A stretch of DNA of 33,371 bases from Nitrospirae bacterium 13_2_20CM_2_62_8. Its GTDB lineage: Bacteria > Nitrospirota > Nitrospiria > Nitrospirales > Nitrospiraceae. Below are positions 1 through 33,371 of this stretch, piece after piece (position 1 is the stretch's first letter; each line of letters begins with the position of its first letter). The notes under the pieces were generated by a model, which did no database searches, was not told where the DNA came from, and saw only the letters and a program-made list of their open reading frames with translations. The stretch spans positions 1 to 33,371 of the forward strand of contig MNDM01000040.1 of NCBI GenBank assembly GCA_001914955.1, in the 5' to 3' direction. The translations under genes were made by a program, and so were the position numbers.

Positions 1-327
1 ATTTTCGGACCCGTGCTGGCGGTGATGCGGGCGCGAGACTTCACCGAGGCGATCCGTTTCGCGAACGCCACGCCCTATGCGCTGACCGGCGGCGTGTATT
101 CACGGAGTCCCGCGAATATCCAGACAGCCCGCGAGACCTTCGATGTGGGCAACCTCTACATCAACCGGCCCATCACCGGCGCGCTGGTTGGCCGCCAGCC
201 CTTTGGAGGACATCGCCTGTCCGGAGTCGGGACCAAGGCCGGTGGCGAAGGCTACCTGGCTCAATTCATGGTGGCGCGCGTCGTGAGCGAGAACACGCTG
301 CGCCGGGGGTTCGCACCGTTGGAGTGA
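1..327 (+). CDS. L-glutamate gamma-semialdehyde (1-pyrroline-5-carboxylate) dehydrogenase, C-terminal fragment
   Basis: This is the last 108 codons of an aldehyde dehydrogenase; the 5' part lies outside the window and the frame is open from base 1 to a TGA at 325-327. The family oxidises glutamate semialdehyde to glutamate with NAD+ in proline degradation. The fragment contains the ALDH-superfamily C-terminal core: the IFGPVLAVMRARDF segment, the NATPYALTGGVYSR segment and the NLYINRPITGALVGRQPFGG segment that closes the active site. The following SGVGTKAGGEGYLAQF stretch is characteristic of the PruA/RocA/PutA branch rather than generic ALDHs. Whether the full protein is monofunctional or a PutA fusion with proline dehydrogenase cannot be seen. 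No terminator follows. The opposite-strand gene reads into this one from the 3' side and shares 228 bp with it. Confidence 0.9.
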   Translation: MFGPVLAVMRARDFTEAIRFANATPYALTGGVYSRSPANIQTARETFDVGNLYINRPITGALVGRQPFGGHRLSGVGTKAGGEGYLAQFMVARVVSENTLRRGFAPLE

Positions 328-1113
328 AGCCGTGTCCGTCTTGACCTCCGCTTCCTCGAGTTCCTCCGTGATCTCGGTGACCAGACCCCGGTCCGACGCA
401 AACGGGGGGATCTCCTGCCTCTCGACATACTTGACCAGCCCCACGCCCTTGGCGAACCACGCCGTCATGGTATCGGTTCCAACCGCGGTGCGCTGAGCGC
501 CGGACAGATGGATCTGCATCGTCATCCGAGCCTCGATCCGGAGGGCGTCCGGGTAGGAACCGGAGGGGACTGACACGGTCTCCTTGCCGACCACGGTGAC
601 CGACGCTTGCACGTCTGCCTGCTCGTTCTTGTCATCGCCATCGAGATCACTGCCGAAATTGAGCCCCTTGCGGTCGAATTGCTGAAAAGAGGACGGGAAC
701 TCGAGCGGAAATCGAACGATCTGATAAGGAACCAACTGCTTTTCCAGCGCGGTGCCCGGCTCGGAGCCGTAGTACACGATCCCGGCTGCATCACGCCGAT
801 AAAAGCTGTCTGAAGGACCGTGGTTCCCCGGATTGGTATCGTGAAACACCTTCACGTTGACGCCCTTGATCGTATCGGCTCCCTTCACGGTGGACACATT
901 GACGAACCCATTGCCGATTTTCTGGAGGGGGACATCGACCACCTGGCCCCGGTAGCGCCATCGGCTGCCCATCGAATCCGGGAAATAATCGTCCGCATTG
1001 GCGACCGTCTCGGCTCTCGGCGCGGCGGACCCCGGGTCATGCAGGCCCGGCCCCAGGGTCAGACTCAACCCCACGAAGCCTATCACCCCGACATGGACCC
1101 GAACCCTCTGCAC
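100..1113 (-). CDS. Putative secreted protein of unknown function, with antisense 3' extension into the ALDH gene
   Basis: I do not recognise this protein. I chose the GTG at 1113, which follows a G-rich stretch and starts directly before a hydrophobic signal-like segment (HVGVIGFVGLSLTLGPGL). The reading frame stays open further upstream, but that part has no signal-like or domain-like character. The mature part begins near DDYFPDSMGSRWRYRG and resembles bacterial extracytoplasmic beta-rich proteins with YFPxxxGxxW openings and a late WFAKGVGLVKYVER segment. The reliable part ends near base 330, at the acidic EEAEV segment. The last 76 codons (100-327) are the antisense of conserved aldehyde dehydrogenase sequence and look non-native. 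This could be a true overlap, a lost stop codon or a frameshift. Confidence is good that a gene exists and low for its 3' end. Confidence 0.65.
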   Translation of the reverse strand: MQRVRVHVGVIGFVGLSLTLGPGLHDPGSAAPRAETVANADDYFPDSMGSRWRYRGQVVDVPLQKIGNGFVNVSTVKGADTIKGVNVKVFHDTNPGNHGPSDSFYRRDAAGIVYYGSEPGTALEKQLVPYQIVRFPLEFPSSFQQFDRKGLNFGSDLDGDDKNEQADVQASVTVVGKETVSVPSGSYPDALRIEARMTMQIHLSGAQRTAVGTDTMTAWFAKGVGLVKYVERQEIPPFASDRGLVTEITEELEEAEVKTDTASLQRCEPPAQRVLAHDARHHELSQVAFATGLGPDSGQAMSSKGLAANQRAGDGPVDVEVAHIEGLAGCLDIRGTP

Positions 1114-1301
1114 CGTGGTTCCCCCCCGCGCTTCTCTCTTGCACCAGATGATCGCCACCGTAGCATAACTCCTGAAGAGCAGCAAGGCCCGAACCAGAGA
1201 CCTGACCGCCTCTCCGGCCGGCCCGCTTCGGCGGGAGGCGCACACATGCGGCGTCGGCTCTTTGCCCTGCAGGCGTGCCTCGCCGCGCTCATCCGCTGAG
1301 C

Positions 1302-1331
1302 TTGCCTTTATGTCGCGCATTCAATGATAAT
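1302..1331 (+). promoter_or_regulatory. Candidate sigma70-type promoter for the SDR gene
   Basis: TTGCCT (1302-1307) and GATAAT (1326-1331) are separated by 18 bp. Transcription would start near 1338, only about a dozen bases before the ATG at 1350, with a short GAGG before the start codon. It was identified by eye and the -35 box is imperfect. Confidence 0.4.
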
Positions 1332-1349
1332 ACCGCCCGCGAGGCGCGC

Positions 1350-2117
1350 ATGCCGACATCGTCGCTGGCCGGGATCTCCCCTTCATCCTCGCCAGTCCCC
1401 CATCCCACGGTCCTCGTCACCGGCGGCTCTCGCGGGATCGGCCGCGCCATCTGTCTGGAGTTTGCGCAGGCCGGTTGGCGGGTCGGCGTCCACTACCGGG
1501 AACGCCAGCAGGACGCTGACCGAACCGCCGCCTGGATCAAGGATCGCGGCGGCGAGGGGTTCACGTTTTGCGCCGACATCCGGGACGCCCGGCAAGTGGA
1601 CGCCATGGTTCGAGCCCTCGGGGCCCGGTGGGGGAGGCTGGACGTGATGGTCTGCAACGCGGGGCAGGCCTCCAGCGGGCTCCTGCTTCGCATGCGTCCG
1701 GACGAATGGGCGGCCATCATCGACACCAATCTGACGGGGACGTTTCATTGCCTCAAGTCGGCGGGCAGGCTCATGCTGTCACGGAGGGATGGCGCGGTGA
1801 TCGTGGTGAGCTCGTTCGCGGGTGTGCAGGGAAGGAGCGGGCAGTCTGCCTATGCCGCCTCGAAAGCCGGCTTGTTGGGATTGGTGAAAACTGCGGCCCG
1901 GGAATGGGGGCACCACAATGTGAGAGTGAACGCCCTGTTCCCGGGCTGGCACAACACCGACATGTCAGAGGCTGCCATGCCGGACAAGGCCCGCTTGCAC
2001 GACCATGCGCTGGGACGCTCCCCTGATCTGGAAGAAATCGCCCGGTTCGTCCATCATCTGGCGCTGATGAAGGACGCGTCAGGCCAGGTCTGGAATCTGG
2101 ACAGCCGGATTCTTTAG
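1350..2117 (+). CDS. SDR-family oxidoreductase, FabG-like 3-oxoacyl-ACP reductase type
   Basis: This 255-residue classical short-chain dehydrogenase/reductase is probably NADP(H)-dependent. The cofactor motif TGGSRGIG is at residues 24-31, NAG at 103-105, the catalytic Asn at 127, Ser at 155 and the YAASK box at 168-172, so the tetrad is complete. The end (ASGQVWNLDSRIL) matches the usual FabG-type C-terminus. The ATG at 1350 gives a 20-residue Ser/Pro-rich leader before the Rossmann strand, slightly longer than usual. It lies 111 bp upstream of bioD on the same strand, so it could reduce a 3-oxoacyl intermediate in pimelate formation for biotin. That is inference from context only; the family is broad and the substrate cannot be read from sequence. 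The gap to bioD holds a 9-bp inverted repeat (2127-2135 with 2163-2171) without a T-tract. Confidence 0.85.
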   Translation: MPTSSLAGISPSSSPVPHPTVLVTGGSRGIGRAICLEFAQAGWRVGVHYRERQQDADRTAAWIKDRGGEGFTFCADIRDARQVDAMVRALGARWGRLDVMVCNAGQASSGLLLRMRPDEWAAIIDTNLTGTFHCLKSAGRLMLSRRDGAVIVVSSFAGVQGRSGQSAYAASKAGLLGLVKTAAREWGHHNVRVNALFPGWHNTDMSEAAMPDKARLHDHALGRSPDLEEIARFVHHLALMKDASGQVWNLDSRIL

Positions 2118-2228
2118 AGAACAGGTAAGAGCGAGGCGCAAGTAGCCAGCAGCTCAGCACCGCTCGCTCTTGCGGCTCAAGGCGATCCTCGCGTTTGGCC
2201 GCTCGCTATTCGCTATGGGCTCCCTTCT

Positions 2229-2978
2229 ATGACTCGAGGCTGTTTCGTCACCGGCACCGATACCGGCGTTGGAAAAACCGTGGTGGCGGCAGCCCTGGCG
2301 ATCTGCCTCAGGCAGCGTGGCCTCAACGTGGGGGTCATGAAGCCTGTGGAAACGGGCGTCGGGGAACGCGGCTCCACCCTGTCCGATGCTGAGTACTTAC
2401 GGGCCGCCGGAGGAGCGGTGGACCCTGTGGACGCCATTGGTCCCTACCGTCTCGCGGCTCCGCTGGCTCCCCTGGCAGCCGCCAGGCAAGCGGGAACCGT
2501 CATTGAGATGGACCGCATCCTGACGGCGTACGAAAGGCTTGCAGCCGGTCATACGCTGATGGTGGTGGAGGGCATCGGAGGGGTACTAGTGCCGATCGGC
2601 CATCACTTCAATGTCCGCGACCTCATCGCCCGGCTCGGGCTCCCGACCGTGGTGGTCGGACGGGCCACGCTGGGTGGCGTGAATCACGCCTTGCTGACGG
2701 TCGAGGCGCTGAGACAGCGCCGGATCGCCATTCTCGGGATCGTGCTGAATCACGCCGCGATCCCTTCGGAGCCATCCTGGAAGAGGCCGGATGCGATCGA
2801 CACGAGACAGGGAGATTCCACGGTCGAGCTGGTGAAGGAGCTGAGCGGAGTCCCGGTGCTCGGTCCACTTCGCCATGAGCCCATGCTCGCTCAGGCACGG
2901 GACGCAGGATTGGGCAAGGTGGCCGCGGAGGACGCCGTCCGCACGCTTGCCGATCTGATCATGAAAGGCGTGCCATGA
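2229..2978 (+). CDS. bioD: ATP-dependent dethiobiotin synthetase
   Basis: BioD closes the ureido ring of dethiobiotin from 7,8-diaminopelargonate, CO2 and ATP, the penultimate step of biotin synthesis in the cytosol. The 249-residue protein opens directly with the P-loop GTDTGVGKT (residues 9-17). It continues with the substrate-binding MKPVETG segment, a VVEGIGGVLVPI segment (the family's VEGAGG motif, here with Ile) and a late PVLGPLRHEP stretch. Length is near the family norm. The ATG at 2229 is the only sensible start, since the P-loop follows at once; no clear Shine-Dalgarno is visible. The other biotin genes (bioF, bioA, bioB) are not nearby. Its product is the cofactor for accB, encoded about 2.5 kb away on the other strand. 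The 3' end overlaps convergent thiE by 20 bp. Confidence 0.93.
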   Translation: MTRGCFVTGTDTGVGKTVVAAALAICLRQRGLNVGVMKPVETGVGERGSTLSDAEYLRAAGGAVDPVDAIGPYRLAAPLAPLAAARQAGTVIEMDRILTAYERLAAGHTLMVVEGIGGVLVPIGHHFNVRDLIARLGLPTVVVGRATLGGVNHALLTVEALRQRRIAILGIVLNHAAIPSEPSWKRPDAIDTRQGDSTVELVKELSGVPVLGPLRHEPMLAQARDAGLGKVAAEDAVRTLADLIMKGVP

Positions 2979-3600
2979 ACGCCCGGACTGCTCCCGCAAT
3001 GTCAAGTGAGTCCATGATCGCGGAGACGACGGCCACTCCGTTCGCTCCCGCCCCGATCACCGCCTCCACCGCATCAACAGTCAAGCCGCCGATCGCAAAG
3101 ATCGGTAACCGCGTCAGCGGCCGAATCTGGCGGAGCCCCTCTATGCCCATGACCGGTTCGTGGCGAGGCTTGGTGGCGGTTGGAAAGATCGGCCCAAACC
3201 CCAGGTAATCGGCCCCACCCTCGGTCGCATCCCGGACCTGGGCCGCCCCATGGGTCGAAACCCCGATGATTTTCCCGGAGCCCAGCACGCTCCTGGCTAG
3301 GGACAGGGGAAGGTCGTCCTGGCCCAGATGGACTCCGTCGGCATCCACCGCCAAGGCAAGGTCGCATCGGTCGTTGACCAACAAGAGCGCCCCCGCATCC
3401 GCTGACGCCCGCCGGAGCGGGAGGGCCTGGCGGTACATCTCTAACGCTGAGGAGGTCTTGTCACGGTACTGAAAAAGCCGGGCCCCCCCGGACGCGGCCT
3501 CCCTCAGCACATCCACGAGCGATCGGCCTCGCAACGCCTGCGCATCCAAAATCACATAGAGGCCCTTGAGGGAGGAGGCATGGATGAAGGGAACAGACAC
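2959..3600 (-). CDS. thiE: Thiamine-phosphate synthase
   Basis: ThiE joins the thiazole phosphate and hydroxymethylpyrimidine pyrophosphate halves of thiamine into thiamine monophosphate. The 213-residue TIM-barrel protein shows the FQYRDKTSS segment, VNDRCDLALAVDADGVHLGQ, and the phosphate-binding GPIFPTATKP and FAIGGLT segments, in family order. The start used is GTG at 3600; no strong ribosome-binding site is visible, and the 44 bp after accC contain no obvious terminator, so it probably rides on the long minus-strand transcript as its last gene. It overlaps convergent bioD by 20 bp. No TPP riboswitch is recognisable upstream, consistent with expression from the housekeeping operon. Confidence 0.93.
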   Translation of the reverse strand: MSVPFIHASSLKGLYVILDAQALRGRSLVDVLREAASGGARLFQYRDKTSSALEMYRQALPLRRASADAGALLLVNDRCDLALAVDADGVHLGQDDLPLSLARSVLGSGKIIGVSTHGAAQVRDATEGGADYLGFGPIFPTATKPRHEPVMGIEGLRQIRPLTRLPIFAIGGLTVDAVEAVIGAGANGVAVVSAIMDSLDIAGAVRAFMARLS

Positions 3601-3644
3601 TGGCTAAGTAATCATGCGCAGGGGGTTGGAGACTAGGGGCCGTC

Positions 3645-4994
<1,350 letters not shown>

Positions 4995-5023
4995 CGGCTG
5001 ACTCCTGCGTCGGGATCAGACGA

Positions 5024-5488
5024 TCAGGGCGCTGGTGCGGGATCGATCAGGAACAACGGCTGGCCGAACTCTACGGGCTTGGTGCTTTCAGCAAGGATCT
5101 TGACGATGCGTCCGTCCACTTCGGATTCGATCTCATTCATCAGCTTCATCGCTTCCACCACGCACAAGACCTGTCCCTTCTTGACGACATCGCCCTCCTC
5201 GACGTACGGATCGGCGTCCGGAGACGGAGATCGGTAAAAGGTTCCGACGATGGGGGACGTGATGGTCACCTTCCCGACCGTGTCAGCCGGGCCCGAGTCT
5301 GCGAGGCGCTCCGCGTGCCTCTCCAAGCCGGCGGGAACGCTGTCCCTCGCTGCGGCGGCCTGGCCGGGACCTGCCTCGCGTTTCACATAGATTCTGAACC
5401 CATCCCGTTCATACTCCAGCTCCGCGAGGTTGTTCCGCTTCAGCACGTCGATCAGCTCTTGGATTTCCCGATGCTGGTCAACGCCCAT
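5024..5488 (-). CDS. accB: Acetyl-CoA carboxylase biotin carboxyl carrier protein (BCCP)
   Basis: BCCP carries carboxybiotin between biotin carboxylase and carboxyltransferase. I chose the ATG at 5488 because AGGAG lies nine bases upstream and the product starts with the family's usual amphipathic N-terminus ([20 protein letters not shown]), giving 154 residues, a normal length. The frame is open upstream to a GTG at 5596 that overlaps the efp stop as GTGA; that start would add 36 residues of Pro/Arg-rich sequence that looks non-native. A flexible Ala/Gly/Pro linker precedes the C-terminal biotinyl domain. That domain contains [20 protein letters not shown], and the biotinylated lysine sits in [12 protein letters not shown]. 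The next gene is accC. Confidence 0.94.
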
Positions 5489-5592
5489 GCCGATGAACTC
5501 CTGGCTTCCCGATGAGAGGTCGGGGAAGGGATTCGGCACCGCAGCCAGTTGGCCGGGTTCTTTCCTCGGGCGAGGAGGGACGCGGGCTTTGC

Positions 5593-6153
5593 TCACCGTA
5601 CACGCTCCACGTATTCGCGGGTTCTGGTATCGATCTTGATGACCTCGCCGACTTCCAGGTACAGGGGGACCTTGATGGTCGCGCCGGTTTCCACCACGGC
5701 AGGCTTGGTCCCGCCCGAAGCGGTATCTCCTCGGACGCCGGGTTCCGCGTCAACCACTTTGAGTTCGATGAAAATCGGCAACTCGACGGCGATCGGCTGG
5801 TGCTCATACACGAGGATCGTCGACACCATGTTTTCTTTCAGGAGGTCCGCGTTCTCACCCAATTGCTTCTTCTCGTAGGTAAACTGCTCGAAACTTTCGG
5901 TGTCCATGAACGTGTACGAGTCTCCCGCCGCATACAAGAACTGCATCTCCCGCTCTTGCAGATCGGGCTCCTTAAACCGCTCCCCGGACCGGAACGTCCG
6001 ATCAAGCAGATTGCCGGTCTTGTAGCTTTTCAATTTGGTTCGCACGAATGCTCCGCCCTTGCCGGGCTTGACGTGCTGAAACTCGACGATGTAATAGGGC
6101 TCTCCCTCGAGTTCGAGACGAGCCCCGTTGCGAAAATCCCCCGTCGAAATCAC
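5593..6153 (-). CDS. efp: Translation elongation factor P
   Basis: EF-P binds between the ribosomal P and E sites and relieves stalling at polyproline stretches. The 186-residue protein has the normal length and three-domain layout: KOW-like N-domain with the modification loop VKPGKGGAF, then two OB folds, ending in the usual [14 protein letters not shown]. The loop tip residue is Lys32, the type modified by EpmA-like lysyl transferases in some bacteria and by other routes elsewhere; no epmA or epmB homologue is in the window. The start is GTG at 6153 with GGAGG about nine bases upstream. It sits between aroQ and accB on the minus strand; its TGA overlaps a possible upstream GTG of accB. Confidence 0.96.
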
Positions 6154-6192
6154 GAATCATTGCCTCCCTTCCCTCGTCGAGGTCCTCCGGCG

Positions 6193-6651
6193 TCATTGTG
6201 CTGCGGCCGCCCGCGTCGCCTTGAGATGCTCGACCGCGGCCTTGATTCCGAGCAGATACCCTGTCGGGCCGAACCCGGAGATCTGGCCCAGCGCGACCCC
6301 CGCGATGTAGGACCGATGCCGAAACTCCTCGCGCCGGTAGATATTCGTCAGGTGAACCTCGATGGTCGGGAGCGCCACCCCCGCGATCGCATCACGAAGG
6401 GCGACGCTGGTATGGGTATAGCCGGCTGGATTGATCACGATCGCATCGAATCGATCTCCCGCGTCCTGAATCCAGGTCACGAGCTCCCCTTCCTGATTGG
6501 AATGCCTGATCTCGACCTGCACTCGTTCTTGCTTGGCCAGCCTGGTAATTGCGGTATTGATCGCCTTGAGCGAGACATCCCCGTACACGGGCCGCTCGCG
6601 CTTCCCCAGCATGTTGAGGTTCGGGCCATGCAAGACAAGAACGCGGAACAT
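6193..6651 (-). CDS. aroQ: Type II 3-dehydroquinate dehydratase
   Basis: AroQ converts 3-dehydroquinate to 3-dehydroshikimate in the shikimate pathway as a dodecamer. The protein opens with RVLVLHGPNLNMLGKRE. Arg18 and Tyr23 (in RPVYGD) fit the flexible catalytic lid. NPAGYTHTSVALRDAI contains the substrate loop, and EVHLTNIYRREEFRHRSYIA holds the catalytic His. I chose the ATG at 6651, which places the first beta strand at residue 3 and gives 152 residues; ATG 6657 or GTG 6678 would add 2 or 9 residues, and no start has a strong ribosome-binding site. It lies between coaBC and efp; aroQ-(pepP)-efp-accB-accC order is common in bacteria, so the placement is conventional. Confidence 0.94.
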   Translation of the reverse strand: MFRVLVLHGPNLNMLGKRERPVYGDVSLKAINTAITRLAKQERVQVEIRHSNQEGELVTWIQDAGDRFDAIVINPAGYTHTSVALRDAIAGVALPTIEVHLTNIYRREEFRHRSYIAGVALGQISGFGPTGYLLGIKAAVEHLKATRAAAAQ

Positions 6652-6786
6652 AGGCATCGCATCCGGACGCCGACTCACGACCGGAACCGAACATTCAGTC
6701 TGGTGGGTGAAGCGATGGCCATTCTAGCAGCCTCAGACGGAAGGGTCAAACGAAGCACGCAAGTTGTGCTGGGCGATGCCGCGCGT

Positions 6787-8040
6787 CTACATCTTTCCGA
6801 GCGGTCGCGTCTGGGCGGGGCCCTTGCTCGTCCACGCCAGCCCCAGCACGGCGTCCAGTATGCGATCAGCCAGGATGCGTTTCGGCATCAGGTCGAGCTG
6901 GGTCACATGACCGTCGCGATCGACCAGGACCGCCGCGTTGGTATCCGTCCCGAACCCGGAGCCCTCAGCCGCGATATTATTTCCGACGATGAGATCGAGC
7001 CCTTTTCGTCCCAGTTTCTCCTTCGCATGCTCTATGACGTGCCCGGTCTCGGCCGCGAATCCCACCAGGACCTGGCTGGTTCTCTGCTTGGCCAGCATCT
7101 CCAGAATATCGCCGGTCGGCTCCATCTCCAACCTCTGCAGAGACGTCGCACCCTTTTTGATCTTCTCGGGCGACGGCCGTTTGGGACGGACATCGGCCAC
7201 CGCGGCGGCCATGATCACCACCGTCGACCACGCAAACCGGGAGATCAGCGCTTTCCCCATCTCCTCCGCCGTGCAGACCGGCACATGCTCCACGCCTCTG
7301 GGAACCTCGAGCGCGGTGGGCCCGCTCACCAGCACGACCTCGGCTCCACGTTCACGGGCAGCCTGCGCGACCGCATACCCCATCTTGCCGGACGAACGAT
7401 TGGAAATGTACCGGACCGGGTCAATCGCTTCCTGCGTCGGTCCCGCCGACAGCAGGACTCGCTGGCAGACCCAGTCCCGCCGCGGACTCAATCGCGCCTC
7501 GATAGCGGCGAGGATGACGCGCTCCTCGGTCAAACGGCCCCTTCCCACCCGCCCCGAGGCGAGGGGACCCTCTTCCGGTTCGAGCACCGTCACGCCTCGA
7601 CCGCGCAAGGTTTCCGTGTGGGCCTTGACCGCGGCGTGGTCCCACATGCCCCCGTCCATCGCCGGGGCCAGTATGAGTGGACAACCGGCGCTGAGCAGGA
7701 TCGTGCTCAGCAGGTCATCGGCCAGCCCAAGCGCGCATTTCGCGAGCACGTTCGCGGTCGCGGGTGCGATCACCATCACATCGGCTCGCTCCGGCAAGGT
7801 CAAATGAAGCATCTCCTGACTGGCAGCGAACAGATCGGTCGCGACGGAGTGCCCCGAAAGCACCTCAAAGGTGAGGGGGCGCACGAAGCGCGTGGCCGAC
7901 TCGGTCATCACCACCGTGACCTCGGCCCCCTCCTGCACCAGATCGCGGACCAGTCCAACGGCCTTGTACGCGGCGATGCTCCCGCTCACACCGAGCAAGA
8001 TCCGCTTTCCCAGAAACCGGAGGTTCGCTGCGGGCGGCAT
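6787..8040 (-). CDS. coaBC: Bifunctional phosphopantothenoylcysteine decarboxylase / phosphopantothenate-cysteine ligase
   Basis: CoaBC performs two consecutive steps of coenzyme A synthesis: CoaB ligates cysteine to phosphopantothenate and CoaC decarboxylates the product with FMN. The 417-residue protein has the N-terminal flavoprotein domain (GVSGSIAAYKAVGLVRDL) with a candidate catalytic His in MLHLTLPERADVMVIAPATAN. The substrate loop reads PAMDGGMW, where many CoaC enzymes have PAMNxxMW. The C-terminal CoaB part shows SAGPTQEAIDPVRYISNRSS, then GKMGYAVAQAARERGAEV and VGFAAETG. The ATG at 8040 has AGGGAG eight bases upstream. An inverted-repeat element begins immediately upstream (8052-8236) and separates the gene from rpoZ. 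The Asn-to-Asp change in the PAMN motif may be a natural variant; function is inferred to be intact. Confidence 0.94.
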   Translation of the reverse strand: MPPAANLRFLGKRILLGVSGSIAAYKAVGLVRDLVQEGAEVTVVMTESATRFVRPLTFEVLSGHSVATDLFAASQEMLHLTLPERADVMVIAPATANVLAKCALGLADDLLSTILLSAGCPLILAPAMDGGMWDHAAVKAHTETLRGRGVTVLEPEEGPLASGRVGRGRLTEERVILAAIEARLSPRRDWVCQRVLLSAGPTQEAIDPVRYISNRSSGKMGYAVAQAARERGAEVVLVSGPTALEVPRGVEHVPVCTAEEMGKALISRFAWSTVVIMAAAVADVRPKRPSPEKIKKGATSLQRLEMEPTGDILEMLAKQRTSQVLVGFAAETGHVIEHAKEKLGRKGLDLIVGNNIAAEGSGFGTDTNAAVLVDRDGHVTQLDLMPKRILADRILDAVLGLAWTSKGPAQTRPLGKM

Positions 8041-8051
8041 GATGGTTCTCC

Positions 8052-8236
8052 CTAGCCCGGATTATTCATGAGCGTCGTTGCGAGACAGGTGAGACCGAAG
8101 CCCGCCACGGGTGCTCGCAAGTGAGGGCGACGCAGGCGTATTCGCTGCAATACGTCGAGGAGACCGAGCGAGAACAGCCGTGCCGGACGAGAGGATCGCC
8201 TGTCGGAGTAGATGTTTCATGAATAGTCCGGGCTAG
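8052..8236. repeat. 185-bp element with 20-bp terminal inverted repeats (MITE- or REP-like)
   Basis: The ends CTAGCCCGGATTATTCATGA (8052-8071) and TCATGAATAGTCCGGGCTAG (8217-8236) are inverted copies with a single mismatch. The interior has no convincing gene and contains a small hairpin, CGTATT paired with AATACG near 8138-8154. It fills nearly the whole rpoZ-coaBC gap; the coaBC ribosome-binding site touches its edge. Absence of a transposase fits a non-autonomous element or an RNA structural repeat. Copy number elsewhere cannot be judged here. Confidence 0.8.
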
Positions 8237-8244
8237 TCCTTCGC

Positions 8245-8607
8245 CTAGTCCTCGGCTTCGGGCTCGGGGGCTTTGGGGGAGTCATCCACGTAGACGCTCA
8301 GTTCTTTCTTGATTTCGCGGGCATCCTCGCCGGTCGACGCCATCGCCATCCGTTCCACTTCACTTTCCCTGCCCCGCTTCGCGTCTTTCATCGCTTGGCG
8401 GGCTTCCTTACCCGCGAGGAACTCGATGAGACCCTGCAGAACTTCATCGAGCGCGATCGTGGTGTCCTTCGTGAATTTCGACACCCCGAGAGGCTTTCCA
8501 CCCTGCAGGAGATGCTTGGCACGTTGGGATGCAGCCAGCACCAACCGATGACGGGAATCAAACCGTGCGTGTCTGTGCTCAGGCAACAAAGACAATGCAT
8601 CCATCAT
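8245..8607 (-). CDS. rpoZ: DNA-directed RNA polymerase omega subunit
   Basis: Omega binds the beta' subunit and helps RNA polymerase assembly. The 120-residue product is divergent but shows the family core: ARFDSRHRLVLAASQRAKHL, then the KPLGVSKFTKDTTIALDEVL region that corresponds to the conserved K/T-rich helix. It has a long charged C-terminal tail (DAREIKKELSVYVDDS and acidic end), more than the roughly 70-90 residues of typical omegas. The ATG at 8607 overlaps the gmk stop as ATGA, with GAGGAG about eleven bases upstream; a second ATG follows directly at 8604. gmk-rpoZ is a classic conserved pair, which supports the assignment strongly. Confidence 0.9.
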   Translation of the reverse strand: MMDALSLLPEHRHARFDSRHRLVLAASQRAKHLLQGGKPLGVSKFTKDTTIALDEVLQGLIEFLAGKEARQAMKDAKRGRESEVERMAMASTGEDAREIKKELSVYVDDSPKAPEPEAED

Positions 8608-9281
8608 CGCTTTTGCTTCTCCTCCTCGATTGCGACGGACACCCCGCGGTCCGCCGGCTTCTCGTCCTTCCCCCGAATAAAGTTCTCCTCGATCCAGGTC
8701 ATATCTATTCGCTTCGTCTTGATCCGCTCGGCGAGGACGATGGCTTCCAACTCTATCAGCGCCTGCTTCATGTCCTCGTTCCGAACGATGTAGTAATAGT
8801 CGCGGTAGCTCCACACTTCTTCGCGAGCCTTCTGGAGTCGTCGGTTGATCTCCTCCGGCGAGTCCGCGCCCCGCTGGATCAGTCGAGCCCGCAGTGCCTC
8901 AATGGAGGGGGGCATGATATAGATGAAGATCGCATCCGCGAACTTCTTCTTGATCTGGATCGCGCCCTGGGCGTCAATCTCACACAGCACGTCCACGCCT
9001 TTCTCGATCATCTCGGTCAGCGCGGTTCTGGGAGTGCCATAGAACGACCCGTACACAGGCGCCCATTCGGCGAATTCGTTCCGATTCACCATCTCCTGAA
9101 ACAGGCCCTCCTCGACAAAGAAATACTCCCGACCGTGAAGCTCATCCGGTCGAGGCTTTCTGGTTGTATAGGAGATCGAGTGCCGGAGCCCGGGCACCAC
9201 CGAGATGAGCTCCTTGCACAACGTCGTTTTTCCGGCACCGGAGGGCGCCGACACGACAAATAACAACCCTCGTCGTTCCAT
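8604..9281 (-). CDS. gmk: Guanylate kinase
   Basis: Gmk phosphorylates GMP to GDP with ATP. The 225-residue protein opens with LLFVVSAPSGAGKTTL, the P-loop. It continues with the GMP-binding segments SISYTTRKPRPDELHGREYF and EWAPVYGSFYGT, then EIDAQGAIQIKKKF and the lid region RLIQRGADSPEEINRRL. The ATG at 9281 has GGGAG eleven bases upstream and puts the P-loop at the normal place; an upstream in-frame start at 9311 adds only ten non-conserved residues. The C-terminal tail after IEENFIRG is about 20 residues longer than usual and charged. Its stop overlaps the rpoZ start by 4 bp; upstream is yicC after 63 bp. Confidence 0.95.
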   Translation of the reverse strand: MERRGLLFVVSAPSGAGKTTLCKELISVVPGLRHSISYTTRKPRPDELHGREYFFVEEGLFQEMVNRNEFAEWAPVYGSFYGTPRTALTEMIEKGVDVLCEIDAQGAIQIKKKFADAIFIYIMPPSIEALRARLIQRGADSPEEINRRLQKAREEVWSYRDYYYIVRNEDMKQALIELEAIVLAERIKTKRIDMTWIEENFIRGKDEKPADRGVSVAIEEEKQKR

Positions 9282-9344
9282 TGCCTTCTTGTCTCCCTGG
9301 CTTCGCCTCAACTCAATGGCTGAACTCGCCGAGGCGGCGTGGCG

Positions 9345-10223
9345 TCACTCGATATTCTGCACCTGCTCCCGGACCTTTTCCAGTTCGGACTTGATCTGCA
9401 CGACGTGCGTCGAGATCTCCGCATCATTGGCCTTGGACCCGATCGTGTTGACCTCTCGCCCCATTTCCTGGAGCAGAAAATCCAGAGTCTTCCCCACCGG
9501 CCCCCGGCTGTTCAGCGCCGCGGTGAATTGCGCGAGATGGGACTCGAGCCTGGTCAGTTCTTCGGTCACGTCGCACCGATCCGCGTAGAGCGCAATTTCC
9601 TGATGGAGGCGTCCCGAATCAGCCTGTCCTGAGCCGACCAGCTTCTCCACTCTGGCCTTCATGCGTTCGAAATACTCCTGAACCACCAGCGGCGTTCTCG
9701 TCGCGATGCTGGCCGCGGCCTGGCGAACGACCTGCATTCGGCTTTTGGCGTCGCGCGCGAGGGCCGCGCCCTCACGCCGGCGCATCGCGTCGAGATCGGC
9801 CAAGGCGCCGGTCATCAAACGCCTGACGATCCCGGTCATCCGCCGGTCGACGACCGGCTGATCCGACACCGAGACGATATCCCTGAACCCCGCGAGAAGC
9901 GCCACGTCGATCGTTCCGCCGAGACGGAGGTCCTGCTTCAGATCGCCAAGGAGACGATGGTACTGCTTGGCGAGGGAGCGGTCAAGGCTGATGGTTCTTC
10001 CGCTGTCCTTCCCGCCATGCAGCGAGACCGCCAGTTCGACCCGTCCGCGCGTGCAACGACGCTGGATCCTCCGCTTGAAGTCGTCCTCCAGAGAAGACAG
10101 CGCTCTCGGCAGACGGATAACGACCTCGCAGAAACGGTGGTTGACGGAACGCAACTCCGCCACCACCGAGCCGCCGCGCCAGACGGCCTCCCGCCTTCCA
10201 TAGCCGGTCATGCTGGTGATCAT
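9345..10223 (-). CDS. YicC/YloC-family endoribonuclease
   Basis: The family was long known as a stress-induced protein (YicC, YloC) and includes metal-dependent endoribonucleases acting on small RNAs and mRNA. The 292-residue product has the signature N-terminus MITSMTGYGRREA and ELRSVNHRFCEVVIRLPR. The C-terminal DUF1732 region reads TRLESHLAQFTAAL, then PVGKTLDFLLQEMGREVNTI and GSKANDAEISTHVVQIKSEL, with the conserved Glu and His residues present. The ATG at 10223 overlaps the nth stop as ATGA and gives exactly the family length. yicC-gmk-rpoZ order is common in bacteria. It should act in the cytosol. Confidence 0.94.
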   Translation of the reverse strand: MITSMTGYGRREAVWRGGSVVAELRSVNHRFCEVVIRLPRALSSLEDDFKRRIQRRCTRGRVELAVSLHGGKDSGRTISLDRSLAKQYHRLLGDLKQDLRLGGTIDVALLAGFRDIVSVSDQPVVDRRMTGIVRRLMTGALADLDAMRRREGAALARDAKSRMQVVRQAAASIATRTPLVVQEYFERMKARVEKLVGSGQADSGRLHQEIALYADRCDVTEELTRLESHLAQFTAALNSRGPVGKTLDFLLQEMGREVNTIGSKANDAEISTHVVQIKSELEKVREQVQNIE

Positions 10224-10927
10224 CGTGGTCGCTTGCCCGCCCAGTTGCACTCCGAGTACACGGCGCATTCCTCACACTTCGGCTTCCGAGCCACACAGAC
10301 ATACCGACCGTGCAAGAGGAGCCTCTGCGAGCCCAGTGTCCAGGCTCGGCGAGGGATGAGCTGCTGCAGCGCGTGCTCGATTCGCGTCGGATCCCCGCTT
10401 GCCGCCAATCCGAGTCGCTGCGAGACCCGTTTCACATGGGTGTCCACGACCACGGCCGGCTTTCCGAAACAGGTCCCCAGGATCACGTTGGCGGTCTTCC
10501 TCCCGACACCTGGGAGCGTCACGAGCGCGTCCATGGTGTCCGGCACCTCCCCGCTGAACTGCTCGGTCAGCACGCGGCCGCAGGCGACGAGATTTCGCGC
10601 CTTGCTCTTGTAGAATCCGGTCGGCCGGATGATCGCCTCGAGCTGAGCGGGATCGGCTCCAGCGTAATCCACTGCCCGGCGGTAGCGGCTGAACAACTTC
10701 GGCGTGACCTGATTGACCCGTTGATCGGTGCATTGAGCGGACAGGATCGTCGACACCAGCAATTGCAAGTGGTTTCGGTGCGACAGCTCAACTTTTGCCT
10801 GAGGAATGCTCCGCTCCAGGGCCGCCAGAATCCGCGTCACGCGTTTCCGGCCTGAACGCCCGGGCCCTGTGGCCTGCTGCTGCCCACCCCGATTCCCACG
10901 CATCCGGATCGCACCCGTGTCGATCAC
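10220..10927 (-). CDS. nth: Endonuclease III
   Basis: Nth is a DNA glycosylase/AP lyase that removes oxidised pyrimidines. The helix-hairpin-helix LPGVGRKTANVIL carries the catalytic Lys, VVDTHVKRVSQRLG carries the catalytic Asp, and the C-terminal [4Fe-4S] loop has four Cys in C-x6-C-x2-C-x5-C spacing (CVARKPKCEECAVYSEC). Two starts compete: GTG at 10927, overlapping the hflX stop as GTGA, and ATG at 10903; I list the former because 4-bp overlaps recur in this operon, but the extra eight residues are not conserved. Product is 235 or 227 residues; the N-terminus is Arg/Gly/Gln-rich and longer than the E. coli protein. Confidence 0.94.
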   Translation of the reverse strand: MIDTGAIRMRGNRGGQQQATGPGRSGRKRVTRILAALERSIPQAKVELSHRNHLQLLVSTILSAQCTDQRVNQVTPKLFSRYRRAVDYAGADPAQLEAIIRPTGFYKSKARNLVACGRVLTEQFSGEVPDTMDALVTLPGVGRKTANVILGTCFGKPAVVVDTHVKRVSQRLGLAASGDPTRIEHALQQLIPRRAWTLGSQRLLLHGRYVCVARKPKCEECAVYSECNWAGKRPR

Positions 10928-12654
10928 CGTTCGCCGATTCCGCTCCCGACTGAAGACGATGCCACCCTGATCGGGCCGGCATGCGCCAGCCGGAACTGCT
11001 GAAACCGATCCGCCAGAGTCCGCTCGAGGCAGTCGGTCAACGGCGTCAGCGTCGTCGGCTGGAGCGCCGAGATGCCGAGCGCCCGGTACCGGTGACACAG
11101 CGCCTCCGCCTCTTCCGGGGCCAGTCGGTCGCATTTATTGAAGACCAGCAGCCGGGGCATCCGTTCCAGCTCAAGCTCGGACAGGATCGCCTCGACCGAC
11201 TCGACCTGTCCTTGTAGGTCCCTGGCGCTCGCGTCCACGAGATGCACCAAGAGATCGGCATCGCGGAGCTCTTCCAGAGTGGTACGGAACGCCCCCATGA
11301 GATCCTTCGGCAGATCGCGAATGAATCCGACCGTATCCGTGATGATCACCTCCCGGTCGCGGGGGAAACGTAACCGGCGACTGGAGGTATCCAGCGTTTC
11401 GAACGGACGATCCTGGACCGACACATGGCTCTCCGTGAGCGCGTTCAATAGAGTGGATTTTCCGGCGTTGGTGTACCCGACGATGGAAATGATGGGTACC
11501 ATCCGGCGGAACCGGCGACCGCGTCGCTGGTCTCGGTGACGCGCGAACGCGCCGAGCTCGCGCTCGAGGTGGGCGATCCGATCGCGAACCCGGCGCCGGT
11601 CGGTTTCCAGCTTGGTCTCGCCGGGTCCCCGTCCTCCGATGCCGCCGCCCAACCGCGACAGCGCGGTGCTCTTCCCTGACAACCGGGGCAGCAAGTAGCG
11701 AAGCTGCGCCAGCTCAACCTGAATCTTCCCTTCGCGGCTGTGAGCCCGACGAGCGAAGATGTCCAGGATCACCTGCGTCCGATCGATGACCTTCATCTCG
11801 GTCACTTCAGCGATCGTCCTGATCTGGGCCGCCGTCAGATCTTGATCAAAAATGAGCAGGTCCGCGCCGCGTTGCAAGGCCTTGATCACCACTTCCTTGA
11901 GCTTGCCGCTACCCAGGAGGTATTTCGGGTGAATGTCCTGGGAGCGCTGGACCACCGACTCCAACACCGTGATCTCATCCGAGCGGACCAACTCGGCCAG
12001 CTCTTCCAACCGCTCCTCTTGATCCCCGCGGCTCCGCGTCGAGACGCTGATCAGGATCGCGGACTCCTGGCCGTCTTGCACGACATGGTCGGAGGCCACA
12101 CGCGTCAACTCCGTTTCCAGCGCGTCCACGAAGGCCTCGCATTCCAACTGGAAGGAGTGGAACGGAGACGGGGCCCACACGTCGTAGACCTGCCCCCGTG
12201 GATTCGGCGGCAGGATATGAGCCAGGGACACATCGGCCGGCAACCCGTCGGGCCCCACGCCGATGGCGACGATCAGATCCAGTCGAAGGAGCGCCAGGTC
12301 GGTCAAGTCATCTTGCGTGAGCGGCTCGTTGTGGAGGTGCGTATGGACCAGCCTGACACCCCGCAACAACCGGCGCCCCAAACGGAATCTGGACAGGTCG
12401 GTGAGCACCAGTTCCCGCACGCTTCCGACGATCACCTGCTCGATAGCCCCGCGGCGGGTAATCACGAGCCCGATCTGGCGCCGGATCTCGTGGGATAATT
12501 CCGTGCAGGTCCTGGCCAGCTCCGGGGTGATCACTTTGTCGACCGGCACCCGGCGGCGGTACAGGTGCTCCAGCCGCACCAGGTGATTGGCCTTCAGCCC
12601 GTTGATATTTCCTTGTACGGTCGGGATCTTAGCTTCTCCTTGCAGCCGTCGCAT
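10924..12654 (-). CDS. hflX: GTPase HflX (long, N-terminally extended form)
   Basis: HflX is a ribosome-associated GTPase that splits or rescues stalled 70S ribosomes under stress. The order is an extra N-terminal domain of about 180 residues, the HflX nucleotide-binding-like domain (SGKLKEVVIKALQRGADLL, then DRTQVILDIFARRAHS), the linker GGGIGGRGPGETKLETDRRR, and the GTPase domain. The GTPase has G1 GYTNAGKST, G3 DTVGF and G4 NKCD. At 576 residues it exceeds the E. coli protein by about 150; the extended form occurs in several phyla. Start choice is uncertain. ATG 12654 is the nearest normal start and lies inside tsaD, but AAGGAG (12636-12641) sits eight bases before an in-frame ATC at 12627, one base after the tsaD stop, and the conserved GNINGLKANHL region begins just after. 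Confidence 0.93.
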   Translation of the reverse strand: MRRLQGEAKIPTVQGNINGLKANHLVRLEHLYRRRVPVDKVITPELARTCTELSHEIRRQIGLVITRRGAIEQVIVGSVRELVLTDLSRFRLGRRLLRGVRLVHTHLHNEPLTQDDLTDLALLRLDLIVAIGVGPDGLPADVSLAHILPPNPRGQVYDVWAPSPFHSFQLECEAFVDALETELTRVASDHVVQDGQESAILISVSTRSRGDQEERLEELAELVRSDEITVLESVVQRSQDIHPKYLLGSGKLKEVVIKALQRGADLLIFDQDLTAAQIRTIAEVTEMKVIDRTQVILDIFARRAHSREGKIQVELAQLRYLLPRLSGKSTALSRLGGGIGGRGPGETKLETDRRRVRDRIAHLERELGAFARHRDQRRGRRFRRMVPIISIVGYTNAGKSTLLNALTESHVSVQDRPFETLDTSSRRLRFPRDREVIITDTVGFIRDLPKDLMGAFRTTLEELRDADLLVHLVDASARDLQGQVESVEAILSELELERMPRLLVFNKCDRLAPEEAEALCHRYRALGISALQPTTLTPLTDCLERTLADRFQQFRLAHAGPIRVASSSVGSGIGER

Positions 12655-13576
12655 TGTCGGTACAATACGCCGCGGGGGGGAGAGCCAATCGAATGCCAGC
12701 CGACTCCGCCCGCGAAGCCAGCCGCGCGCGGAGCCTCGAGTTCGCCGACACGCCCCCCACGACGGCCAAGGCCCGAACCTGACATCGTCGAACCGCGTCA
12801 AACGCTTTCTCCACCAGCACCTCCACGATCGCTTCCTGAAAACTGGCCGCCACATCCCCCACAGGCCGCGGCCGTCCTGACCGGTCGAGGTCCCGCAGAT
12901 AGTACAACAACGCGGTCTTGATCCCGCTGAAGCTGAAATCCAGGCCGCCTTGTTTCAGATAGGGACGCGGGAAGCGAATCGCGCCCGCATCACCCGTTCG
13001 GGCCAACCGATCGATGGCCGGGCCACCCGGATACCCCAGTTCCAGCATCTTCGCCGCCTTGTCGAACGCCTCGCCGGCGGCGTCATCCAACGTGCGACCG
13101 AGCAACTGACAGGATCTGTTCCGGCTCACCAGATACAAATGGGTATGCCCGCCCGAGACCACCAGCGTCACGCACGGCGTCGGAAAGTCGGGTTGATCGA
13201 TCCATGCCGACGCCAGATGGCCTTCCAGATGGTTGACCCCGATCAACGGGATCTGCATCGCATAAGCCAGCGCCTTGCCAAAACTCACTCCCACCAGGAG
13301 CGCGCCCGCGAGACCGGGCCCGCGGGTGACGGCGATCGCGTTCAGATCGGACCAGTCAATCGTCGCCCGCCTCATCGCCTCTAAGACCACCGCTTCCACG
13401 GTCTCGATGTGCCGGCGCGCCGCCAGCTCCGGCACCACTCCCCCATACGGTCCGTGCACCTCATCCTGGGAGGACAAGACGCTGGAAGCGACATGGCCCT
13501 GGCCCGTTACGACCGCTGCCGCGGTTTCATCACAGGAGGTTTCAAGGCCGAGGATTGTGGGGGCTGGTGACGGCAC
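12629..13576 (-). CDS. tsaD: tRNA N6-threonylcarbamoyladenosine transferase, C-terminally shortened
   Basis: TsaD transfers threonylcarbamoyl to A37 of ANN-decoding tRNAs in the TsaBDE complex. The sequence has the ASKHA fold: ILGLETSCDETAAAVV at the start, the metal-binding HxxxH in GVNHLEGHLASA, SGGHTHLYLV, the PGGPAIDRLA segment, GGVSANSRLRARL, and the final metal-ligand Asp in YCTDNA. The start is GTG at 13576, just before the first strand. After CTDNA the frame ends in six residues (TAARRS) at a TAA, so the product is 315 residues; family members normally continue with AMI(A/G)-type helix residues and 20-35 more. The missing part caps the C-terminal lobe, so activity is uncertain. The stop is embedded in the ribosome-binding region of hflX. 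Confidence 0.92.
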   Translation of the reverse strand: MPSPAPTILGLETSCDETAAAVVTGQGHVASSVLSSQDEVHGPYGGVVPELAARRHIETVEAVVLEAMRRATIDWSDLNAIAVTRGPGLAGALLVGVSFGKALAYAMQIPLIGVNHLEGHLASAWIDQPDFPTPCVTLVVSGGHTHLYLVSRNRSCQLLGRTLDDAAGEAFDKAAKMLELGYPGGPAIDRLARTGDAGAIRFPRPYLKQGGLDFSFSGIKTALLYYLRDLDRSGRPRPVGDVAASFQEAIVEVLVEKAFDAVRRCQVRALAVVGGVSANSRLRARLASRAESAGIRLALPPAAYCTDNATAARRS

Positions 13577-13661
13577 CTGATCGCTTTCGTTCAGTGAAGG
13601 GGCCCGTGGGGTGTTGGGACACGGAGCGAGAAGGCGCCGATGACCTGCCGAGACAGAACGA

Positions 13662-13688
13662 CCCTCGTACCGATGAACGCTACGAGGG
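13662..13688. terminator. Hairpin between clpC and tsaD, possible weak terminator
   Basis: CCCTCGTA (13662-13669) pairs with TACGAGGG (13681-13688) around an 11-base loop. On the minus strand it is followed by TCGTTCTGTC, which is only mildly T-rich, so termination after clpC would be partial. No clear promoter for tsaD was found in the remaining gap (13577-13738). Confidence 0.35.
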
Positions 13689-13738
13689 CCGTCACACCGT
13701 CCGTGACAGAATCCTGTGTGGCACGGAGGAGGGCCACG

Positions 13739-16168
13739 TCAGACCCCCGCCATGGCCTCCTCTTCGACAAACGCCGGCAGGTCATCCTTGAGCACGACCT
13801 TGATCTTGCGCGAGTCCTTGAACCGTCCCTTGATCAATTCTTCCGAGAGCGGATCGCCAATGCGCTTTTGTATGGTGCGACGCATCGGTCGCGCGCCATA
13901 GAGCGGCTGGTAGCCTTCTTTGATCAACCAAGTCTTGACATCCTCGCCGATCTCAAGTTGCACCCCACGCTCCACCAACCGGACGTTGAGCTCTCTGATC
14001 AGGATATCCAGGATGCCCATGAGATGCTCTTTGACAAGCTGATGGAAGACCACCACTTCGTCGATTCGGTTGAGGAACTCCGGGCTGAACGTCCGACGCA
14101 ATTCAGCCAACACCTCCTCCTTCATGCGTTGATCGTGGTCACTCTGCTCCGTCCGGTGGAATCCGAGCGACACGCCTTTCTGGATAAGCTTGGTCCCCAG
14201 GTTGGAGGTCATGATGACCACGCTGTTCTTGAAATCGACCTTCCGACCCAGGCTGTCGGTCAGCACGCCGTCGTCCAGGACTTGCAAGAGCACGTTGAAG
14301 ATATCAGGATGGGCCTTCTCGATTTCATCAAACAGCACGACCGAGTACGGACGACGACGCACCTTTTCGGTCAGCTGTCCGCCTTCCTCATACCCGACAT
14401 AGCCCGGCGGGGCTCCGAACAGACGCGAGCTGGTGAACTTCTCCTGGTACTCCGACATGTCGATACGAATCAACGCGTCTTCGGTGTTGAAGAGGAACTC
14501 TGCCAGAGCCCGGGCCAGCTCCGTCTTTCCCACCCCCGTGGGTCCCAGGAAGATGAACGATCCGATGGGCTTCTTGGCTTCCTTCAGACCGGCGCGTGAC
14601 CGGCGGATCGCCCGGCAGACCGCCGAGATCGCTTCCTCCTGCCCCACGATCCGCTTGTGGAGAAAATTCTCCATGTGAAGGAGCTTGGAGGATTCTTCCT
14701 CCTCCAGTTTGAACAGAGGGATCCCGGTGATCTTCGAGACCACATAGGCCACATCTTCCTTCGTGATGACCGGCTTCTGCTTCTCCTGGTTCTTCTTCCA
14801 CTCCCGCTTGGACTCATCCAACAATTTCCGTAACCGTTCCTCCTCTTCCCGGAACTTCACCGCTTCTTCGAAGTTCTGCAGCGAGATGGCCAGCTCTTTC
14901 TCGCGAGAGATCTTCTTCAGCTCCTGCTCCAGCGCCTTGAGTTCACCGGGCAAGGAGTAGGTCTGCAACTTCGCCCGAGACCCCGTTTCGTCGATCAGAT
15001 CAATCGCTTTGTCGGGCAGGAACCGATCCGTGATGTAGCGGTCCGACAGCTTGACCGCCTCGACAATGGCCTCTTCGCTGATCTCCACCCCATGATGCTC
15101 TTCATACCGGTCCCGAAGCCCCTGGATGATCCGGACCGTCTCATCGAGGCTGGGAGGCTGGACATAAATGGGTTGAAAGCGCCGCTTCAGCGCGCCGTCC
15201 TTCTCGATATGTTTACGGTACTCATCGAGGGTCGTGGCCCCGATACACTGGATTTCGCCCCGGGACAGCGCCGGCTTGAGCATGTTCGAGGCGTCGATCG
15301 AGCCCTCGGCCGCGCCGGCACCCACAAGGGTGTGGAGCTCGTCGATAAAGATGATGATGTTCCCGGCCTGCACGATCTCCTTCATGACCACTTTCAGGCG
15401 TTCCTCGAACTGACCGCGGTATTTGGTACCGGCGACCAGCGACCCCAGATCCAAGGCGATGACCCGCCGTGAAAGAAGATTATCGGGAACTTCCGACAGC
15501 ACGATGCGCTGGGCCAACCCCTCCACGATCGCGGTCTTGCCGACGCCGGACTCACCGATCAAGGCCGGGTTGTTCTTGGTGCGGCGGCTGAGGATCTGCA
15601 ACACCCGCTCGATCTCGTCCGCCCTTCCGATGACCGGGTCCAACTGGCCTTCTTGCGCCAGCTGAGTCAGGTCGCGCCCGAATTCATCGAGCGCCGGGGT
15701 GTTGCTCTTGCGGTCCCGCTCACGGGGCGCAGACTTGCGAAGAAATGTGACGGTCAACTGTCTCGCCGTCAGCAGATTGGCGCCCAGGCTCCGGAGAATT
15801 TTTCCGCCGATGCCCTCTTCTTCCCTCAACAGCCCGAGCAAGAGATGCTCGCTCCCGATGTGGTTGTGGCCGAGCAACCGGGCCTCCTCGACGCCGTATT
15901 CGATGACTTTCTTGACGCGCGGGCTGAAGGGAATCTCACCGAACGTCATCGTGGTGCCGCCACCGGGCAGGTTCCGTTCGATCTCAAGCCGAATCTGCTC
16001 CGAGGAGAGACCCATCTTCTTGATGATCATGAGGGCGATCCCGTCCGACTCACGGAGGATAGCCAAGACCAAGTGTTCGGTCCCCAGATAATCGTTCTGG
16101 TGACGCTCAGCCTCCTCCCTCGCCAGGATGATGATCTTTCGACCCTTATCCGTGAATCGTTCGAACAT
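13739..16168 (-). CDS. clpC: ATP-dependent Clp protease ATP-binding subunit ClpC
   Basis: ClpC is the HSP100 unfoldase that feeds substrates to ClpP. The 809-residue product has two Clp-N repeats (1-145). AAA-1 carries Walker A GESGVGKT at 205-212. A middle region with a UVR-type motif ([19 protein letters not shown]) distinguishes ClpC from ClpB. AAA-2 has Walker A GPTGVGKT, followed by the D2-small domain. The ATG at 16168 follows AAGGAGG and yields the standard [11 protein letters not shown] start; the frame extends eight residues upstream to 16192 without support. It is transcribed from a near-consensus promoter (16232-16260), divergent from nadK. No mcsA, mcsB or ctsR is adjacent, so control differs from Bacillus. 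No CtsR operator was recognised. Confidence 0.95.
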
Positions 16169-16231
16169 CCTTCCTCCTTCGTTCGTCGCCACGCGACGGA
16201 ATCGCAGGAACTCTTCGAAATCGTTGCCGTA

Positions 16232-16260
16232 ATTCTATCGGTCGGGCTATTGCCTGTCAA
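16232..16260 (-). promoter_or_regulatory. Near-consensus sigma70-type promoter for clpC
   Basis: Read on the minus strand, TTGACA (16255-16260) and TAGAAT (16232-16237) are exactly 17 bp apart. Transcription would start near 16225, giving a leader of about 57 bases before the AAGGAGG and ATG of clpC. The consensus match suggests strong constitutive expression. Confidence 0.75.
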
Positions 16261-16344
16261 GCCCTTCGTTCGGTTCTTCGCCGCATGCTCCGGAAATCTA
16301 CCGCAGCCGAGTCACCGCCAGCGTGCGTGGCGAGCGATCATTCG

Positions 16345-16374
16345 TTGACAAGAAAACGGACCTCCCGATACAAT
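16345..16374 (+). promoter_or_regulatory. Near-consensus sigma70-type promoter for nadK
   Basis: TTGACA (16345-16350) and TACAAT (16369-16374) are 18 bp apart. Transcription would start near 16381, about 50 bases before the nadK ATG at 16432. It is divergent from the clpC promoter, with about 85 bp between the two -35 boxes. Confidence 0.7.
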
Positions 16375-16431
16375 CCGACCCCACGTCTATTCGTCGCCCC
16401 GGTGCGTCACCGCCACGGGGAGCGGAGACCC

Positions 16432-17286
16432 ATGAAGACGATCGGCATCCTCACCAAGCCCAAGTTCCCCGACGTCAAGCACATCCTCACAGACCTCGTC
16501 GCCTGGCTTCGAGAGCGCAAGAAAGAGGTGGTGTTTGACGCGAAGACTGCCGCGCTCATCGGCGAATCCGCGTCGCACCCAAAAACGCAGCTCGCGACAC
16601 GGTCCGATATGGTCCTGGTGTTGGGCGGCGACGGAACCATGCTGAGCGCCGCGCGGCTCCTGGAGGAACGCGCCGTGCCCATCCTCGGGGTGAACATGGG
16701 AGGGCTGGGATTTCTCACGGAGATCACCCTCGACCAACTCTACCCGGCTCTCGAGAAGGTCTTCGCCCAGGAGTTCATGGTCGAGGAACGGCTGATGCTG
16801 CGTGCCGACATTCATCGCCACGGTGAGCACGTGGCGAAGGCGACGGTCCTGAACGACGTGGTCGTGAGCAAGGGCACCCTCGCCCGCATGATCGAGATTC
16901 AGATTCTGATCGACGGACAGTTCGTGACGCGTCTACGCGGGGACGGACTGATCGTCTCGACCCCGACCGGCTCCACCGCCTATTCGCTCTCCGCCGGCGG
17001 GCCGATCATCCACCCGACGGTCCAAGCCCTGATCCTCACCCCGATCTGTCCGCACACGCTGACCCACCGCCCGCTGCTGGTTCCCCGCGGCGTCGCCTTG
17101 GAGGTCACGCTGACCAGCCAGGTTGAGGGCGCGATGGCGACGTTCGACGGGCAGGTCGGCGTCGCCCTGGTGCAGGGCGACACGGTCGCCATCGCCGTCT
17201 CCGAGCACCGAACACAGCTCATCCGGCTCCCGGATCGGACGTACTATGACCTCTTGAGAAGAAAGCTGAAGTGGGGGGACAGCTAA
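16432..17286 (+). CDS. nadK: NAD kinase
   Basis: NadK phosphorylates NAD+ to NADP+ and sets the NADPH pool. The 284-residue protein contains the diagnostic GGDGTML loop, VNMGGLGFLTE, LNDVVVSKG and the DGLIVSTPTGSTAYSLSAGG stretch that binds NAD and the metal, in correct order and spacing. The ATG at 16432 is preceded by a GGGGAGCGGAG purine run and gives the standard KTIGILTKPKF first strand; the upstream open frame lies in the promoter region. Its TAA overlaps the stop of the convergent FAD oxidoreductase by 4 bp, and no bidirectional terminator is visible there. The neighbour is an NADPH-dependent type of flavoenzyme, a loose functional match. Confidence 0.95.
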   Translation: MKTIGILTKPKFPDVKHILTDLVAWLRERKKEVVFDAKTAALIGESASHPKTQLATRSDMVLVLGGDGTMLSAARLLEERAVPILGVNMGGLGFLTEITLDQLYPALEKVFAQEFMVEERLMLRADIHRHGEHVAKATVLNDVVVSKGTLARMIEIQILIDGQFVTRLRGDGLIVSTPTGSTAYSLSAGGPIIHPTVQALILTPICPHTLTHRPLLVPRGVALEVTLTSQVEGAMATFDGQVGVALVQGDTVAIAVSEHRTQLIRLPDRTYYDLLRRKLKWGDS

Positions 17287-18674
17287 CGTGCGGCCGGGGC
17301 TCGTTCGCGCTCACGCCGTTCTTGGATGAGCGTCAGCATCAGTTCGTTGGACGGAAACTTGAATTCGCCGATAGAGTCGCGCGCCATGCCCTGTTCCTTC
17401 TCGATCGCCTCCAGGATTCTGAGGCTCTCCACGTCGATCGCCTGCACCGCTCGCGCCTGCAGCATCGTCCGAAGTTGACGAAGCACCCGCTCGTTCGTGC
17501 TGCGCTCCCGCGGGGGCCGTGATTCCAGGTATCGCACGAGGACCTCGGTGCACCATTCGCCGTCCCGCTTCGCGATCCCGACCAGGCCCTCGCTGGCCTT
17601 TCGCGCCCAGCCCGTCAGGAACACCCCCTCGATCACCTGCCCGGACGCTTCATCGTAGGCCTGAAACAGCGCATCGTCGGGATCGTTGCCGGTCGATGTC
17701 GGGTTCGTGACGAAGACCCCGTTCTTGTACGGCAGCCCGACCGTCTCGTCCACCCTGTCTCCCACGGCGAACACCACGCTGTCGCAGGGGAACTCGGAGA
17801 ATTCCTTCAGCCCGACCGCCGCGAAATCCTGGCCCTTGGGCTCCAGCTTGGTTTCCTCGATCTGCACCCCCCGGACACGATTCTGCGCATCGGTCAACAC
17901 CCGACGGGGAGAGGCCAGGAAACGGAACCCCATCTTCGTCGGGCTGGTCAGCGGCTCGCATTTGGTGAATTCGTCGGTCATTCCCTTGAGGATCTCGTCC
18001 GGGTTCTGCCCCACCGCTTCCAGCCGCGGGCGAAGACGGGCGAACTCCTGCGCCAGCGCCGCCCGATCAATGTTCGAACAGATGGCGCGAATCTCTTTGG
18101 GGTTGTACTTGCGCTCTGCAGGGCCGCGCCTCGCGATCGCGGTGACCTGCTCCACCTGTTTGTAGCGAATCAGCCAGTGGGCGATGTCGACCATCACATC
18201 GCCGACCCCGATGACGGCGATCTGCCGGCCCATCTCGAAGGGCCGCTCGCTGAAGCCGGGAAGCCTGTTGAAATGGTAGACCACGTCCTTCGCATGATAG
18301 ACGCCGGTCGCCGAGTCGCCCTCGACGCCGATCGTCTTCGTCCCCTGGGCACCCGTGGCAAACACCAGCGCGCTGGCCTCCAGGCTTCGGAGGTCTTCGA
18401 TGGTGAGGTCTTTGGTCCTGCCGACCGACACGTTCCCCAAATAGTGCACGTTCGGCCGTTCGATGATCTCCCAGTACGACTTCCGCAGCCCTCCCCGTAG
18501 CTTGAGCTTGCTCGGGAAAATGCCGTATTCCGCCAGGCCGCCAAACTTGATGTCTCGGTTCAGAATCACGACCTCATGCCCCGCCTTGGAAAGGAGGTTC
18601 GCGGCCGCCATGCCGGCCGGCCCGGCGCCTACAATAATAATGAGGTGTGCGTGGCCCATTCCCGAGGATGCCAT
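17283..18674 (-). CDS. FAD-dependent ferredoxin--NADP reductase-like oxidoreductase (FprA/adrenodoxin reductase type)
   Basis: The protein has two dinucleotide-binding folds: FAD at IIIVGAGPAGMAAANLLSKAG (glycines at residues 16-21) and NAD(P) at VIGVGDVMVDIAHWL inserted in the middle. The GTKTIGVEG and ATGAQG segments and the late TGWARKASEGLVGIAKRDG, which closes over FAD, match the FprA/adrenodoxin-reductase branch and the related glutamate synthase small chain. The likely role is electron transfer between NADPH and a ferredoxin. At 464 residues it carries a helical tail of about 80 residues after the FAD-closing segment. I chose the ATG at 18674; ATG 18659 is an alternative five residues in. 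Its own promoter lies at 18745-18774. Partner and direction of electron flow are inference. Confidence 0.82.
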   Translation of the reverse strand: MASSGMGHAHLIIIVGAGPAGMAAANLLSKAGHEVVILNRDIKFGGLAEYGIFPSKLKLRGGLRKSYWEIIERPNVHYLGNVSVGRTKDLTIEDLRSLEASALVFATGAQGTKTIGVEGDSATGVYHAKDVVYHFNRLPGFSERPFEMGRQIAVIGVGDVMVDIAHWLIRYKQVEQVTAIARRGPAERKYNPKEIRAICSNIDRAALAQEFARLRPRLEAVGQNPDEILKGMTDEFTKCEPLTSPTKMGFRFLASPRRVLTDAQNRVRGVQIEETKLEPKGQDFAAVGLKEFSEFPCDSVVFAVGDRVDETVGLPYKNGVFVTNPTSTGNDPDDALFQAYDEASGQVIEGVFLTGWARKASEGLVGIAKRDGEWCTEVLVRYLESRPPRERSTNERVLRQLRTMLQARAVQAIDVESLRILEAIEKEQGMARDSIGEFKFPSNELMLTLIQERRERERAPAAR

Positions 18675-18744
18675 GATGTGATTCCGGCCCTCTTCTCCGT
18701 CGCTCAGCCGACCGTCGGGCACGGGGATCGAAAAAGGTTCGCGG

Positions 18745-18774
18745 ACTTTAGCATAGACGCAGAAGAATTGTCAA
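18745..18774 (-). promoter_or_regulatory. Candidate sigma70-type promoter for the FprA-like gene
   Basis: On the minus strand TTGACA (18769-18774) and TAAAGT (18745-18750) are 18 bp apart. It lies between the cupin stop and the oxidoreductase start, so the latter need not depend on read-through. Confidence 0.6.
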
Positions 18775-18795
18775 AAGCAACGGGCACTTGCACGG

Positions 18796-19293
18796 TTACC
18801 GAGCCATCTGGTGCTCGTCGGCGGCGATGCGGTCAGCCTCATCCCACCGGGGCATCGTCACCACGAAAAAAACGGCAGGGGTCCGGCCGAGAGGCGCGAA
18901 CGTGTGGATCTGACCGGGTCGCACGCGTACCACGGATCCCGTCCGCACCGGGATCCGTTCCGATTCCAGGCGAAAGATCCCTTCTCCCTGAAGCAGATAG
19001 AGAATCTCCCGCGTATGCCGATGAAAGTGCGGGGGCAGAGCGGTCCGTACTTGGACCAGCAACGCACTCGAGTCTTGGTCTTCGATCAAGGGGGTGATGC
19101 GCAACTCCTCAGTCGGACCGATGGGGTGTCGGTCGAGCTGGTCACGGAGGTCGGCGAGATGGGGAAGGGTGACATTCGGAAGGTCGCTCGACAGGCCCGG
19201 CTGTTGCCCCCCGGCGCCGCCCGTCCAGACGGCCGGCGACGCGGAGACGCACAACAGACCGACAAGAGCAAACGCTCGGAGATGCCGCTTCAT
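18796..19293 (-). CDS. Secreted cupin-domain protein
   Basis: The 165-residue protein starts with a signal peptide (basic MKRHLR, then hydrophobic AFALVGLLCVSASPAV, likely cleaved near residue 22-28). It has a single small cupin beta barrel. Motif 1 supplies His89, His91 and Glu96 (PPHFHRHTREILYLLQGEG) and motif 2 supplies His130 (RPGQIHTF), so the metal site is complete. Cupins of this size are diverse: isomerases, dioxygenases and ligand sensors. The exported location fits a periplasmic metal-dependent enzyme or binding protein, and the substrate is unknown. The start is ATG at 19293, 24 bp after the fumC stop, so it is probably cotranscribed with fumC. The Cys15 context is not a good lipobox. 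Confidence 0.82.
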   Translation of the reverse strand: MKRHLRAFALVGLLCVSASPAVWTGGAGGQQPGLSSDLPNVTLPHLADLRDQLDRHPIGPTEELRITPLIEDQDSSALLVQVRTALPPHFHRHTREILYLLQGEGIFRLESERIPVRTGSVVRVRPGQIHTFAPLGRTPAVFFVVTMPRWDEADRIAADEHQMAR

Positions 19294-19317
19294 GGTCCTC
19301 TTCCGGCCGGGGCGCGG

Positions 19318-20841
19318 TCAGCGCCGCTCCCGCTTGCGCGGCTCCTCTCCCGGTTCCGTCATCCGCCACGGGTCCAGCAACGCATCGAGCCGGGCTTCCG
19401 GAAGGACCTGTTGACTCCGGGCGACCTCTCGCACGGTTTTTCCGGTCCGGTGCGCCTCCTTGGCAATCTTGGCAGCGGCTTCATAGCCGATCTCCGGCGC
19501 CAGCGCGGTACACATGGCCAGGCTCTGTTCGATCGAGTTTCGGCACCGCTCCTCATCGGCGGTGATCCCCTCAATGCACCGCAGCGCGAAATTTCCGGAC
19601 GCGCGGGCGAGCAGCTCGATGGACTGGAGCAGATTGTGGGCCATCACCGGCAGCATGACGATCAGCTCGAAATTCGCGGCCTGTCCGCCCACCATGATGG
19701 TGACATCGTTCCCCATCACCTGCGCCGCCACCATGGTCACGGACTCCGCGATCACCGGGTTCACCTTGCCGGGCATGATGGAGGACCCGGGCTGCGTCTC
19801 AGGAAGGAGGATCTCGCCCAATCCGCATCGCGGTCCCGACCCCAACCAGCGGATGTCGTTCGCGATCTTCATCAGGCTCACCGCGACGGTGCGAAGCTCA
19901 CCGCTGGCCTCCACGACGGAGTCCTGCGTGGACTGAGCCTCGAAGTGGTTCACCGCCTCCGTGAGGGGACACCCGATTTCCCTGGACAGCAGCGGGATCA
20001 CGCGGGACGTGAAGTCCGGATGCGCATTGAGGCCGGTCCCCACCGCCGTGCCGCCCAGCGCCACTTCGCTCAGCGCCGTCTGTCCCCGCCGGACCCGATC
20101 CAGACCCAACTCGATCTGGCGGGCATACCCGCCGAACTCCTGGCCGAGCCGGATCGGCGTGGCGTCCTGGAGGTGGGTCCGGCCGATCTTCACCACGCTG
20201 TCGAATTCGCGTGCCTTGGCAGCCAAGGCCACGTGCAACCGGGTCAGCGCCGGCAGGAGCTGCCGCTCGATCATCTCCACCGCGGCGACGTGGATGGCGG
20301 TCGGAATGACGTCGTTGCTGGATTGCCCCAGGTTGACGTGGTCATTGGGGTGGATCAGCTTGCTGCCGCGCGCGCCGCCGAGCAACTCGGCCGCCCGATT
20401 GGCGATCACCTCGTTCGCATTCATATTGGTGGAGGTGCCGGACCCGGTCTGGAAAATGTCGACCGGGAATTCCGCATCCCAGCGTCCCTCAACCACTTCC
20501 CAGCTCGCCTTCCGGATCGCCTCCGCCACCTTCTTCTCGATCAAACCGAGCGACTCATTCACCGTCGCAGCAGCCCATTTGATCAATCCCAGAGCCCTTA
20601 TGAAGGACCTGGGAAACCGAAGCCCGCTGATGGGAAAATTCCGAATCGCCCGCGCAGTCTGCACGCCGTAGTAGGCATCAGCGGGCACCGCCACCTCCCC
20701 CATCGTGTCCCGTTCGGTTCGCGTCCCGGCCCCGCCGGGTCGAGGATCAGTCGCCTGCCCGCTCCGTGGCCGCCGGGCCTGCCCCCTCTTCGGCGGCTTG
20801 GTCCGCGTGGCCACTGTCTTCCCTTTGCTCATGTATGCCAT
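19318..20841 (-). CDS. fumC: Class II fumarate hydratase
   Basis: FumC interconverts fumarate and malate without an iron-sulfur cluster. The protein has the superfamily signature GSSIMPGKVNP, the GSGTSTNMNANEVIANRA substrate segment and the KIGRTHLQDATPIRLGQEF region with the catalytic His. The core begins at RTERDTMGEVAVPADAYYG. Before it is an unusual Lys/Arg-rich segment of about 40 residues, so the total of 507 residues exceeds the usual 460-470. Starts are ATG 20841 or ATG 20832, neither with a clear ribosome-binding site; an internal start is possible but the first good ATG inside the core (DTMGEV) lies within conserved sequence. The gene may serve an oxidative or a reductive TCA cycle. 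It follows the GYD gene by 28 bp. Confidence 0.93.
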   Translation of the reverse strand: MAYMSKGKTVATRTKPPKRGQARRPRSGQATDPRPGGAGTRTERDTMGEVAVPADAYYGVQTARAIRNFPISGLRFPRSFIRALGLIKWAAATVNESLGLIEKKVAEAIRKASWEVVEGRWDAEFPVDIFQTGSGTSTNMNANEVIANRAAELLGGARGSKLIHPNDHVNLGQSSNDVIPTAIHVAAVEMIERQLLPALTRLHVALAAKAREFDSVVKIGRTHLQDATPIRLGQEFGGYARQIELGLDRVRRGQTALSEVALGGTAVGTGLNAHPDFTSRVIPLLSREIGCPLTEAVNHFEAQSTQDSVVEASGELRTVAVSLMKIANDIRWLGSGPRCGLGEILLPETQPGSSIMPGKVNPVIAESVTMVAAQVMGNDVTIMVGGQAANFELIVMLPVMAHNLLQSIELLARASGNFALRCIEGITADEERCRNSIEQSLAMCTALAPEIGYEAAAKIAKEAHRTGKTVREVARSQQVLPEARLDALLDPWRMTEPGEEPRKRERR

Positions 20842-20869
20842 ACCGCTTGTCGTGTTCCCGATGCCCCGC

Positions 20870-21187
20870 TCATTTCCGCTTCAACTTTTCACCCCAGATT
20901 TCATGCAACAATTCTCGCCATTCACGTCTGGCCACAGCCGGCATCGTCGTGATCCGGATATGCCCCAGCGACGCATTCAGTACCGCCGCTTTCATCGCTG
21001 CGCGGTTGTTCGGGAACTCCAGAATGGCCACCACGTCGTAGGCCCCGAGGCAGTAATACGCATCCAGCAGTTTTCCGCCCAAGGATTCGATGTTCCGCTG
21101 AACCGCCTCCGAGCGAGCGATCCCCTGCTGCTTCATGGTGGAAATCCCGAGCTCGGTAAACTTGACCAGGCTCACGTAGACGGGCAT
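20870..21187 (-). CDS. GYD-domain protein
   Basis: The small 105-residue cytosolic protein belongs to the GYD family of ferredoxin-like alpha/beta proteins of unknown function. The core pattern is visible: PVYVSLVKFTELGI at the first strand, RNIESLGGKLLDAYYCLGAYDVVAILEFP (the GxYD segment that names the family), and a final amphipathic helix with a basic end. The ATG at 21187 has a perfect AAAGGAGG five bases upstream, suggesting high translation. A promoter (TTGTGC, 17 bp, TAAGAT) lies at 21251-21279. It heads a minus-strand set with fumC and the cupin gene. A ligand-binding or regulatory role like other dimeric ferredoxin-like domains is possible but not shown. Confidence 0.85.
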   Translation of the reverse strand: MPVYVSLVKFTELGISTMKQQGIARSEAVQRNIESLGGKLLDAYYCLGAYDVVAILEFPNNRAAMKAAVLNASLGHIRITTMPAVARREWRELLHEIWGEKLKRK

Positions 21188-21250
21188 GGGTGCCTCCTTT
21201 CGACTGTCGCGATGAGTCCCAGAGAAAATCGTCCCCTCGTTGGTCGGGCA

Positions 21251-21279
21251 ATCTTAATCCATCGAGCTACCCTGCACAA
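21251..21279 (-). promoter_or_regulatory. Candidate promoter for the GYD-fumC-cupin set
   Basis: On the minus strand TTGTGC (21274-21279) and TAAGAT (21251-21256) are 17 bp apart. Transcription would start near 21244, about 57 bases before the GYD ATG. Confidence 0.45.
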
Positions 21280-21300
21280 GCCCCTTCCTGCGACGGCCGG

Positions 21301-21329
21301 TTGACAGGCTCAAGGGAGCGGGCTATCGT
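21301..21329 (+). promoter_or_regulatory. Candidate promoter of the small plus-strand gene; suggests a leaderless mRNA
   Basis: TTGACA (21301-21306) and TATCGT (21324-21329) are 17 bp apart. The expected start point, about seven bases after the -10 box, coincides with the A of the ATG at 21337. The -10 box is only a partial match. Confidence 0.4.
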
Positions 21330-21336
21330 GGCCGTG

Positions 21337-21588
21337 ATGCGGGAGACGCAAGCGGGGGGATCAGCCAACGTCGTGGTGGACGCGTACGCCGGACATAAGG
21401 GAGAGGAGACTCCCCGGGCGTTCGTCCATGAAGGGTCCCGGCGTGAGGTCCGAGAGATCGAAGGGCGCTGGTATACCGACCGCCACAGTTATTTCAAGCT
21501 GCGCGCGGACGACGATCACCGCTACGTCCTTCGCTACGACATGGACGATCTGATCTGGGAACTGGTGATGCGTGAAGCAGACCGGTAG
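21337..21588 (+). CDS. Conserved-looking small protein of unknown function
   Basis: The 83-residue soluble protein is not recognised. It is rich in charged and aromatic residues and reads as one compact alpha/beta domain: a Gly-rich start, VVVDAYAGHKGEETPRAFVH, then REIEGRWYTDRHSYFKLRADDD and HRYVLRYDMDDLIWELVMRE. The alternating pattern with a W-Y-x-D segment resembles small beta-barrel orphans that bind a partner. There is no signal peptide or membrane segment. ATG 21337 is preferred; GTG 21328 has GGGAG nine bases upstream and would add three residues. It converges on gltA with a 12-bp gap and no terminator. Codon use looks like the neighbours, so it is not obviously acquired. Confidence 0.6.
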   Translation: MRETQAGGSANVVVDAYAGHKGEETPRAFVHEGSRREVREIEGRWYTDRHSYFKLRADDDHRYVLRYDMDDLIWELVMREADR

Positions 21589-21600
21589 GGCCCCAGACAG

Positions 21601-22734
21601 TCAGCGCTTCTCGATCGGCACGTAAGGGCGGTTGTGTTCGCCGGCGTAAATCTGGTCCGGGCGATACAGCTTATTCTCTTTGAGCTGCTCAAACCAGTGC
21701 GCGAGCCAGCCAGCCACCCGCGCCATCGCGAAGATCGGCGTAAAGAACTCAACCGGGATCCCCAACTTGTCGTAAATGATCCCGGAATAGAAGTCCACGT
21801 TGGGATGCACTTCCTTCTCGGCCAGCAACTCCACCGCGACTCGTTCTACTTCCAGCGCCACCTCGTACAGGGGTGACGCCCCACACTCCTTGAACAGCCG
21901 TTCGCAGAGCGTTTGTAGAATTGTGGCGCGTGGGTCCTTCACCTTGTACACCCGGTGCCCTAATCCCATGATCTTCTGCTTGTCTTTCAGCTTCCGTTCG
22001 AGGTAGGCCCGGACCCGCCCCGGCGTGCCGATTTCTCTGAGCATCTCCACGACTTCCTCGTTGGCGCCGCCGTGCAATGGCCCTTTCAGCGCTCCGATCG
22101 ATGAGGACACCACGGTGTAGGGATCGGCCAGGGTGGAGGCCGTGACCATCCCCGCGAAGGTGGAGGCGTTCATCGTGTGCTCTGCGTGAAGGATGAGACA
22201 GCTGTCCAGGACTTGACTCCAGACCTGTTCCGGCATCTTCTCCGAGAGCATGTAGAGAAAGTTCTCGCTGAAGGTCAGATCATCGCGCGGGGGGATGTGG
22301 TCATCCCCCCGGCGGATTCTCGCGTAGGCCGCGACGATCGTCGGGAGCTTGGCGATGAGCCTGACGGCGGACCAATAGTTATTCTCCCGGTCCTGAACGT
22401 TTCGCCCTGGGTAAAACATCCCGAGGGCCGCCACGGCCGCCTGCAGGGCATCCATTGGATGACCCTGCTCGGGCAGGCACTTGATCAGGTCCACGATCCG
22501 ATACTTGATGCGACGGTGGATGGTAATGTCCCCGACGAACTGATCCAGGTCCGACTGTGAGGGGAGAGGTCCGAACAGCAACAGAGACGCCGTCTCCAAA
22601 AACGACGATTTCGCGCACAGCTCCTCAACCCGGATGCCACGGTATTCCAGAACGCCCCGCTCGCCATCCACGTCACTCACCGAGGACCTGGCGGCGGGCA
22701 CCCCCGCCAATCCCGGCATGAAATCATGCGGCAT
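21601..22734 (-). CDS. gltA: Citrate synthase
   Basis: The enzyme condenses oxaloacetate and acetyl-CoA to citrate. The 377-residue protein matches the short, Gram-positive/archaeal-like citrate synthase form. The catalytic triad is visible as His221 (GPLHGGANEEV), His260 (MGLGHRVYK) and Asp314 (PNVDFYSG). His186 lies in LHAEHTMNASTF, and the C-terminal YAGEHNRPYVPIEKR ends as usual. The absence of the long N-terminal NADH-sensing domain suggests a simple dimer. 2-methylcitrate synthase is a close relative, but no prp genes are nearby. The ATG at 22734 follows a GGGGGTGGAAG purine run, and a promoter lies at 22790-22818, leaving a leader of about 50 bases. Confidence 0.94.
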   Translation of the reverse strand: MPHDFMPGLAGVPAARSSVSDVDGERGVLEYRGIRVEELCAKSSFLETASLLLFGPLPSQSDLDQFVGDITIHRRIKYRIVDLIKCLPEQGHPMDALQAAVAALGMFYPGRNVQDRENNYWSAVRLIAKLPTIVAAYARIRRGDDHIPPRDDLTFSENFLYMLSEKMPEQVWSQVLDSCLILHAEHTMNASTFAGMVTASTLADPYTVVSSSIGALKGPLHGGANEEVVEMLREIGTPGRVRAYLERKLKDKQKIMGLGHRVYKVKDPRATILQTLCERLFKECGASPLYEVALEVERVAVELLAEKEVHPNVDFYSGIIYDKLGIPVEFFTPIFAMARVAGWLAHWFEQLKENKLYRPDQIYAGEHNRPYVPIEKR

Positions 22735-22789
22735 CTTCCACCCCCGCTCAGTCCTGGTGAATCACCGGACCATCTAGAGCAACACTCAA

Positions 22790-22818
22790 ACAATAATGGC
22801 TCAACGAGTCCTCGTCAA
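22790..22818 (-). promoter_or_regulatory. Candidate sigma70-type promoter for gltA
   Basis: On the minus strand TTGACG (22813-22818) and TATTGT (22790-22795) are 17 bp apart, placing the start point near 22783. The facing plus-strand DNA has a weaker TTGAAA/CATACT pair near 22848-22876 that could serve the next gene. Confidence 0.55.
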
Positions 22819-22923
22819 GCCACGAGGCCTTTTCAGGCGAGCTTCCCTTGAAATGACGCACACCCTTGGGCATACTACGTGAAGAACATACCGTTCCCGG
22901 CCGGCCCGAAGAAGGCGGGAGAC

Positions 22924-23280
22924 ATGTCACGAGCGGTCACAACCTTGCTGATAGTGGGTGGAGTCGCGCTGGCCGCCGCCCTGACCATGGGGCGTGGAGG
23001 TCCGGACCCATCCCCGCCCGTGACCAGCGGACGCAGCGCCGTCAGCCTGCCCGCCAGCATCATCGGCACGAGCGCTCTCAGTCATGGGGACCCTGCGTCC
23101 GTTCGCAACAGCGCCAGACCCACACCGGAGCCTTGCCCCGTCACGACCATGCACGGCGCTGCAGTCGAGCGTTCGGATGGCTCCCGGATCACTCCCTGCG
23201 CTTCAGACAGGGACAGGCCGTCCCGCGCGATGAGGGACGCCGATGCGTCGACCCGCCCGTCTCGCGAGCGACCGAACTGA
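22924..23280 (+). CDS. Hypothetical membrane-anchored or secreted small protein
   Basis: I do not recognise this 118-residue reading frame. A convincing signal or anchor segment (SRAVTTLLIVGGVALAAALTM) is followed by low-complexity Pro/Ser/Arg-rich sequence with no domain. The ATG at 22924 has an AAGGCGGGAG purine run before it; a GTG at 22879 would add 15 residues ahead of the hydrophobic segment. The C-terminal half (after about residue 50) has an amino-acid composition typical of out-of-frame high-GC DNA, so either the protein is disordered or the original frame was lost by an indel. It precedes the next secreted gene by 24 bp on the same strand, so the two may be cotranscribed. Confidence 0.4.
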   Translation: MSRAVTTLLIVGGVALAAALTMGRGGPDPSPPVTSGRSAVSLPASIIGTSALSHGDPASVRNSARPTPEPCPVTTMHGAAVERSDGSRITPCASDRDRPSRAMRDADASTRPSRERPN

Positions 23281-23304
23281 TCAACGAAGAGGAACGAGCA
23301 GGCT

Positions 23305-23694
23305 ATGAGGCGAGCCAGATGGCTGAAAGTCGGCGCAGGGCTCTCGCTCCTGCTCTCAGCGGTCCTGGCGATCGCGCAACAAGATCCTCTGGTCATCTTT
23401 GCCGTCGTCACCAAGATCCCGAAAGACAGGAAGCAGGTCACGGCGCAGGTGTCCACCGGTGGAGCTGCGACCGAGGCGACCTTGATCGCAACCGAGCCGA
23501 TTCTCGATAACCTGATCTGGAAGAAGCTGGAGATCTGCCATTCGCTCAAGGGCGAAGCCTGGATGACCCCAGAGGGCTACCGGCTGGTCTCGGTCAAAAT
23601 ACTGGATGCGGGCATGCTGCCGATGACCCTTCAAGGAATTGCCGGGGAGTGCCTGCTGAAGAAGGCGTTGGAATTCGCCCCGCTGGTGGATTAG
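23305..23694 (+). CDS. Secreted small protein of unknown function
   Basis: The 129-residue protein has a clean signal peptide: basic MRRARWLK, a hydrophobic core, and a likely cleavage after Ala24 in VLAIAQQDP. The mature domain of about 105 residues has alternating hydrophobic patterns suggesting a beta-rich fold: LVIFAVVTKIPKDRKQV, WMTPEGYRLVSVKIL, and a final helix GECLLKKALEFAPL. Two cysteines (78 and 116) could form a disulfide in the periplasm. No family is recognised. The ATG at 23305 is the natural start, with weak purine stretches upstream. The stop overlaps that of the convergent zinc-ribbon gene by 4 bp. Confidence 0.65.
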   Translation: MRRARWLKVGAGLSLLLSAVLAIAQQDPLVIFAVVTKIPKDRKQVTAQVSTGGAATEATLIATEPILDNLIWKKLEICHSLKGEAWMTPEGYRLVSVKILDAGMLPMTLQGIAGECLLKKALEFAPLVD

Positions 23695-23951
23695 CCTGTG
23701 GATGACGGCGCGCAGGCCGGGCATTCCGTCCGCTCGTGCTCTGCGTGGAACTCTTCGGAGGTCAGCGGAAAATGCTGGTCGCATCGCTGACATTGCCGGA
23801 TTTCGAAATAGGCGACCCCCTTCTCATCGATTTCGGTCGGAAGCAGCAATTCCGCCGGATCGTAGCCCAGCAACGCCCCGTCGGCGAACTTGACCACGGC
23901 AAGACGGACGTTGAAGAGTTCAAAGGCCGCCTCCTGCCCTTTCCGTTCCAC
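23691..23951 (-). CDS. Small putative zinc-ribbon protein
   Basis: The 86-residue cytosolic protein is of unknown function. It starts with a small domain (AAFELFNVRLAVVKFADGALLGYDPAELLLPTEIDE, shown in two halves by the turn at Gly29) and ends with a four-cysteine site: Cys54 and Cys57 (CQRC) and Cys77 and Cys80 (CPAC), the spacing of a zinc ribbon. The start is a GTG at 23951 without a visible ribosome-binding site. The frame continues upstream for 16 more codons of plausible protein-like sequence to a TAG but has no ATG, GTG or TTG there. The plus-strand overlapping frame (23736-24032) looks like noise. It converges on a secreted-protein gene with a 4-bp overlap. Confidence 0.55.
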   Translation of the reverse strand: MERKGQEAAFELFNVRLAVVKFADGALLGYDPAELLLPTEIDEKGVAYFEIRQCQRCDQHFPLTSEEFHAEHERTECPACAPSSTG

Positions 23952-24100
23952 GCGGCTGTGGGCATACTCGTGCGTCGCACGCAGGCAATCGGTGGTCGGC
24001 TATGGGCTGATCCCTCTTCCTATCGCGAATAGCCCCTAGCCTTGTTCCATTACCACGCGCAGAAAAACAACGTCAAGCCTCGGTCATTCGGAGGGCAACG

Positions 24101-24451
24101 ATGGCGATGATTACCATTTACCAGAAACCAACCTGCTCGACCTGCCGGGAGACAGTCAAGCTGGTCGAAGCCAGCGGACAGCCCTTTACCGCCGTCAACT
24201 ACTACGAGAAGCCCTTCACCAAGGCTCAGCTCAAAGGGCTGCTGAACAAGGCGGGGCTTTCGGCAAAGCGTATCCTCCGAACGAAAGAAGACATCTACAA
24301 GAAGCTGGGACTGGCGAAGAAGAACCTCACGGATGAGGAGCTGATTGATCTGATGGTCAAGCACCCCGATCTGATCCAGCGTCCGCTGGTGGAGAAAGGA
24401 GAGAAAGTGATCCTGGCCCGACCGGCGGAGGCGGTGAAGCCACTACTTTAG
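24101..24451 (+). CDS. ArsC/Spx-family thioredoxin-fold protein
   Basis: This 116-residue protein belongs to the ArsC-like branch of the thioredoxin superfamily (arsenate reductase, Spx, YffB). The active-site CxxC is at CSTC in KPTCSTCRETVKLVEA, followed by the family's NYYEKPFTKAQLKGLL segment. The C-terminal HPDLIQRPLVEKGEKVILARP carries the conserved RP segment. A basic residue right after the second Cys and the RPLVEKG stretch fit ArsC-type reductases. However, no arsR, arsB or acr3 is adjacent, so a general redox or regulatory role is as likely as arsenate reduction. The ATG at 24101 has GGAGG six bases upstream. An inverted-repeat element follows immediately after the stop and may serve as its transcript end. 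Confidence 0.85.
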   Translation: MAMITIYQKPTCSTCRETVKLVEASGQPFTAVNYYEKPFTKAQLKGLLNKAGLSAKRILRTKEDIYKKLGLAKKNLTDEELIDLMVKHPDLIQRPLVEKGEKVILARPAEAVKPLL

Positions 24452-24577
24452 CAGGATGTTGAAAAAGGCCTCCAGCGTCGTTCTCGCCTCGCTTCCATCC
24501 TGCGACGTACCTAGAACCAGTACGCCTCGGATGTTCGCTCGCTGCGGCCTTGCTGGAAGGCCTTTTTGACCATCCTG
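24452..24577. repeat. 126-bp element with imperfect terminal inverted repeats (REP/MITE-like)
   Basis: The left end CAGGATGTTGAAAAAGGCCT (24452-24471) is repeated inverted at the right end (24558-24577) with two mismatches. The interior has a further hairpin, CGTAC paired with GTACG around CTAGAACCA (near 24505-24525). It has no coding capacity and starts one base after the TAG of the ArsC-family gene, lying between it and the convergent rnd. Its sequence is unrelated to the 8052-8236 element by eye. Confidence 0.8.
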
Positions 24578-24602
24578 TTGACCTCGGAAAAGTAGCCTTG
24601 CA

Positions 24603-25841
24603 CTACTGGGAAGGGAGAGGGGTCAACCGGAGCTTTCCCGTGTGCCGATCCAGGCTGACCACCGTTTTCCCGTCCAACACCTGAAGCAGCCTCTCGCCGG
24701 CCAGCTTGCGACGCCAGCCGTGGAGGATCGGCAGGTCCAGCTTGTCACGACCGTGCTTGGCGTCCACGAGTGCCTGAAGATCGGATGCCGTGGCCAGCAG
24801 GGTCGGTGCGATGTGCTCGTCTTTCGCCAGGGCCTTGAGGACCGCTTGCAGCAGGTCCACCTGTCCGGATGATTCCGGTTCAGGCCCGCGAGCCGTCGAC
24901 ACCGTCGGCCACTCCGATTCCGGAATCGCCAACCCGCGCTGAATCGCCGCCAGAATCGCCTCCCCCTTCCGCTCAACTTCGGCTCCATGGAGACCTCGTG
25001 TTCCCTTCAAGTCCTGCAGGGTCGCGGGAGGGCGGCGGGCGAGTTCCAGCAGCACTTCATCGCGCACGACCCGGCTGCGGGGGACATCCCTGCGCCTCGC
25101 TTCCTCGTCCCGCCACGCAGCCAACTCTTTGAGGACGGCGCCGGCGCGGGGTTTTAAGTTCTCCCACCCGCGGATGCGCCGGAAGCGTTCGTGCGGGCCT
25201 CGCGCGCCATCGCTCAGCGAAGACTGCAATCGGGCGAACTCTTCCTGCACCCAGTCGAGGCGTCCGAGGGATCGGAGTCGTTTGACGAGATGCTCGTGGA
25301 TCGGGAACAGAAACTGGACGTCTTCGAGGGCATAGTTGATCTGCTCCTGGGTCAACGGCCGCTGGCTCCAGTTGGTGTAGGTGTGGGATTTGTCCAGCTT
25401 CTTGCCGGTGATTTTCTGCACCAGTTGCCCGTAGGCCGCCTGGAGGCCGTACCCGACCATGGCCGCCGCCAGTTGCGTGTCGAAGAACGGTAACGGGAGC
25501 GCGCCGGTATGGGCGGAGAGGAGTTCCAAATCCTGACGCCCGGCGTGGAATACTTTCAGAATCCGCTGGTCGCCGAGCGCTTCGGCCAGCTCAGTGATGG
25601 CGCCGAGGGCCGGCACGTCAATGACCGCGCAGAGGTCGCCGGTCGCCACTTGGATCAGCTCCAAGCGGGGCACGAACCGGCCCTCTCCCACAAACTCCGT
25701 GTCCAGGGCGATCCGATCGCTGCCGCGAAGATGCTGGCAGAGGCCCCGAAGGCCGTCCGGATCGGCGATGTAGCGGGGTGTCTGGCGGCTCACGGATGAA
25801 GGGGCGCTCTCTGAGGGCACGCGTTCGGGATCAGAAGTCAC
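24603..25841 (-). CDS. rnd: Ribonuclease D
   Basis: RNase D is a 3'-5' exoribonuclease that trims tRNA and other structured RNAs. The DEDDy exonuclease motifs are complete: Asp47 and Glu49 in IALDTEFVGEGRF, the second Asp in FHAGRQDLELL, and Tyr/Asp in NYALEDVQFLFPIH. An HRDC region follows (WRDEEARRRDVPRSRVVRD, then LLELARRPPATLQDLKGTRG), and the C-terminal third is less conserved, with Trp/Arg-rich segments. Length is 412 residues, slightly above E. coli. The GTG at 25841 overlaps the upstream J-domain gene's stop by 11 bp, so the two are probably cotranscribed. No independent promoter is seen. Confidence 0.94.
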   Translation of the reverse strand: MTSDPERVPSESAPSSVSRQTPRYIADPDGLRGLCQHLRGSDRIALDTEFVGEGRFVPRLELIQVATGDLCAVIDVPALGAITELAEALGDQRILKVFHAGRQDLELLSAHTGALPLPFFDTQLAAAMVGYGLQAAYGQLVQKITGKKLDKSHTYTNWSQRPLTQEQINYALEDVQFLFPIHEHLVKRLRSLGRLDWVQEEFARLQSSLSDGARGPHERFRRIRGWENLKPRAGAVLKELAAWRDEEARRRDVPRSRVVRDEVLLELARRPPATLQDLKGTRGLHGAEVERKGEAILAAIQRGLAIPESEWPTVSTARGPEPESSGQVDLLQAVLKALAKDEHIAPTLLATASDLQALVDAKHGRDKLDLPILHGWRRKLAGERLLQVLDGKTVVSLDRHTGKLRLTPLPSQ

Positions 25842-26436
25842 GAGTCGGATCGGTCTGCATCAGGCCCAAGTGCTCCCTGAGGTATTGGTAGGCCTCGATA
25901 ATGCGCCGCAGCTCCGGCTCCGAGCTTCGATCCCCTTTCCGGACATCGGGGTGAAGCCTCTTTGCGCGCTGCCGAAAGGCCGCAGTGATCGCCGCCATCG
26001 AACATCCGGAGTCGAGGCCTAGCGCGTTGAACGCGTCGGACGCGTTGGTAATCTCGCCGCGGGAACCCCGCGCGTCCCCGCCCCCGCCGGCCGCTTTGAA
26101 GAAATCGGACATGTTGAGCTTGCGGCGGCGGCGGCGCGGCCGCTGTCGCGCTTCGCTGTCAAGCTCCTCAAAGAGGTCTTCGATGAATTCCAGGCGCGAG
26201 TCAAGACGCAGCGCGCCGGAAAAATCCCAGATCTCCTCGAGTTCCTCCTCGATCAGTCCCAACGTCCGGTCGATTTCCTCCAATCCTTCCTCGACCTTAA
26301 AATAGGAGTCCACCCGATCCTGCATCATGTGGTCGATCGCGAAGTCGAGGCTGTCCTCGGTTTTTGTCCGGAGGGTCTCGATGCGCCGCCGCATCCCGGC
26401 CTGATACCTGGCCAGCTTCGCCCGAGTGAAGGCCAT
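25831..26436 (-). CDS. Coiled-coil protein with C-terminal J domain
   Basis: The 201-residue protein is a DnaJ-related factor of unknown partner. The N-terminal half is a helical, strongly acidic region (VEEGLEEIDRTLGLIEEEL and FIEDLFEELDSEAR) expected to form a coiled coil. A basic block, RQRPRRRRRK, follows at about residues 102-111, then a Gly/Ala linker. The C-terminal J domain (about residues 136-195) is DAFNALGLDSGCSMAAITAAF followed by KRLHPDVRKGD with the HPD triad that stimulates Hsp70 ATPase. J domains usually lie at the N-terminus. No dnaK is nearby. I chose ATG 26436 (AGGGA upstream); GTG 26466 would add ten residues. It is coupled to rnd by an 11-bp overlap. The basic block could contact RNA or ribosomes, which is inference. 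Confidence 0.82.
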   Translation of the reverse strand: MAFTRAKLARYQAGMRRRIETLRTKTEDSLDFAIDHMMQDRVDSYFKVEEGLEEIDRTLGLIEEELEEIWDFSGALRLDSRLEFIEDLFEELDSEARQRPRRRRRKLNMSDFFKAAGGGGDARGSRGEITNASDAFNALGLDSGCSMAAITAAFRQRAKRLHPDVRKGDRSSEPELRRIIEAYQYLREHLGLMQTDPTRDF

Positions 26437-26524
26437 CACATCCCTGAGGGAACTCGCCTCTGGCACCCGACAGCCGCCGACCGTCTGGGTGCCGGCGGCA
26501 TTCTAGCATAACGCGGATGACGAC

Positions 26525-27946
26525 TCATGTCTTCCGAAGCCGGCGGGCGACGCCTGTCTCCCGGGCGGCGGCGGCGACCGCCTTCGACACCCGCGGCACC
26601 ACCTGCTTGTCGAAGACACTGGGAATGATGTAATCCTCGCTGATCGTCCCCTCGGGGATGATATCGGCGATGGCCTGGGCCGCGGCCAACTGCATGGCCT
26701 CATTGATATCCCTGGCCTGGACATCCAGGGCGCCGCGAAAGAGGCCCGGGAAAGCCAGGACATTGTTGATCTGATTCGGATAGTCCGACCGGCCGGTGGC
26801 GAAGACCCGGCAGCGCGGCATGGCCAGCTCCGGCGCAATTTCCGGGTCCGGATTGGCCATGGCGAACACGATCCGATCCTCGGCCATGAGGTCCAGATCC
26901 TCGGGGCGCAGGACGTTTCCAACCGAGAGGCCGATGAAGACATCGGCGCCCTTCAGGCCATCCTGGAGAGTCCCCGTCGGGCGGTCCTGATGCAGGCACG
27001 GAGCCAGGTCATGCCGGCAGGTGCGTAGCCTGTCCGGGTCTCCGGACAGCACAATGCCACGCCGACCGCAGCCCACCAGATGCGACACCCCCGCGGCCAA
27101 CAGGATCTGACAGCAGGCGGTCCCAGCCGCACCGAGCCCGTTGACGACCACCCGCACCTCTTCGAAGCGCTTCTTGATCACCTTGAGCGCATTCTTGAGC
27201 GCGGCCAGGATGACGACGGCGGTGCCATGCTGATCATCGTGCATCACCGGAATGTCCAGCGTGTCTTTCAAGCGGCGCTCGATCGCGAAACAGCGCGGCG
27301 CGCTGATGTCCTCCAGATTGATACCCCCGAAGCTGGGCGCGATGCCTTGCACGATGCGGACGATCTCATCGGGGTCCTGGGTGCTCAGGCAGATCGGCCA
27401 GGCATCGATGCCGGCGAACTCCTTGAACAGCATGGCCTTCCCCTCCATGACCGGGAGAGCCGCTTCCGGGCCGAGATTGCCCAGGCCCAGCACCGCCGAT
27501 CCATCCGTGACCACCGCCACGCTGTTGCTCTTCGTCGTGAAGGCGTAGACTTTCGCCCGGTCCTTCGCGATCGCCCGGGAGACTCGCCCGACTCCCGGCG
27601 TGTACACCATCGACAGCGTGTTCCGCGTCGTGAGCGGCAGCTTGCTTTCGACGCGAATCTTGCCTCCCAGATGCAGGAGGAAGATGCGATCGGAAGCGGA
27701 CAGCACCTTCACGTCAGGTATCGTGCCCAACAGCTCAAGCACCTGCTCACCGTGCTCCTCGCTTTTGACATCGAAGGTTACATCCCGAACCATCTTCTCC
27801 GGACTCGCCGACACGATATCAACCGCCCCGAGGCTGACGCCTTCTTTGCCCAAGGTCAGCGCGACACGCGCGAACATGCCGGGGCGGTTCGCCAGTTCCA
27901 GCCGGACGGTCAGCGTATAGTTCGAATAGGGTCCCATATCGGGCAT
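26525..27946 (-). CDS. NAD(P)-dependent malic enzyme with N-terminal ACT domain
   Basis: Malic enzyme converts malate to pyruvate, CO2 and NAD(P)H, or runs in reverse. The 473-residue protein has an N-terminal ACT domain (about residues 10-85; LTVRLELANRPGMFARVAL), which probably senses an amino acid or metabolite. The catalytic part shows YTPGVG (catalytic Tyr), GKAMLFKEFAGIDAWP (catalytic Lys), NLEDISAPRCFAIE, PVMHDDQHGTAVV (metal ligands), and NAD binding GLGAAGTACCQILLAAG. All key residues are visible. I chose ATG 27946 because GCGAGG lies six bases upstream; ATG 27937 and the long frame to 28021 are less likely. It lies close to fumC and gltA genes in function. Whether it is NAD or NADP specific cannot be told. 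Confidence 0.93.
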   Translation of the reverse strand: MPDMGPYSNYTLTVRLELANRPGMFARVALTLGKEGVSLGAVDIVSASPEKMVRDVTFDVKSEEHGEQVLELLGTIPDVKVLSASDRIFLLHLGGKIRVESKLPLTTRNTLSMVYTPGVGRVSRAIAKDRAKVYAFTTKSNSVAVVTDGSAVLGLGNLGPEAALPVMEGKAMLFKEFAGIDAWPICLSTQDPDEIVRIVQGIAPSFGGINLEDISAPRCFAIERRLKDTLDIPVMHDDQHGTAVVILAALKNALKVIKKRFEEVRVVVNGLGAAGTACCQILLAAGVSHLVGCGRRGIVLSGDPDRLRTCRHDLAPCLHQDRPTGTLQDGLKGADVFIGLSVGNVLRPEDLDLMAEDRIVFAMANPDPEIAPELAMPRCRVFATGRSDYPNQINNVLAFPGLFRGALDVQARDINEAMQLAAAQAIADIIPEGTISEDYIIPSVFDKQVVPRVSKAVAAAARETGVARRLRKT

Positions 27947-28081
27947 GGTCTGCCTCGCCTGCAGGGCTAATAATGTATCAGGGATTATCTCACATCTCTT
28001 GCCTGCAACGTATCTGTCCAACCAGAACCGCTCAAACTAAACCGCTGCGCTCCGCAAGCGGGGGATCCCGTATCTGTATTA

Positions 28082-28110
28082 TTGACATTAGGAGATCGTT
28101 TGGATTAGGG
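28082..28110 (+). promoter_or_regulatory. Candidate promoter for the Met/Lys/Glu-repeat gene
   Basis: TTGACA (28082-28087) is followed 17 bp later by a weak TTAGGG (28105-28110). The -35 box is perfect and the -10 poor, so an activator or an alternative spacing may be needed. The transcript would carry the strong AAAGGGGGTGAT ribosome-binding site at 28137-28148. Confidence 0.4.
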
Positions 28111-28152
28111 TGTCCGCTCTGCACTAACGACCCGGAAAGGGGGTGATGACCG

Positions 28153-28383
28153 ATGAAGCGGTTCATGGTTGTATTGGTTGCGGTCATGTTCCTGGTGGGC
28201 TTCAACTCCTTCGTCTTCGCCGATGAGAAAGCAGGCGGTGGTGAGATGAAGGGGGAGAAGCATGACGAGATGAAGGGGGAGAAGCACGACGAGATGAAGG
28301 GTGAGATGAAGGGCGAGATGAAGGCCGGCGACAAGGGCATGGAGAAGAAGGAGGCGAAGAAAGCCAAGAAGGAAAAGAAGTAA
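28153..28383 (+). CDS. Tiny secreted Met/Lys/Glu repeat protein
   Basis: The 76-residue protein has a signal peptide (MKRF, hydrophobic VVLVAVMFLVGF, cleavage after FVFA at residue 23). The mature tail of 53 residues is made of short repeats: EMKGEKHD twice, then EMKG twice, EMKA, ending in a lysine-rich GMEKKEAKKAKKEKK. Met, Lys, Glu and His dominate, there are no cysteines, and no fold is expected. It resembles the repeat-rich small secreted proteins sometimes annotated MXKDX-like. The Met/His content could bind copper or other metal; this is inference. Translation should be high: AAAGGGGGTGAT near-perfectly matches the anti-Shine-Dalgarno complement, four bases before the ATG. A strong terminator follows at 28408-28451, so it is monocistronic. 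Confidence 0.8.
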   Translation: MKRFMVVLVAVMFLVGFNSFVFADEKAGGGEMKGEKHDEMKGEKHDEMKGEMKGEMKAGDKGMEKKEAKKAKKEKK

Positions 28384-28407
28384 TCACGCGTTCAAAGAAG
28401 TTCTTAT

Positions 28408-28451
28408 CGGCCCGCGCTCGGCGCACGCTGAGTCCGCGGGCCGCTTCTTTT
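28408..28451 (+). terminator. Rho-independent terminator
   Basis: CGGCCCGCG (28408-28416) pairs perfectly with CGCGGGCCG (28435-28443), nine GC-rich pairs, followed by CTTCTTTT. The upstream AAAGAAG can extend pairing to the T-rich tail, so it may act in both directions. It ends the small secreted-protein transcript. Confidence 0.8.
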
Positions 28452-28457
28452 CCGGTG

Positions 28458-28487
28458 TTGACCATCGCGCGTTCTCGATGGTACGGT
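28458..28487 (+). promoter_or_regulatory. Candidate promoter of the DUF255-AKR fusion gene; suggests a leaderless mRNA
   Basis: TTGACC (28458-28463) and TACGGT (28482-28487) are 18 bp apart. The predicted start point (about 28493-28496) coincides with the ATG at 28496, and there is no Shine-Dalgarno upstream. The box quality is moderate. Confidence 0.4.
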
Positions 28488-28495
28488 GATTGCCT

Positions 28496-31400
28496 ATGTC
28501 ACACGAAGGCACCGGCCGGCCGGCCAACCGTCTCGCCCAGGAGACGAGCCCCTACCTCCTCCAGCATGCGCAGAACCCCGTGGATTGGTATCCATGGGGC
28601 GAGGAAGCCCTCCGGCGCGCGCGGGAACTCAGGAAGCCCATCCTCCTGTCCATCGGCTATTCCGCCTGCCACTGGTGCCACGTGATGGAGCGCGAATCGT
28701 TCGAGGACGAGCGGATCGCCGCGCTGATGAACGAGCACTTTGTCTGCATCAAGGTGGACCGGGAGGAGCGACCCGATCTCGACGAGATCTACATGCAGGC
28801 CACCCTCGCGTTGAACCAGGGACAGGGCGGCTGGCCGATGACCGTGTTCCTGACCCCTGAGCAGGAACCGATCTTCGCCGGCACGTACTTCCCCCCGACA
28901 GACCGCTGGGGCCGGCCCGGCTTTAGCACGGTGCTGCACAAGGTGGCTGAGTTCTGGCGCACGGACCCGGACGGGCTTCGCCGGCAGGCCGCCAATGTGA
29001 CGGCGCGATTGAAGGAACAGATGCGCATCGCCGCGCCGATGGCCGTGGGCGAGGCTGAGCTGGAGGCCGCTGCGGTTCAGTTCGCCGAGGACTTCGACCC
29101 GCGCTACGGAGGCTTCGGCACGGCGCCCAAGTTTCCGCCCGCGACCGGCCTCTCCTTGCTGCTCCGCAGGTACCACAGGATGAACGACCCGCACACGCTA
29201 TTAATGGTGCGGAAAACCCTCGATGCGATGGCGGCCGGCGGCTTGTACGACCAGATCGGCGGTGGTTTCTCGCGGTACTCGACGGACGAACGCTGGCTGG
29301 TCCCTCACTTCGAGAAGATGCTCTACGACAATGCGCTGCTGGCCCGGACCTATCTGGAAGCCTACCAGGTCACGGGCGAGGCCAGCTACCGGCGGGTCGC
29401 CACCGAGACGCTCGATTATATTCTTCGAGAAATGACCGCCCCGGAGGGCGGCTTCTACTCCGCCACCGACGCTGACTCGGAAGGAGTCGAGGGCAAGTTC
29501 TTCGTCTGGACCCCGGAGGAAATTCGCCAGGTGGCGCCGTCGGAAGAAGACGCGCGCCGTTTCTGCGCCTATTACGACATCACGCCCGGCGGCAACTGGG
29601 AGCACAAAAGTATTCCGAACATTCCCCGGTCGTTGGATGATATGGCCAGAGACCTGAAGGTTGCGCCCGATGAGCTCCGCCGCACCCTCGAGCGGCTGCG
29701 ACCGCTCGTCTACGACGCTCGGCGCAAGCGGGTGCCGCCTGGACTGGACGACAAGATCCTCACCGCCTGGAACGGCATGATGATCAGCGCGATGGCGGAG
29801 GGGGCTCGCGTGCTCGGTGACAGCCGGTATCTGGAGGCCGCCGAGCAGGCGGCCGATTTCCTCCTGATGACCATGTCCCGTCCCGACGGGGGCCTGTATC
29901 GAACCTATCGAGCTTTCAAAGCGCACGTGAAGGCCTGCCTCGAAGATTATGCCTTCCTAGCGGAAGGGTTGATCGACCTGTACGAAGCAGGCGCCCACGA
30001 AGGATATCTGCACGAAGCCGTTCGCCTGGCCGAGCGCATCCTCGCGGACTTCGCGGACACCGAACAGGGCGGGTTCTTCACGACCGCGCGAGATCACGAA
30101 TCGCTGATCCTTCGGAGCCGGGAAGGCCCCGACGGCGCCACCCCCAGCGGCAACGCCGTCGCCGCGTCAGCGCTGGCGCGTCTCTCGTTTCACTATGGCC
30201 GCGAGGAGTTTCGGGAGGCGGCCGCCCATGCGATTCGGGCCTATGGCCGGCAGATCGCCCGGCACCCGCGAGCCTTTGCGAAGAGCCTGGTGGTGGCGGA
30301 GCTGCTCATGAACGGCCCGGTGGAATTGGCGCTGGTCGGCCGCCCCGGCGAGGCCGGGTTCGAGGCGCTTCGGGCGGAAATCAACCGGTTCTACCTGCCC
30401 AACCGCATCATCGCGCACCACGACCCTGAGGGACCCGCCACGCGGCATCCCCTCTTGCTCGGCAAAGGATTGGTTCAAGGAAAGGCTGCGCTCTATCTGT
30501 GCCGAAATTTCACCTGCCAGACGCCGATCACAGACCCTGCGGGCGTGGCCGCCGCCTTCACGCGTGGGGACGCGGATGGTCAGACTCGCGCACCGGCTGA
30601 TTCGGCAGCCCACCCCAGGGCATTGCAAGGCACCCGGCTCGCCGGTCATGCCACGCCGGGCGGGACCGGCGCGTACGCCGTCCGCTCGGTCAACAACCCT
30701 GCGTCCGCGGGACTCGCCGCCCACGGGTACGGCATGGTGGGCGCCACCGGTCTCACCGCCAGCCGACTGGGCTTCGGTGGCTATCGGATCGACGCGGACG
30801 AATCGGAGCATCGTGACGCGCTCGCCAAGGCGCTCCGCGAAGGCTGCAATCTGATCGACACCTCCACCAACTACACGGATGGGGAGAGCGAACGACTGAT
30901 CGGCGCCGTGTTGACCGAACTCGTGAGAAAAGGCGAGCTGAAGCGCGAGGAAGTCATCGTGGTCTCCAAGATCGGCTACGTGCAGGGACAAAACCTAAAG
31001 GCCGCCGAGGCCCGGGAGAAGGCCGGCAAGCCATACTCGGAGGTGGTCAAGTATGGCGAGGGCATCTGGCACTGTCTGCACCCCGAGTTCCTGGCCGATC
31101 AACTGGACCTCTCGCTCGACCGCCTGGGCTTGGCCATGCTGGACGTCTGTCTGCTCCACAACCCGGAATATTTTCTCTCAGACGCCAACCATCGCCAGCT
31201 AACCGACTTGCCAAGACTGCGCGACCAATTCTACAAACGAATCATGAAAGCCTTCGCCTATTTCGAAGGCCAGGTCGCGGCGGGGCGCCTCCGGTACTAC
31301 GGGGTGTCGTCGAATACCTGCACCGCGGAGCCGAGCGACCCGGAAGCCACCTCGTTGTCGCGCATGCTCGAGGCGGCCCGGGCCGGAGCGCAGAGCGCCG

Positions 31401-32197
31401 GCTGCGCCACACACCACTTCAAGGTGCTGCAGTGCCCGATGAACCTGTTCGAATCCGGCGCCATGCTGACGCCCAATACCGGCCCGGGGGAGCAGCAGAC
31501 CGTCCTCGACCTGGCTCAGGCGGAAGGCCTGGCTGTCTTGGCCAACCGTCCCCTGAACGCGATTCCGGCGAAAGGCAGCGGGATGGTCCGGCTGGCCGAG
31601 CTGCCGGTCGAGCCCCCAGCCGTCTCGTTCGAGGCTCAGCGCGACAGAATTGCCGATCTCGAAAAAGAATACCGGCGAGAGTTTGTCCCGCACATCAAAA
31701 ACGCCGGGCAGGGGCTTCCGCCGGAGGATTACTTCCGTTGGGCGGACGAACTGGCCAAGGTGCGCGCGCGCGTGCAGAGCATCGAGCACTGGGAGCAGAT
31801 CGAAGGTCAGATGATTGCGCCGCACCTCCATCAAGTACTGCGAGCCCTGAGCCAGCACCTGACCGGTGAGGTGGGCGATCGCTGGCAGGCCTGGCGGGAT
31901 CGGTACCTTCCGGAACTCCTCACGTTGCTGAAGGAGCTGCGCCGGGAGGCGACGGTGAAGAGCCGGGAAAAGACCGCGGCGATCACGAACCTGCTCGATC
32001 CTTTCCTGCCCGAATCGAAACGGAAAGAATCCCTCTCGCGGAAGGCCCTGTGGGTGCTGGCCTCCACCCCGGGCGTCACCTGCGTCCTCAACGGCATGCG
32101 GACGCCGGCCTACGTGGACGACTCGCTGGGGATCCTGGGATGGGAACCGTTGCCGGACGTGCGGCGCATCTATGAGGCGATCAAAAAGTCAGGATAA
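28496..32197 (+). CDS. Fusion of DUF255 thioredoxin/six-hairpin-glycosidase protein and aldo/keto reductase
   Basis: This single 1233-residue frame has two parts. Residues 1-700 match the YyaL/SSP411 family. They include the N-terminal motif [21 protein letters not shown] and a thioredoxin-like domain with C58-HW-C61 ([15 protein letters not shown]), with [13 protein letters not shown] nearby. An (alpha/alpha)6 region like N-acylglucosamine 2-epimerase follows ([37 protein letters not shown]), ending [13 protein letters not shown]. An Ala/Gly-rich linker of about 45 residues leads to an aldo/keto reductase (from about 748) whose tetrad is complete: Asp788, Tyr793 ([12 protein letters not shown]), Lys825 (VVSKIGY), His888 (CLLHNPE). 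A longer-than-usual insertion follows (about 1050-1150), then a [19 protein letters not shown] end. No internal stop or start is needed. The function of each half is unproven, and redox coupling is inference. Confidence 0.88.
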
Positions 32198-32250
32198 GAC
32201 GGAGCTGCCTTCCCTCATCACACACCTGTTTCCCGCATTCCGCCATTTGC

Positions 32251-32279
32251 TTGACAATTCCCCCATTCGGAAATAAAGT
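32251..32279 (+). promoter_or_regulatory. Near-consensus sigma70-type promoter upstream of the right-edge membrane gene
   Basis: TTGACA (32251-32256) and TAAAGT (32274-32279) are exactly 17 bp apart. The start point near 32286 leaves a 5' leader of about 190 bases before the ATG at 32476, long enough to hold a regulatory element or a short upstream frame. Confidence 0.65.
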
Positions 32280-32346
32280 GTGCAGCGTCACAGCAGCACT
32301 CCAGCAGTTTCTTCCGAACTACCCCACAAAAGGAGAGCGGGAGAAC

Positions 32347-32463
32347 GTGGAGCGGGGCATCGCGTTTCAGGCTGCCCCCCTTCATCAGTCCCGGTCTGGC
32401 CGGAGAAAGGATCTCTACGACCGAGCAGACGGGTGTATGGTGAATCAAGGAAATCAGAATTAG
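32347..32463 (+). CDS. Possible 38-residue leader peptide
   Basis: The GTG at 32347 has GGGAG and AAAGGAG stretches upstream, within the long leader of the downstream membrane gene. The frame ends at a TAG (32461-32463), 12 bases before the ATG of that gene. The peptide is polar and basic and matches nothing I know. It could be a translated upstream ORF that couples to the next gene, or noise; only its position supports it. Confidence 0.25.
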   Translation: MERGIAFQAAPLHQSRSGRRKDLYDRADGCMVNQGNQN

Positions 32464-32475
32464 AAAGAGAGGACT

Positions 32476-33371
32476 ATGGAACGCGTACAATGGATCTTGA
32501 ACAATTGGCACCTTGTCTCGGCTGTCCTCGCGGTCGCCGCGTTTGTCATCTTTGACGTCTATGAAAACCGGACAGGCGGCAAATGGTCGCTTCCGATCAA
32601 AGTCTATCTGGGCGCGATCCTGGTTTTGCTCGCCACCATCATGGTGAGCCTGGCGATGCAACATCGGCCTCACATTGATCATCTGCGCGCCCAACTGAGA
32701 GTGGACTATGCCAAGGGCAACCCGTATTTGGAAGACAAGATCGATACGGCTCTGAACAAACTGAAAGATCAGCTCGACGGACAACAATTGGGGACCACAG
32801 CCACCGACATGACGCTTGATGAATTGATCCGAGGCGTCAAACACACCGGCCGCCAAGATCTCATTCTTGCGACTGACTATGGCATTCTTCCTTGGCAGAC
32901 GAGCTTCAGGGATTATCAGGACGCCAATCTCGCTGCGCCCAAACGGGGGGTTGCCGTCACGCGTGTCTTCATCATACCTGATCAGCTCCTCCAAAACGGA
33001 GACCGGCTCACGAGCCTGTTGAGCGCCATGAAGGAACAGAACGAGAATGGAATCACCGTGAAGGTCGCACTCAAGAGTAAGCTGGACCAGCAGCCGAAGT
33101 ATAAATTCAAGCAGGGAATGGTCTTACTTGAGTACCAAAACAGGGAGCCCGTCCTCATGGAGGAATCGAATGGCTACTATGAGACGGGGTACAACGGCTT
33201 TCCGTCGGCCTATACCATGCGCGTGACGTGGGGGGAGGCCAGAGTTCGGGAATATGAGGAGTTTCTGGGCTGGCTCGTTTCCGAAGCACCATCCGATACT
33301 GTGTGTGATTTTGCCCCGACCGAAGAAAAAGAACGCCTCTTGAGAAACAGTGACAATCCATGCCAGCCAAA
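32476..33371 (+). CDS. Two-TM membrane protein with large cytoplasmic domain, truncated by window end
   Basis: The frame is open from ATG 32476 to the last base, giving at least 298 residues. GAGAGG lies just upstream. The N-terminus has two hydrophobic helices (about residues 13-26 and 43-61) separated by a short charged turn, followed by a polar alpha/beta region (about 62-298). That region includes DLILATDYGILPWQTSFRDY, RGVAVTRVFIIPDQLL, GITVKVALKSKL and SAYTMRVTWGEARVREYEEF. I cannot name the family; the RVFII strand plus GI-VKVAL strand pattern recalls PLD-like or sensor folds, with no HKD motif visible. By hand count the lines at 33061 and 33121 have 48% GC, below the neighbouring genes, so the DNA may be acquired. 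The opposite strand also has a long frame (32218-32994), judged a shadow. Confidence 0.75.
   Translation, partial: MERVQWILNNWHLVSAVLAVAAFVIFDVYENRTGGKWSLPIKVYLGAILVLLATIMVSLAMQHRPHIDHLRAQLRVDYAKGNPYLEDKIDTALNKLKDQLDGQQLGTTATDMTLDELIRGVKHTGRQDLILATDYGILPWQTSFRDYQDANLAAPKRGVAVTRVFIIPDQLLQNGDRLTSLLSAMKEQNENGITVKVALKSKLDQQPKYKFKQGMVLLEYQNREPVLMEESNGYYETGYNGFPSAYTMRVTWGEARVREYEEFLGWLVSEAPSDTVCDFAPTEEKERLLRNSDNPCQP

Follow-up and report, generated by a model that had tools for sequence, protein, structure and literature searches.

A predicted phospholipase D fold lacking its catalytic motif on a membrane anchor: an accessory protein of a Nitrospiraceae bacterium

The stretch of DNA analysed here (the window, 33,371 bases) ends in a gene whose product we consider, somewhat more readily than not, to be an accessory, envelope-anchored pseudo-phospholipase D (pseudo-PLD) that is located in the periplasm and acts by binding rather than cutting. 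In the proposed mechanism, two N-terminal helices would anchor the protein in the inner membrane, with a C-terminal PLD-fold domain that probably faces the periplasm. The catalytic His-Lys-Asp set appears to have been lost from this domain, whose role would most likely be to bind, rather than cut, a ligand (phosphorylated or lipid) or another protein. The protein is most likely an uncharacterised, catalytically degenerate variant of the known PLD fold and a rare relative of a common family of helix-turn-helix (HTH) regulators. The features of the region are listed below.

32198..32475, + strand: leader of 278 bases with 54.7% GC, including a sigma-70-like site at 32251-32279 (GC count; shuffles)
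32476..33369, + strand: candidate membrane-anchored pseudo-PLD protein of at least 298 aa, truncated at the contig end (open reading frame; alignment to relatives)
32506..32661, + strand: predicted two-helix membrane hairpin, residues 11-62 (model helices 11-33 and 39-62; hydropathy)
32779..33318, + strand: predicted PLD-fold domain, residues ~102-281, without HxKx4D (predicted structure, fold comparison, motif scan)
32914..32964, + strand: residues 147-163 with the signature Y-x-x-A-N-x-x-A-x-x-R-x-V-x-x-x-R, also present in the HTH family (invariant columns, 32 of 32 rows)
33304..33363, + strand: stretch with the codons of C277 and C296; the C-terminal Cys is common to all four close members (alignment)

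The open reading frame (32476-33369, + strand) is initiated by an ATG with the purine-rich sequence GAGAGGA immediately 5' of it, and continues for 298 codons without a stop up to the end of the contig. The stop codon is missing because the contig ends at 33371. As the window is the entire contig (G000:C5, one of the 86 contigs of a genome that is 72.9% complete), the flank past this position is absent from the assembly. Among 147 genomes searched within the family, three close relatives turned up (in genomes G011, G013, and G024), with 35-38% local identity. In the alignment these end 0-2 residues past the last shared Cys, which is C296 in the window protein, and therefore the window frame is probably nearly complete, just a few residues short. 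It is a genuine open reading frame of at least 298 aa.

None of the models in Pfam, NCBIfam, PHROGs, or PADLOC claimed the soluble domain, and nothing scored above chance. Three weak Pfam rows (DUF3180, PMI_typeI_hel, and SpoU_sub_bind, E 0.08-0.21) and two weak PHROGs rows (E 0.11 and 0.21) were judged to be chance matches. At E-values up to 10, the window protein had no Pfam match to PLDc/PLDc_2 or PLDc_N. Sequence searches against solved structures gave nothing believable either: the profile of the four close members, i.e., the window protein and its three relatives (A2), yielded two rows with a best E-value of 1.1, and the alignment A3 yielded 11 rows of coiled-coil and regulator proteins with a best E-value of 0.14. 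The initial annotation had stated that the domain belongs to no recognised family. This holds for the four libraries, but the fold is recognisable as that of PLD in the AlphaFold model.

The structure prediction and remote-homology search that had been proposed in the initial annotation were carried out, and the predicted structure matched the PLD fold with Z-scores of up to 14.3. From A3, AlphaFold2 predicted a hairpin of two helices plus an alpha/beta domain, with a mean pLDDT of 78.3 and a pTM of 0.65. Queried with this model, Foldseek placed TrmBL2 at the top (E 2.6e-6), followed by numerous phospholipase D structures. With VIA-align, the matches were NucT (Z 14.3, 136 residues, 2.5 A), Nuc (13.9), SauUSI (13.9), TrmBL2 (13.2), FAM83B (12.5), and PPK1 and others, with PLD-type structures filling the list; they fell mostly within residues 88-296 and covered about 130-160 residues. 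Judged from the model, the soluble domain most likely adopts the PLD alpha/beta fold. The profile comparison with 11 motif-bearing Nuc-like proteins of the phylum (A5), which were selected for having the HKD motif and are therefore no blind control, was weak both for A2 (E 4.5e-4, probability 33) and for the HTH set A4 described below (E 8.6e-4, probability 24). Both matches were in register around an A-x-x-RGV helix-strand.

In addition to the close relatives, the search of the 147 genomes gave weak matches, mostly in frames of ~320-345 aa. The members of this weaker set that were inspected carry an N-terminal Cro/CI-type HTH followed by the same PLD-fold domain; in the three HTH-PLD members scanned, Pfam HTH_3 fell just below the cut-off. 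Profile-profile comparison of A2 with the HTH set (A4) aligned 165 columns with an E-value of 1.1e-10 and a probability of 97. Across the 32 rows of A3, with which A4 shares loci, seven residues do not vary: Y147, A150, N151, A154, R157, V159, and R163. One HTH relative is encoded by another contig of the window's own genome (L105:4493-5485 on G000:C83), and its model, built from A4, had a mean pLDDT of 80.9. The C-terminal part of this model matched PLD3 (Z 13.9) and Nuc (13.7), and the N-terminal part matched HigA (9.2). Its gene lies within a fatty-acid beta-oxidation cluster (L105:1131-10001), in which the order is thiolase, 3-hydroxyacyl-CoA dehydrogenase, enoyl-CoA hydratase, patatin, HTH-PLD, beta-eliminating lyase, and acyl-CoA dehydrogenase. 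Among 49 other genomes, the HTH-PLD gene was adjacent to a lyase homologue (at least 100 aa) in 31, to an acyl-CoA dehydrogenase-type gene in 24, to either in 42, and to neither in seven, as counted in flanks of ~1.2-1.5 kb, in which more distant genes are missed; some of the acyl-CoA dehydrogenase-type matches were just ~30% identical. A plasmid search with the HTH relative gave no match. This neighbourhood points to a possible role of the HTH-PLD protein in regulating fatty-acid degradation. It represents an unnamed family that is common in the phylum and worth a study of its own.

Hydropathy analysis of the window protein indicated hydrophobic segments at about residues 7-31 and 37-63, where the AlphaFold model has its two hairpin helices. 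The two N-terminal membrane helices described in the initial annotation, and the architecture of a membrane anchor followed by a soluble alpha/beta domain, were thus borne out; the "sensor-like" character that it attributed to the soluble domain is plausible. The net charge is positive both in the inter-helix loop and after helix 2, so the charges around the hairpin favour neither orientation. Each of the three relatives has a single N-terminal hydrophobic stretch, which the hydropathy cut-off flags in G013 and G011 and not in G024. As seen by eye in the alignment, this stretch ends in a lipobox-like VSSC in G013 and in a signal-peptidase-like AHAD/HAD in G011 and G024. All three relatives also contain a Cys in an LCxVM segment and the C-terminal Cys. 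The first of these two cysteines is missing from the window protein, which instead has C277 alongside C296.

Judging from the relatives, with their N-termini of this kind and their paired cysteines, the PLD-fold domain is probably exported and faces the periplasm. Alternatively, the domain could be cytoplasmic and, in the manner of the HTH-PLD and TrmB-type regulators, sense a ligand while tethered to the membrane and pass the signal to a partner in the cytoplasm. The homology to HTH-fused regulators, presumed to be cytoplasmic themselves, would fit such an arrangement, as would the hairpin, which puts both ends of the protein on one side of the membrane while its charge does not say which. 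The export-type N-termini and conserved cysteines of the three close relatives speak against it, and we give the cytoplasmic arrangement a real but clearly minor chance.

All 58 rows in A3 and A4 (the two alignments share loci) lack the HxKx4D motif, and the window segment 207-235, when read directly, contains no His. In the window protein the motif strand corresponds to residues 215-219, MVLLE followed by YQN, without an Asp. In the HTH set D259 follows the strand 254-258, where the model places the Asp of the motif. The motif positions were mapped by the order of secondary structure elements and by alignment and not by superposed coordinates. The pseudo-PLD reading is based on the missing His and Lys of the motif, a reasoning given for FAM83 in a review (PMC6008594). 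The window protein is accordingly graded as most likely a catalytically dead pseudo-PLD, its loss of catalysis being deduced from sequence. An active enzyme of the PLD superfamily with a non-canonical active site would be compatible with the predicted fold, with the Asp retained by the HTH relatives, and with the many residues that are invariant across the four close members. The model is moderate around residues 231-250 (block pLDDT 53-65), and a displaced active site is therefore possible. However, with the motif missing from every row and no Asp after the window strand, we regard an active enzyme as unlikely.

Among known systems, the unnamed HTH-PLD proteins share the PLD-fold domain of the window protein, by profile and by model, and its YxxANxxAxxRxVxxxR signature, but they have an N-terminal HTH where the window protein has a membrane hairpin, and they keep the Asp at the last position of the motif, which the window protein does not. 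Cardiolipin synthases have an N-terminal two-helix hairpin (PLDc_N) followed by PLD, with two HKD domains. This hairpin-plus-PLD architecture is similar to that of the window protein, which in contrast has one motif-less PLD-fold domain within the 298 aa sequenced and gave no PLDc_N or PLDc match. The single-HKD nucleases Nuc and NucT, with one PLD domain each, are the best structural matches (13.9 and 14.3), and the Nuc-like relatives found in the phylum likewise have the look of exported proteins. Unlike these, the window protein lacks HxKx4D and has a two-helix anchor, and the sequence-profile similarity is weak. A strongly conserved, exported-looking single-HKD Nuc-like protein was observed across the lineage (L107-L114, L116, L117, and L121). 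The HKD PLD family PF13091 was present in 15 of the 21 genomes searched and was not found in the window's genome or its sister G015, both of which are incomplete.

The archaeal regulators TrmB and TrmBL2 match the fold with Z-scores of 11.4-13.2 and use it for regulation. The window protein lacks the HTH of this family and has the membrane hairpin in its place; the part of TrmB that deals with the effector sugar is an additional C-terminal domain (PMC4877046). The pseudo-PLD domains (DUF1669) of FAM83 proteins have the PLD fold but not its full catalytic set (Z 12.5 for FAM83B). The review describes this domain as serving as a protein anchor and as keeping part of the catalytic motif, unlike the window protein (PMC6008594). 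FAM83 is a vertebrate family, and no sequence match between it and the window protein was found. In titles and the beginnings of abstracts on TrmB/HKD, TrmBL2, inactive PLD, HTH+PLD, FAM83, and Nitrospira beta-oxidation, the domain of the window protein was not described.

When A2 was run over 175 genomes of the family, only the four close members were detected at an E-value of 1e-12 or better, in four of 22 genera. The gene is absent from G015, the only other genome of the window's genus among those 175, and the same profile did not detect it in two other genomes of the genus of G024. At the phylum level, A2 found matches in 59 of 395 sampled genomes at an E-value of 0.001, nearly all of them through the weaker set. 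The accessory nature proposed in the initial annotation is therefore supported by the patchy distribution. No relative of the window protein was found among phage (50,697 records) or plasmid (72,556 records) sequences or in viral contigs. A similarity of ~41 residues at 45% to a Paracoccus locus (L031), which showed no other similarity, was attributed to chance and excluded from the alignments.

The GC content of the gene (53.6%) and of its leader (54.7%) is below that of the remainder of the window (62.9%), and just three of 650 windows of 896 nt were as low as the gene (z -3.3). The claim of lower GC in the initial annotation was correct; its hand count of 48% in two lines may be right, as GC varies between 45 and 62% among the gene's 60-nt lines, but is not representative. 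The gene is also lower in GC than its surroundings in G013 (48.8 vs 60.3%) and G024 (54.2 vs 60.4%), so that three of the four copies are clearly low, while the G011 copy is hardly so (64.3 vs 66.8%). The patchy distribution and the low GC suit horizontal spread, and the gene was probably acquired horizontally. The near-consensus promoter assigned to the leader exists as a string, TTGACA-17-TAAAGT (32251-32279), with 10 of 12 consensus matches. The search found one such site, compared with 0.8 +/- 0.8 in shuffled sequences; this is no excess over chance and hence no evidence of a promoter.

The gene upstream (28490-32197, + strand) encodes a protein of 1235 aa in which a DUF255 thioredoxin-fold (YyaL-type) protein is fused to an aldo/keto reductase (AKR). 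Close matches to the AKR half occur in most relatives, for the most part within open frames of ~1,230-1,290 aa, which indicates a widespread fusion rather than an assembly error. Downstream of the fusion, eight relatives have neither the gene (G010 gave fewer than 500 bases) nor a counterpart of the leader DNA, so these regions are no substitute for the missing flank. The loci of the close relatives in G011 and G024 are alike, with an NFACT gene (Pfam) on one side and, on the other, genes that from their translations we take to be for an ABC transporter, cytochrome c, and molybdopterin. The G013 locus differs, with a DEAD/DSHCT helicase (Pfam) and what are presumably glycogen genes, likewise named from translations. 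The neighbours tested at the relatives were housekeeping, generic, or unnamed (e.g., NFACT, an RRM protein, a flavin oxidoreductase, and an SDR), and no partner gene common to the loci was seen. Nor did the window protein closely resemble any housekeeping family of conserved synteny.

The initial annotation regarded the architecture as typical of accessory or defence loci; a link to defence was not supported by these data. The window protein had no PADLOC match; the best, C3a168 at an E-value of 0.11, was judged to be chance. PADLOC returned nothing for eight of 10 neighbours of the three relatives, and the other two are pieces of one helicase. The PADLOC matches of this G013 neighbour (21 and 23 families for the two pieces) were set aside as generic, Pfam identifying DEAD and DSHCT. 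The helicase spans two abutting open reading frames in different frames (L033:9252-12184), possibly due to a frameshift. Membership in a defence or other conflict system with partners past the contig end would suit the patchy occurrence, the low GC, and the combination of a membrane anchor with a possible sensor domain, and the fold matches include PLD nucleases that act in restriction (BfiI, SauUSI, and the NgoAVII R-protein). Against this stand the PADLOC result, the neighbours tested in the three relatives, which apart from the generic helicase are not defence genes, and the lack of phage, plasmid, or viral relatives; we consider such a role quite improbable. Finally, a decaying or assembly-truncated gene without function, as the cut at the contig end of an incomplete genome might suggest, is very improbable, since the frame aligns over nearly its full length with three relatives from other genera without a stop or frameshift and its base composition is uneven across codon positions, as expected of a gene.

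The envelope-anchored pseudo-PLD reading supplies the fold, and a likely way of acting, for a protein that is blank in four family libraries. As a single accessory protein, it is of modest interest in itself. It is tied to a far commoner, unnamed HTH + pseudo-PLD family found among fatty-acid degradation genes. One speculative extension, which we hold to be fairly unlikely, is that the pseudo-PLD domain is a sensor for fatty acids or other lipid-derived ligands with two uses in this phylum: joined to an HTH for the control of a beta-oxidation operon, and joined to a membrane anchor or export signal for binding ligands of the same kind at the envelope. Should such ligands indeed be what the domain binds, bacteria would offer an example of a dead phospholipase D fold turned into a sensor.
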